Below are positions 1-64,000 of a DNA stretch of 64,000 nucleotides, piece after piece. The stretch's first letter is position 1; every line of letters starts with the position of its first letter. The notes under the pieces are model-generated. The model had not been told where the DNA came from. It saw only the letters and a program-made list of their open reading frames with translations, and did not search any database. Origin of the DNA: Paracamarosporium sp. OC-R06-R3 (Eukaryota > Ascomycota > Dothideomycetes > Pleosporales > Didymosphaeriaceae); NCBI GenBank assembly GCA_019828545.1, contig JACVRA010000169.1, positions 62,001 to 126,000 of the forward strand. The letters run 5' to 3'. The position numbers and the translations under genes are program-made.

Positions 1-526
1 TTCTCAAACTACGATTCCAAGCTACGGCTCACAGGTCGTGCTCGGCTCTACTAGTCTCTGGGAGCACTGGGATGCACCAACTACGGGTGGAAGTTACAAT
101 CACTTCATGTCAGTTCTCTTGCTCGCAAAAACATCCTCTCAACTAAGAATAGTCAGGTTCGGCTACGGTGATATATGGATATTGCAACTGAGCGGCTTGT
201 CCCAGGGTATCGGCTCAGTGGCTTGGGAGCAAATCGAGTACAACCCCGTAGTAATAGGTAACTTGACTCAGGCCAAGACGAGCTACAGAACACCACGTGG
301 GAGAGCATCGGCGGAATGGAGAAAAACGGGGCGCGGATTGGAGTACACTGTAGAGATACCTGTTGGCTCTGTTGGAACGGTGACACTCAACAGTACAGCT
401 GTGACTTTGGACGGTGGCAAGATCAAAGCTGGAACAAACGGTATCCAGACTGCGAAGGTCAGTGAAGGACAAACTGTGATCAAGGCCGGTTCGGGGATGT
501 ATACATTTCATGCAAATTTGGTGTAA
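1..526 (+). CDS. Alpha-L-rhamnosidase (GH78), C-terminal part only
   Basis: The gene enters the window already open, in frame from base 2, so its 5' part is missing. Exons are 2-108 and 157-526. The 48-bp intron (donor gtcagt, acceptor gtcag) restores the family sequence NHFMFGYGDIW; without it the frame reads nonsense. Motifs typical of the GH78 catalytic barrel end and C-terminal beta domain are visible: LWEHWDA, GSYNHFMFG, then a stretch like INPVV and a hydrophobic beta-rich tail. Family members remove terminal L-rhamnose from plant glycosides and pectin side chains, usually outside the cell. No signal peptide can be judged here. The neighbour at 620-2130 is another sugar-active secreted enzyme on the opposite strand, in convergent orientation. 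The family call is firm; substrate is not known. Confidence 0.85.
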   Translation, partial: SQTTIPSYGSQVVLGSTSLWEHWDAPTTGGSYNHFMSVLLLAKTSSQLRIVRFGYGDIWILQLSGLSQGIGSVAWEQIEYNPVVIGNLTQAKTSYRTPRGRASAEWRKTGRGLEYTVEIPVGSVGTVTLNSTAVTLDGGKIKAGTNGIQTAKVSEGQTVIKAGSGMYTFHANLV

Positions 527-619
527 CTAGGAGCGCAACATCACAGCCAGACTATCCAAGAACCACAGACTCCATTCCCAGTCCAGACCCCTTCATTCCG
601 CCCACTAAAGCTGTCCTTT

Positions 620-2130
620 TCACTTCGCTCCACCAATGATCCAAATCTCATTCGTCGTATCACTGGTGACAAACAATTTCCCGCTCGGGCTCCATGCTAG
701 CCCCACAGGCCTGAAGCAACCGTTCGGGCAGTTGTTGTTGTTTGCATTAAACATGATGTTCTGCGCCGCCGTTGTATTCGTCACCTTGTCCACCGGTTGA
801 CCTGTCGTAGGATCCCATGCCACCCTGCTAACCCTATAGCCATCCGGCGGAGTCTTGTCCCAGCTTCCATGGAACGAGATGTACCCCGCGGTACCGTTGC
901 TGTTGAACTTGATGTCTAGCGGGGCGGTATGCGCAGGAAAGCAGAGCTTAGGGGCGACACGCGTGCAGGTGGCGCTGGCGTCGCCATTGGTGAGTGTGTC
1001 GCCGACTTTGGTTTGCGTGTTGAATGGGGAGGGGAGCACAGAGGGGTCGAATATCGCGTGGCAGGTGGGGTAGCCGTAGGACTTGCCGCGTTCGGCGGAC
1101 GAGGTGTCGTTTATGATGCCGTGGTAGTTCAGTTCTTCGCATGGGTTCGTGTGGTGGACGTCTTCGCCGTTGACGGTCATATCATCCATGCCGTTGTTTA
1201 CTGAGAACTGTTCTACGTTAGCTTTTGTACGTTTTCCTCATTGATGTAGTAGCAGTAGTGATGGGGTGAAAGCTTGAGTACGTTGAGTCATATGAAGATG
1301 AACAACAAGTTGCTCAAATTGTCAATTCAGTATTGCAGCCTGGGGTTGGAGACCTACGATTCCGCCCTTGGGGTGCTCGCCAATAGCAGCGTTGTTCCTG
1401 ATTCCGTAGCCTAGAAGGTCACCTGCTGTGTATGCCTTTGATCCATTATCGAGATCCGCGAGCTTGAATGTACGGATCTGGCTTCTGCCACTCGAAGCTT
1501 GTGCGGCTCCTGTGTCGAGATTGGCGTTTGAGCCCACCTGCACGAGCAGGATATCTGGCTGGGCCTTTGGCACCAACAAAGTCCTACCTACGGCCACTGT
1601 TAGCTTATTCACGGATATGTGATGAAATCGTGCCTACTCGAGTGCCCGCTGTTGCTCATCCCTGTGACGACCGTCTTCTTGTTGCTCACGGTTCCCGCCA
1701 CGCCATCATAATCCCAACTCCATACCGTGGTACTTGATGATACGAACAATTTCTTGCCATCGGGTGTAAGCGCAATACCGTGATTGATCGAACTATCCGA
1801 GATGAGTTGCTTTTGAGACTTGACGCAAACGTTCGTGCCGCCGTTGTCGGTAAGCTGGATGTAACGGACGCCATAGGCGGACCTCTCGGTTGTGAGAAGG
1901 TTGCCTTGGTTGTCGAAGGTTATACTCCGAGGGCCTATTGTGAGTCTGCGTTAGTGGTGTGTTTATGTTACAAAACCCCACTTACCATTGAGGCCATTTA
2001 CAACCACGCGACCCTCGTAGCCAGAGGCAAAAGTAGCGGCGTGGGCAGGGCTAATAGTAGCACATGTCTGACCAAGAGCGGACGGGACCAAAGGCAACAG
2101 GGCCACGACGAGAGAGTTGATGGTGACCAT
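620..2130 (-). CDS. Secreted AA12-type PQQ-dependent sugar dehydrogenase (sorbosone/pyranose dehydrogenase-like)
   Basis: Four exons on the minus strand: 2130-1986, 1934-1638, 1587-1358, 1207-620, giving 419 aa. A signal peptide is clear (MVTINSLVVALLPL, with likely cleavage after SALG). The fold is the six-bladed quinoprotein sugar dehydrogenase propeller. Visible hallmarks are the GPRSITFD start of blade one, HSSRTLLVP, VQVGSNANLD, and the C-terminal segment DVHHTNPCEELNYHG followed by CFRPVGLAWSP. Fungal AA12 enzymes oxidise sugars such as L-fucose, glucosone or sorbosone using pyrroloquinoline quinone and can feed electrons to other oxidoreductases. Exon 3 to 4 was joined at phase 0 to give GGIFSVNNGMDDM, matching the family. 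The start was chosen at MVTINS because nine upstream codons would precede the signal peptide without family support. Substrate is unknown. Confidence 0.85.
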
Positions 2131-2206
2131 ACTGTGAGTTTTTGCGCACGTCCTCAAGGCGAGGATGTGTGCAGACCGCCTAGTGGAAGACCGCAGACTC
2201 TTGATA

Positions 2207-2217
2207 CCTTATATCGC
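2207..2217 (-). promoter_or_regulatory. TATA-like element upstream of the AA12 dehydrogenase
   Basis: On the minus strand this reads gatataaggt and lies about 80 bp before the ATG at 2130, a plausible TATA position for a fungal gene with a short leader. It is the only such motif between the gene and position 2400. Function is inferred from sequence and position only. Confidence 0.35.
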
Positions 2218-3673
2218 ATCTAGGTCGGTGATGGATCCGACACATGCCACCGACTTTCGTCCATGAAAGCCCCCGGTTGTACATGGCATCATCCTCACAC
2301 TTGTGCCACCAATCAAGTAATGGTAGGCTCATTAAATCCCTTTTCGGAAGTCCAAGTGCACCAATGTTCGTTCATTGATGGAGCACACCCAAGGATTATG
2401 TAGGACCCACTGACCTCCCATGGTGGCAGGTAGAAACATCGCGCACGGCTTCGCCAAGTGCTGACAGGGGTAACCAATGTGATTCGAAAAAATCTCCAAA
2501 GCGTATTGGTGCGAGAAGAGAAAGCCAAGAGCGCGATTCGATTCGGGTGTTGATCGACATTAATATCATCGAGATTTTTCCTCAGTTTTAGGTGGGGTAA
2601 CCGGGATAGAGAGTGCCCAGAAAGGGAGAGTTGTGCACGCCAATTGCTTGACGGCACAGTAGTCGTTGTGCTTAATGATTTCCGAAGGATGTATCCTGAG
2701 ATGTCCTGATCGGTCAATATATCCGACGTCTGTAGATCGCGAAAGGAAGGTGAGTGTTGTGGAATGTCATCCATGTGCAGGAATCAACATGAGACAATGC
2801 TATGACTAGGTTGGTAAGCAATTCCAAGTAAGGGATAGGATGACCTCACGTGTCTCAGACAGGGAGGATTCACAAAGGACATGGACCTCAGCAAAGTGAA
2901 ACGGAATGAGCGTAAAGCTGACGAGTATCATAAATACTGGAGCGCACTCCACTAAAGCTTAACGTGTTGTGCAATGTAGGTAAAATGTAGACTACCTACC
3001 TTATCCTAGGATACCCGATATTAATGCCGAACGTACTCAATATTTAATTAAGAGCATTAGTTTGGACTGTTAGAAAAAAATCACCTGACTGGTTTTGGGT
3101 GGCTTACAAAAGTCGATACTCCGAAACAAGGTAACGTTCACATCTTGAGCAAGAGACGATTCTAGTCTAGGAATCATATCCACCCAATTCTTCTCCTACT
3201 CTTGTTACATTGCACAAACTCCCAGTTTCACCATCACTGTATGTGAACCCGACTAACCCGTAAGATGGTGTTTACATCGCTTCGCCGGTAAATCCGGTGG
3301 GCCAATTCCAGTAAACGGTCAAAGCACAAATATTTCTCCTCGCGTGGATTGGATCTGCATGGGAGTAGAGCGGACGCATACCAAGCGACGCGGTATACCG
3401 CTAGGGTGAAAATAGAAATCGAATAATGAGCCAGCATAGCAATCACAGAAAGTCTAATACTTGCGCATCGAGAACTCGGAACCAACAACATCTCTCGTAG
3501 CTTCACTGCTGCGTGGAACATACTGGTGCGGTAGTATTCCGACACTTGATTGAAGGATCTTGGCGTATGGCTGTGCTGTAGCTGAGCCATAATAACGTGC
3601 TTGAAAAGGAAAAAATAAAATTCATTGTCACAAAACGAAGTCTATTCTCCGTTACCAGGTTCGAACCCACGAC
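2218..3673. other. Intergenic, no supported gene
   Basis: About 1.45 kb without a convincing gene. Two minus-strand open frames (2313-2774 and 3234-3590) have no family resemblance, no splice-supported extension and no signal peptide. The distal part (about 2940-3220) is relatively AT-rich. A palindromic gttcgaac at about 3658-3665 resembles a Pol III B box, but the flanking T-stem does not pair on either strand. Confidence 0.5.
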
Positions 3674-3680
3674 AAAAAAA
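3674..3680 (-). terminator. Pol III terminator (T7) after the initiator tRNA
   Basis: Seven consecutive T on the minus strand begin 9 nt after the last tRNA base at 3690. A run of four or more T is the normal RNA polymerase III stop, and this spacing is typical. Its presence supports a working Pol III unit. Confidence 0.75.
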
Positions 3681-3689
3681 GAAATCTCA

Positions 3690-3864
3690 TAGCTGAGCTA
3701 CGTTTCGATCGTAGGTCTAGGCCGAATTAGTTTTATGTTATTGATGGTGAATGTCGTATGACGTACCCTCCGGGTTATGAGCCTTTTAATTTATTAGTAC
3801 AAGGTGTGAACACCGTCGATGGGAGAAGAACGTACCCGGCGCGCTTCCGCTGCGCCACTCAGCT
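3690..3864 (-). tRNA. Initiator tRNA-Met (CAT) interrupted by two spliceosomal-type introns
   Basis: Minus-strand exons are 3864-3836 (29 nt), 3782-3767 (16 nt) and 3716-3690 (27 nt), together exactly 72 nt. All four stems pair perfectly: acceptor AGCTGAG/CTCAGCT, D stem GCGC/GCGC, anticodon stem CCGGG/CCCGG and T stem CTACG/CGTAG. The anticodon loop is CTCATAA and the T loop is ATCGAAA, with the A54/A60 signature of eukaryotic initiators; A73 follows. An A box (TGGCGCAGCGG) and a B box are present. The insertions at 3835-3783 (53 nt) and 3766-3717 (50 nt) both start GTACGT, carry TACTAAT or AACTAAT, and end AAAAG or CCTAG. They fall between nucleotides 30/31 and 46/47, not at the canonical 37/38. 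Perfect stems argue against a decayed pseudogene. Whether it is transcribed and spliced is unproven. Confidence 0.85.
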
Positions 3865-4389
3865 TTGTTTGAGGGCTAGATGCCAAAAATTTCCAGATAA
3901 AAATTCATATACCTAATTAAATTGACGGGTGGCAGAGATTGTGGGTTATTTTATCAGGGTTGTTGGTGACAGTGGGGTAGTGGGTGAGCTAACCAGTGGA
4001 CTCAACAAAGATTTCAGTATTGTGAGTCATACGGAGGGAGGGGTTCGTGGAACTTCACACTGGCACCAGAGGGCCAATGCAAACCAAGAGAGAAAGCAAT
4101 CGAGTTGGTGATGGGGTGGATTAATCATAATAATTATCTATGAAAATGAAGGCTGACAAGAACCCGACTATTTAAAAAGCGAGTAAAGATAATGTATGTC
4201 TACACTGTTGCTCGGATGCCCTCTATACAAGGCCCATAACTACAATGATCACTCCAATCCTGCCTGTCAATGCGAAGAATTCTGCTCCACAGGCCCAAAA
4301 AAACTCTCGCGCAACGTGCTATGCGTATCACCGGTTCTATTCAATGCTGGGGGTATATCTCCAACGTTTCTCACTCTCTCCTTTCTCTC
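3865..4389. other. Intergenic between tRNA-Met and LCB kinase
   Basis: About 525 bp. The part next to the tRNA 5' end is AT-rich and includes gtatatg (minus strand) about 45 bp upstream of the tRNA, a possible TATA-like upstream element. No protein-coding signal was recognised. The part near 4200-4389 is likely the 3' flank of the kinase gene. Confidence 0.4.
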
Positions 4390-6005
4390 TTACACTCCCC
4401 TCGCTTCATACTTATGCCCACTCTTACTCAGCACCGTCCCCAACTCTCTGTGCACCTCAACCTGGAATGGTTGAAACGGCACTCTTTCTCCGTCAATGCT
4501 AATATACCCGTCTTTTTGATTTTTAGGAATGATTCTGTACGCACTGATCTTCTGATAGTCAACTTGCGGCATGTCGAAGAACTTGTGCTGCTCCACAGCA
4601 AGCATAGTGGCAACTGCTTGCGTCCGGGGGATGCTGCCCTTGATGCGGACTAGGTCGAGGCAGCCGTCAGAGGGCAGCGCGGCGGGGAAAAAATTCGCGT
4701 CAGGCGACATGTAGGCGAGATTGCCTGCGTAGAAGTTGCCGAGTTGATCGTGTGGTATGAGCTCCCAACTCTCTGGTAAGGGGTCATTGACGGTGCCGTA
4801 TTTCAGGGGGGGAAGGCCAGTGCTGGAGGTTGGGAGGATGCGGTCATCGTGAGTGCGTGGTGGTTTTGAGGACTCTGCGCGATACACATCTCGAACGGCT
4901 TGTTTGGTGTTGTATTCGACTTTCACGGCTATATCGGCTGGATAGACGGTTTGTTTCATAATGCGAACGATGACACCGTACGTGAAGCGGGCACTACCCA
5001 TCCAGCGGAGGTTCTCGGTCGCGAGGTCGGTCTCGGCGACGATGCCGACGGATTGCGAGAGAAAGGAGAGTATGCGGCAGTCGCCTTGGGTCACAGAAAC
5101 GAGGTCCAGGGGTGTGCGGAGGCCCTTGACCACGGCGAGGGCTGCGAGACTCGGGCTGTCGGTTCCGTTGAAGTTCAGGCTCATGGCGTTGCCTGAGCCA
5201 CAGGGCAGCTGGGCGATGGCAACCTTGAGCAAGGCACGAGCAGCATCGTCTCTCTTGCCCAGCCCATTCCATACCTCGTGAGGGATGCCGTCTCCAGAGC
5301 AGCAGGCCACCACGTCGTACTTGTCAATGTCCAAGCTTTGCGCTATCTCAACACCATGGCCGTTGTGCTTTGTCGTCTCGACGTCTAGCTCACAGCGCGC
5401 GGCTGCGAATATGGGTGCGATGTGCTTGTGGTAAAACTTTTGGCCGTGCCCCTGACCGCCGAAGGGATTGACCAGCACCTTGATGCGCTTCTGCCGCTGC
5501 GACGCGCCGTATGCCTTATCCATGAGCCTCTCGGCCCATGCCGCCGACAGGTCGCTCTCTGGCTTGTCGAGCTTGTAGCTGATGATTTGCGGCCGGACGA
5601 CGTGCTTGGACACGCGGTGCGCGTAGTGGACGATGATCTCGCCATCCTCCGCAGCTTCGGCCCACAAGATGTTGAAGTAGGGGATCGAGCGCGTTGTCTT
5701 GTGCTCTGTTCGCCGTCAGTTGCTGGGCCACGCGTCGCAAGAGCCATGCCCTTACTGCTCCCGAGGGAAACTCCGCAGCACCCTGCGCCTTTGCTTTCCA
5801 GGAGCGCCTCATCTACAGCCCGTCAGCGCGCGTCCTCGCCGTCCCGTTGCGGGCCATACATACCCAGCACGATGAGAGCATCCGTCCCCAGCGTCAACGA
5901 CGCATTCCTGCCCACGGCGAGCGTCGCGGCTATGTCGGCTTCGGCCTGAGCATGCGTCGGGTCCCTGAAGGGATCAATCGCGCTGTCCCCAGCACCATCT
6001 GCCAT
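4390..6005 (-). CDS. Sphingoid long-chain-base kinase (LCB4/5, sphingosine kinase family)
   Basis: Three exons, 6005-5864, 5812-5756 and 5705-4390, encode 504 aa. Joining the exons gives TTRSIPYFNILWAEA, a family signature just before the catalytic domain. The DAGK-type catalytic domain spans roughly residues 135-280. It contains the nucleotide-binding VNPFGGQG near 145, SGDGIPHEVWNGL near 203 and CGSGNAMS near 235. The C-terminal lobe ends with a conserved IDGERVPFQPFQVEVH stretch. The enzyme phosphorylates sphingoid bases such as phytosphingosine to long-chain-base phosphates at internal membranes, linking sphingolipid breakdown with stress signalling. The N-terminal exon is short and acidic. 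The ATG at 6005 was chosen because it lies just ahead of conserved-looking sequence; the open frame runs further upstream without support. Confidence 0.93.
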
Positions 6006-7094
6006 GATTATGGTGAAGGAGCGTGATGGCAAGTCTGCATCGCGTAGAGAGCAACAGAAAGAGCAATCAGACGTAAGCACAATCCATGAAAGGCGGGCGG
6101 GCCGGGAGGACCTGGCGTCAATCCTCAGAAGACGGCCAGCTGGTCCGTGTTGTCGCCTGAACCGAGGCTCCCTAGAACACCCAGTACACGTCTGGACCAC
6201 TCGAACAGCTTTACACAGTACTTGCAAATGCCCCACAAACTAACGTGTCGACGTCCACTACCTTCAAGCAGCCTAGTGAATAGCCACTCTACACTCTGGA
6301 GACTTCCATCAGGCCCATGTCTTTTGGTTTTCCTCCAAAGTTAACTTTTATGTCGGACCTGTTATGTGCTTTGAGCGATCTTATTGATTCTATCCTGTGT
6401 CTTCTTTCAGTTTTGCAGACTGCAAACACCTTCATACTTAGGCTTGTGAACAAGCAAACGCATGTTATACGACCGAATTGGCCTGCATGTGGCCAGCTTT
6501 AGACAACCACCACCCAAACAGTGTCACATTAATTGTTCATGAAGGACGAGACGATGCTAATACGAACACAAAATTAGAGAATTGAGAAGCTGAAAATCCG
6601 ACGGTGGCGTGGCATGTACCAATTATATGTCCATCAGGATAATATATATGCTACATCGAGTCGAGAAGTATACATGGCAGAGAAGACGCGCTCGCAACGT
6701 ATTGCCCTACAACCGAACCAAGGAGATGGAGGTCAAGCCATTCATGAACGCTCATGGCTCAGCCCCCACTCGAGCTCGGACTTGGACATGGATACAGCCT
6801 CTTGCAGGAACCAATACTGACGTGCAACACCAAAATGCGCCACAATCTTCCCACAAGTTATAGGATGAAACAGAACTGTAAGCTTCCATTATGCCTATTG
6901 GCTCTCCGCCCCTTTGCGCTTACCGCTGCTCATGACACAAAACCACTAAACCTGGAAGGAGACGGACGGACATTTTGGCCCCACAAGTCTCCCTGATCTT
7001 CCCATGGATTGTCGCCAGTTCCTCACTTATCCTCTAGCTTCCCGTAGCGTACAGTTTTGTGTGATTGAAGCCAGTCTACACCCTCTGCGCAAGG
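6006..7094. other. Intergenic, no supported gene
   Basis: About 1.1 kb between two divergent genes (LCB kinase on minus, membrane protein on plus). Short open frames at 6317-6502 and 6609-6996 have no recognisable product. Bases 6300-6660 are AT-richer. It probably holds both promoters and leaders. Confidence 0.5.
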
Positions 7095-8188
7095 ATGGCA
7101 AATAACAACATAGGGGCATTGACAACCGCATTCGTGCCATCCTCAGCCTGCCTGTACACAGGGTATGTGCTCTACTCTGTGTAGCCATACTATACACAAG
7201 ACTCAGCTGCTGACGAACGCACAAGTAACATATGGCAGGTTCACACAACCTATACAGATGGACCAGAGACGGACCGACGTTATGAAATATTCGGTGCGCC
7301 CTTGGAGGAAGCCAGAGATTGCTTTCCTGATGGATACAATCCACGAAAGTACTACTCGCCAGGCGTGTGCCCGTCCGGATATTCCATTGCGACTGCGGAG
7401 ACAAATGCGATCGGATCTTTGACAGAAACGACGCACATCTGCTGTCCTTCGTATGACTCCCCGCCCCCACCTGCCCTGAGCGCAGGCTAGCGATGAATGC
7501 ATGTGTAGGTAGTACTAACATGGGAAACAGAGCCATACCAATGAACCTACAAACACAAACTATACCAAACCCAGATTTCCCGTTTCTCGACACACTTCGC
7601 TGCGAATCAACATATACCACCGACGGGACGTTCAGACTAACGAGTAGCGAGGAAGGGCAGGACCCAACACCTGCAGTGTATACGTACCATCCGAGTCCTG
7701 GGGCCATTAACGCATATGCCGTGGTTGTGCGATTTCAGTCGACGGATTTTGTGGTACGTTCCCCTCCCCAGAAACAAGATGAGGAGGCTGACGTATTTGT
7801 CCAGAGTCAAACGTCTTCGGCATCCTCGCTCACCTCGTCGAGTACGGCTTCATCGTCATCGTCATCTTCGTCATCGTCACCGTCGCCGAACTCTTCCAAC
7901 GCTCCCAACGATTCGGGTCTTTCGACAGGCGCTAGTGTAGGTATCGGAGTCGGCGTTGGCGTTGCTGGACTCGCTGCTCTGATTGGTGTCGTTTGGTTCA
8001 TCTTACGGTCACGAAAGAGGAAACGACAAGCTATATACGGCAGTGGTCTGCCAGGCTTCAGTGATAAAAGCGCGACAAATATATATGCTCACGAAGCAAG
8101 TGGAGTGAGTGCGCCGCAGGAGCTAGAGACGGCCGAACATATTGCAATAGGTAGTGCGCGAAGGCCGATAGAGTTGGACGGTAGGTAA
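7095..8188 (+). CDS. Single-pass membrane protein with Cys-rich ectodomain and Ser-rich stalk, function unknown
   Basis: Exons 7095-7162, 7226-7450 and 7531-8188 give 316 aa. The last intron has a perfect tactaac branch site 10 nt before its acceptor. The N-terminal half has a pattern common in fungal surface proteins: ACL, then CFPDGY, SPGVCPSGY and ICCPS. A serine-rich stalk of about 35 residues follows, built partly from a tcatcg microsatellite. Then comes one glycine/valine-rich transmembrane helix (VGIGVGVGVAGLAALIGVVW) with a basic stop-transfer RSRKRKR and a cytoplasmic tail of about 60 residues. This layout resembles Mid2/WSC-like wall sensors, but no WSC domain is seen. No classical signal peptide is present at the chosen start. 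Confidence 0.75.
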
Positions 8189-8447
8189 CCTGATTACTAT
8201 ATGATAGATCGACATGTCATTAATACATCAAACATACGTCTTGGAACAGAGTGGAACAGGTGCTGGAACTTTTATGCCTTGCATATCAAGTATCGCAACA
8301 TTACAAACTTCTTTAGAACTCACCACGCTGAGGCTGTGGATGTACACTTACTATGCACAAATACAGACAAGCCCTGCGCAATCCTCATCTAAATCTCTGT
8401 CGCGTATAATGCCTTCACTGTAACCACTACATGCGAGCAATGGAAGC

Positions 8448-11400
8448 TCACTTATTCAAACCCTTCAAGCTTCCTAGGCTAAGCGCCAAACCCTGGCTCC
8501 TCGATCGAATCCTTACAAAACCTGTAATCGGTCCACTACTTCCCTCCTGCTCAATGCTCAAGTTGGCCAGCGCATCCTCACCTGCCAAAATGTTAGTGCT
8601 TTTGCTCTTCATAATGTCGGGTACCACAGAGACATAGACTCACCAAACACACTCCTAGCATACAAATTGGCCGACAAAAATTGGCAGTCGCCTTTCATAG
8701 ACGCCTCCGGTGTAAGACAGCTCATGTTGGTGGAGGCCATAAGTTGTTTCAGGAAATCGCGCAGTGACTTGGCCTTGGAATTGATGTTGACCTTGTTTTC
8801 CCACTCAAATTCGGTCCACATTGTCCGGAACTGAGTTTCTGTGCAATAAGCTGGCTTGATATAGTCCATGATGTCTATGTGTACGTCATTGAGGATGACA
8901 ACGTTGGAGTCGACACCTTTTTCACTGGGAGGTTATTAGCAAACGCGAGCTGCATGGAAGGGGATAAACTTGCCCCTCGTATATTATGTTGCCAAAAATG
9001 ACACCAGTATCCGTAGATGAGACTTTGATGGTGGCCTGGAGATTAATGAAATCGTGCGGGCCAACATTCTGCGTAGGTGGCCGTTCCACAACCTTGAGGT
9101 CGCCGAGCGTAGCGAATTCAACAGTTAAATTTTGAAGGGTTTCCGTGGTTTGGTTGACGAGCAATACGTCCAGGACGATGTCAAATTGATGTACCTTGAT
9201 ATAGGCTTCAGCATAGACCGGATCTGAGAAGCCTGTGAGTTGCTGCACTCGGCTAAGCTTCGATGTGAGATCTTCTGTGGCCGTGTCGCCGCCAGTCGCC
9301 CTTTCAAGGTCTTGCTCGACCTCGTCCAGACCGTCTGCATCTTTCTTCTTGAGCTGTCTTATCGAGAAAGAGTCGTCAACGTTGATAGCAGACTTGGCCT
9401 TCTCGGATGCTTCCTTTGCTGCTCGCTTCTTCTCTTCCGCTTGAACCATGATCCTGAAAGACTTCCGTGTGTCTTCAAGGTAGACAGCCTCAAGCTCCTT
9501 CTTCTGCGCGAACTCGGAGAGTGACCGCACGCAAGACATAATGCGGTCGACGGAGTCTTCGTCGATGAGTGTTTTGACAAATTGTGATTGGCCGACGCGA
9601 ATGATGGAGATCATGATGAGCATCGCCTCTGCCCGTAGACGGTTGGTTTGTGCAGCATCTTGCGATATTTCTGAGATACGCATGACAAGTTTGGTAAGTG
9701 TGCTAGACAGCACAGCCGCAAGGTAGTAGTCACCATCGAGAATGAGCTGGCGCAGCGGGGGCTTCTGGGAATTTTTGACGGCGTCGAGTTTCGCCTTGGC
9801 GGCAGCAGACGATGTGAGAGCGCTTTCGGTAGCATATGTGCCGTCAGCGAGCACTTTGCGTGAACCCGAGGGCGCTGCAGGTTTGGTATGGCCATTGACT
9901 TGATCAGTAGGTTCCTTGCCTTCTGACGCCTCGTCCAATAGCCTCTGCTCAGAGCTCAGGATAGGGATCTCTCCGAGCGATGCGCGAATACCTCTCCAAG
10001 CGTCCCGGATGTCCTTCACTTCCAGCGAGAACTCTCCAATAATCCAAAGGACACCACGGTACACTTTCCCTGCGCGAACCTCACCCAGCGTGGTGACGAG
10101 GCGCTGAACGATGGATGCCCTGAGGTCTGGGAAACGTTCTACGACTTCCTTTACGAAAGAAATAACATCCACGGCGGATGCGTTGCTGCTGACGTCGGAG
10201 ATGAAATCCATAAGCGAACCAACAACGCTTGCGGCAACTTCTGGGAACTTGATCGCTGACTGATGAATGGCGGAGATGAGGAGTGACCGGTACTCAGAGT
10301 TCTTCTCGTATTGTTCATCAACAGTCTTCATTAGCTCCTTCTTGAGCAACAAGACCACCTCTTCAACATTCCGGCTTGAGATCATCTCCAGTGCAATGTT
10401 GAGCGCCTTCTTTCGCACGTCCAGGTCCGGGCTTGATAGAACACGGAGAATCTCCATAGTGAGGTCATCCAAGACACCCTCATTCTTCTGACGCAGTTGG
10501 TCTACGCGCTCCAAAACGATAAGCTTGACGTTGTTGTCGGGCTCCCTGATTGCAAGTTCCACAAACTTTCCTGCGGCAGCCTTAACCGCTACTGGATTGG
10601 CGGTCAGAGTAGTAAGCGCATGGGCGGCCTCGTAGATGACTGTTGACACGCTGGATTCTAATAGATCAAAGATCAATCGTAGGTATCGCGCCTTGTTTTG
10701 TGGGTTGCTAATGGCGTCTTTCCGGATAAACTCCAGCTCGGCGAGCAATACTAGCTCATCGTGGTTCGGAATCGAATCAAAGACTGTGCTAAGATATTCT
10801 AACGCTTTCTCATGGCTGATTGAGACAAGAGCGGCGAAAGCGTTGCGCTTGCAAGTGGCGTCGTTCTCGTCGTCGAGGAAGGTGACGAGAAGATCGGGAG
10901 CATCTGGAAGCAGTTCAGGCAGATGTGTGAATATGGATGCGATAGCGAAGGTTGCATTCTTTCGCACGTAAGCGTGTCTGTGTGTGAGACATTGTCGGAC
11001 GGGTTCTACATGTCTTGTAAGCATATATATTATGAAGTTGCTTTGGAAACCTACGAAGAAGCGGCTCTACGAGCTCAGCATCTCGCAATTTCGTTCTGTA
11101 CGTTGTCAGCAGCATGCGACCCCGCAGGGCTGGGTCCATACACGAAGCGCAGGGTATTCCCTCGTACGTATTCATTAGGTGCCTGCAAATCAAATCGAAT
11201 GGCATTGCTATCGCCTGTCAGCATTCTCTGCTAGCTATCAGGAACCGCATGTTCACCAACCAGACCAATATCCATTCTTGGCGCAGTTTCCCTTGGGCGT
11301 CGTATTTTGGACACACTTCGAAAAAGAAGTACATTAGCTTCTTTAAGGGTTTCGACTTCGAGGGCATAACGAATCGTATTATGTGCATGAGCAAGCCAGT

Positions 11401-11677
11401 TTGGGGGTCGCCGTTGAGCATGATGGAGAGAATCTTCTTCTGCGAGCTTGTGAGCGGTAGTCCGCAGCGCGGGGCATAACGGCCGGTAGACATACCATAG
11501 TCTCGATCTTCTGCTCATCCGAGCCCTTCTCCAAGGCATTCTTGAGGTCATTTTGGGAAGGGACGTCGGCAGTGTTGTCCTGGTGGACCTGTTTACCGCT
11601 CGTCAGCGGGGAGCTCCATCAGCAGCAGCAGCAGTGGACCATACCAAGCTGTATGCGCTCTCCAAGAAGGTCGCCAT
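8448..11677 (-). CDS. SEC26: Coatomer beta subunit (beta-COP)
   Basis: Eight exons: 11677-11645, 11588-11496, 11439-11261, 11207-11142, 11095-11051, 11013-8974, 8924-8644 and 8581-8448. They sum to 956 aa, the normal size of beta-COP. The N-terminal adaptin-like HEAT solenoid begins VHQDNTADVPSQ and continues through KKILSIMLNGDP, IIRFVMPSKSKPLKKL, ILVCNAIRFDLQAPNEYVRG and HRHAYVRKN. The C-terminal appendage includes NVVILNDVHIDIMDYIKPA and GEDALANLSIE. The protein is a core subunit of the COPI coat, which returns cargo from Golgi to ER. Five exons of 33-179 bp at the 5' end were placed by phase and homology. The intron at 8973-8925 is GC-AG (donor gcaagt). The intron between 11051 and 11013 has a weak donor (gtttcc), so that junction is less sure. 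Confidence 0.93.
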
Positions 11678-12124
11678 ATTGCCAGCTTAGCAGCTTCAGC
11701 TGCTACCCGTCTGCGCAGTTTCTTAGTGTCCCGCCGCAATGGCTACGAGTGCCAGCAGTGCTCTCAATGCCGTGAGTGTTGTGGATAGGCGGACGGCTAC
11801 GTGGAAGGAACGGCGGCCGCGGTGAAATTCGGTGTGCGGCGAAGTCGGTGGGGGGAGACACAGGAGATTCGAGGAGGACGAAAGAATTGACGGGCGCCAA
11901 TAGGTGGCTTCGAGGGTTCGGGCGCGCTCCGCAACGTAGATGCCGTCTGCTTTCAATGTCCAGGTGTCTGCTTGAGAATAGTGGTCCAAGGGCGCTTGGC
12001 GGAGCTCGCTAAACCGACCAGGGTCCGTCGACGATCGTGAACTGCTACAAAACATATCAGGCTGCACCCGACCGCTCAAACGCGCCTGCACCAACCGACT
12101 AGGAAGAGTTTCCTGCTGCCCACC
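11678..12124. promoter_or_regulatory. Divergent promoter between SEC26 and Mago nashi
   Basis: The 447 bp between the two ATGs must contain both promoters and leaders. The sequence is GC-rich with no clear TATA box, as usual for housekeeping genes. No coding exon fits here. Confidence 0.5.
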
Positions 12125-12991
12125 ATGAGCTCCGAGAACAAGGTGAACAACGAGCCCTTCTACCTGCGCTACTAGTACGTTACATCCCATTAAAGCACGT
12201 GTCCATACTAACAAGCACAGCTCTGGCCACCAGGGGCGGTTCGGCCATGAGTTCCTAGGTTCGTACATACAGATAGAGCTGGCTTGAATCGGGGCTGATC
12301 TCTGTAGAGTTCGATTTTCGCGTGCTAGGCGACGGCCGCAGTGCGTCTACCCGATATGCGAACAATTCCAACTACCGCAATGATTCGTTGATCCGCAAAG
12401 AGAGTAAGTAATACCATATCGAGCTTTTTTAACACCCACTAACAACTGTTTGTAGTGTGCGTGAGCCATGCCGTGGTCAATGAGATCCGGCGGATGGTCA
12501 AAGAGAGTGAGATCTTGAAGTGCGTAGCGGATGAATCATGCTGAACAGAGCACCGTCTAATATGTGCACAGGGAAGACGACACCAAATGGCCCCAAAAGA
12601 ACAAGGATGGCCGACAAGAGCTCGAGATTCGGTTAGGGAACGAGCACATTTCTTTCGAGGTACGCATTCAAGAGTATCGCTCCACGCCTCTCCATTGAAT
12701 GTGACGGCTCGACGCAAAGTTTGAAGAGGACCTCTCATTTGCTTCACCAGTCTACCTGATGCAGACACATGATCTGATAAACAAAATGCTAATCTCGTCT
12801 AGACAGCAAAGATTGGATCTCTACAGGATGTCCAGGACTCGTCCGATCCCGAAGGCCTCCGCGTCTTCTACTACCTCGTGCAGGACCTCAAAGCTCTGGT
12901 GTTTTCACTGATCAACCTGCACTTCAAGGTACAACCATGGCCAACTGTCCAGGATGCATGCTCACGACTTTTACAGATCAAGCCGATTTGA
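12125..12991 (+). CDS. mago: Mago nashi, exon junction complex core protein
   Basis: Seven exons: 12125-12174, 12221-12258, 12308-12403, 12456-12519, 12572-12659, 12803-12928 and 12977-12991. They encode 158 aa, although no long open frame exists here. The family is unmistakable: [70 protein letters not shown] and the ending [19 protein letters not shown] then FKIKPI. Mago pairs with Y14 and locks eIF4A3 onto spliced mRNA about 20-24 nt upstream of junctions, marking mRNA for export, localisation and decay. Residues [10 protein letters not shown] extend the loop after EFDFR compared with the animal protein, which has a shorter insert. All six introns have GT-AG ends; five are 46-52 bp and one is 143 bp. 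UPF3, which acts with this complex, is at 48.1-50.0 kb. Confidence 0.96.
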
Positions 12992-13681
12992 GCGGAACGG
13001 CATAGTTGGGAGGAGTGCTGGATTTCGCTCTTTCAGCCAGCGAGCTAGCCGGGGCCGAAAAGCAGGCGAATATGGAACGGTGCCTGTTTGCGGGCGGCGA
13101 GGCGTCTGGAGTACGGAATGATGGGCGGCCCGTGGGTATCGGTATCGGCAGCGCATGGCAGCCATCATCGAAGCTAACACAGTACCGGTAGACGGAATGG
13201 AATGCACGATTAGGCCCAAAGCGTCGTTGCGCCGTGATGCAAGACAATTCAACCAGCGTCGCCAAGCGCCTTGCCGCTCGGCTGGGTCCGCACTGACTCT
13301 CACATCCGGCGCAGCAATTGGGAGGTGGGACAAGATGCTGACCACGGCGCGCGAGCAGCTTGTAACACGGCCAGCATGGGCATGCTTGCGGTAGTCCCTG
13401 GGCCGGCGCAGGGCCGTGGTGGTGACTGTGGGCAGCGTGAGCCCCATTCCCTTGTCCCACACTACACTGCACGCGAGTCTAGCGTGACCCCGGCTCCTTC
13501 CCCCCGCAACAGCGCACGAGTAAGCCCAGCCGTCACTCCAGATGTCGAGTCCGCATAAACATGACATCCCACCGCCTTTGACCCTGCACATCCATTCAAG
13601 CTCCAGCTGTGTCGTCCTCTCCTCTCCCATCTCATGAGTTTGTAGTTTCATTGCTTGTAGCTCGTCTTCTTTTTGCCGGCC
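12992..13681. other. Intergenic between Mago and GID4
   Basis: 690 bp without a recognised gene. It should hold the 3' flank of Mago and the promoter and leader of the GID4 gene. The tract before 13681 is CT-rich (about 13590-13670), a common feature of fungal promoters near the start site. Minus-strand open frames here are antisense and lack family features. Confidence 0.5.
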
Positions 13682-14863
13682 ATGCCTACCGATGACATCG
13701 CGGCCATGCTCACGCCGCCCGTCGACGAGCACGAGAACGCGCTGGCCGGCCGCTCCACATGCCCCCCCGAGGAACTGCGCATTCACCCATCGCGCACCGT
13801 GACTGTCGCGCCGTCTTCACGCAGTGCCGCCCAAGACGATGCTCCAATCGATGCTCCAGCGCAGCAGCCGACGCCGCCTCCTGCTGATGATCCAGCATCG
13901 CCTGCGCGTGCACGCTCGTCGTCAGAATCGCATCCCAAGCCCATAGAACAGCCCATCGAAGGCCCCATCAGGGACATCCCCACGCCCATGAGCACGGCAG
14001 ACGATAGCGCCGAGGAACCACGACACACACATGCGTCACCGCTCTCGGCGACGGCACCTTCGACTACTAACCCCTGGTCGCAACAGAGATACCCTAGATC
14101 CCCATACTCAAGTCACAGGGTATGTACAACCTACCTTATCACCAGGGGAGGCGTGCGCTGATTGTCGTCCATTTGATACAGTTCCTTCCCAACTCATCGT
14201 CATCGCTCCTCCGTCCCGGCAGTCGCTTCAAAGGAAATCAAACCTCGGATCGGCAGCAGTACGAAGTAGAGGTCGAGATCAAATACGTAGACATGCGCGA
14301 CTCGTTTCTGTGCGGATATCTGCGCATCAAAGGTGCGCGCTCGGTCCGTCCGGATCACCATCCCATGCGACTAACGCTCCTCAGGCCTGACAGAAGACCA
14401 CCCAAGCCTGACCACATACTTCGAAGGCGAGATCATCGGCAGCAAATATACATTCATCACACAGCATCCAGAATGGGGTTCGAACGAGAAAGTCGATCGG
14501 CAGCACTGGGGTAGATTTCCAGCATACAAGCCGCTCTCCAGATACTCGTCGCGGCCGGAGCTGGTGACAAAGGACTGGATGCAGAAAGAGCACCTTTTCA
14601 TGCGCTGGAAGGAATACTTCCTTGTTCCAGACCATCGTGTCAAAACCATAAACGGCGCAAGTTTTGAGGGCTTTTACTATATCTGCTTCAACCAGATCTC
14701 CGGCAGCATCGAAGGAATTTACTTCCACGCGAAGAGCGAGAAGTGAGCGACGCCTTCCGTTTCCACATGAACGATGATAGCTGACGCGCAAGATAGATTT
14801 CAGAAACTGCAACTAGAGCATGTTGAGGACCACGGGTGTCAGGGCGCAATTGAATTTCGATAA
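13682..14863 (+). CDS. GID4: GID4/VID24 substrate receptor of the GID (CTLH) E3 ubiquitin ligase
   Basis: Exons 13682-14119, 14182-14332, 14385-14742 and 14797-14863 encode 337 aa. The first roughly 145 residues are proline/serine-rich and probably disordered. The conserved beta-barrel follows: LLRPGSRFKGNQTSDRQ, YVDMRDSFLCGYLRIKGLT, LTTYFEGEIIGSKYTFIT, HWGRFPAY, FMRWKEYFLVPDH, GASFEGFYYICFNQISGSI and the terminal GAIEFR. In yeast Gid4 binds Pro/N-degrons of gluconeogenic enzymes when glucose returns, sending them to the proteasome. The long N-terminal tail is where filamentous fungi differ most. Introns are 52-62 bp. TRM8 follows on the same strand after 457 bp. Confidence 0.95.
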
Positions 14864-15320
14864 TTTGACGACTCCTTCATGAATGATGGCGAAGGAAGGA
14901 GCATGTAAATGCGGGTTCTGGGCACAAACGACACATAGCATTCTGGGACGGGCACGCAAGCGTTTTGACTCCTCTATTTACATACAACCTCTGAAGGCTT
15001 CTTGTACAGATCCTACTTTTGTCTACTACTACTATTTTTAATGCGGCTGCCTTCTCAGCAGTGCGCCAAGAAGGCTAGCTTGCATGGTATTCATACTATT
15101 CTTCAGTGTTGAGCATTTGTTACCACCGCCTGAGTGTACCAGGTTACGTCATTTCGCACGATTAGATCCCTCGTTCCTCTGCAGATGTAATAAATCGTGG
15201 GTTTCAACTTATGGGACCTAGCGAAAAGCTTGACTCCACATCTGCCTTCACTCGCTTCAGCCGACCAACCAAACCGCACAACTTCACCAGCTCACCTTCC
15301 AGCACGCCCACAAGTTCACA
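14864..15320. other. Intergenic between GID4 and TRM8
   Basis: 457 bp: the 3' flank of GID4 and the TRM8 promoter. No further gene or RNA was recognised. Confidence 0.5.
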
Positions 15321-16352
<1,032 letters not shown>

Positions 16353-16563
16353 GAAGTGTTGCGGAAAAATCGACAGCTTGTTATGAGTTAAGATGAAAAG
16401 AAACGCGATACGACGGTAAAACAGTTGGTCAGTTCCTGGAATTGCAGCTTCAGAAGCTAGGTATCTAGACTTTTCCAAAGGCCGAATGTAAATGCACGCA
16501 TACCCCCCATGAACGCCGCGCTCGAACGATGCCCTTACTGTCCTTATCTAGCCCATTCTTTGC

Positions 16564-17351
16564 TCAATCCTCAATCCCGCCCCACTCTTCCTCTTCATCA
16601 TCATCCATCTCGTCAACACTCTCCGCTTTTTGGCCCCTCCAAGCTCTCAGCCTCTCATCACCAAGACACTCCTTTGCTGCTGTCCTCACAACCTTCAATT
16701 TACCCTCCTTCGCTAAGATCTCTACCGGCGCACACAACGCCTCCAGAACCTCTCTCTTGTCTTCTCCCCATGATCCATCCACCTTCTCCAGCTCATCAAC
16801 CCAAATATCGAGAACGTGAAACCGCAATCCATTAGGGATCTTCGTATCCGTCGTATTGAGCGGTATCGTCTCCATTATCTTGCCATGCTCTTCCACAGCC
16901 GCGTGGTCAGACCAATTGTTCTGCGAGAGGAACCGGAACGAAGCGTTGACGTATTGTCGGATGAGGTACAGGAATTTGTCCAGGCGGAGGGCCTCAATCT
17001 GTGTCCATTCGCGTGCGATGGTGATCCAGAATGCCTTCAGGAATGGGAGGACGACCGGGGTTTTGAGGCTCGAGGGAAGGCTTGCGAGCGAACGGGAGAG
17101 CGCTTGTTGTTGCGCGGGTTTATCTTGCATCCACAAGCCTTGCATAGTTAGCAAAATAAGCGGTAAGGTTCTCAGTCAGTGTATCACATACAATAAAACA
17201 GTCCTTTCCATAACTTAAGTAGATCTAGCTCTGAGATTTCCGAGCGGGAAGAGAGAAATGCGCGGAGGGAGGCGAGGGCTTGATCACGGGTGCGTTTGTC
17301 GCTTGATGCGAGGTGTTTAATAAAAGGGCTGTTTTGCGCGTCTTCTGCCAT
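16564..17351 (-). CDS. RRP1: Ribosomal RNA processing protein RRP1 (NOP52 family)
   Basis: Exons 17351-17192 and 17138-16564 encode 244 aa. The splice restores [20 protein letters not shown], the conserved core of the family, between helical repeats. Further signatures are [30 protein letters not shown] and [14 protein letters not shown]. The C-terminus is acidic ([11 protein letters not shown]). Yeast Rrp1 is a nucleolar factor needed for processing 27S pre-rRNA to 25S/5.8S. The start [10 protein letters not shown] was chosen because it gives the expected short leader before the first helix; the open frame continues upstream without similarity. Confidence 0.92.
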
Positions 17352-18272
17352 CGTGTGCGTTGGTGTCTTGTGTTTTGTTGTGACGAAGTTTGGTCCTGCG
17401 TTCGGTAGGGTGTGAGGGTCGCAGCGGGACGCGATCCAAAAATTTAAGGTTATCGATAAGAACACTCAGGCTGGAACGTCGATGGCTGGCACGTGTTAGC
17501 GTGCCACGGCAGGTCGCGCGTTTGCCAGGCTCGGATGTTTGCGTTAATCAATGACAAATTACAAAGGTAGTCTCTTCGCAAAAAGCGAGAGTGTATACGC
17601 AGCATTCGTCTCAACTTGGCACATATAGTGAGATTACTTTTGGCCGCTACACTATTCACAGTTTTTAAAACCGTATGCATGTGTCATGAGAGAGCTGATT
17701 CCAAAGCGCCCGAAACCGAGCAGCATACCTTTTACCGGCAATGAGAAACACCCATGACTAGGTATCTGTTCAAACGGACTTTGGCCATGTTCGTATATAA
17801 ATTGCATATAACATTTTATAATTAATATAGTCTTCTAGTTAAAAAACTTAATTGCAACTTTAACTTAGGTTAGAATATTGCTGTTCAATTAAATTCATAC
17901 TATAGTTTTTCTTCAATGAAAAGCCAATTTCCTTAATGGTCTTATTCTGCTAAGGTGGTCCGTGCATTGCTTAGGTAATCCGTTTGTGGCGTAAGTGCCC
18001 TCCTTGACGTCCACTACCTAGCTACCTATTCCCTGTAAGCCTGGATTCTGTAAGTTATTCTATATTACTTAGCTAGTTTTACTAATAGTTTAGGGGCAAA
18101 GTCGCTACTATAATTCACTTCGGGCTCGTCTAAGTCACGGCAAACCTATCTAGTATGTGCATCTATATACAAACCTTACGAAGAGCTCAGCATTCCCTAA
18201 AAATGGCTAAAAAATACCTTGGAACACTAAAACAGCCAATGAGATTCGCTAACACGTTGTATTCAGAGTCCA
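17352..18272. other. AT-rich gene-free stretch, possible degenerated repeat
   Basis: Between about 17,770 and 18,130 the sequence becomes strongly AT-rich, with tracts such as ttataattaatata and many TTA/TAA triplets, and no open frame. The neighbours on both sides are near 50% GC. This composition is what repeat-induced point mutation leaves in ascomycetes, but no repeat ends or partner copy could be identified in the window. The 17,352-17,700 part is the RRP1 upstream region. Confidence 0.4.
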
Positions 18273-20302
18273 ATGCCCTCAATGGTCGTGATCCCGACCA
18301 CGGGCGGACACGCGACACGTCGCATACGGGTCGACAAGGTACGAAGTCACTTCATAACGCGAGGTATGCACAGCTAATATTTCACCCCTATTCAAGATTC
18401 ACTCTATTATCAGCAATCGGATCAAGAAGAATGTGGGTCACTTCATACCCAGGCACCTTAACATCTCTGATTACGTAAGCTAACGTGATGGTAGGAGGAG
18501 CAGTTCCTTGTCCGGTGGAAAGCAGACTCAAATACACCCCCATTGAGTTGGCATAGTATTGGAGAATTGGTGCGTTGTTTGGAAATCGTCCAGGACTACA
18601 TTACCGTCCGAGAAAAGTGAGAGAAAGCTCGACGGTGGAACTTGGTGCTCAACGCTTACGTATCACTTGTAGGTCTATCAAGGATACAACAACGCAATCT
18701 AAGAAGCGAAAATCGCCAGACGGCGCAGTTTTTCACGAGTTGCGAGCATCGTCATTCGATCGACGCCATGGTCTCAAAGGCAAAACGCCGTCCATTTCAC
18801 GTTCAACTTCAATATCATCGTCCTCCACCTCACCGGCATCTGGGGCTGTGGCCGATGTCTACAATGGTGTGCTCGACTCAGACGATAATGGGTTGATATT
18901 CTGCCGAAGTGTAAGAACTCTTGATCCAGCTCCTGCCATTGCTTCACCTAAGCATCACATGCTAACAAGCCATAGGGATCAGGTCAGGGCATCGTTTCGC
19001 TAGATGTCAGAAGCCTCCCAACAGAAGAAATGCTACATACCGCACGGACATCTAAGATTGAGGTAGCAAATGTACTCATCCGCGCAGAGTATGCCCGGCG
19101 GCTGCGAAAGGTTGATGGTAAGAAGGTACATCTAGTCAACGTGTATGACTACACGACGCCTTCCCTGCGATTTCAATACATTCCCGACTATATCCTTAGA
19201 GAAGGAGTATTCAGAGCGGACCTTGCTACTCAAGAGGGATGCCAGAAATGCTCACCACAAATGGGACGGAACATTGGGTGCGAATACACGAAGAAGTGCG
19301 GGTGTTTGGAATATGCTGCTGTGGACGAAGCTCGTTTGACACCAGAGATGGAGAAAGAGTAAGTGGATGCTAATGTGCCTCAAAATATGCGCAAAGTACA
19401 TGTGCCCTATATCTTGATACAGACTGACACCGTACTGTAGGTATAGAATCGCCCTAGAGATAGGTGGCTCTACAGAAGGCTTTCCGAAGAAGTTCCCTTA
19501 CTATTGTGAAGGCACCAAGCGACAACGTACGGGAACACTTGTACCCTTCTATCTTGACTCTCGCCATCCTATATACGAATGCAATGACAATTGCAAATGC
19601 GGCCCGCTCTGTCGGAACAAGGTAAGCGCAAACCATAACATTGGTACACTTCGATGAAGCTGACCGTGACAATCAGAACGTGCAGTTCGGCCGGCAAGTG
19701 GAGCTTGAGATCTTCAAGACGGGTAGTGGACGTGGCTGGGGTCTTCGTTGTAAAGAACAACTGTATATGGGTATGATACAAGAGAATCGGTGACTCGCAT
19801 TATGACTGAACCTGATCTTTTATAGGGCAGTTCATCGATACATACCGCGGCGAGGTCATCACCGATGAGGAGGCAACGCGTCGTGAAGAGGCCGGTGGAA
19901 GGATGAAAGCCTCCTACTTGTACAGCCTAGATAAACATGCGGAAGCAGAAGGTCTCACCAAGGAAGACAGTAAGCAAATCCGTGTATCTCCCCCTCGTCC
20001 CCAGATTCGCTGACTTTGGCTCGCCTTCAGTCTACGTTGTGGATGGAGAGTTCATGGGCGGCCCTTCAAAGTTCATGAACCATTCTTGCGAGCCAAATTG
20101 TCGACAGTATACCGTCTCATACAACAAGCATGACAACAAAATCTATGATCTCGCATTCTTCGCCATTCGCGACATACCTGCCGGCGAGGAGCTGACGTTT
20201 GACTATCTAGATAAGGAAGAGGCGGACGAGGAAGATGCGCCGGAAGATGCTGTGCCCTGCCTATGCGGCTCAGTAAAATGTCGCAAGTGGCTTTGGCAGT
20301 AG
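18273..20302 (+). CDS. SET-domain histone H3 lysine-9 methyltransferase (KMT1/DIM-5/Clr4 type)
   Basis: Exons 18273-18338, 18397-18474, 18557-18910, 18976-19358, 19441-19621, 19677-19770, 19826-19969 and 20031-20302 give 523 aa. The pre-SET zinc cluster starts at GCQKCSPQ and continues with GCEYTKKCGCLEYA and YECNDNCKCGPLCRN. The SET core has GRGWGLRCKE, GQFIDTYRGEVIT, VVDGEFMGGPSKFMNHSC and AGEELTFDYLDKE. The post-SET CXCX4C (CLCGSVKC) completes the DIM-5-like triple-Cys arrangement. The family trimethylates H3K9 and directs HP1 binding and DNA methylation in fungal heterochromatin. The last six exons are firm. The first two (all phase 0) are my best guess: exon 3 has no ATG, so the start must lie upstream. 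No chromodomain is recognised, as in Neurospora DIM-5. Confidence 0.9.
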
Positions 20303-20539
20303 GGGTTCTTGAGGATTCCTTTCGTCACGTAATCTTAATGAGCGTTTGTTGCATCTTGCACTCCTGCTTCGCGAGCTGCGAGCACATCGGAAGAACATAT
20401 TGGAAACAGAAATCTTGCATTTCAAAGTTGCTCCTGACGAGACTTGTCCAAGTCCAGACAGTTCCCAATGCTCACGTCAACGTGTCATACACACGTGTAT
20501 CCAGCTGACATCTTTTTCAAACCTTTACCATGCTAAAAC

Positions 20540-23269
20540 CTACTTCATCGTGCTGACCAAATCCCGATAAATCTTCTTCAAGTCCTCGACGTCACTTTCG
20601 AGCTCCTCAACTCTTTCCGACTTCTCTCCTAACATTTCCAAACACTTCTCGTACCTTTCATTCATCTCTCGCATCTCTTTTTCCAGCCGCTCAGCCTTCT
20701 CGCCTTGCTCGCGCTTCTCCTCAATTTCTCTCATGAGTGTAACGACCTCTTCCCTAGCCTCGTCGCGTTGACTGATGAGACGAGCCAATTCTTCCTTGTT
20801 GGTAGCCTTCTCAGATTCCAAGCGACGCACAGCGGTGGATAGGCGCTCAACGAGTTGCACGCTTGGCCCGGCGCCGACAGTACTGACGGATATCATGTCG
20901 TTGATTGTTCGATGGGGGGATGAACCTCCGTCAAAGCCAGCGTCATCGAAGGAGGGTGTGTGGATGGAAGGGGTGTTGGACACACTGTTTCCATTGCTCA
21001 TCAAGTTTGACGAGATTGAAGGGAATGAGTCCTGTCTTTGTGGTGATCCAATCTCGGGTGTTCTTTGATGAGTAGACGTCGACTTTTGTCGAGAGGAAGA
21101 CGGTCGACGGGCCTCTTCGAGCATGCGATCCATGGGAGATGCTGGTAGCATGTTTCGGCGATTCGCACCATATATTCCCAATGGATCCGGGGAGTGTCTT
21201 CTCAAACTCGCTCCGGGAGAGTCGGTCCTCAAGTGGTTTTCTGAGAGGCTCACCTGAGACTGCATCTCTAGCCTCCACTTGCTCTTCTCCTCCTCCAGCC
21301 TCTGCATGAAGTCCGCTTCCAGAACCTTTTTCTCCCGTTCAAAGTCGGCGCGTGCATCCTGTGACGCGGTCTCTGCTTGTGTCAAACGTGCTTGGAGCTT
21401 CTGGGCTGAGTTGCGCTGCTCGGTGAGATCCTGGTCTAGGACCCGAGCACGGTCATTAATGCTCTCCAGTTCATCTTCTAGTCTACGTGCTTTGGAATTA
21501 ATCTCCCGGGCTTTGCGGCGAACTTCAGATTCCCGCTTTGCCGTTTCGTCACGGTCCTTCTCCAAAGCTGCAACGCGGGAAGTGAGGGTGCTTTCGATGC
21601 CCTGCCAGTTTTCGGAGGCAAGTGCGTATTGAGTCTGGAGGGTTTCAATCTGGCGGAGGAGCTTGGCTTGGGAGTCGCCAGATGCCGAAGATGACACTTC
21701 TTCGGAGCGGCTTCGGAGGAGTTCGAGCTTAGATTCTAAGTTCTGCAGAAGATGTCAGTTTGGACCAAATCAGACCACCATCCTAGAAGACGTACAGCAA
21801 TTTCGCCACGCAGCTCCAATTCAGTAACCTTTGCTCTTTCCTGTTGCCTTGTAGCTTCATCTTTAGCCTCTTGCAGATCCCTTTTCGCACGGTCTTCAGC
21901 GAGTTTTTTCTCGATGCGCAAGTTCTCAATGTCCTCTTGCAGCGATGCCGTAACCCGCTTCTCTGCTTCTAAAGCCCCAGCTTGGACGCGTTTCTCTGCT
22001 TCATCGGCCCTCGTCAACGCATCGTTCAGCTGTCTCCTCAGCTCCGCTATTGTAAGACCAGCCTCTTCCCGCTCTGATCGTATCAGCTCAATATCCTTCT
22101 CGATCTTCGCCACGACCTTGAGTTTTTCCTGCGCTGCCTTTTCAGCAGCATCGGCACGCTTCGCCCTGTCCGTCTGCTCCACAACTGATCTTTCAGCCTT
22201 AGACAACCGTTGTTTGAGAGTTGTTGTATCTTTGTCCGTTTCCAAAGCTTTCGCTCGCAACTTCTTGATAGCAGTCATGTGTTTCATTTCTGTCTTTGAT
22301 AGCTTCTGGCCCTCTTCCATGAGTGCTGCGATTTGGGCATCCTTCTCGGCAAGTTTCTTGTCCGCTGGTGTGACTTCGGAATCTGACGATGCGGCTTTGG
22401 CAGACGAGGCAAGCTGTTGGGAAAGGTATGTGAGCTTCGATTGCAGGGCATCGATGCGTTCTAGGTGAGAGTTCAGCTCCTCGCGGTGCTCGCGGAGTGT
22501 CTCGTTATGTGTTGTTCGCAGCGCAGATAGCTCGACCTGAAGTGTCTCGGGGTCTTGAGACGCCTCAACCTCAGGTTCTGCTGGGGTAGATATGTCAAAC
22601 GAAAGGCGAGACGGAGCGCTGTCGATGGACTGACGCGATGACGAGGTTTGCGGAGTGAGGATAGAAGGGATGGACATGGTGGGCACCATCATTGAGGGAG
22701 GCTGTTCCGATACAACAGAAGATGCTGGGCGAGACGCGGGCGCGGTGTCCACGGACGGGCGGGGAGACGGTTCGACGTTCACCTCCTCGGCTTTTGGAGG
22801 CTCAGGTTTGCTGTCAAGTGGAATCTCTGGTGCTGTCTCCGAAGTCCTTGAGTCTATACTCGCTCTTCCCGGCTCGTTCGCCAAAGTCTTCAATGCAGGA
22901 CTCTCTGGCCGCGATGCCAGCTCGGATGACGGCCTCGACTCGGCACCTTCCTTGCCCTTGTTGACGGCTTTCGCAAGACGGTCCTGCAGCCGCGAGTTGG
23001 GCCTGCTGCGCGACGAACTACGAGACACTTGTGCCATCAGCATCTATTTCCTCCCTTGACGTGATGCCCTCTGGAAACATGCAAAGCTACCCACCTTGAT
23101 CGACTTGCAAGCGCTGCTTCTCCGCTGCCTCCATCTTGGCCGCCGCCTCGGCAGCCCTCGCCTTTGCGCTCGCCTGATCATCGTCGGTGAGGATGCTATC
23201 CAGCCGCGACTCGAGACCAGACACTGCGCTGCCCAGGAACGAGCCCCAGCCTCCCTTGCGCTGCGCCAT
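20540..23269 (-). CDS. TMF/Sgm1-family Golgi coiled-coil protein
   Basis: Exons 23269-23095, 23027-21796 and 21742-20540 encode 869 aa. The N-terminus GGWGSFLGSAVSGLESRLDSIL is an amphipathic start typical of golgins. A low-complexity Ser/Pro segment (about residues 60-200) follows. Long coiled coils run from about 215 to 620, then a second disordered part (about 630-760) and a C-terminal coiled coil ending KCLEMLGEKSERVEELESD, the signature of the TMF TATA-binding-like (Rab6-binding) domain. TMF/Sgm1 proteins tether vesicles at the Golgi through Ypt6/Rab6. The heptad composition produces several long antisense open frames in this region; none looks real. The start codon gives the family-like N-terminus. 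Confidence 0.88.
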
Positions 23270-24132
23270 TGCGGTGTATTCGGTCGTCGCAAACGAGTGT
23301 CCTTGGGAGCAATCACCAGCGGATCGTCTTTCGTCTGGGCCCGTTCATTGTTCGGGTGTGCAAGAGGCCAGGGTTGGAGGTTGGTGTAATTGCACCTGGG
23401 GAACGTGAGGCTTCGGTGGGGTTACCGTGCTGCTGCTGTGTACGCGTACGCAACGTCGCCGGTCGGGGTTGTACGTCGGCGTATGCGCTAAAGTGGAGAG
23501 AGTGGCGCAATCGGAAGACTCAGCTGGGAGGATGCGTCCAGGCTGCACGGGTCGCGGGCGTAGCGGGCTGTGAGGCGTGTAGGGCCAGGTGGAAACAATG
23601 TTGCTGATCCGCCGACTCGGGTCTGAGCTAAGAAGCGCCAGGGTCTGGAGTATCAACAAGGGAAAGGTCTTGTGCTTTGGAAAAAGCAGCTTCAATTCGT
23701 TGAACCGAAGTAGTCTTTCCTACTGCAATCAACTCAATCCTATGCGATGTGAAACAGACCAAGTCGTCGTGGTACTCCCGCGCAGGTGCCCGATTAGGTT
23801 AGCGAGCGTTCTGGTACCACCGTCACGTCTTCTCCAGTCGTTCACCCCAGGTTGTACCCAACCACAATCGACAGATCCGGAGTGTGGCGACAAATTACAT
23901 GAGACTATCCAAGATGCCTCTAGCAGTAAGTTGGTTCTCAATATGGGCATCTTCTCCCAAGTACCACCTTTTCCTCCCCCACCCCAGTCCATATTGGTAC
24001 ATTGGAATCAACCAAGAAAACCAATATACGAACCAATTGTCTTGCCACATTTTCTGAAACACATCTCGCTATTTTATCCTTCACTCATCTCGCACTGCCT
24101 TTTCATCCCCAAGACAGTCTTTCAATCACAAA
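23270..24132. other. Divergent intergenic between TMF/Sgm1 and the nitrilase
   Basis: 863 bp containing both promoters. A plus-strand frame stays open from 23589 into the nitrilase exon 2 at 24306; see findings. I do not treat it as coding because its composition and residues resemble no family. Confidence 0.4.
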
Positions 24133-25204
24133 ATGATGTCATCGTCTCTCTGCCGCGTGACTTGCGCATTCACCCCAGTCAGACAATCTATCTAGACTGT
24201 TCAATCACTTTGACTATCTTCGTCAAGTACCTGTTATTTTATATCCTTGCCATCACCACGCTTCCTTTTCGACTAGAAACCGAACCCCCAGTAACATTCC
24301 CCCAGGCAATCGGCCAAATCCGCTCCACGGCTTCCACAAGCCACAACCTCGAGCAATGCACCCGCCTGATACAAAAAGCATCTTCCGCCGGCGCAAAAGC
24401 CCTCTTCCTCCCCGAAGCATCCGACTACATAGCGTCCAACGCCTCGGAAACAGTGTCTCTCGCCGCGCCAGCCGACCAGTCCCCCTTCGTCCTCGGCCTC
24501 CGCGAGCAAGCCAAAAAGCACCGTCTCCCCGTCAGCGTCGGCATCCACGAGCCCACCTCTTCCGGCGAAAAAGTCAAAAACACGCTCCTATGGATCAACG
24601 AGGAAGGCGAGGTCGCGCACCGCTACCAAAAGCTGCATCTCTTCGACGTCAAGATCAAAGACGGGCCCATCCTCAAGGAATCCAACAGCGTAGAGCGCGG
24701 GACTAGGATCGAAGACCCCATTGCTACGCCCATCGGGAAGGTAGGCATGCTGATATGTTTCGACTTGAGGTTTCCCGAGGTCGGGATTGCGCTGCGGAAG
24801 AGGGGCGCGCAGATCATCACGTACCCCTCGGCGTTTACGGTGCCGACGGGGAAGGCGCATTGGGAGACGCTGCTGCGCGCGAGGGCCATCGAGACACAGA
24901 GCTATGTTGTTGCGGCTGCGCAGGTGGGATTTCACAATGAAGAGAAGACGAGGAGGAGTTATGGGCATAGTATGATTGTCGACCCGTGGGGGAAGGTTGT
25001 CGCTGAGTTGGGCGGGGAGGAAGATGACAAGGGGAGAGGTTTGGATGTTGGCGAGGTAAGTGATGTGGTGTTTGGTCCAGTGTGTACACGCTAATTTTCT
25101 CTTCTTAGATTGCGTTGGCGGAGATCGATCTCGACTTCTTGGAGAAAACCAGAAGGGAAGTGCCCTTGTTGAGGCGGACAGACGTGTACCCCGAGATTGC
25201 GTGA
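24133..25204 (+). CDS. Nitrilase-superfamily amidase (Nit1/Nit2 type, deaminated glutathione amidase-like)
   Basis: Proposed exons 24133-24177, 24306-25055 and 25109-25204 give 296 aa. The catalytic triad is visible: Glu in LPEASDYI, Lys in YQKLHLFDV and Cys in LICFDLRFPE. Other family motifs are RARAIETQSYVVAAAQ, RRSYGHSMIVDPWG and the C-terminal REVPLLRRTDVYPEI. Mammalian Nit1 and yeast Nit2 hydrolyse deaminated glutathione, a metabolite-repair reaction; Nit2/omega-amidase is the alternative. The 3' intron is certain. The 5' exon is a guess: the ATG at 24133 gives MMSSSLCRVTCAF, a possible mitochondrial leader, joined through a 128-bp intron with donor gtcaga. Family homology starts at AIGQIRSTAS, at 24306. 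Confidence 0.88.
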
Positions 25205-25654
25205 AGCCGAGGACTATGAATGGAGATGTATACGTTCAGGTATTGGAAAAGATACAGTGGCCATCTTGTACATGGCATCCTGTACCTGACACAGCCGACT
25301 AATCCGATATCTAACCAACACTGTCCGTGGTAACTCAAATCTTTTCTTTCGTGTGGACCTCTCTCTACATATAATTCCAAACCCTCCATTAGCGTGACTC
25401 GTAAATCGTAAGCGAAGTAGGCGCCTCTTTCGATGTCCATGACCGGGACCGTTTGGCCCTTCAATATTGACTTTGCAGCACACTTGGCAAGAAAGCCGGT
25501 CTTACGGGAGAGCACTTTCTTTGAATCAGCCTCTGACGCGCTGTTCGAAGTAGAATTTCACGTGGCACTAAACGTGGCCTCGGACATAACTGCCAACACG
25601 ATGTATATAAGTCTAGCCCTCTAGACGCCACACGACCACCGTCCCAGAAATTCT
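25205..25654. other. Convergent intergenic, no gene
   Basis: 450 bp between two convergent stop codons, holding both 3' flanks. A short plus-strand open frame (25433-25624) has no recognisable content. Confidence 0.5.
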
Positions 25655-26690
25655 CTACCCCTCAACAAGAACAGGAACAAGATCCTGACCACTCATCAAG
25701 GTTGCCTTCCCATCCAAATCCAGCCATGCTAAACTGTGGTTGTGAGGCGCAGCATCTTCTTCGATAGCGCCCTGCACATTTTCCAACGGGCATTCCATAA
25801 GTTCAGCCACGCGCTCCAATAACGTCGTCCACAGACCCCTCTCTTTGAACTCTTTTCTTGGGCCCTGCGTAGCAGGTGGCATGCACACCCCCTCTACTCC
25901 TTCTATTACAGACTCAACGAACCAGTCATGGATGGCGTGTTCGTGGTAGAAGTTCAGCAATGTAGCTTCAGAGGACAAGGAGGTAGAAGGGGGATCGGTA
26001 GGTAGAAGAGAAGAATGAATAAAGGAAGGTCCGAGCTGTAGACTGGCTTCCGCAAAGCAGAATTCTATGTCTGAACGGAGTGAGAGCGTGTTGGCGTCCA
26101 TGAAGCGGCCGTAGGTACGCTGGTGGATTATGCCTTCGCCGTGGTAGCGGGCTGTTAGTGTGGCGTGGTGAATGGCAAGGTATATGGCCGTCAGTGGATC
26201 CTTTGGAAGGGCTTTCAGGAAGGTGAGCTTTGCGGTGTGTGATTCTGTGCTTTGGTCAGCGCAGTCCGCATGTGAATGTTTGCATAATGTGGTAAAGGGG
26301 GCGCATACCGAAAGACTGGAGACTATACAGTAGGAGAAGGCCAGTATTGACGAGCGCCATATTGTGCTTTCGCACTGGGAAGACATTATGCTCGCTGACC
26401 AGCATAGCCATCAGATCGTCCACAACATCGTAACGCCTGACGCAACTCCGAAGCCATTTGAATTCCTGCTTCTGAACAGGGAAATCGACTGCGGCATGTC
26501 TGAGTTCTTTGCGCACAAAGCTGTGTACGAGAGAATGCTCGTAAGAATATAAGATGTTCTGAATTCTGGGGTGTGTTCTGACTAAATCTGAAATGATATT
26601 CCCGTTTCCATAGGGAAGCCACTCGATGACTTCGAGGACGAGCTCAGCTGGAAACGATGGATCGATAAGTTTAGACGAGAAAGTGGCCAT
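25655..26690 (-). CDS. F-box-like protein of unknown function
   Basis: Exons 26690-26309 and 26244-25655 encode 323 aa. The N-terminus FPAELVLEVIEWLPYGNGNI followed by a helical stretch resembles a degenerate F-box, the Skp1-binding motif of SCF ubiquitin-ligase adaptors. The rest is mainly helical with no repeats recognised. The splice at phase 1 gives LQSFESHTAKLTFLKAL. Many fungal genes of this layout exist without assigned function. The family call is tentative; the gene model is good because the two long frames join cleanly. Confidence 0.7.
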
Positions 26691-28491
26691 TGTGGGTAGG
26701 GTATGCTGGGTAGCGTTACTTCATCCCATGGTATGTTAGTTCGTGGTATTATGGATTGCATCAAAAAGGTCCACAAACCTGGATGAAGTTGATTTCGATT
26801 TGGAAACTGTAGTGTAGCCCGGTCTGTCAAGCAGTTGCGCACGCGCTCCTGCTCGTCTTAAAAGTCACAACAGTCTAGCCTGTGCAACGTAGTCTCTAGT
26901 CTATTGCGTGTAGTTTTTAGTAAGTCAATGTCAGAATTGAAGCGCGGAATATGTTTGAGTTTGCGAGTTGAGTGTACAAGTGTGAATATATACAGCGCGA
27001 CGAACGGAGCACCATGTTGGGCGAATCACGTTGGAAGGCCCACAACTGACGTTTGGAAAGCAATGTACTCACCGAGGTCACATTGTCAGCTTTGTACTTG
27101 GAATATATGTGCATGTCTGTTGATGATCCGATGGCTGGGTCGCATGTGGAGGGTGGGTTGTAAATGACCGCACTTTTTGGCTATTGCATCCTTATACATT
27201 CAATGACAGCTACGCGACGCGCATGCAAAGATTCAACGAGCTGTGAACGAATACATGATGTACCATTCAGGATTAGACTGAAGGTGGTTGTAGTGTGGTT
27301 GGTTTCTTAAATGATAGGAGCTCAAGAGGGGGTGGGCGAAGATATCGAGGGTCTATGAGACGCGTGAGCCAATCATAGGAGAACATGAACGTCAACTGCT
27401 AAGCGCCCCTCTTTCCATCACAAACTTCTAATTACGTATAAACTAGCATTCGGACGTAATAAAACTTTAGAGGAGGCCATGTACAGAAGGTCACAGTATC
27501 AGCACATTTGACTTGGTCGTCACCAATCCGGATAGATCACCTCAAGATCACGCACGAGCACACACGTAACATACGAAGCAAACAAGAATACGTTCCACTG
27601 AATACATTACATCAAGCCACCTCATCGAATATATTTCAGAGACCGACAGAAAGGATCCTCCAAGAAAAGTAGACACCATTTTTGTGCCGCGAGGCGCTTG
27701 TCTTTGGTATAAAATGTAGTAAGAAGGCCGTATTAATATCCCGAAATTTCCCGTTGATGTCGATCGATTTGAGGTAGGTAAGATGAGATGTTGATGTTGC
27801 TTTGGGAGAGAGCGAGAGTGTCCGGTGACCAACAGACAAGACCGGTAGAAGCGTTGAAGGGAGCGACACCATTCAGCGGAGTACAAAGGTGGAAGAGGTG
27901 ATATGAAAAAAAGCTGAATGGCAAGAATGTACATTGTATCGAAGTGAAACGTTTTCTCATCCGTCCCTCCAGCCCGTTCGGATCTCTTTCGTAATCCTTA
28001 CGGCGTGACTCCTGATGCTCTCCTGATGCTTCTCTCAATTGGCCTTCTACTCTTGCACCAAGCCACCGTATGCACAATGCACTGCTCTTTCTCGAATAGA
28101 AAAAGTACACGAAAAGACAAAGCTTGCGAATTAAAAATAATGCCAAAGCAAAAACACGCTAATGTAGACAACCCCGTTCATCACCTTCCCAAGCAGTTGG
28201 GAAGGTGAAGGAGGTGGATGGTAAGTGGAAGCAAAGGGTATCCGACATTTCCGCCGCGAAGCGTATGGAATAAATCCAACCTAAGTCTTTTAGAGTATTC
28301 AGAAACGCTCCTTAGACAAGACAACAATATGATAGGATAACCCGCTAATGACACTGATAATGGTAAAGATGCTACGCTTCAAACAGCAAAGTGATGGGAA
28401 TGATGGTTTTGAAGGTATAATGCGAAATGGTCGTAACGTCGTCGCAAAATGTATGCGTATATATGATAAAGCCCAAGGTGAGGTTGGATGC
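26691..28491. other. Intergenic, no supported gene
   Basis: About 1.8 kb. The left part is the F-box gene's upstream region; the right part is the 3' flank of the WD40 gene. A 12-bp perfect hairpin sits at 28181-28208. The minus-strand frame 27548-27934 resembles nothing known. Confidence 0.5.
28181..28208. repeat. Perfect 12-bp inverted repeat with 4-nt loop
   Basis: tcaccttcccaa, loop gcag, ttgggaaggtga: a fully paired 12-bp stem. It lies about 285 bp beyond the stop codon of the WD40/GEMI5-like gene on the minus strand, so it may be in that gene's 3' untranslated region. Role unknown. Confidence 0.8.
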
Positions 28492-31400
28492 CTAGATCAT
28501 AGGTGTTTCGATAGGCTGGTAAACGCCGGCCTGAAGGGTTTCGGGTGGCATGTTTGCGCGGACTTCCCTGGGATGCTTGTACCCAGCAAACTGCGGGTTT
28601 TCAATTGGAGAAATAACTTGCTCCATAGGCTGAGGTGGTGGTGGAGGAGGTGGAGGCGAAAGCTTGCCAAAGTATTCGTTGCCATGCCCTTCGATAGGAG
28701 AGCGTGCGCTCGCACTTCTTGGGAAGCTGAACTCTGGAACGCTCTCATACGGAGAAATCTCATTTCGCATTGGCGGAGACTTGTTCCGGGAGCGGCTAGT
28801 GCTGCGCATTCTCTCAGTGACTCTCTTGAAAGTCATGCCAATATTTTCGCTCACACTTCCTCGGCCACGTCGATGAGACTGAGGCGAAGTGGTTACAGGA
28901 GGCACCATCTCTTGTGCCTTGTCTGTAGGGATTTCGTCGATGGCGATATTTATGAGCATACTGCTCTTCGGACTTGTGTTCGTTGGCAGCGGCACCGGAG
29001 GTGGAGGCGGTGGTCCTGCCAGGTGTTGGAGCTCTGCGAGCAATGGAGGAGCAGCCGGATCAGTTTCAAGAATGACGACCTGATTTTCGTGAATCGTCTC
29101 ATCAATGCTGGCTGTAATAGGTGGTGGGCTAACGCGCTTGTAGTTCGGTCCAGGCATACCGTCTGAAGAGGTGTTCCTAGAATGCCCGCGATTGCCACCC
29201 AATGAACCACGTCTACCCAAGGGATAAGTTGGCGAAATTCGAGGGGCCATATTGACGGGTGAGATGTCCTCCGGGGGCGCAGAAGCCGAGCGAGCGAGAG
29301 CTGGTTGCCCAAACGTGGTGGCAGGTAGGAGAGGACCTAGATCATCTAGGCCATCCTGGCTTTCCTGGGGAATGACCATGATTGTATCCGGGATCGAGGG
29401 CACAGCTGGGATACCCTCCCTTTCGTGCGGATCGGCACTCATGTACCGAGGATGACGCATCGCTCGCGGAGTGGCAGGAAGACCTATCGGAACAGAGGTT
29501 GTCGAAGTAGCACCCATATTCATCCTGTTCGTGGGGGAATATTTCTTTGAAATCTCAGGGTCTGCAGTCTGGCTACGTTGTATGGGGTCTCTATGCATGG
29601 AGATGGTGGCGAACGAGTCTGCACCGTCCGTATGGGAGCGCTCGACAGGCACAGGTCGGTGAGCCAACTCGCCAGGGTGAGGGATTACCGGTGCAGAAGG
29701 GCGTCGAGCAAGTGAAAGCCGCCTTTCTTCTAGTTCCTTGGCAGCTAATTCCTTCCTAGACAATGTCGTCGGACGAAGTTGTCCGGAGCGACCAGATTGA
29801 TTGGAGTGGCGTGAAGCAGGTCGGCTGTCAGCAAACAATTCTGGAACACGCTCTGGCGAGACATCCCGTATAGTGGCACGCGGTCGGCTCGACTCTCGCA
29901 TAGCAGAGGCTGCTTTGCGACTCATGGAGCGATCACGGGGAAGACGACGATCCGGAGACATATCCCTTCGTAAACTCTGTGCACGCTCCCCTGGACGACG
30001 GCTCGTGCTTCGTTGACGAGGACGAACTGGCTCATAGTTTTCTTGGTCAGCTGCGTCATCACGATACATAGGCTTGGGAGACCCGGGAGAGCGCCTTGCG
30101 GAACTCTCGTCGCGAGTGGAGCTCCGACCGCGATCGTCATTTCGGCGTTTACTTGAGGCACGACTGGCCGCCCTATTCTTGACGCGTGGCATAGCTTCTG
30201 GTGACTCTGCACGGCGTGTAGTCTTGGAAGATGATCTGGCTTTGCTCGCGCCAGTTCTTGCGCGACTCCTGTGAGTTCGGCTGCTACCGACAGACTCAGT
30301 AGCGATCGGAGAGGTGACATCAACCTTGTAGTACCGCTCGTCATCGAAATTTTCCGTGTTAGTTGCAGCCTCTTTACTCGTCCTTGCATATATGCCGGCA
30401 TCTTCAGGTGACATAGGTACCGGTGAGGAAGGAGAACGCTTAGCTGGGCGAATATAGCGGACCCCAGAGCGTCCACGCGATTCTGAAGCATCACGGGTCC
30501 GGCTGCGGGTTCTAGCAGTTCGACTGTCAGGACGTGGTTCCGTGCGCGAGCCCGGACGAGGCTCAGGCTTAGAGTCAGCACGTTTCCGAGAGTAATAGTT
30601 TGCCTCTTCTAAACTGCTAATGTATTGATCGATGCCGCGGGCCTTTGCGCTCTTGACGCTGGCTCCAGTCAATGGCGGGCTCAAGTTGATGTAACCAGTG
30701 TCAGGACCGTGGTCGATGATAGTCTCCACCACGTCGAGGTGCAAGTCTTGTACGTTTCGGCTGCGAGAACTGTTGCGGGACTCTGCGTCTTTGCCAATTA
30801 AATTGTCGAAGATACCTGCAGCGGGAGAGGGCAGGTGCTCCTTGGACTTGGCTGGATCGTAGGTTGCAGCAGTCAAAACGATTTCCTTCTCGCTTGCACC
30901 AGTCGACGCTGCTCTGCGGGTTGAGAACGGCACCGTTTCCGCCTCGCGTCCGATGTTGTCGATGGCTGTCCGTGGAACTTCGTCACGTTGGCCGCGGTTC
31001 GGTACAGCAAGAGATGCGAGGTACTCATTGTTCGTTGCAGATCGTTCCGTATCCGACCGGGAGGGAAGACGCTTGCGATTGTATGAGCCGGGTGTTGCAG
31101 TTCTGGCGGAAGATGGTTCGCGGGAGCCATCACGAGCACGAGCAGTTCTCAAGCTTGCGCTAAGCCATGGATTCCTTCCACCAGCAGGACTCATCGCAGA
31201 CTCTGCAATAGGAGTAGCGCCAACGTTCATTGGAGTCTGTTCGTCATCTTCTGGGATCATCTGTTGCGGTTGAGGTCCATGACCAAAGTCTGTGACGAGT
31301 TTGAGAGAAGACATCTTCGCCGTGATGCGACTTCCTCCAGCGCTTGGGGGTGAAAGTGGTGGACTGAGCTGCGAGCCTAGGAGATGCTGCTTCTGTGCAG

Positions 31401-33817
31401 TGAACACTGCGTCCTGTGCCCTTGGCGAAAACCAAGGCTCTGAGGATTCCAGACCCATGCAAGAGAAGCATTTCACAGCGAGCTCCGCTTGGCCATGGGA
31501 GACTGCAGCCTCACCCCACTTCCTGACAAGGAACGATTGTCGCTGCCAGTCAGTCGGGAACATAAGACAGGTAAGCAAGATTGCCTCCATGAAGTATTTA
31601 CGAGAGACGTAAACTTCGACGGCATCGTTGTGCTCACCTAGGCCGAGCAAGATGGCAACGGCCGGATGGATGTCGCCCTTCTCAAGAAGACGCTGAACGA
31701 AAGTTTCACCAACTTTCTTTTGTGTGCCTTGGCCCATGGAGCTAAGAGCAAGCAACATCCAGTCCGAGGAAGTCATTGACTCGGCCCCAACCATAGACGC
31801 CATGAGGTCGGCACCAACGTCGCCCAGCCATTTTGAAAGCAAGACGGCTGCGGCTGACCCAGGTGGGTGGCGGGCAACTGGAATTGTCAGTACGTGCACA
31901 TAACCAGAACAGGGGTAAACCTACGTTCATCGCGGATTAACTCTTCAATGTCATTCTCCCATCCGAACACAATGCGAAGCATGTTCTGGCGGAGGTCGTC
32001 TGGAGACCTCTCGGAGCCGAGTTGAGAATTTCGGTATGGGACATCACCGAGTCGGGCTTTGGTGAAAGGGAACAGGTCCATGTGCTTCGTACGATGTGCT
32101 TCATCAGGGCTTCGAAGTACCTCTTTGCGAAGATGGGATGAGGTGAAACGTGAGGACGTGGCCGACGAGGTAGAGCGTATTGAAATGCTCTCGCGAGAGG
32201 CACCCATCATTGACGAAGTGCCCGACGAGAATACTGTACCTCCAGAACTCTTCGAGGACCTAGTGTTGGCAGGTTTGTCATATCGGTACCGTGGGCCGCG
32301 TCCACTCCCTGAGGACCTAGAGCTTTGCGAACCGCGACTAGAGACAGGACTTAGCGGACCAACACGATCACGACGTTCCTCTTCTAACTGATCCATCTCT
32401 TGAGCGATCTTCTGCAGGGGCGATAGCACAGCCTGACCCTCACCCTCACTACTTTCGGATTCAATCAATACATGTGCCGCTGACTTTGGGGGTGCGGTCA
32501 GGGGAGTCTTGCCAGTCTTTTCATTTTCATCAAGAGAGTGAGGAGGAGAGGGAGGAGTGTTGGCAGGAGGGTGCTGGACGTTTTGAACAATCGTTGGCGT
32601 CCCACTAGGGTTCAGGTCATATTGCTGCACACCATAGTTACGACTCATGGTGAAGAGGGTAGCAGTAGGGCCGTAGTTGCAAATGGCGGCAACATTGTCA
32701 ACAGTGGGGACACTCTCATACGAGACCCGCTTGGTGCGCACATCCCAAGCGGCTGTTTGACTATCGACGATGAGTGGTCAGCATGTTCTCGTTAAGCGCC
32801 GGGCGCCCGCGCTATGCAGGGCAGCCGAGTGTGAGCGATCTAGAATACGTACCCTTCCGTGTATTGGACGATCCGGCCGTTTTTCGACCACGCGAACCAG
32901 CAGGGGCCGGGTTCTCTTTGGTCCGATTTGTTCAGGATGCGGATCACACAAGGAGTGTCGCCACCGTGAGCCACCTTGGGGATGCTCCACACTCTGAGGT
33001 CACCGTCCGAAGTCTGGGCGGCTAACATCTCAGACTTCTGCTTCGAGGACGATCCATGCCAGGCGAGCCCTGCAATAGGAGAAGGGGCTCTGGGGGTTGT
33101 GAGCGTGTGAAGAATGGTAAATGACGGCTGGAGGGTCGCAATTAGAATCGAGCCATTGAGGTACCTGGAATCGCTTAGCATGAATGTGCTCGGCACGTGG
33201 ACGCTGTTTCCGAGACTCGCTTACCCAATTGCAAACGTCCTGCAGTCTGCCGCAGGAGCCAGTGCGGTAATGGGGTCGAAGATGGTCCTCGCAGAGATGT
33301 GCTCCGAGGTCGAGGGTTCGAAGAGGATGATGTTGCCCTGCGCGTTGCCTGCGTCCTGGTCAGCAGCGGAAAGCGGAAACAGCGACCGAGCATGCTGGCA
33401 CGCACCAAAGGCAACATTGCCGTTCCTCATCCACGAGGCAACCCGAATCTGGTCATAGGAAGCAAAGCGGGCCACCTCGTCACCGGTGAGGAGATCCCAC
33501 ACAATTGCGGTGCTCCCCGCATCGTAGCTCACAACCAGACGGCCCGCGCCGCGCTCGCTGACAGTGTCGGCGGAGATCCACGAGACGTCCTCGCGATGCC
33601 TGGTAAATCTTCTCTCGACAGCCAGCGTGTCATGGTGGAGGCAGAGGATGACGTTGCGCTGGGCGTAGAGCAGGAAAGAAGCGGTGGCGGCACATGGCTC
33701 GAAGGCGAATTCGTCGCTTCCTGGAGTGATGCTGGGCGTGGGCGGCTTGTGCTGGACATCTGAGCGCACCGAGGAGCCTCGCGACGCGGAGCGCTGTCTG
33801 GCGAGTCCGGACGACAT
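28492..33817 (-). CDS. Large WD40 / GEMI5-TPR-like protein with long disordered tail
   Basis: Exons 33817-33225, 33164-32853, 32760-31925 and 31877-28492 encode 1,708 aa. The N-terminal ~340 residues look like a WD40 propeller (VVSYDAGSTAIVWDLLTGDE, SDGDLRVWSIPK, GQTAAWDVRTKR). A Ser-rich linker follows, then a helical region around 570-760 (SDWMLLALSSMGQGTQKK, HPAVAILLGLGEHNDAVEVYVS) like the helical-repeat domain of gemin-5. The last ~950 residues are disordered and rich in Ser/Arg/Pro, with repeated RSxSR motifs and three proline runs near the end. Such proteins are conserved in filamentous fungi; I know of no firm function. The GEMI5 resemblance suggests RNA or RNP binding, an inference. 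The C-terminal disordered part is one exon of 3.4 kb. Confidence 0.85.
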
Positions 33818-36740
33818 GGTGCGCAGGGCTGGTCGGTCAGTCAGTCAAGGACGAGTCCAGGGCGCATAGCGAGGGCGGATGGAAACGATTAAGGGTTGGG
33901 GAGCACAATCAGGGGCTTCGAAACGGCGGAGGAGAGAGGCTAGGAATTGAGACTCACAGCAACGTGCGCGCTAAAGAGCAGTGCAGCGGAGTGCAGGTGT
34001 TCCCAAGGTGCACCAAGGTCCACGGCGTTTAGAGGGCGGTATACGTGCAGCCCCGCCCTGGCTCAGTGGGGTTGCAAGTCGGCGGCAAACGAGACTGCAT
34101 GCGCCCGTCTGCAGACACTGGAGAGACAGAGGGCAGGTAGAAGAGACAGAGGTGAGGAGGAGAGCAGCAGCAGCAGCAGAAGCGCGGGCGGGCGAGCGAG
34201 AGTTGATGCAGCTGGGGTGGGCCTATCAAGGGCCGGCGCTTAATTCAGCGAGCGGTCGGAGCAGCAGAGTCAGGAGCTCCAGAGGCGCAACCGGGGACGG
34301 TGAGGCGTCTAACGGCCGGGGGGGAGGTCGCTTCACTCATCGGACTCGAGGGCTTGCGGGCTCTGGTCGTTGGCTGGGTTTCGCGCAGCAGAAAGCGCGG
34401 TGCCTGCATGGGACGAGGCAGCGCAGCCTCTCAACGGCGGCGAGGGCGCAGGAGCGGGCGCAGGCGGCGGGATGATTGGGCGGGCCGGCGTGACAGAGGC
34501 AAGCCTAATCACACTCGACGCCCTATCATGATGCGCAGCCGCCCCTGGTACGGGCCGCGGCATGCAGCATCCTTAAGACACAGCGCGGTACTGTGTAGAC
34601 GAGACGAGACGTCTCGCGACCTCATGCCACCGCCCTCCCTTCCGCCGTGCGCCGAGCCTCGTGGAACCCCGTCGCCGACGAGAGCCGCCGCAGCGGTCAA
34701 CCCGGCGGCGTGTATCGTGTGTGTATAGCATCGTGTAGAGAAGTATACGGTATACAGCATACCGCATACCGTTTGCAAAGCACGCACAGGCGCTCGCCTC
34801 CCGCAGTGACTTACAGCTGTCCGAGCTTCGTCGATCCGCAGGCCCGCCCCCCTACGTCCACAACCACAACCGCATCCACATATTGGCTCTCGTCTTGATT
34901 GACCCCGCCCCAGCCTCCTCCATTTGCTTATCGTCGTCGTTATTGTCCTGCATTTTCGCTCCAACGAAATCTTCACAATCCCAACCCGGGCTACTAAGCG
35001 CCCACACTAGACAAGTGCCCTGTCGTGCGCGCCCAAGCCGGGCCAGCCACTCGCCGCTCCCTGCGCATACCCCACGTTCACCGCAGTCGTGCGAGCGTTA
35101 CCTGCTGCAACGCAACCTTCCCCTCAGATGCAGCCTTTCCCAGAACGACCCGCCACAAGCCCTGATACAGGGACAAGCTCCCACGCTGCGGCCCAGTGTA
35201 ACCTAGAGCATGCATCGGCTGCCGGAACCGTCCTTCCCAGCAAGGGCACCGCCAGAACACCCCTCGCCTAAGTCCGCATGGCGCCCGTCCGCAATCGCGT
35301 GCTGCGTAATTATTTTTGGACCCGTACCTTGCTTGCTTGCTATTGGGGAGTCACAATCATCATTTGGCTGCTGCCGTGTCCATTCGCCTGGAATGCCTTG
35401 CACACCGATTTGATGCCCAACAGCGAGGGTGAAGGATTCGCCTCGTGACCTGCTTCGATACCGAGGCCGTTGTGAAGCTCGGCGGTAACTCTATGCACAT
35501 CTCCAATCGCGTCCTTGATCACCACTGGATGCCATGACCGTGGAGTTGCGCGCAAGTACTCGGAGCGAGAGCGGTGTACGAACGAACCCAAGGCAAAAAA
35601 GGTCGTTCTGATCATCTGCGTAGCAGTATATTACAATAACAACAACAACAACGAGTGCCTATGTTCCGACCAAGAACAATAACATAATAATAGTACTGTA
35701 CTGCCTCCTCCAACTGACACGCGTCCATCAACGACATCATAATTCACTTAGCATGGCACAACTTCACCGCTTGAATCAAGGGTGAAGATTGGTTTCACCG
35801 CTCTCACCGCCAGATTCGCCTCGGATTCGCAGCAGCACCAATGCGGGCTCTTGCTTGGTCAACAATTTGCATGCGAAAACAACGGCGTCGCAACATGTCA
35901 CAACCGAAAGGCGAATCGAGTCCAAGGTCAAGTCAATCAATAGTATTCGCTGGGTATCTGATGGAATGGGTATCATAAGAGGAAAAGCGCGGCCGCCACC
36001 GCAGCCCAATAAGCCATGCGGCAGTACGGCGCATGAAAAAACATTCCGTTCCCAGTCGCCATGTTCCGTTTCTCGGAGGGGTATCAAATGCAAATCCTGC
36101 AAATCCCAGAACGCCTGCAAAATGCAAAAACTCATCACACTCCAGCACCCAATGTGAGGCGAGCGCTTGCTCGACATCCCACTTGCTTCGCTTCACATCA
36201 TGGTGGGCGCGGCCCGGCAGTGCCGATCTGCTAATCATTCTTTCTAGACCTTGGACCGTCATGCTGGCCAGGTCCAGTTCAGTCCAGACGTTGAGGGACG
36301 TCGCACGTCGCACGTCAGCACGCGCGACCATACGGCTGCGCATGGAAGCACGTGAATGCGTGACAGCGTCGAGCACCCCGCAGCCCCGGACTCCTGTCAC
36401 GTTCAGGATGTACCGAAGGTCTTTCGGGATCCGGATGCTGAGTGGTGCAAGTCCGGATCCGGTCGGACTGCGAAATGGAATGCGTGACGAGGCGTACGCA
36501 CGCAGTCTGGACCGCGCACTCGACAGGAGTCAGCATCCGTATCGAACAGTCGCGACAAAATGCTCCGCCATCGGGAACAATTGGTGGTCGAATGAGAATG
36601 CAGCGCTAACAGCTTGATGCGCTAACGTCATAGTGTTGTTGTTGATCATGGCAAACATGACTGGACAAGCAGTTAGCGGCTGCGGCTTCGGTAAATGTGC
36701 GGTCAAACTGACATGAAGAATACGTGTGTCCAAGGATCGC
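33818..36740. other. 2.9-kb gene-poor region
   Basis: GC-rich at 33.8-35.3 kb and nearer 50% afterwards. It contains the promoter of the WD40 gene. No exon chain resembling a known protein could be built on either strand. Open frames up to about 195 codons (for example 36033-36617) are not supported by composition or homology. An (AAC)5 microsatellite lies at 35638-35652, and small gtatac palindromes at about 34742-34754. Confidence 0.5.
35638..35652. repeat. (AAC)5 microsatellite
   Basis: Five uninterrupted AAC units in the gene-poor region. Confidence 0.9.
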
Positions 36741-37181
36741 TCAGTCTCGCTGGGCTTCAGGTGACTCAGAGATGGGAGTCATGGGCTTGCTGGAGCGGCG
36801 AGGCTTGCGGCCACTGCTGCGCCTGCGCTGCTGTTTCTTGGGCTTCTCGGAGGCGTAGAGTGGCGGCAAGATGGGGAAAGCTTGGGCCATGGGCGGCTGG
36901 CGTGGCGGTGCAGGTGCTTCCTGGAGGTAGGGACACGAGAAGTCGTCGTCAAAGTCCTCGCCGAAAAGGTCGGCATCGCTGATGTAGGAGCTGGGGGTGC
37001 TGCGGTAGCCGAGCGAGCTGCCGGTCGGCCAGGAAGGGTAGGCACATGAGGAGCCACGGCTCGAGGTGGAGGATTCCACCGAGCAGTTGCTGTAGAGGGA
37101 GTCTGTGGGGGAAGACATGGTCTTGAAGTTGATGGGGATGGACTTGGAGGGCGAAGAAGCTGGGGATGGCTCGAAATGCAT
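36741..37181 (-). CDS. Small conserved fungal protein of unknown function
   Basis: Single exon, 146 aa. The layout looks conserved in filamentous ascomycetes: MSSPTDSLYSNCSVESS, a Ser-rich stretch, SSYISDADLFGEDFDDD, a proline-rich linker, then EKPKKQQRRRSSGRKPRRSS and the end KPMTPISESPE. I recall similar short proteins in other Pezizomycotina, none characterised. The acidic SYISDADLF patch followed by a basic cluster suggests a nuclear or nucleic-acid-associated regulator, but that is inference. An alternative start at MSSPTD, 20 codons downstream, is equally possible. It lies alone in an otherwise empty 10-kb stretch. Confidence 0.75.
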   Translation of the reverse strand: MHFEPSPASSPSKSIPINFKTMSSPTDSLYSNCSVESSTSSRGSSCAYPSWPTGSSLGYRSTPSSYISDADLFGEDFDDDFSCPYLQEAPAPPRQPPMAQAFPILPPLYASEKPKKQQRRRSSGRKPRRSSKPMTPISESPEAQRD

Positions 37182-37899
37182 CGCGGCTGGAGTGGGGCGC
37201 GGGTTGTTATATGTTGTTTGCGGGCGTGGTCGGCTGAAAAACTGGACGACGCGCTTTCTCGCGTGGTCGCCGCCTGGCTAGCGTAGTGGTGGACCAAAGG
37301 AGGTGTACCGAGGCGGAAAGGGTCCGAGTGTATGACGGCGTGGCAGCGCGGGAACCGGATCCGCAGGTTAGAAAGTGGTGATGAAAGCCGCGAAACCTGA
37401 TGTCAAGATGTGCGAGGGGTGAGGTGGGTGTAAATAGGCAGCGGGAATGAGGCGGGATCAGGAGGCCGAGTCAGAAGCAAAGTGTGTCTTGACTGTTAGC
37501 GAAATCAGATGCGGGATTCTGGCCCTTGCGGCGTTATATCTTCCGTCGCAAATTCCAACACTACGCCACCTGTCTGGACGCATGAAACGGGAGCGCGCTG
37601 TCGGATCCTGATTTGCTTCTTCTGACTTACGGTGAGTGACCGCTACTTGACTCGCCGCCACAGGATTGGCCTGCCCTGTCACCGCCAGATGCGACCCGTA
37701 AGCCCCCATGGCCCACCTCCGCTGCGCAACCCCGGCCCCATGCGCCCGCACGCGGATGCTGAGATGACTCGTCGCAGCAACAGTCATGCTGAGCTGTATC
37801 GGCGACGTGTGAGCTGGGAGCTGGGAGTTGGCGAAGGGTGCTGGCCGTGGTGCGCTGTCGCCGCGTCCAGGTGGCCGCCAGCACGCACACCGGCTGGAG

Positions 37900-37925
37900 T
37901 CTCGACTCTCGACTCTCGACTCTCG
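37900..37925. repeat. Short tandem repeat, unit ctctcga
   Basis: About 3.7 copies of a 7-bp unit without mismatch. Confidence 0.85.
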
Positions 37926-39133
37926 TGCTGCTCCTCCTCCACCGTCGCCTCGTGGGTGCCGGGCGTGGGCACAGTCCACGGGCAGCACAGGGCACAGTCC
38001 ACGCCCCCACGAGGCCTTGCGGAAAAATGGGGTGCTCGCGCCCAAGCTCGGTTGTCGGGAGAGCTCCTCCCACGCATTCATCCGGACGTTTGCATTGCCT
38101 AATGGGGACGTCGAGCGTACGGCTCGCCATCCGCAGATCCGCCCTGCGCGGATCGCGCCCGAGTCCGCTGGCTGCCTGGCTCTGCGCGTCGTCGCAACAG
38201 CTGCAGCTGGATACGGCGCAGACCTTCCTGAAGCCTCGACAGCCCCGCCGTCTGACCGGACACGACAGTCCGGCGTGTGCTCGTCGGTGCTGTGCGCGTC
38301 CGCCCTTTAGCCGAATCGTAACCTGGGGTACATTAGCCTCGACACGACGATCCAAGGGTCCAGCGTCCTCATCTAGCCTCCGTCGCATATTCTAGCCTTG
38401 CCACCACTCTCCACTCTACAGTACACACGATGCTTTCGCCCGGAGCCCGCACAGCACCCGTCGCATCCAGCGCCAGCACCCCGTCCTGCCCCAACAATCG
38501 TCCCCCGCGATAGGGAGCCTGGAGGCGGTCAGCCCTCCAACGCCGTGTGCAACCCCAGAGTGCATTTTTGGCCCACAAGGCTGAGCACGCTCCGGCAATG
38601 ACCGGTCATGGCTGCAGTCAGCGCTCCCGTCATCACCGCCCACGCCCGTCCAACGTGCGTCGGGCAGTTGGCCAAATTGCCATGCTGCCACAAATAACAC
38701 GGCTCTTGACAGATTGACGGTTGCTATAATCAGCCAGAGTGGTGCTTGCGGCTCTGCGCCATTTGCAATCTCGACGCTCAATAGCCACGTTGATTTCAGG
38801 CTCCGTTAGATTGGCACGACTCGGTCAACCGAGGACCTGGAAGGCGCTCGGACGCGCAGTTTATTATTCCTTGGTGTGGTTGATGTCGCCATTTTGGGCG
38901 CTCCGTAGAAGGCGCGAAGAAGGTTTTTCCAGCCTTCTGCCTCGGGACGAGGCCAGTCGTGCCGGACCCGCTCTGTTCCCACCGCCACCCTGCATGTGGA
39001 AAACCCTTTAGCAAGAGTGTGCGAAGAAGGTTGCTCGAACACTAACAATGCGCACCGCGTCAGCATCAAACTCTGAATGGTTCTGCAAAGTTTGCGCGTC
39101 GGTTGTGGGAGCACCCGTTGTTTGCAAACACAT

Positions 39134-39161
39134 GCGTGAGGCGTGAGGCGTGAGGCGAGAG
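39134..39161. repeat. Short tandem repeat, unit gcgtgag
   Basis: Three perfect 7-bp units followed by a fourth with one change (gcgagag). Confidence 0.85.
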
Positions 39162-40172
39162 GCTCCCGGCAGCGCTTCCGCGACTCCTTTTATGAGTCGT
39201 GCACCCAAGCAGCCGTTGGAAGGTTCCCCCATCCGCTTCCGCGAAGCAGTGACCCCCTTAACGCGACTCATGCGTGCAGTAAAGTTCTACGGCAACCTTC
39301 CAGACTTCCCCGCGAGATGCCCAATTTCACTTCATTTCGTTTTACGCTGCGCTGCTTCCCAATCCGTGGCTGCTCACCGAGCCGCTGTTGCTACTAGCGG
39401 GGCGCCGGGTAGTGAATAATTGCCAGGCTTTTCACTCTCCTTTCGGCTAACGCCCAAAGAAGCTCCGTCCACTTCCACGTGTGAAAGTCATCGCGGCTCG
39501 GGCCCGCCAGAGTAGCCTACCAAAGAAGCGCTTCCGACGCGACCACGGCCTGGAGAAACCTCGGGTCGCGAGCCGTCGAGGAAGATTTCCCGACGCGGGA
39601 AAATTGCCTACATTCAAACCGTCAGACTCATGTCGGAGAGTGTTTTGCCGTAGACTGTTGCTTTCATCGCCTTTGCATTTCCCATGTGAGAAGCTAACAT
39701 GAAATGTTGGTGGGAAACTACATTTGCTCCATATACGTGGGTCGCGATACCGGTGCCGAGGGTGCAGTGTTGGCGGAAGCAACACCAGCGTCCAACTCGG
39801 GCTTGCAGCCAGCAGTTGGTGGGCCTTCCCAGAGGAGTTGCCCTGCAGCGGGCGAAGACAGACAGTTCGCTGCACTGCAAATCACTTGCTACGCGCCTAT
39901 CGCGCTGGGACATCTCTTCTTACCCATGCGACAATCAACTCTAGATGCATGTCGTGCTTGCAGTGAAGAAGCAGCCGTCGATCTCTTGCTCCAGGCCAAC
40001 ACCAACACTATCTGGACTCTGTTACATATGCACCCGTCTACTCCAGACCGCGATCAACACATTCTCCGTGCCATCCCGCACGCCTAGATGCACCCGTCGA
40101 CTTTTCGGTACGCGCGTTACCCACTTCTCCGCATCGACACCGTGCTCTAGAGCTCGACTCCGTCTCCACACA

Positions 40173-40217
40173 TATCGATAAGCAATCGATATCGCAATAC
40201 ACGTTACATATCGATAT
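40173..40217. promoter_or_regulatory. Cluster of TATCGATA palindromes
   Basis: TATCGATA occurs at 40173-40180 and 40209-40216 (within atatcgatat), with an overlapping atcgatat between them at 40185-40192. Palindromes repeated within 45 bp could be binding sites for a dimeric factor. No gene start is nearby, so the role is open. Confidence 0.3.
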
Positions 40218-43200
40218 TCCGCTGCGCAAGGACAACCGTGCAGCGATACCGCAACGCGGGGTGACATGCTAACGCAGTGCTTCCTCCGCCGCTCGTTCGC
40301 TTGCGGCGTTCAGATACCCCATCTTACGCAAGGTGAACCATTGCGCAATATCAGCTCGCGACATACTTCGGACTTCATATACTCAGGTTTCTCTTTGAGC
40401 AGTGATGCTGCGTTTCAGGCCATCCCAGGCCTGACATGCAAACGGTGATTGGGGCTCACGAGGCGGAATCTCACCGTGACACACCGTGATCAGCGGCACT
40501 CCAGAGCTGCTTGTGCGGAGAGCGACAGTCCGCTGCGCAGCGGAAACGGGCCTGGAGATCGATCATGTCAATCTTGCGACGCTGTGGGGGCGACAGCGCG
40601 CGGCGCGGTGAGCATTCTCCCATGGAACCGCCCCAGACATGTGCTCACTATTCGCGACACATTACTCTCGCCTCATACACACAGCCCCATCATCTCAGAC
40701 CCCGATGACGGGGCATGCTGTTGCTCATACTCTGTAACACTACACCCAATCATCGCCACCAGGAAAGACACTTCTCTGGCGGTGAAGCCTCGTGAGCTGT
40801 CTCAGCCCAACTCCCGGTATCGCGCTCGCCTACCCGCGCTGTGCGACCACACCCACCCGTCCTCGCGGGATCGAATTTCCAAGGTTACTTACGACTAGAT
40901 GACACATTACTATGAAAGACAAGCGGCGTAGCAACTATGAGCTGTCATGCTGAGCTCCCCGCGTCTGCCGTCCAGTAGGCGGATATGACCGCGCGTGGCA
41001 AGGCTAACGCTAAGTCGCGGTCACGATGATATGACGCTGCGGTCAAGCGTCCCGGCAGATCGACGTCGAGTCATCGGACTGTCGAGTTCGACGTGACAAA
41101 TTCGGTCCGTAGGTATGCGTCCGGTGCACTTGATGTAAACCTGAGTTCGTGATGTTGCGCAGCAGGATCGGCGCGATCTGCGGCACCGTGAGCTTTTGCG
41201 AAGTGGGAGGAAAGGAGGGGTAGAGATCGTTACAGGTAGTGACCGGTCTTTCGGGATGGCGCCTTACTATATCAGTATTAGCGCTTTGCACCCCGTATAC
41301 ATACCTGTGCACCTTTACATACTCCTTGTTTAGATTTTCCAGAATAGAGCCTCTGAGTCTGTACCGGCACAGATGGGTCGTCATGCTCTCAAATGTAGTA
41401 TTTCAAATACCGTCTCACGTTGGCTTTGACGCCCTTTCAAATCATTGCCAACTTCGTTTGTCAGCCTGCGTATACAGCTTGCCTTATTCTGCACCTGTTC
41501 CATGTCCGAATGCTTTAACGAATAAGAACTTTACAAGCACTTTATCATACAAACTCTCCATACTGTCTATCATTGTAGGGAAGGGGGGAAAGATCTGTTC
41601 ATCTTACAGTCCGGTAAACCCATAGCGGTACAGGTCTTCGTCCCACTAAAGCCTCGACGGTGAGAATAATCCAAATAATCACACATGGCAAAGTCGAGAG
41701 AAATGAACAGAATACATCAGTAACACTATTTTGCTTTTGCAGCTAAAGAGGTCAGTACTGTAAGCACGCTGCATGTGTCGAGTAGTTTTTAGAAGCTCTT
41801 GAGCATCGACACCAAGATGCAATGCGGTGGGCCGTTGGACTTCGAATGGCCTCTTCAAATAACAAGTGCATGTCATGAGAGCCAAAAGCGCCAACACTAG
41901 AGTGCTGCAAACGCACTGTGTCTTGCCAATTTAGCAATATCACTTCTGCATGCCACTTGTTGCTCATAGAAGCCATACCGCGAGCGAGTTTGTTAAAGGA
42001 GCGATGATATAGCTTACGCGTTATTGTCTTGTATGCTATGATTTGCTGTTACGGACTAAGCCGATCAAGGACTGGCTCAAGCTCTCTGTACATTTTTTTA
42101 GAGAATCCACACAGTAAGCCTTGTCGCGAGAGGCGGAAGGCTTATGCTTCATTTTGAAATTGGTGAATGGTTCCTTGAATCTGACCTTTTGCTGCATTAT
42201 GACAATGATTTGAACTGTTGTCTCAGAGATCGTAACCGGTCGATACTTAGACAAAACACAAATCTCAATCGTTCCTCTGAACTCTTTCACGCAACTACTA
42301 ACAGACTTTCATGAATAATCTAATCCACCTGCCAATGCGGAAACATAGGTTCAATGACTAGCACATGCTCGACATTGCAAAGTCGTCAAGTGTTGAAGTA
42401 GGATGATTTTGTGTTGGAAATCACCTTACGAAAGCTCTTTCCATCGAGCGAAAATCGATCTCATGTATTCACAAACATGTCATAGAAAAACAGCCTTTGC
42501 TGTGACAGGCAAGGGAATATGGAGCAGCAGCGCTACGAGCTAACCATTTTCGCACAATAGAAAAACAACAGGACAAGAAAGCTAGTAGTCCAAGTTCCAA
42601 GTTTCTTGCAGTGATGAGACGCGTTGCGCGCTAACACCAATTTGGTGAATGCTCTGCTGAGCAAGTCGTGCTCGGAGGAACCCGGCCGGTCACCATGGTA
42701 TTTCCCACGCGCGTGCGCGGGGTACGCCGCGTAGCGCTTCACATGGCATCACGATGCCAAAGCAGGCTTTCGGCGTCGCCACTTCATCGCCTCGTGTCCC
42801 CTGTCACAAGGTCACTAGGAGTGCCGCGCTCGTCATGAATCATCGCAACTTTGCTTTTCCAAATAAATCTTAGATGTAACGTGGACTGATTACGAGCGCT
42901 GCAGGCGCCACGGCCAAAAACAACATTCCCCACGTAACGCACCCCTCACCCTCCCGCACGCGGACCCCCCAATATAAGTGGGGAGCCGGCACTGCGTTGA
43001 TCGATAGAGACCCTGCATATGAGGGGTACCTCATTGTCCAGGTGCGCCTAGGGGAAGCACGGCATGTCGGCTGTGAGTGCCTAGGTAGGAGAGCTTTGCT
43101 AGCCGATTGTGTATTGACTGTGTAAACACAAACGCAGTATGACTCGTACATGGTGTTCAAAACGCGCACGTGGGTCGGGAGAAGACGGAAACGTGGGCTA

Positions 43201-44236
43201 GGCGGCGCGTCTTTAACGCTGCGACCGAGGAACGGCAGAAAGCTTTCGAGGGCAAGGAAGTTGTGGAGAGACTATCTAGTCTAATCTAGTTCACATGATT
43301 CATGAGTATGACTGACAGGGCCCTAAGGTCTATAGCCCTCTTGGACGACGACCAGAACGTGCTTCAATTGTAGAACTAAGCTGAAGTGTAGCTTTCATAT
43401 AAAAATATTATTTGGAGGTTTGTATCAACAGGATGGCCATGGCATGGCAACGTTAGTCGTCGCTACCTAGATTTTCGGGAAATCTCTCGTATCATTTCAT
43501 CTTTTACGTGACAATGTTCCTCTTAGTCCTCGCTGACGGCACCGTTGATGTTTCCGATGTCCCCTAGACAACATCTCCTCGAGCAGCCTGCATAGCTTTG
43601 GCGAAGAGAGATTTGTAGTTTTGGTGAAGGTATGGTTCCTTTACGGGGATTGTTGTCCTTGATTTTAGCACGATAGAAGATTTTGCGCACATCTCAACGC
43701 CAAACTTCGGTTCAAGATGCTTGATTCGAAGGTAATATATGCAACATATGTTAACCACAGTCATGCACAGTGAATAAGTTAGGCGGCTTACGGACTGGTG
43801 GAAACGACACAAAAGTTACGAATAGGCTATATGGATCACCTCAATAGAGAGCGGTACGTCTCACACTTGTCTTAATGAAGCACCAGCTGAAAAATGAGGG
43901 ATTGAGAAAGTGTGTATGACGCGTCTGTTGTTTCACGTTTATCTAAGCAGCATGTCGGTGAAGTCCTGGGTAGGGAGCGCTGCGTATACAAAGGGTATCA
44001 CCACGAACGTGATTCGTCTTTCCCCCTTAGCCAAAACCCTAATCAGTAGGTTCGCACGACACTGTCAAAGCAACCCTATTCTCTTCTCCTACAACAAGTA
44101 GCTCGCAGCCTTCCCACTGTTGCTGCAACAATAAATAAGAAGTATTTCAATGTTAATGGCATTACTGCAATCATCAGTCCTAAAGTAACATTTGGCCAGT
44201 GTGAACGTTGTATGAGAGAAATGTGTCAGTGGCACA

Positions 44237-45616
44237 TCATGTTGGATTTGAATTTGAAGTCCAATACCTCTCCCAATTGTATTTGATGACCTCATTGCCC
44301 CAAGACGTCCAACCAGTGACCAGGTTTCGCGAAAAGACTTCCAGAGCGCTGTACTCCTTCGCATCCTGCATATACGGCTCGAGCAATTCTTTCAGACAGG
44401 GCTTGCGAGAGTGTACATCAGGCACCGCCGCGATGACCTTCTTCTTGGTCACACGCGCATGTGTCATGGTTGTCCACGCATTTGGTGCCGCCCTGCCTAA
44501 CAATAGCACCTCGTACGGTTTTCGTAGTGCGCTGTCAATGTCGAACATCGGCTCACCCATCGTGGTAACCTTTACCCAGATCCACTCCTCCACCAACCCC
44601 ACATTCCACTTCTCAAAGAGGCCTCCTGGACCAAGCACATGTGCGCGCATAGCCTCCTTATTCGTGATCCATACGCCCACCAGCGCACTGTGTTCTAGGT
44701 AATTATCGATATCCATTTTGAGGAGCATCCTTTTCATATGCGGCATCCCGCCCACCTGCTCGTATGTGCCCTTACGTTTCGCCGATCGGTTCGGCCATGG
44801 TGGATCAAGCAGCACGAGGTCAAAGTGCCGTGGTAACACATAGTCATCCGTGAGCTGGCGGAACGCGGCACGAAACGCATCCGAGTGCGTCGAATCGCTG
44901 AGGAAGAAGGTCGCCCGTGAGGGTACCGTGAAACGATACTCTGGTGCCTCGCAGCCAGGCTGCGTAACGTCCTCTTGCACGTGAAGGTCTAGCGGGTGAT
45001 TTTCTGGGTTGTGAAATGATGATCTCCAGGGCTCGGTGACCTGGCTCGGCTGTACATGTGCGTCGTCGCGTGAACAGACGAGCGACATTAACCACTTATG
45101 TGCAATGGTTTCAAACGCGGTTGCATCTGAGTCGGGTGTCGCACCGAGGGAAGCCATCATCTTCTGGAAGTCAAAGTGCATGTCCTCCCCCTTGCGTTCG
45201 CCCAGCGCGGACCACTCACGCAACCTGCTTTCGATTTCCTTCTCTGGATCCTCGCATTGCGAGCTGTCGAGCTGCATGTCCCCGGGCTCTGGTATCTGGG
45301 CCATGAGCTTGCGCGGTAAGCACCAGGGCCCTGTGATACGACTTCGGATCTCGGCGAGAGCTGCATGGATTGTGCTCTTGTACTCTAGGTGCAGATTGGT
45401 AAGGTGAGAGGAGTGGTTCTTTCTGGCTTGTGAAGATTTGGGTTCTTCGTTGTGCAGCTGATAGGGCACCTCTAGTGGGGCGGTAGAGAGGAGAGTATCT
45501 GAACGACCTTGTGCTATTGCGATAGAAGTGGGTATGTCGATGAGCGTGACATCACAGTCTGCGTTTTGGAAGAGGATTGATGTGCTGGGCTGCATCTCGT
45601 TCTTCAAGCTCGACAT
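44237..45616 (-). CDS. MT-A70 family N6-adenine methyltransferase, METTL4-like
   Basis: Single exon, 459 aa. The catalytic DPPW motif is at residues 271-274 (LVLLDPPWPNRSAKRKG). It is followed by LVGVWITNKEAM, EEWIWVKVTTMGEPMFDI, RKPYEVLLLGR and the C-terminal HSRKPCLKELLEPY and GWTSWGNEVIKYNWERYW, which are distinctive for METTL4 rather than METTL3/14 or IME4. Animal METTL4 methylates 2'-O-methyladenosine in U2 snRNA, and DNA 6mA activity has been claimed; the fungal substrate is unknown. The first 230 residues are poorly conserved. A divergent carrier gene starts 573 bp away. Confidence 0.9.
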   Translation of the reverse strand: MSSLKNEMQPSTSILFQNADCDVTLIDIPTSIAIAQGRSDTLLSTAPLEVPYQLHNEEPKSSQARKNHSSHLTNLHLEYKSTIHAALAEIRSRITGPWCLPRKLMAQIPEPGDMQLDSSQCEDPEKEIESRLREWSALGERKGEDMHFDFQKMMASLGATPDSDATAFETIAHKWLMSLVCSRDDAHVQPSQVTEPWRSSFHNPENHPLDLHVQEDVTQPGCEAPEYRFTVPSRATFFLSDSTHSDAFRAAFRQLTDDYVLPRHFDLVLLDPPWPNRSAKRKGTYEQVGGMPHMKRMLLKMDIDNYLEHSALVGVWITNKEAMRAHVLGPGGLFEKWNVGLVEEWIWVKVTTMGEPMFDIDSALRKPYEVLLLGRAAPNAWTTMTHARVTKKKVIAAVPDVHSRKPCLKELLEPYMQDAKEYSALEVFSRNLVTGWTSWGNEVIKYNWERYWTSNSNPT

Positions 45617-46189
45617 GCTCTTTTGTTGCAGCGACCGAGTTAGTTGCTCGATTCAGGGAGAAGGAAGAGATGAGGTGGTGAAGAGATTAGCTGGATTTTA
45701 GATTGACGGATCTGACTTGAGATATTGAAGTTTACTTGGGGAAAGTGAAGGGCCTACTCGTGCGATCAACCAATGAGGGTATCTACGTCATCAGCAGCCG
45801 CGTTGAAGTGCAGTCGACTGTGCGTTCAGCCAGCAGAGATACAGCAGGATAATACCGATGTCCTTCGTGCAGAACAGTTGGAGCCGGGCTCACTGCTGGT
45901 TCGCACCGTTTGGTGTTGCGGAAAAGTGCCGCTTGTAGCCCGCTTTTCATCGGTTAGTGGTCTAGCCCTTGCCGCCCAGCTCTTCCGGCCGGCAATCCTC
46001 CATCGACCCTCGGCAAACAACGTCACGGCCAATCGCACATCCTCCACATCGCGTCGCCGCTTTTCTAAGCAGCAACACACGACCACTCTCGATCCACGTG
46101 CGATTCCCCAGAACCCGGTCGCCTTTCATGTCCATGTCGCGATAGTACCAGACCACTTAGAACGGGAGAAAGAGCAGGGAGTCGGTGGC
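45617..46189. promoter_or_regulatory. Divergent promoter METTL4-like / LEU5-like
   Basis: 573 bp between the two chosen ATGs. A plus-strand frame in phase with the carrier is open from an ATG at 45773. It would add 139 residues with no carrier homology, so I treat it as leader sequence. Confidence 0.45.
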
Positions 46190-47477
46190 ATGTCCGAGCA
46201 CGTTCTTCGCCATGAACCAGATCAAGGCTCCCGGATCATAACAGGCTCAGCCCAGGCAGTCGCGCCGCACATGAAGCTCCAGAAGGCACCGCCCATGTTG
46301 GCGACGGATGACGAGGCACATGTTCCTGTGAAAGAGGGCAAGAAGAGCGGGATCCCGTCGCGGGAGAGGAAGGTTGATAAGGGAAGCCCAGAGTATATCT
46401 TGAAAAGCGGGCTGGCGGGAGGATTAGCAGGCTGCGCTGTACGTACAGCTCACCCAACTCCTACAACACGCTCCATAGCGGCAATATGAAGAACGACGCT
46501 GGCTAACAAAGGCACTGCAGGGCAAAACGGTAGTCGGCCCCCTCGACCGTGTAAAAATCCTCCTTCAAACGCGCAATCCCACCTTCCTGAAATATGCCGG
46601 CCACTGGACAGGCCTGCACCACGCCCTGCGCGATATCTACGCCGAACATGGCATCCGTGGCCTCTTCAAAGGTCACTCCGCAACACTACTCCGCATCTTC
46701 CCATACGCAGGCATAAAGTTCCTCGCGTACGACCAAATCCGTGCAACGTTCATCACTTCCCGCGCCCAAGAGACCCCCGGGCGGCGTTTCATCAGCGGCA
46801 GCCTCGCAGGCATGGTCTCCGTATTTTTCACATACCCCCTAGAGGTCATAAGAGTACGATTAGCGTTTGAAACGAGCGCGGACAAGAGGAGTACTCTTAG
46901 GGGCATATGTAAAATGATATACAACGAGCACGCCGCACCTACTGCACACCACCCTACAAACTCCCTCTCCGCTGCCGCTGCCACAATCGTAGAAAGGGGC
47001 GTCCCACAAAGCGGCCTCGCAAACTTCTTCCGTGGCTTTGCACCCACTCTCCTCGGCATGATCCCCTACGCAGGCGCATCTTTCCTCGCTCACGACACCA
47101 TGAGCGACCTCCTCCGGCACCCAGTCCTCGCACCTTATACCACGCTTCCGTACACGTCACGCTCCGAGTCCGCCACCTCAACGTATAAGCCCGCGCAGCT
47201 ACAGTACTGGGCTGAGCTCAGCACAGGTGGCTTCGCCGGATTTTTCTCACAGACAGTTTCATACCCATTAGAGGTCATACGGAGGAGAATGCAAGTCGGA
47301 GGCGTCGTTGGTGACGGGCATCGTTTAGGAATCGCAGAGGTGGCCAAAAGAATTTTTATGGAGAAAGGGTGGAGAGGGTTTTTCGTGGGCTTAACAATTG
47401 GATACGTAAAGGTGATACCCATGTCGGCGACGAGCTTCCTGGTGTGGGAACGGGGCAAGTATTATCTTGGCATATGA
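46190..47477 (+). CDS. Mitochondrial carrier, LEU5-like (CoA carrier, SLC25A16/42 group)
   Basis: Exons 46190-46438 and 46521-47477 encode 401 aa. Three carrier repeats are visible, each with its signature: GPLDRVKILLQ, YPLEVIRVRLAF and YPLEVIRRRMQ. They are followed by GLFKGHSATLLRIFPYAGIKF, FFRGFAPTLLGMIPYAG and FFVGLTIGYVKVIPMSATSF. The spacing and the loop between repeats two and three (about 60 residues) fit the Leu5/Graves-disease-carrier group, which brings coenzyme A or related compounds into mitochondria. The N-terminal ~70 residues are charged and lie before the first helix. The intron falls just after LAGGLAGCA. The start codon is uncertain because the frame is open upstream. Confidence 0.92.
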
Positions 47478-48111
47478 AGTAGGATGCGGCAATCACTCAA
47501 TTGTTGCGATGAAACATCGGCGTTTCAGGCGTTCCAGATAGGACTTATAGCATACCATAGCACTGGTACGATTGGGTACCGGCTGTCGAGCAGAGGATCT
47601 GGACTCGACATATAGATGGTTCGATACACAGATTTAAGCTTTGAGTAGCTAGCAACTAAACAGACTACTCTTCATTCTATCTGCTAAACATGCATCAGAC
47701 TAGCAAGTATCGCGACATGCCAGTACCCAACCTCATATCACACCTCCAATTAATCTTACTCATGAAAGCATATATCGTAGTGGCGTATACTGCCTGTCAG
47801 CCTCATACCCCCGACAACCCATCGGGAGAACGCTGGTGATGGATATGTTGTTTCTTGAACGGATACGTGCCCGGTGATCGATAGGATCGAAGTAAGAGTG
47901 GCGTTACCGACATTCTGCAACGTGGAGAGCTATACAAGCTTTCGATCAACCCGTGTTGTGATGGTGTGACGGTGACTGATGAGATGCTAGAACGATAGCT
48001 AATATTCAAGTGAAATCAGACGGTAAGACGTCTGCTGATCCTGTAGAGGCGATGACGGTGGACTCCAAGGTTGCATGGTGGATTGCTTTACCGCACCTCT
48101 TTAAAGGCTCT
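47478..48111. other. Convergent intergenic, no gene
   Basis: 634 bp between two convergent stop codons. No further coding or RNA signal was recognised. Confidence 0.5.
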
Positions 48112-49984
48112 TCACGTGGCCACATCAGCAGTAGGCGCAGCGGCTGGTGTCTGAGATTGGACAGAACTAGGTCCGGGGATGATGTGACCACCTCGGGCAC
48201 CGCCACGCCCACCGCGACCGCGCGATCCAAAACCGCCACGACCTTGAGCCGGCCTAGGCGGTTGAGGGCGAGGTGTAGGAAAGCCTCGAGGAACCTGGTG
48301 CTTTTCCTTTCGCTCAAGGACCTGAACGGCACCTTGGGCTACCTTAACCGTGCCCGCAGCAACTGCCTTTCGCAACCCTTCCGGATCGGCAAAGTCGACA
48401 TAGGCGAAGCCCTTGCGTTTGTCAATCTCGACTTTCTCGATTGCTCCAAACTCCTTGAGCGCCTCTTCAATCAGGGGCTCCGTAATACCCTGAGAAGCAT
48501 TCGCATGCTTGAGGAAAGCCTGCTTGCCCATCGGAACTGGATTTTGAGATGCTGCAGCATGTGCGGGTGTAGGGTTCGCTGGACGTGGGATGGGACTCCC
48601 ATCTGCCTTTGATGGGGTGGCCTGACCCGCTGTATTAGAAACCCGAGCAGCCGCGGGTCCCGTGGGAGGAACACGTGCATTAGCAGGACCTTTCGGCGGG
48701 ACAGCAGATTGAGTTTGTGTAGCTTGCGGTTTCTTGAGGATCGTTGGCGCTGGCGTGGTGCCTTGCTTCGCTGGGGTTTTGGAGTTTTCCCCTTCCGTCT
48801 TGTTGTTCCCCTTGTCGGTCAAGGAGGCTTTGAAGGCTCGGCGCTCGGCGCGAGATGGCCTTTCTTTCTTCGGAGAAGCTGGGACAACCTTCTCTGCTAT
48901 TGCAACAGCAGCAACGGGTGCAACAACAGGCTCCTTTCCCTTTGATTTGCCGCTGACCGTCTCCTCCTGCTTGGGATTGCTCTCCTGTGCGGTGGATGCA
49001 ATCTCACGCTTTGTTCCTCGTCGACGGTTCGGAGCGGGTCCAATACCTAGATCACGCTGAAGTATGCCTTTCGCGATGTTAACGTTCCCACGCTTGCGTT
49101 CAGGTGCAGCAGACGATGGGCCAGCGGCAGCTTTATCAACCGCAGTGTTATCTTTTTGAGCTAAGGCTTCTTTGTTGAGAGCCTTGACGGCCTCCTTTTG
49201 AGCCTTCTCCTTCTCAGCTCTGGTGGCCTTGCGACTCTTTTCGCCAGGGGTATTCTCCTTCCCAGGCTTGGCCAAGATTTTCTTCTCGCCAGCATCGTCC
49301 TTGTGTTCACCGCGACCTTTCTTTTGCGGTCTCTCCTTATTTGCCTTTCTCTCTCTGAGTGCTTCGATCAATGGAGTAGTCTTCACTTTCTCTTCCTTCG
49401 GTGGTTCGCCATCTGTAGCAGTGGGTTTCGTGATGGGGGCAGTCAAACTCTCCAGAAATTCTTTAAACTCGGGGTCTTGGTCGATGGTGCCTTGACGAGC
49501 ATCGTTCCTACGTCTGTTGCCTGGCAGCTTCATATACGGTGCGAACTCTAAAACTGGGGGCCCAACAAGGGCGCTGTCCTGGAAAGACTTGGCGGCATCG
49601 TGGAAGGTAACTTCACGGACGTGGTCACCGAGGGCGGTAACAAGAGACTGCTGTGTGACGTGAATGTAGGCACGAGAGGGCTTTGAAGGTTTGGCTAGGC
49701 TGCCAAAGTGTCAGTCTGTGCTCTGTAACAAGACGAGGCGGGGCATACTCTTTAGAGATCTTGCCCTTCCGGTAATTGAGCCAGTCCACCCTGCCAGCAC
49801 CGACCCTCCACTCTTCTCCAAGTGTGTTTTCGAACTCGGCCCTGGTCAGGCCTGGAGGTAGCCGCCGGCATATGAGCTTCAAACGCGGCAACGGGGTTTT
49901 GGGTCCGCGGGGCGCTGATGCGGGGGCGTTCTTCTGCAGTGCCGTTACTGGCAGAACGCCGTTGACGCCGGCCTGGGGCGTCAT
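48112..49984 (-). CDS. UPF3: Nonsense-mediated decay factor UPF3 with C-terminal RRM and RGG tail
   Basis: Exons 49984-49749 and 49699-48112 encode 607 aa. The Smg4/UPF3 domain occupies about residues 30-200. It starts LKLICRRLPPGLTRAEFENT and continues through DWLNYRKGKISKD, SRAYIHVTQQSLV, EFAPYMKLPGNRRRND and QDPEFKEFLESL. A long Lys/Ala/Pro-rich disordered middle follows. Near residues 470-550 a second RRM-like fold is visible (GKQAFLKHANASQ, IEKVEIDKRKGFAYVDFAD), followed by an RGG-rich tail. Yeast and animal UPF3 bridge UPF2 and, in animals, the exon junction complex. Mago is in the same window at 12.1-13.0 kb. The splice at phase 2 yields ISKDLAKPSKPSRAYIHV. Confidence 0.93.
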
Positions 49985-50595
49985 GATGCTTGGGTACGTG
50001 AGGCGTGACTGGAAGAGCAGTGAGGGGCCCGGGAGACGCGATCTAATTATGAGGGCGGAGCGGAATTCGAATAGTGGTGAGCGGCACGGTGGTTTGGAGG
50101 CGCGAACATTGGGACCGTGGAACGGGAGCTTGACAAACAGCGGCTGTTGGGGCGAAGGCGGCCGCGTTGGTCGCTTGGAGCAGGAGCTTCGCTGTGGCTC
50201 GTGGCTGGTACTGGTCGAGGGCAGCTGATAGAGGTGAATGTCGCAAGAACTGATACCAGTCGATGGCGCTTGCCGAAGCGGGACTCAGGGCAGGTGCGCT
50301 TTGGCCAAGCAGCTGCCACCGCCGGCATCCCAACCACGGCCCACTGCTTCCACCTCATCATGCATATCCAACGCCAGGCTCGCCACTGAAACTCACTTGT
50401 TCTGCCCTCGTCTCTGCACTGTTTTTCGCTGCACCGACGCCTGCAGATGTTACCACAGAGCTCCGCTACGTCACGCTTCATAATCATCGCCGCCGTCACA
50501 CGACTGTCCTGCTCCCCGCCATTGCTACCTCGGACTATCTAAGAGGCACATCTCGAGGCCCGTTCTGTCCTTGACAGCTGCAAAACACAGCAAAC
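49985..50595. promoter_or_regulatory. Divergent promoter UPF3 / SIT4
   Basis: 611 bp between two ATGs; it holds both promoters. GC-rich, with no clear TATA box and no coding exon. Confidence 0.5.
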
Positions 50596-52085
50596 ATGGG
50601 GAAAGACAGCGACGTTCCGCAGCCGGGGCCCGCGCGCCTCTCCAAAGGTGCGGGGCCGGACGAGTGGCTGGAGCAGGCCAAGCAGTGCAAATACTTGCCA
50701 GAGGCTGAGATGAAGCGCCTCTGCGAAATTGTCAAGGAGTGTCTCATGGAGGGTGCGTTTTGGTCCACAGGCTGCGACATTCCTCAAGAACCCCCTCAAT
50801 GTATCCGCCCGTAGTGGGGTTCCATGCACTGACCCACTTGTCTAGAATCCAATATTCAGCCTGTCCGTACACCCGTGACAGTGTGTGGCGATATTCACGG
50901 CCAGTTTTATGACCTTCTCGAGCTGTTCCGCGTCGCGGGTGGCATGCCTAGCGATGCTCCCACTGCCCCAGTTGCTCCCGCGATACCTCCGACCATCAAG
51001 CCCGAGGACATCGAGCCGCCGACTACAATAACAGACCCCAGAGCGAAAAGGAAAATGAAAAGGAGATTCCAACATGACGAGAGATATACCGGCCCAAGTA
51101 GTCCGAATGAGGGTGGGGATCTGGAAGAAGAAGAGGAAGAGGAAGAGGAGCGCGGCCGGAGTAGGAGCATCACCGGTCGACGAAGTACAGAAGAAGAGTC
51201 ATCTACGCGCAATATTCCCGCAGGTAACGGGCAGCAAAACTTCATCTTCCTAGGCGACTTTGTGGACCGAGGTTATTTCAGCCTGGAGACGTTTACACTG
51301 CTGATGTGCTTGAAAGCCAAGTGAGTCATCCAAGCCTTCACTGATGATTCACCCTGACCTGGCAGGTTTCCTGACCGTGTAACACTTGTGCGCGGAAATC
51401 ACGAGTCAAGACAAATCACCCAGGTCTACGGTTTTTATGAGGAGTGCCAGACGAAGTACGGCAATGCATCAGTTTGGAAAGCTTGCTGCCAGGTCTTCGA
51501 TTTCCTCGCGCTGGCGGCGATCGTAGATGGCAAGGTTCTCTGCGTTCATGGTGGACTCAGTCCTGAAATTCGAACGCTAGATCAGATTCGTGTCGTTGCG
51601 AGAGCACAGGAGATTCCGCACGAAGGCGCCTTCTGCGACCTAGTCTGGAGCGACCCGGAAGAAGTCGATACATGGGCTGTCTCTCCAAGAGGTGCTGGAT
51701 GGCTGTTCGGCGACAAAGTTTCATCAGAGGTTCGTACAATGTGAAATGCTTGTAAATGCCGGCGGCTAATACCCTCCAGTTCAACCACGTCAACGGGTTA
51801 CAGCTCATCGCTCGAGCGCATCAGCTCGTTAATGAGGGCTACAAGGTACGCCGACTCTTAACCACCTCTTGCCTACAAGCTAATCATCTGCAGTACCATT
51901 TCAAGGACAAAGACGTTGTCACCGTCTGGTCTGCACCAAACTACTGCTACCGCTGTGGCAACGTCGCCTCCATCATGAACCTGGGCGAAGATCTCAAACC
52001 TGAGTTTCAGATTTTCAGCGCTGTGCCTGACCACCGCCGTGCCGTACCAGCAGGAAGGGGTACCCGCGGCGAATATTTCCTTTAG
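50596..52085 (+). CDS. SIT4: Ser/Thr protein phosphatase SIT4/PP6 catalytic subunit with acidic insertion
   Basis: Exons 50596-50752, 50846-51320, 51366-51729, 51780-51845 and 51894-52085 give 417 aa. The metallophosphatase motifs are intact: GDIHGQ, GDFVDRG and GNHE, then [18 protein letters not shown] and [10 protein letters not shown]. The start [15 protein letters not shown] and the end EYFL identify the PP6/SIT4 class rather than PP2A or PPG1. About 100 extra residues lie between FRVAGGMP and NFIFLGDF, where yeast Sit4 has none; they are rich in Pro, Glu and Arg, with a run of Glu from gaagag repeats. SIT4 acts in G1/S progression, TOR signalling and wall integrity. Similar insertions are, as I recall, usual in filamentous fungi. 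Confidence 0.95.
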
Positions 52086-53439
52086 TTATATGTGTACGTA
52101 CATACTTTGGGTGCTTTTGGCAAGATACCTTTGTATAGCATGGCGGATGATAGATGGTCGGCTGGCGGTATCGGGAAGCATGGCGGGCTGCATTGCTATG
52201 ACGAATCGAAGTAAAAGAATACCCCGGAGTTGGATCTAACTGGTGATGTTGGCTTTGTATCATAATAGGGTGGTAAATGAAACCGTAGCTGTAAGAATAG
52301 CAGCGACGTCCATCAATCGATCATGTCTCACTCAGACAAGACTGTGAACAGTTCTAGCGCACATGAAGTAGCGCTTGAACAAGGAGTGCGAAAAAAAAAG
52401 ATATTTACATCGGGGAAAAAAACATGGGTGCCTCAAAAGCAAAAATCAGTCGAACAACCACCTCGCTCACACCTCCCAACCCTAACTAGAGTAATCCAGC
52501 GCCGCCGTCCAATGGTGAATACCTGACTGCAGAATTGCTTCCCTCGTCTGGTTGTATTCATTGCTTAAGGCCGCTCAGCATCGCTAGTTACCTAAGCGAG
52601 TGAGAATCGACCACCACCGGACTCGAACTGGGCTCCTATTAGAGTAAGAGCTTGGGAGGCGCGTGTGAGATTACGGCCTATCTTCTGAAAATTGGACCCA
52701 TTACAGGTAGCGAAAGTTTCAAAATTAAAAATTCATATAGAAGTATTAAACATAATCTAGAGCGATACGCATCCGCAGATCCCGTACGATGACCTGGTGC
52801 AGCGGTGAGTTGTCCTCGCTTAAAGTGGGATGGGCTTGTGTGATGGAGGGGCTCCACGCGGATTCGATTCAGTCTCAATGGGTGGCCCTTCCCTTGGACC
52901 AATACCTCCGACATAGTATCCGCATTTCAACGCGCTTGTCGAAAATCTACCAGATCCCCCAGATAAAACCAACGTAGCAGTATAGCAATAAATAAGAACG
53001 CGATGTCGAACGTAGACGTTCGTTGCCAGCGGCGACTCAAAGCATTGCAGCAGCCATCTAACCGTGATTCAGTGCCCCTCGGCTATTGAGAAATGCCTCG
53101 CTCAGCATATTAGCCTATCATGGAGTCCGCACCTTTAGCGCTATTTTTGGGCATAGCAAATCCAAACATGTAACTACATTCGCAAACTCATTGATCCAGC
53201 GTGACTGGCTTATAGGCATTTTTGCACAAAGAGCTCGAGGGCGTCTACATCATGCTGTCCATTGCGCAACCATTAGTTTCATGACGGTGCATTCATCGAT
53301 CCGTCCATCCATCCATTAATCAATCATCGGAAACACCAAACTCCAAGGCCATGCACTAAGCCCGTTTCCGTCCTCCTACAAACCGAAAAAAAAAAAAGCA
53401 ATATCCACAAAGAACCCAAACAATTCCACCTCGTAGTCA
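52086..53439. other. Intergenic, no supported gene
   Basis: 1.35 kb. It contains a poly-A tract at 53387-53398. tRNA-like fragments (a B-box-like gttcgagtcc on the minus strand near 52630 and an A-box-like tggtgcagcgg on plus near 52796) do not fold into a tRNA. Confidence 0.5.
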
Positions 53440-54258
53440 TCATCGCAGCATGCCTCCAACCACGCCCAATGCCACACCCGCTCCAACTCCATACCTTCCT
53501 ACCCCACACCTGCCCGCCCTACTCCCGTCTCCTGGTCCATAGGTCGAGCACGCCTCCACCTGCCAGCTCCCTGAACACGCCGCCTGGCTCAGACTACTGC
53601 AAATGGAACTCGCTGCACTACTTCCTACACTCGGCACCGCGGTGATAGTAACGCCGCCGTTGGGCGCGGAAACCGTGACGCCAAAATTCTGGCCACTCGC
53701 TAGAGCAGCCGTACAGCGCGCAGCATCCGACTGGCAGCGCGAATAAGCGGATGAGCAGGCGGCTGCGGATTTGTAAGTCGTGGGGAGGTAGGCGAAGGGG
53801 AAAAAGGTGTTTGGTACCCAGCTTGTTGCGCCTGTGGAGCCTTGGACGAAGGGATTGCTCGTGCTGGTGCCTGTTGCTGTTGTTGTCGCCGTTGCCGTCC
53901 CAGTGGTTGTAGTCCCACTGCCTGTAGAGGTGGGAGAAGAGCCCTGCGTTATAGGTGCTATGGTGCCTGTACACGCTGCGCCGACGGGGCAGCAGGCTGG
54001 GTGGCCTGCGCTGTCTGCAGAGCACACTTCATCATTCCTGCAGCACAAGCCCGGTTGGTTGATGTTTGTGCAAGCATTGTAGCCCGAGGCGCATTCGTTG
54101 GGATCGGTTTGACGCTTCAACAAATCTAACATGCCATCGTCGACAAGCGTGTCATTGTTCTGCGCGGGCGACTGCTGTAGTTGGGCAGGTAGGAAGGAGG
54201 AAAGAAAGTCGGGCGCGGCGAGCGCAATTGCAGGTAGGAGCAGCAATGTTATCCGCAT
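53440..54258 (-). CDS. Secreted Cys-rich, Ser/Thr-rich protein, probably GPI-anchored
   Basis: Single exon, 272 aa from MRITLLLLPAIALAAP, a clear signal peptide. A likely Kex2-type site (LLKRQ) lies near residue 49. The next ~50 residues carry a dense Cys pattern (ECASGYNACTNINQPGLCC, VCSADSAGHPACC), similar to small cystine-rich surface domains. A Thr/Ser/Gly-rich stalk and a second Cys-containing segment follow. The C-terminus ends in a hydrophobic glycine/valine stretch (GVGAGVALGVVGGML) with a small-residue region before it, as in GPI-anchored wall proteins. The open frame starts 30 codons earlier, but only the inner Met gives a signal peptide. Function unknown. Confidence 0.8.
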   Translation of the reverse strand: MRITLLLLPAIALAAPDFLSSFLPAQLQQSPAQNNDTLVDDGMLDLLKRQTDPNECASGYNACTNINQPGLCCRNDEVCSADSAGHPACCPVGAACTGTIAPITQGSSPTSTGSGTTTTGTATATTTATGTSTSNPFVQGSTGATSWVPNTFFPFAYLPTTYKSAAACSSAYSRCQSDAARCTAALASGQNFGVTVSAPNGGVTITAVPSVGSSAASSICSSLSQAACSGSWQVEACSTYGPGDGSRAGRCGVGRYGVGAGVALGVVGGMLR

Positions 54259-54734
54259 TCTTGAGAGACAATTGGCCCACCAGAGGTGAACGGAGAGACA
54301 GGGAAGGAATGCGCCGTTGCGCGTGATGTTCTTGTCGATAGCCTTCAATCCAGCGGCGTAAACAGACTGCGGTATTGGGAAGAATAGACGAGCGATGAGA
54401 TGGAAGCGGCCACGGGCGATTGGAATGCGCGCGATAAAGAATGTCTTGCTCTTGTGTTTCGGCCGGCAATGGCGAAGACGTCACAGAGTTGGAAGATGGG
54501 CTGCGGCGAGAGCTTGGTGGACTCGAGAGTGCCCAGACCAGTTGGTGTGTTGTCCAAGGAACCCGCACGTGCAAGGCGGTGAGCCACTGACGTGATTGGT
54601 GAAACCCCCGCCTGTGGCTTCGCCGAACCGCCCGCAGTGGGGTGGGGCCGTATCGTGGTACCGTCTAGATCTACATCTGCATGGCTTCAAGCTTACTTTC
54701 TACTACTAGATTCCAATACCTCAACACGTCCACC
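54259..54734. promoter_or_regulatory. Divergent promoter, GPI-type protein / Nas6
   Basis: 476 bp between divergent ATGs; no gene recognised. Confidence 0.45.
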
Positions 54735-55500
54735 ATGGAAGACGCAAAATCAAAGTTCGCAATCCATGAAGCCTGTCGCGAAGGTCAAAGTACGGCTTCC
54801 TTCTCCCTTTCTTGCTAGACGTGTTCGCTAACCCACTATCCCAGCTGCCAAAGTAGAATCTCTCCTCTCCGCAAATCCCAAGCTGGCCTCCCTTCGCGAC
54901 GACGACGACCGCCTGCCCCTCCACTGGGCCGTTTCATACAACCACCTTCCGATTGTACAGATTCTTGTCCAGTCCAAATCCTTCGACCCCGATGCCGTTG
55001 ACGGCTCGGGCTGGACGCCCCTCATGATGGCCTGCTCGCGTAAGGAAGCCGACGCCATCGTCTCCCTTCTTCTCTCCAAAGATGCCGACGTGAATGCGAA
55101 GAACACCAACGGCCAGACTGCCCTGCACTTCTGTGCTAGCAAAAACAACTTGGATGTTGCGAGGACGTTGTTGAAGGCGAAGGCGAGCGCGAGGGTAAAA
55201 GACAGGAGGGGCCAGTTGGCACTGCACAGAGCGTCTGCAGTAGGGAGTGTGCCTATGATCAAAGAACTATTAGGTGCTGGCAAGAGCCCGTTAAATGCGA
55301 CCGATGCGGATGGGATGACCGCGCTGCATCATGCCATTGCTGAAGGACATGGAGATGCGGCGATCCTATTACTTACGAGCGGGGCAGAATTTGACAAGAA
55401 GGACGCGAATGATCAGGTGGCACTGGAGTTAGCGCCTGACGAGAAGACGAGGAAGTTCATATTACAGGCAGCCGAGAGGGAGGGCATTGATCTGATATGA
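54735..55500 (+). CDS. NAS6: Proteasome regulatory-particle assembly chaperone Nas6 (gankyrin, PSMD10)
   Basis: Exons 54735-54789 and 54845-55500 encode 236 aa. About six to seven ankyrin repeats are visible: DDRLPLHWAVSYNHLPIVQIL, GSGWTPLMMACSRKEADAIV, NGQTALHFCASKNNLDVAR, RRGQLALHRASAVGSVPMIK, DGMTALHHAIAEGHGDAAIL and NDQVALELAPDEKTRKFI. Size and repeat order match Nas6, which binds the Rpt3 C-domain during 19S base assembly. The short first exon encodes MEDAKSKFAIHEACREGQ, the N-cap helix of the repeat stack. Other small ankyrin proteins are the only real alternative. Confidence 0.88.
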
Positions 55501-56356
55501 GGATGGGAACGGATGGAAGTAGCTATGATTGCATGATACCCTGGAGTCTTTGGCTTTAAGATGATACTATGAGTACACAGCAAGTCGACATGAACGGTTT
55601 CTTTCCTTCGGTGTAAATGAGGTCGAACAAACACACCTTTCGGCACAAGTTTTAGGATTGGTGGTAAACTAAAACAACAGATGCGGATCCATGATTTGCA
55701 CCCATTTCAGACACATATTCACACACATATTCACACACGAGAGTTAAGTTTAGGCGGTCATGTGGTTGATAGATCTCAAAAGCGGAAAGTACGCAAGAAG
55801 GCCCGGGCATACTTTCATCAAATGATTGTAGCTTGCAAGAGCGTGTTCGGTCCTAAGTCCTTCTCATCGAGACTACATAAGGGTGGGACTTAGGAACAAA
55901 TACATCACACTTATGTTCAATTGGGCGAGGAATCGGGCTTTCAAATCTTTAGCAAGGTACAAAGTCTGTTCTAGCATAGAGACCTTACACCCTTCTTCAT
56001 CTCCGTGCTAGTTATGTTCTGCGCACTATATTATTGAATATGCTGCACTGGTAGCAAATCAGCATCTCTCCAAGCTTTCATCGGATAAAAGACAAATACA
56101 TTTCCGATTCACATCAATGTCAGCCAGTCAAGCGGATTTAGGAAGATACTTCCGGATGACGTAATTCATTGCACTCTCATCCATCATGCCCATTCGTTTA
56201 GTGGCAAGTGTTGAATACTCCACATTGCACATAAAATACCGTACGAACACTATTGCTTGCTGTCGTATATATATATGAGGAGTTGGCTTATCTACTATTG
56301 GTAGAACGGGGTCGTCAAGCACCATTCGATAGTCGCACAACCCTGAAGCTTCTACG
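55501..56356. other. Intergenic with TATA box for the downstream dehydrogenase
   Basis: 856 bp. It contains a two-copy 12-bp tandem repeat (acacatattcac) at 55711-55734 and a TATA run at 56266-56276. No coding signal was recognised. Confidence 0.5.
56266..56276 (+). promoter_or_regulatory. TATA box of the short-chain dehydrogenase gene
   Basis: An 11-bp tatatatatat run 80-90 bp before the ATG at 56357. Strong TATA boxes are uncommon in housekeeping genes and suggest inducible expression. Confidence 0.45.
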
Positions 56357-57103
56357 ATGCGTATCTTCATCACTGGCTCCTCCGATGGCCTTGGATCTCT
56401 TGCAGCTAAGTCTCTCGTCGAACGCGGTCACAATGTGACCCTCCATGCCCGCAATACTCAGCGTGCCGAAGACGCCAGCAAAGCATGTCCCGGTTCCGAT
56501 GGCGTCCTCGTTGCGGACTTATCCTCGACTCAAGCAATACAAGCTCTGGCCAACGATTTAAACGCGAAAGGGCCCTGGGACACAATTATTCACAATGCCG
56601 GTGTGATGCGCATACCCTCGTCATCGACAGGTCCTGAGGGTCTTCCAACCCTTTTCGCTACGAATACTCTTGCACCCTACATGCTCACATGTCTTGTGGA
56701 GCCACCGCCCAAAAACCTCGTTTTCTTGTCTTCATCCATGCACAACGGTGGAGATGCAACGCTGCGGAACGTGAAGGCAGCGAGCTATAGTGATAGCAAG
56801 TTGCACAACACAATGCTAGCATTCTGGTTCGCTAAACAACCCTCGTTTCAGAACACGACTGTGAGCTCGTTGGATCCTGGTTGGGTACAGACGAAGATGG
56901 GAGGAGCTGGTGCAGGCGACGACATTGGTGCGGCAGTCGAAGATTATGTCGCACTTGCCGAGGGTAAATTGGGAGGCGGCTCCGGCAAACATTGGTATCA
57001 TGCAAAGGAGAGGACAGTTCACCGTGGAGCGGCAGATGAGCGGGCGCAGCAAAAGCTAGTGACAGAGTTGCAGGAGATTTCTGGCGTGAAACCGCCTGAA
57101 TGA
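56357..57103 (+). CDS. Short-chain dehydrogenase/reductase (SDR)
   Basis: Single exon, 248 aa. The Rossmann cofactor motif TGSSDGLG is at residues 6-13. HARNTQR in the second strand region suggests NADP(H) preference. NAGV is near residue 90, a serine is in VFLSSS and the catalytic Tyr/Lys is in YSDSK. The length is that of classical SDRs. The C-terminal part (GAGAGDDIGAAVEDYV) resembles small fungal SDRs that act on carbonyl metabolites; the substrate cannot be told. No signal peptide, so probably cytosolic. The upstream TATA box and lack of introns differ from the housekeeping genes around it. Confidence 0.92.
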   Translation: MRIFITGSSDGLGSLAAKSLVERGHNVTLHARNTQRAEDASKACPGSDGVLVADLSSTQAIQALANDLNAKGPWDTIIHNAGVMRIPSSSTGPEGLPTLFATNTLAPYMLTCLVEPPPKNLVFLSSSMHNGGDATLRNVKAASYSDSKLHNTMLAFWFAKQPSFQNTTVSSLDPGWVQTKMGGAGAGDDIGAAVEDYVALAEGKLGGGSGKHWYHAKERTVHRGAADERAQQKLVTELQEISGVKPPE

Positions 57104-57414
57104 CTGAGCACAAATGTTCGGACCCCTGAAGGGATAGAGGAGACGCAACTGCTATATTAAGCGTAACTTGTTGCATCGTCAAATTCAAAATGTGTGCATC
57201 GACAGGAGCTGGATTGTGTTGGAATCAAGACTAGTTAAAGCAAACTGCTATATAGTCGAACAAGCTTAACACATAGAAAACGCTAGCACAGAAAATTCAT
57301 CAAGTGGATGCAGTGATCAAACAACGCATACGAAATTATTCAGTATATACTGCTTGGAACCAGCTGGTGTCTTTGTAACTGATCAAAGCGGGTACTATAT
57401 CACTTAATGTTCAA
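57104..57414. other. Convergent intergenic, no gene
   Basis: 311 bp between two convergent stop codons; no feature recognised. Confidence 0.5.
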
Positions 57415-58403
57415 TCACGATTGTGCAGACGGAGCCTTGATGAAGCTCGCCCCTAATCCTAAGATTGCCGCCTTCAAACCCACCAGCGTACCTATCCCGA
57501 CCAGCTTGGCTTCCTCAGTTCCATGCTCACCGCCTTTCATCATCTCTGAATAGCCGTGATTGAGATCAGACTGGTCGAACTTCGTCGGTGGTCTCCATCC
57601 CTCGGCATACGGAAGGCGTTCTTGTTCTAGTGGCTCATGTGAGTGAAAATCTCGGTCACTCATAGTTTCAAACTCACCAAAAAAGACTTTTACCCATTTC
57701 AATGGCGCAACCCCATCTTTCCCAAGTAGATTGAGATACAACGATGTCTCGCCATAACTCATAATCGCCTCTTTGATCCCATAGATCCAAGTCTTCTGCG
57801 CTTGGTCATGCTTTTCCTTACTGGCCGTGATTCTCGCCCACCTCGCATGTCCAGCAGTCACCCAATCCGTCATGATCTCATCATCAGCCATTCCTGGATG
57901 AGCTTCACGATAAGCCTGAAGCACCGTATCAAATGATTTTTGATCAAACTTCTCACCACCGCCAAAAGCGTCGTCGTCGCGGCTTAGTGAGCCATCATGT
58001 TCGATGTAATTATGTTTGCTAACGTGGTTTAGGTCGAACGAATGCGCATCGTGGTTGGGATTCGCGATGATGCCGCTAGCAGCAAAAACGTTTGCTATCT
58101 TAGGATCAACGTTGAATGCTTTGGTAAGGGCTTCGACGGCCATAGCTTTTGTAATGCCCTTGCCGCTGTGGGGGAGGATGTTGTGATTGGCAAGACTGTT
58201 AATAGCCGGGCATGGTGATCTAACTGATATCATGTCAATACGATCTAGTTCTGTTAGAATAGGACCTACCCACCATCTTTCTCTCCTGGTGGAGACCAAT
58301 TGTCCCATTTGATTACAACAGTATGTGCCGCGGGTGTCTCGGGATGTTGTTTATCTCCCACGGACCTTTTTGTTCCCTTGCCGAAGAGTTTGGAAAACAT
58401 CAT
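57415..58403 (-). CDS. Heme-thiolate peroxidase/peroxygenase (chloroperoxidase family), intracellular form
   Basis: Exons 58403-58274 and 58223-57415 encode 312 aa. The splice gives WSPPGEKDVRSPCPAINSLANHNIL, whose PCP motif supplies the heme cysteine thiolate. The distal EHDGSLSRDD motif, with the Glu used in acid-base catalysis, follows at about residue 108. These enzymes use hydrogen peroxide to halogenate or insert oxygen into C-H bonds. The N-terminus (MMFSKLFGKGTKRS) has no signal peptide, unlike secreted UPOs, and the C-terminus has a hydrophobic stretch (GIGTLVGLKAAILGLGASFI) that might anchor it to a membrane. Two adjacent in-frame ATGs exist; the first was used. Confidence 0.9.
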
Positions 58404-60214
58404 GGACCAATCGTTTATTGAGATGCTAAGAAATGGCGCCGGAATTTCGGAGACAAGGAAATTAGTTTATGGAGCTGTTCGGCCCGCTTTTATATATGTC
58501 GTGGATGCCTTTAGCTGCCTGTGCGCTGCCTCGTTTTCAGCTGGAGTATCGGCGCCTCCGAATGGGGGCTGACGCAGGATCAATCGGTACCAGTTCGGAC
58601 CGCCATCTGACAGCCTCGCGTACGCAAGAGGCACGGTGACTAGGGTAGAACCGTTCCTTTGGTCGCGTATTTGTCTATCGAGATTCGGCTGAACTGCACT
58701 TGTTCGTTCCCGTCTCCTCGCGCCAGCTCCACGCCGTGCAGATGCCCTAGTCACCTTAGGTGTACATTTAAGATTCGTACTCAGCAACGCACCAAAACGA
58801 AAAGGCACATCCAGTTTCCATGTTGTTTTCAGGCTTAGCAGGTACGATCTTGCGCATCGATAAGATTCACGAGGAATAAAACAAGGCGTTCGCGGCGCAT
58901 TAGGCCACCGCATTGTTGGACGATAGATGCCATCAGACACCGCTGCTAATACAACGAGAAGTTGACGAATAAATCCAACATCCTCGATAGTCAGATCCTA
59001 GAGCTGCTTCCTGTTCGTCGTCTATAAAGACAAAGCATGCACAGCCGTGTCTTCACGTGTTTTCATACGCTTAGAATTTCACGAAACAGGATGTTGATGA
59101 CGACTTCCTTTGCAAAGAAGCGACTTGATCTGTTGTTCAAGAGATAACATATAAAGCTTCCATGTTAAACTCATGGGCAGGATCATAGGAAGGGAGTTCC
59201 GATCTCTATTGGAAAAATGTGTGCCGATCTAGACGTCTTCAGCGCTTGTTCCACTCCTAAAAGGCTATTACGACTATATATCGTTGATTAAGCATACTTT
59301 ATAAGTACATGACATTGAACCATAAGGATATGGACCAAGGTTTAACCATATGTACAAGGTCTATCTCTACCTGTTCTTATGGTACAGCCTGGACTGGATC
59401 TATTCATTATGACGATAGATCACCGTTACACACGTAGAAAACAACCATAACACGCACAATGGTTAGGAGTAGGGTCCTCGGCCTAGTTAGGTAGAAAGCG
59501 CAGTTTATGCATCTGCACAATATTACAGCTTCCCAGCGGAGTGAGCGGGGGCAAGCAGATAACATCTTGCAGGGAAACGGCTGTGTTTCAGCCTTGTATG
59601 GTGACGTAGCCTGGCAATTGACCAGCCCAGCAAATGATCGTCAGTGCTGTTGAAGTCTGTTCAATTTAGATCGACCAGAGCGACTTTGGTCCGGAGACGA
59701 CATTTCTTGTACATGAAAATAATACTTTCCTTCTCTCCGCAAGTATATCAAGAATATCGCCGGGTCTCATCTCTTGTTTTCGAGCAAGGCAAGGTCCTGA
59801 TAGACCTACAACATATCTCAGCCTGACCATTGTGCCTAGACTCGGGTTGACCGTGGTTATTGATTTTCGTGATCGCAGCACATTGCAGCAAAAGCACGAA
59901 GTATCACTGGTCGAACATGAAGCATCATGTTGCAATCGTGCTGCGGCCCCCTCAACTGGCGCTCGTACGGTCGAATCATGTCTCGCGGCCAAGGCCTAGA
60001 TATATATTACTATCACTGGCTGTATTTATAAATAAGAATTTGTGGTGGCACATTCTGTTAAGTAATTCAGCCCACTTCTTACTCTTTGTCTCTTCGACCT
60101 GAGTAAGTGTGTGATACAGGCGACGAAATCGAACCCTACATGCACTTTCCGTGTCACTTGATCTAGCAATATTTACGCTGTATCTTCTCCTAGCCTCGAA
60201 GACGTTCTTACGCA
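58404..60214. other. Intergenic, no supported gene
   Basis: 1.8 kb, of moderate to AT-rich composition between about 59,000 and 59,900. Minus-strand frames (58467-58940, 59666-59992) have no recognisable content. No repeat or RNA gene was found. Confidence 0.5.
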
Positions 60215-61000
60215 ATGGAGTCGCAAATGGTGCGTATCTTTTTGTATCTATCAAAACAGAATGCTGAATATGATCTGTTTCAAGGTTGTATACCCAGAAG
60301 TAGTTCCCTCGAGTGGACCGATTCTGTCTCCGAGAACCGACGCCTTTTCGCGATCGGAAGCCAAAGAAGTGATGCCAACTGGCGCTTCTATTCCAATGCA
60401 CTTCAACAAGCATAATAGTTATGCACGTTGGCTTTTGTTCATTGTTGTCGGGGTCATCATCGCAGTGATCGCAGGCGTAGCTGGTGGCTTCATCGGAAAA
60501 AGCATTGAGTCGGATAAGCATAAGATTCCCTCTGGTGCAGCCACAGCTGGAACTCCGACATTTCAGCCAGTGACTTGTAGTGCCGAGCCTACTCGCGATC
60601 GAGCTACGACAGTAACGAAAATTGCTACAGAAACCTTTGCCATACAAGCTACTGTTACCGGGTCTCCGAACATTCCTCCCACCGGCTGCTCAAACAACGA
60701 GAACATCACAGGGCAAACAAATTTCAACGTTTCACCATAATATGTAAGACGGACTGGCCGGGAAATGACATCGCGGGAGTTGCCAGCAGCAATCTATTCG
60801 ATTGCGTAAATACATGTTATATATGGAACGAATACGGCGTCCAAAGTCCGAAGTGTATAGCATCAGCATTTGTACCAGCTTGGACTGACGAGTCGTTAGC
60901 TATTAAAGAGGTAGGATATCCGGTCAATTGCTTCCTAAAAGCGAACTCGAACCCTGTCTCTTCAGGTGTGCGCGAGAAAGTTGTATTGATGTTAGACTGA
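60215..61000 (+). pseudogene. Single-pass membrane protein with Cys-rich ectodomain, reading frame broken near 60730
   Basis: Exon 1 is 60215-60229 (MESQM) and exon 2 starts at 60285, giving MESQMVVYPEVVPSSG. A type II-like transmembrane helix follows (ARWLLFIVVGVIIAVIAGVAGGFI), then a Thr-rich stalk. At 60738 this frame stops. In another frame, from about 60731, the expected ectodomain continues: FTIICKTDWPGNDIAGVASS, FDCVNTCYIWNEYG, CIASAFVPAWTDE and NCFLKANSN, to a stop at 60998-61000. Fungal proteins of this layout have exactly this order, with a Cys-paired apple/PAN-like domain. Either one base was lost at about 60730, making a pseudogene, or an intron from 60662 (donor gtctcc) to 60711 rejoins the frames at the cost of the GCSNNEN segment. 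I cannot tell which. Confidence 0.6.
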
Positions 61001-61338
61001 ACGTTGATATAGTTCTGGCGAAAACTTCGCAGCAGAATGCTTAAAGATCCGATCGCAGCCCATTCACGTAGGACCTTTCTGATTTCGATTCTGTCGTTGT
61101 ATGGTCGACTTTGCTTGCGTAGCAATACTACAGAACAGCTAGAAGCAGGTATATAGCAAATCTGTCAGCTAAATGGAATTTTATTCTATAAGCCCTTGCG
61201 AGCGCTCCGGTCCACTTGAATGAGAAATCTTCACGCACTGCATTAGATTAGAAACGATGAGCAAGCGCTACACCTCAGTGCATGCTCAAATTTCGAAAGC
61301 ACCTACAGGGTTGAAGGCAAAACAAATGGATTCGAAAT
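61001..61338. other. Intergenic, no gene
   Basis: 338 bp between the disrupted membrane-protein gene and the convergent GCV1 stop; nothing recognised. Confidence 0.5.
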
Positions 61339-62767
61339 CTATTTTGGAGCTGGGGCTGGTGCTTTGTAGTACTTGCTGCCGATAAACGGCATCTTCGTGA
61401 CGGTCGCCTTCCTCTTTCTGCCTCTGATAACAACTTCAACTTCCGTCCCGCTCTTGTGTGAGCCATCTTTGATGTAGCCCATAGCGATGTTCTTCTTCGC
61501 TGTAGGCGACGGACATCCGGAGGTGATGTTGCCAATTTTTTCGCCGGCTTCGTTCACAATCTCGGCGCCTTCGCGGGCAGGTGCCCCCTCAACGATCAAA
61601 CCGACACGTCTCCGGGTGACACCGCCACCCTCGGACTTCTTCTTAAGCTGCTGCAGAATGACGGAGTCTCCGTGGAAACCTCCGTTCGTGCGGCGGTCTT
61701 TGCCGATGATCCACGAGAGACCGGCCTCAACGGGCGTGGTGGTATCATCCAGGTCATGCCCGTACAAGCACATACCAGCTTCCAGACGGAGGGTGTCACG
61801 CGCTCCAAGACCAGCCAGGCGGAGCTCATCCTTGGCCGAGTCGAGCAGGAACTGTGTAACAGCTTCAGTGGCATATGAAGGTATGCTGATTTCGAAACCA
61901 TCCTCGCCAGTGTAGCCACCGCGACTGACCAGGACCTCTGCATCAGTGCCCTTGATAGTGGCCGACAAGCACTGGCCGAAATATAAAGACTTGAGAGCGC
62001 CGGCTGATTGCTCGCTCAAGACACGCTCTAGAATGGTTGCTGCAAGAGGACCCTGGAGAGCGACGAGGCCCTGGTTGTCTCGCACTTTCCATTCTACAGT
62101 CTCGTTGGGACGCTCCTTCCTCCACGCTTCCAGTTGCTCGGTGAGGTATGCTAGATCCTTCTCTCTGCACCCGGCATTGGTAACAACGTAGAAACTGTCG
62201 GGGAGGCGCGTGATGACGGTATCATCGACAATGCCGCCAGTCTCAGGGTGGAGTAGGGTAGAGAGTGTGGAGTGGTTCTCGGAGAGTGACGAGAGGGAAG
62301 AAGGGGTTAGGCGCTCTAGGAAAGCTTGGGCGCCGGGGCCGGAGAAGTCATGCTGCACCCTGAAATGGGAGTCAGAGATTGGCCTGAAGTCGGGCGGGAG
62401 GAGGAGCTTACATGTGTCCGACATCGAACAAACTCGCCTTCTCCCGAGTCCAGTTGTGCGAGTCAACAATGCTCAGATCGCTGTACTGCACCGGCATCTC
62501 ATAGCCTCCAAAGGGCACGAACTTTGCTCCATACTTGGCGTGAAGCTCGTAGAGGCCCGTCTTGCTCAATTGGCCCTCTGAAGCGTCAGACGAGGCGAAA
62601 CGGACGACGTTTTTGGGAAGCAGGGTAAGCTTGCGGGGACGGGCAGCGCGTATCGAGAGGCTCCTGGAGGTGATCTGGGGCTTGACAGCACGCTGGAGGT
62701 GTACTGAGGGCGCCTTGAGGCCGTTGGCAACTGGACGCAGGACCTGGACTGCCCTCCTAGAAGCCAT
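61339..62767 (-). CDS. GCV1: Aminomethyltransferase, T protein of the mitochondrial glycine cleavage system
   Basis: Exons 62767-62412 and 62359-61339 encode 458 aa. The first ~55 residues are basic and Ser/Arg-rich with no acids ([20 protein letters not shown]), a mitochondrial presequence. Family motifs are [94 protein letters not shown] and [20 protein letters not shown]. It transfers the methylene group of glycine, held on lipoylated H protein, to tetrahydrofolate. The intron is at GHM-V. It shares a 367-bp promoter with VMA5. Confidence 0.96.
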
Positions 62768-63134
62768 GTTTGTGCGGTGTAGGAGTGAGGATTCGCACGG
62801 CGGATACTAACGGCCCAGCTTAAATCCCCCGGGCACAGCACTTTCCTTTCCGTTTCGGGACATGGCACCCGGGCGCTCGCCTGCACCCTCTACACAGCTT
62901 CGAGGTGGCGCAGGAAACCGCCCCGAGCTGCTGAGAGCTGGTGGTGCCGGGCTCTGGGCTCTGCGGTCTCTTGAGCTCCCACCCACGGTGTTTGGGCGGT
63001 GACGACAGGCCGCTAGAGCTGCCGGGCGCCCCAAGCTCGGAGCTCAAGGCAAGCCCACCAAGCTCACCTCCACCACTGCACCACCCAGACACCCCTGCAA
63101 TCGCGCCCTACACCCGCTCGCCCAAGCACCAAAC
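62768..63134. promoter_or_regulatory. Divergent promoter GCV1 / VMA5
   Basis: 367 bp between two ATGs, GC-rich, without an obvious TATA box. No coding exon fits. Confidence 0.5.
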
Positions 63135-64000
63135 ATGTCCAAGGGCACCAAGTACCTGCTGGTGTCGCTGCCGACGTCAATAACGCCCTCGAACCACCAA
63201 GACGAAGCCATCGAAGCCCTGCGCAGCACCATCGGCGGCGACAATGGCCAGACGTACCCTTTTGCGATACCAAACTTCAAGATCGGGACCCTAGATGCGC
63301 TGGTCCAACAGGCAGACGACTTGGCCAAGCTCGAATCCTCGTGCGAGCAGGTCGTGGCCAAGGTGGGCGACAGCTTGAAGAGCATCCTCGATGGGGACGA
63401 AGACCGCGTGCAGCAGCACAAGACCATCAACGACAGTGCGTCGAGCCTTGTACCAAAGCGCCTGCGGGACGGGCGGGCTGACATGCCGTACAGAGCCTGT
63501 AGACCAGTACCTACGGTCCTTCCAGTGGAACAAGATCAAGTACCGCGCAGACAAGCCCATCGCTGATCTGATAGACTCGCTGCAAAAGGTGCGTCCTGCT
63601 CTCCTGCCCCCGGAAGACGGATCTGACACGGTGCGCAGGAAATAGCAGGCATCGACAACGACGTCAAAGCCAAGTTTTCCCAGTACAACCAGACCAAAAC
63701 CAACCTCGCAGCCGCAGAACGGAAAAGAACAGGCAACCTCTCTACAAAATCCCTCACCACCGTGGTAAACCCCCGCCTCATCATTCAAGACTCCGAATAC
63801 CTCGATACTCACCTCATCGCCGTCCCAAATATGCATACCAAAGACTTTTATAAATCCTACGAGACCCTGTCCGAAAAGGTCGTGCCCCGCTCTGCTGTTG
63901 AAGTCGCCAAAGATGACGAGTTTACACTTTTCGCTGTCGTTACATTCAAAAAGACATCCACCGACTTCGTACACAAGTGTAGGGAAAAGCGGTGGACACC
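63135..64000 (+). CDS. VMA5: V-type ATPase subunit C, 5' part (runs off the window)
   Basis: Exons 63135-63435, 63494-63588 and 63639 to the window end. The N-terminus MSKGTKYLLVSLPTSITPS is followed by FAIPNFKIGTLDALVQQADDL, KPVDQYLRSFQWNKIKYRAD, NLSTKSLTTVV and LDTHLIAVPNMHTKDFYKSYE, all diagnostic of subunit C. It is a peripheral V1 subunit that contacts V0 and the stators and is released on glucose loss, controlling vacuolar acidification. Both splices restore conserved text (INDKPVDQY and SLQKEIAGID). The window ends inside exon 3 after KCREKRWTP; about the last 45-50% of the protein is missing. Confidence 0.95.

Follow-up and report, generated by a model that had tools for sequence, protein, structure and literature searches.

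According to textbook teaching, only the Sen endonuclease and a ligase deal with introns of nuclear tRNA genes, so that a gene in which an initiator tRNA is broken up by two insertions bearing spliceosomal signals raises the question of how such a tRNA would mature. The gene in question, of the initiator tRNA-Met type, was found by direct reading on the minus strand (3864-3690) of the window, that is, the whole 64,000-nt stretch of contig C55 analysed here. Judging from its sequence and from that of the two other initiator genes found in the genome, the spliceosome very probably removes both GT-AG/CTAAY introns from the predicted Pol III transcript of all three, leaving in each case an identical 72-nt initiator tRNA.

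The window copy consists of three exons and two introns, all on the minus strand. Exon 1 (3836..3864, 29 nt) holds tRNA nucleotides 1-30 and is the same 29 nt in the copies on contigs C11 and C38; exon 2 (3767..3782, 16 nt) holds nucleotides 31-46, with the anticodon CAT inside, and exon 3 (3690..3716, 27 nt) nucleotides 47-73, the CCA end not being encoded. Intron 1 (3783..3835, 53 nt, GTACGT...TACTAATAA...AAAG) lies between nucleotides 30 and 31, and intron 2 (3717..3766, 50 nt, GTACGT...AACTAATTC...CTAG) between nucleotides 46 and 47. The joined exons amount to 72 nt and fold with acceptor, D, anticodon and T stems of 7+4+5+5 bp, all of them Watson-Crick, with anticodon CAT, T loop ATCGAAA and A73, and ARAGORN identifies them as tRNA-Met(cat). 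Reading and program thus agree with the original prediction, in which three minus-strand segments formed a perfect 72-nt initiator tRNA, and re-reading returned the same two GTACGT-starting insertions, with the same limits, lengths and sites. The prediction had also placed a CTAAT motif 12-14 nt before the AG end of both introns; the motif is there, but the spacing needs correction, as the branch A stands 11 nt from the end of intron 1 and 10 nt from that of intron 2. Because a G is present on both sides of the junction, intron 1 carries a one-base register ambiguity.

The hallmarks of a eukaryotic initiator tRNA-Met are the anticodon CAT, A1:U72, G29-G31:C39-C41, A20 and A60. The part of PMC3978253 used here also gives A54 as such a hallmark. 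All of these are displayed by the joined exons, and the joined product is predicted to bind eIF2 and to start translation. In its interrupted form the window gene was missed by ARAGORN and by Rfam at the gathering score (64-kb window), and none of the three interrupted loci was detected by cmscan with E up to 1. When introns of up to 200 nt were allowed, ARAGORN misread two of the precursors as tRNA-Leu and tRNA-Pyl and gave nothing for the third. Similar genes may have escaped annotation in other fungi, a blind spot suggested by the fact that the non-canonical intron search of tRNAscan-SE 2.0 is described for archaea (PMC8450103, in the portion used).

Three initiator-type tRNA-Met genes were found in the 43-Mb genome, on contigs C11, C38 and C55 (the window), all of them interrupted twice, with intron 1 at one and the same site and intron 2 at nearly the same site; the C11 and C38 copies, together with a shifted junction and a downstream B box described below, go beyond the single copy of the original prediction. 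Exons measure 29, 16-17 and 26-27 nt over the three copies and introns 1 and 2, respectively, 51/49 nt in C11, 54/50 nt in C38 and 53/50 nt in the window, while the joined product, cut in the GT-AG register, is 72/72 identical across them. All six introns start with GTACGT and end with AG, and they contain the branch motif CTAAT (five of six) or CTAAC (the remaining one), its A 9-12 nt from the intron end. The inner intron sequences show 58-68% identity between copies in gapped alignment, against 50-55% for shuffles. This identity exceeds that of the shuffles in all three copy pairs for intron 1 and clearly in only one of three for intron 2, so the common descent of intron 2 rests on its place and signals. 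With introns diverged to this extent, 0/72 exon differences in each of the three pairs would not be expected without selection (about 0.65^72, as an estimate); the exons are thus constrained, and the splice signal is the best-kept part of the introns. Since the introns diverge around intact splice signals and between unchanged exons, the copies are not decaying. Neither of two findings that might have overturned the original prediction is therefore borne out here: decay is not seen among these copies, and a sequencing mosaic at the locus is discarded by the same architecture at three loci on three contigs.

The position of intron 2 provides a natural experiment on where the cuts would fall. 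In C38 it lies one nucleotide further along, at 47/48, versus 46/47 in C11 and the window, and the junction reads GGAGGA|GTACGT..CTCAG|CCTACG in C38 and GGAGG|GTACGT..AG|ACCTACG in C11 and C55. If C38 is cut in the register of the other two copies, a different product results, whereas the GT-AG cut restores the identical tRNA; the shifted junction thus supports the GT-AG boundaries.

As regards the type of intron, U2-type features are found throughout, namely GT..AG termini with a GTRNGY donor (6/6), CTRAY near the 3' end (6/6) and a length within the range of the host. That range comes from an intron set inferred from sequence and not from transcripts. With the tRNA gene masked and tails scanned at 45-65 nt only, 36/473 GTRNGY sites of the window are followed by a branch-AG tail, versus 3.2% of other GT sites; GTACGT sites alone give 3/25 (p 0.056). 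The initiator introns, at 49-54 nt, fall among the 45-64 nt of the 36 window candidates (scan range 45-65 nt), in line with the original prediction that the insertions have the usual intron length here, and they fit the predicted local intron grammar. A homology-free, ORF-based intron test gave no separation, with 41 for GT-AG and 26-42 for four decoys. TTTT is absent from all six initiator introns but also from 29/36 window candidates, so it does not discriminate. Group I and group II introns were discarded, as about 50 nt is too short for them, and a retrotransposon primer-binding-site test gave no match with 0 or 1 mismatch and, with 2, 23 matches versus 22 in the control.

The sequences around the genes point to transcription by Pol III. 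In each of the three copies, a TATA-like element lies at -47 to -54, exon 1 holds an A box, and a T5-T7 run follows the gene. In the window, these are TATATG (3906..3911, minus, at about -47), TGGCGCAGCGG (3847..3857, minus, recognised from the A-box consensus) and a T7 run (3674..3680, minus), the predicted Pol III terminator. The B-box consensus is GWTCRANNC, and two sequences of this kind accompany the window gene. One is an internal B-box-like GATCGAAAC in exon 3 (3702..3710, minus), at a distance of about 147 bp from the A box. The other, GGTTCGAACC (3658..3667, minus), is a downstream B box past the terminator, 190 bp from the A box, and has a counterpart in both C11 and C38. The motif RGTTCGANYC lies beyond the T-run in 3/3 copies, at +198 to +216, with an A-to-B distance of 190-208 bp, and occurs within 120 nt downstream in 1/41 other nuclear tRNA genes (Fisher p 0.0003), the single one being L089, where it precedes the T-run. 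A looser B-box pattern is found 8 times in 128,000 window positions, which corresponds to about 4e-7 for 3/3 by chance, and within the window the strict form is confined to this site (palindromic, on both strands) and the interior of an SRP RNA gene; genome-wide, GGTTCGANYCC is not enriched (177 versus 193 in the control). TATA-like elements are common to tRNA genes of this genome (34/41 of the other nuclear ones), and it is the B box alone that sets the initiator genes apart.

U6 is a Pol III RNA, and of the U6 loci (L042, L043 and L044) the two full-length genes, both uninterrupted, each have a B-box-like motif within the 250 nt searched downstream, namely GTTCGATTC at about 34 nt, without the leading R, and GGTTCGAGTC at about 106 nt. 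On C302, a third U6 match has a diverged 5' end and lies inverted, about 220 bp from the second. The fungal SRP RNA gene of the window (52442-52709, minus, 141.6 bits) is preceded by a TATA-like element and contains a B box at about +81. Extended elements resembling those of U6 (TATA-like element, A box, T-run and B box beyond the gene) are thus present in 3/3 initiator copies, which suggests a U6-like promoter. By analogy with yeast SNR6, TFIIIC would occupy the A box and the downstream B box, and the latter may owe its existence to the introns, which separate the internal B box from the A box by about 147 bp. The likeness to the SNR6 promoter consists of the TATA-like element, the A box and a B box that lies past the gene; the difference is that the host here is a tRNA gene, which also keeps an internal B-box-like sequence. 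In SNR6, widely separated TFIIIC sites are brought together by a nucleosome, according to the part of PMC9136082 used. The other tRNA gene with a downstream motif, L089 (C327:244208-244279, minus), is an intronless tRNA-Arg-CCT gene with a second T-arm-like GGTTCAATTCC and acceptor-like sequence before its T-run; in L120, the second CCT copy seen, the anticodon loop is interrupted by an intron of about 24 nt.

Whether the genome also contains uninterrupted initiator genes was addressed by several queries of the assembly (43.09 Mb, 337 contigs). A D-arm pattern with up to 3 mismatches matched eight places, comprising the three broken genes (C11, C38 and C55, exact), L034, which is a tRNA gene with an ordinary intron, L035, and L036-L038, which on reading are not tRNA genes. 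A second D-arm pattern (up to 3 mismatches, 58 places, most of them judged by the matched letters only, the nearest, L038, by reading) led to no further initiator gene, and a pattern spanning junction 2 (up to 3 mismatches, whole genome) matched the three broken genes only. Of the 11 places with an exact GGCTCATAACC, none yields an uninterrupted tRNA in ARAGORN, and the only ones that prove on reading to be tRNA genes are the three broken copies. The 72-nt product as a DNA query against the genome hits only exon pieces, at these same three loci. The genome scan suggested along with the original prediction has therefore turned up no uninterrupted initiator copy with D-arm, junction, GGCTCATAACC or 72-nt queries, although an intact copy could be missing from an assembly in 337 contigs. 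With a profile built from the joined product and L035, the three broken genes score 51.6-56.2 bits but other tRNAs also 24-53 bits, so that the profile contributes little. About 1.27 kb downstream of the C38 copy lies an orphan 3' piece of an initiator gene, GATCGAAACGTAGCTCAGCTA (L032:81-101, minus), followed by a T-run, with exons 1 and 2 absent.

L035 (C282:515110-515196), which sits about 290 nt from a contig end, is a CAT tRNA gene that matches the initiator at 60/72 positions once an ordinary 14-nt insert at 37/38 is removed. A1:U72 and A54 are retained, but A29:U41, G20 and G60 depart from the initiator set. Because these changes hit initiator hallmarks and no other elongator Met gene is present among the tRNA genes seen in the genome, L035 is most likely, though not certainly, the elongator; a deviant initiator is also conceivable, and L035 could in principle supply the initiator. 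The three interrupted genes would then be unused copies, with the initiator coming from L035 or from an intact gene absent from the contigs. The initiator-like traits that L035 retains would agree with this, as would the fact that its assignment as the elongator is itself inferred and the division of the assembly into 337 contigs. Against it stand the identity of the exons in three dispersed copies with diverged introns, the splice signals kept in 6/6 introns and the compensated junction shift in C38, together with the 29:41 (A:U), 20 (G) and 60 (G) positions of L035, which fit an elongator, and the idea is considered distinctly improbable.

A still less probable explanation is that the Sen endonuclease cuts out the insertions, which would be ectopic tRNA introns like those of Cyanidioschyzon and nucleomorphs, and that their GT-AG look is coincidental. 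In its favour, some algae have non-canonical tRNA introns that are attributed to such enzymes (PMC4090602, in part), and many nucleomorph introns are without a defined bulge-helix-bulge (PMC3978253, in part). In the initiator genes, however, none of the 6 junctions, each examined in 5 registers, gave a complete bulge-helix-bulge: the best central 4-bp helix has 3/4 pairs, with flanking helices that do not complete the structure, and the shifted junction of C38 has 1/4 pairs in the GT-AG register and 2 at best. As no junction forms this structure, the ordinary tRNA endonuclease is unlikely to act, and the insertions, at 30/31 and 46/47 or 47/48, do not match the Sen-type site 37/38. Moreover, what is conserved between copies is the donor, the branch and the AG, and all 48 of the other nuclear tRNA genes read are complete tRNAs by ARAGORN, either with no intron (11) or with a single one in the anticodon loop (37), the largest measuring 41-42 nt in tRNA-Phe. 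These counts come from a program that tests introns in the anticodon loop only and shifts some anticodons (L035 is read as Pyl); the Rfam tRNA search of the genome gave at least 62 matches, with 63 of 1284 candidates scored. Among the nuclear tRNA genes read, the double GT-AG insertion was seen in initiator genes only. Least probable of all would be that the spliceosomal introns are removed from a capped Pol II transcript, which is later trimmed to a tRNA. Spliceosomal splicing is normally coupled to Pol II, and a same-strand ORF ending at 4390 lies about 525 nt upstream of the window gene, but the A box, T5-T7 run and downstream B box of 3/3 copies, and a TATA-like element placed as in other tRNA genes, are at odds with this origin.

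Removal of both introns by the spliceosome from a Pol III transcript is preferred because the GT-AG boundaries, branch motif, length and one-base shift in C38 fit it, while the bulge-helix-bulge alternative fails; the splice signals, the shift and this failure also lend support to the original prediction that maturation would need the spliceosome. In this scheme TFIIIC would sit on the A box and the downstream B box, an arrangement like that of the yeast U6 gene, and Pol III would start from the TATA-like element. U1 and U2 snRNPs would recognise each intron of about 50 nt by intron definition, and two splicing rounds would join the exons of 29, 16-17 and 26-27 nt, the anticodon stem closing only after both. 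The ordinary Sen endonuclease would be inactive on the initiator junctions; its predicted substrates here are the anticodon-loop introns of other tRNAs. What counts against this mechanism includes the middle exon of only 16-17 nt and the nature of a Pol III transcript, which is without the cap and CTD that normally help splicing. Taken further, the three genes probably represent a new class of nuclear tRNA introns, in which the whole initiator supply of a fungal lineage would pass through the spliceosome, with two introns per molecule, in Pol III genes with a U6-like promoter and a downstream B box, making translation initiation directly dependent on splicing capacity. If so, a spliceosome-dependent tRNA, the initiator at that, would break the Sen-only rule, spliceosomal introns could invade and persist in a tRNA, translation initiation would be tied to splicing, and it would become testable how the spliceosome acts on a middle exon of 16 nt and on Pol III transcripts that are short and uncapped.

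A search of the open-access literature by titles and abstracts, subscription papers being outside it, found no description of a spliceosomal intron in a tRNA, and the original prediction had likewise known of none. In the text available from PMC4090602, nucleomorphs and Cyanidioschyzon are named for non-canonical eukaryotic tRNA introns and the string 'spliceosom' is absent; the portions used of PMC11782384 and PMC3978253 do not describe a spliceosomal tRNA intron either. In Aspergillus niger, two CAT genes of 72 nt are intronless (PMC6108506, in part). The introns of fungal U6 snRNA and U3 snoRNA are, as here, spliceosomal introns in small structured non-coding RNAs (PMC5832005, in part), but in the present case the host is a tRNA, with two introns in a 72-nt RNA and a middle exon of 16-17 nt. 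Canonical nuclear tRNA introns, processed by the Sen endonuclease and the Trl1 ligase, share with these the presence of an intron in a nuclear tRNA gene (37/48 of the others here have one), and differ in that the initiator introns occupy sites 30/31 and 46/47 or 47/48, carry GT-AG and branch motifs and form no bulge-helix-bulge. The ectopic introns of Cyanidioschyzon merolae and nucleomorphs likewise occur several per tRNA and at unusual sites (PMC4090602, in part), although those are attributed to the splicing endonuclease and measure 3-24 nt in Guillardia, whereas the ones described here have spliceosomal signals and the length of mRNA introns.

A scan of viral contigs turned up a single contig, with a series of phage-like tRNA genes on it, and scans of genome contigs turned up none. 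The glycine cleavage T protein encoded in the window shows 90-92% identity to its counterparts in Kalmusia, Karstenula, Bimuria, Paraphaeosphaeria and Didymosphaeria, of which Kalmusia and Paraphaeosphaeria belong to the Didymosphaeriaceae (Pleosporales, Ascomycota); a basidiomycete origin was discarded on these matches. A mixture of two nuclear genomes in the assembly was discarded, as coatomer beta gives one full match and one distant match of 23%, which suggests a single nuclear genome. Contigs C26 (33 kb) and C300 (28 kb) each carry mitochondrial-type tRNA genes whose sequences differ between the two, a hint that the assembly contains either two mitochondrial genomes or a contaminant.
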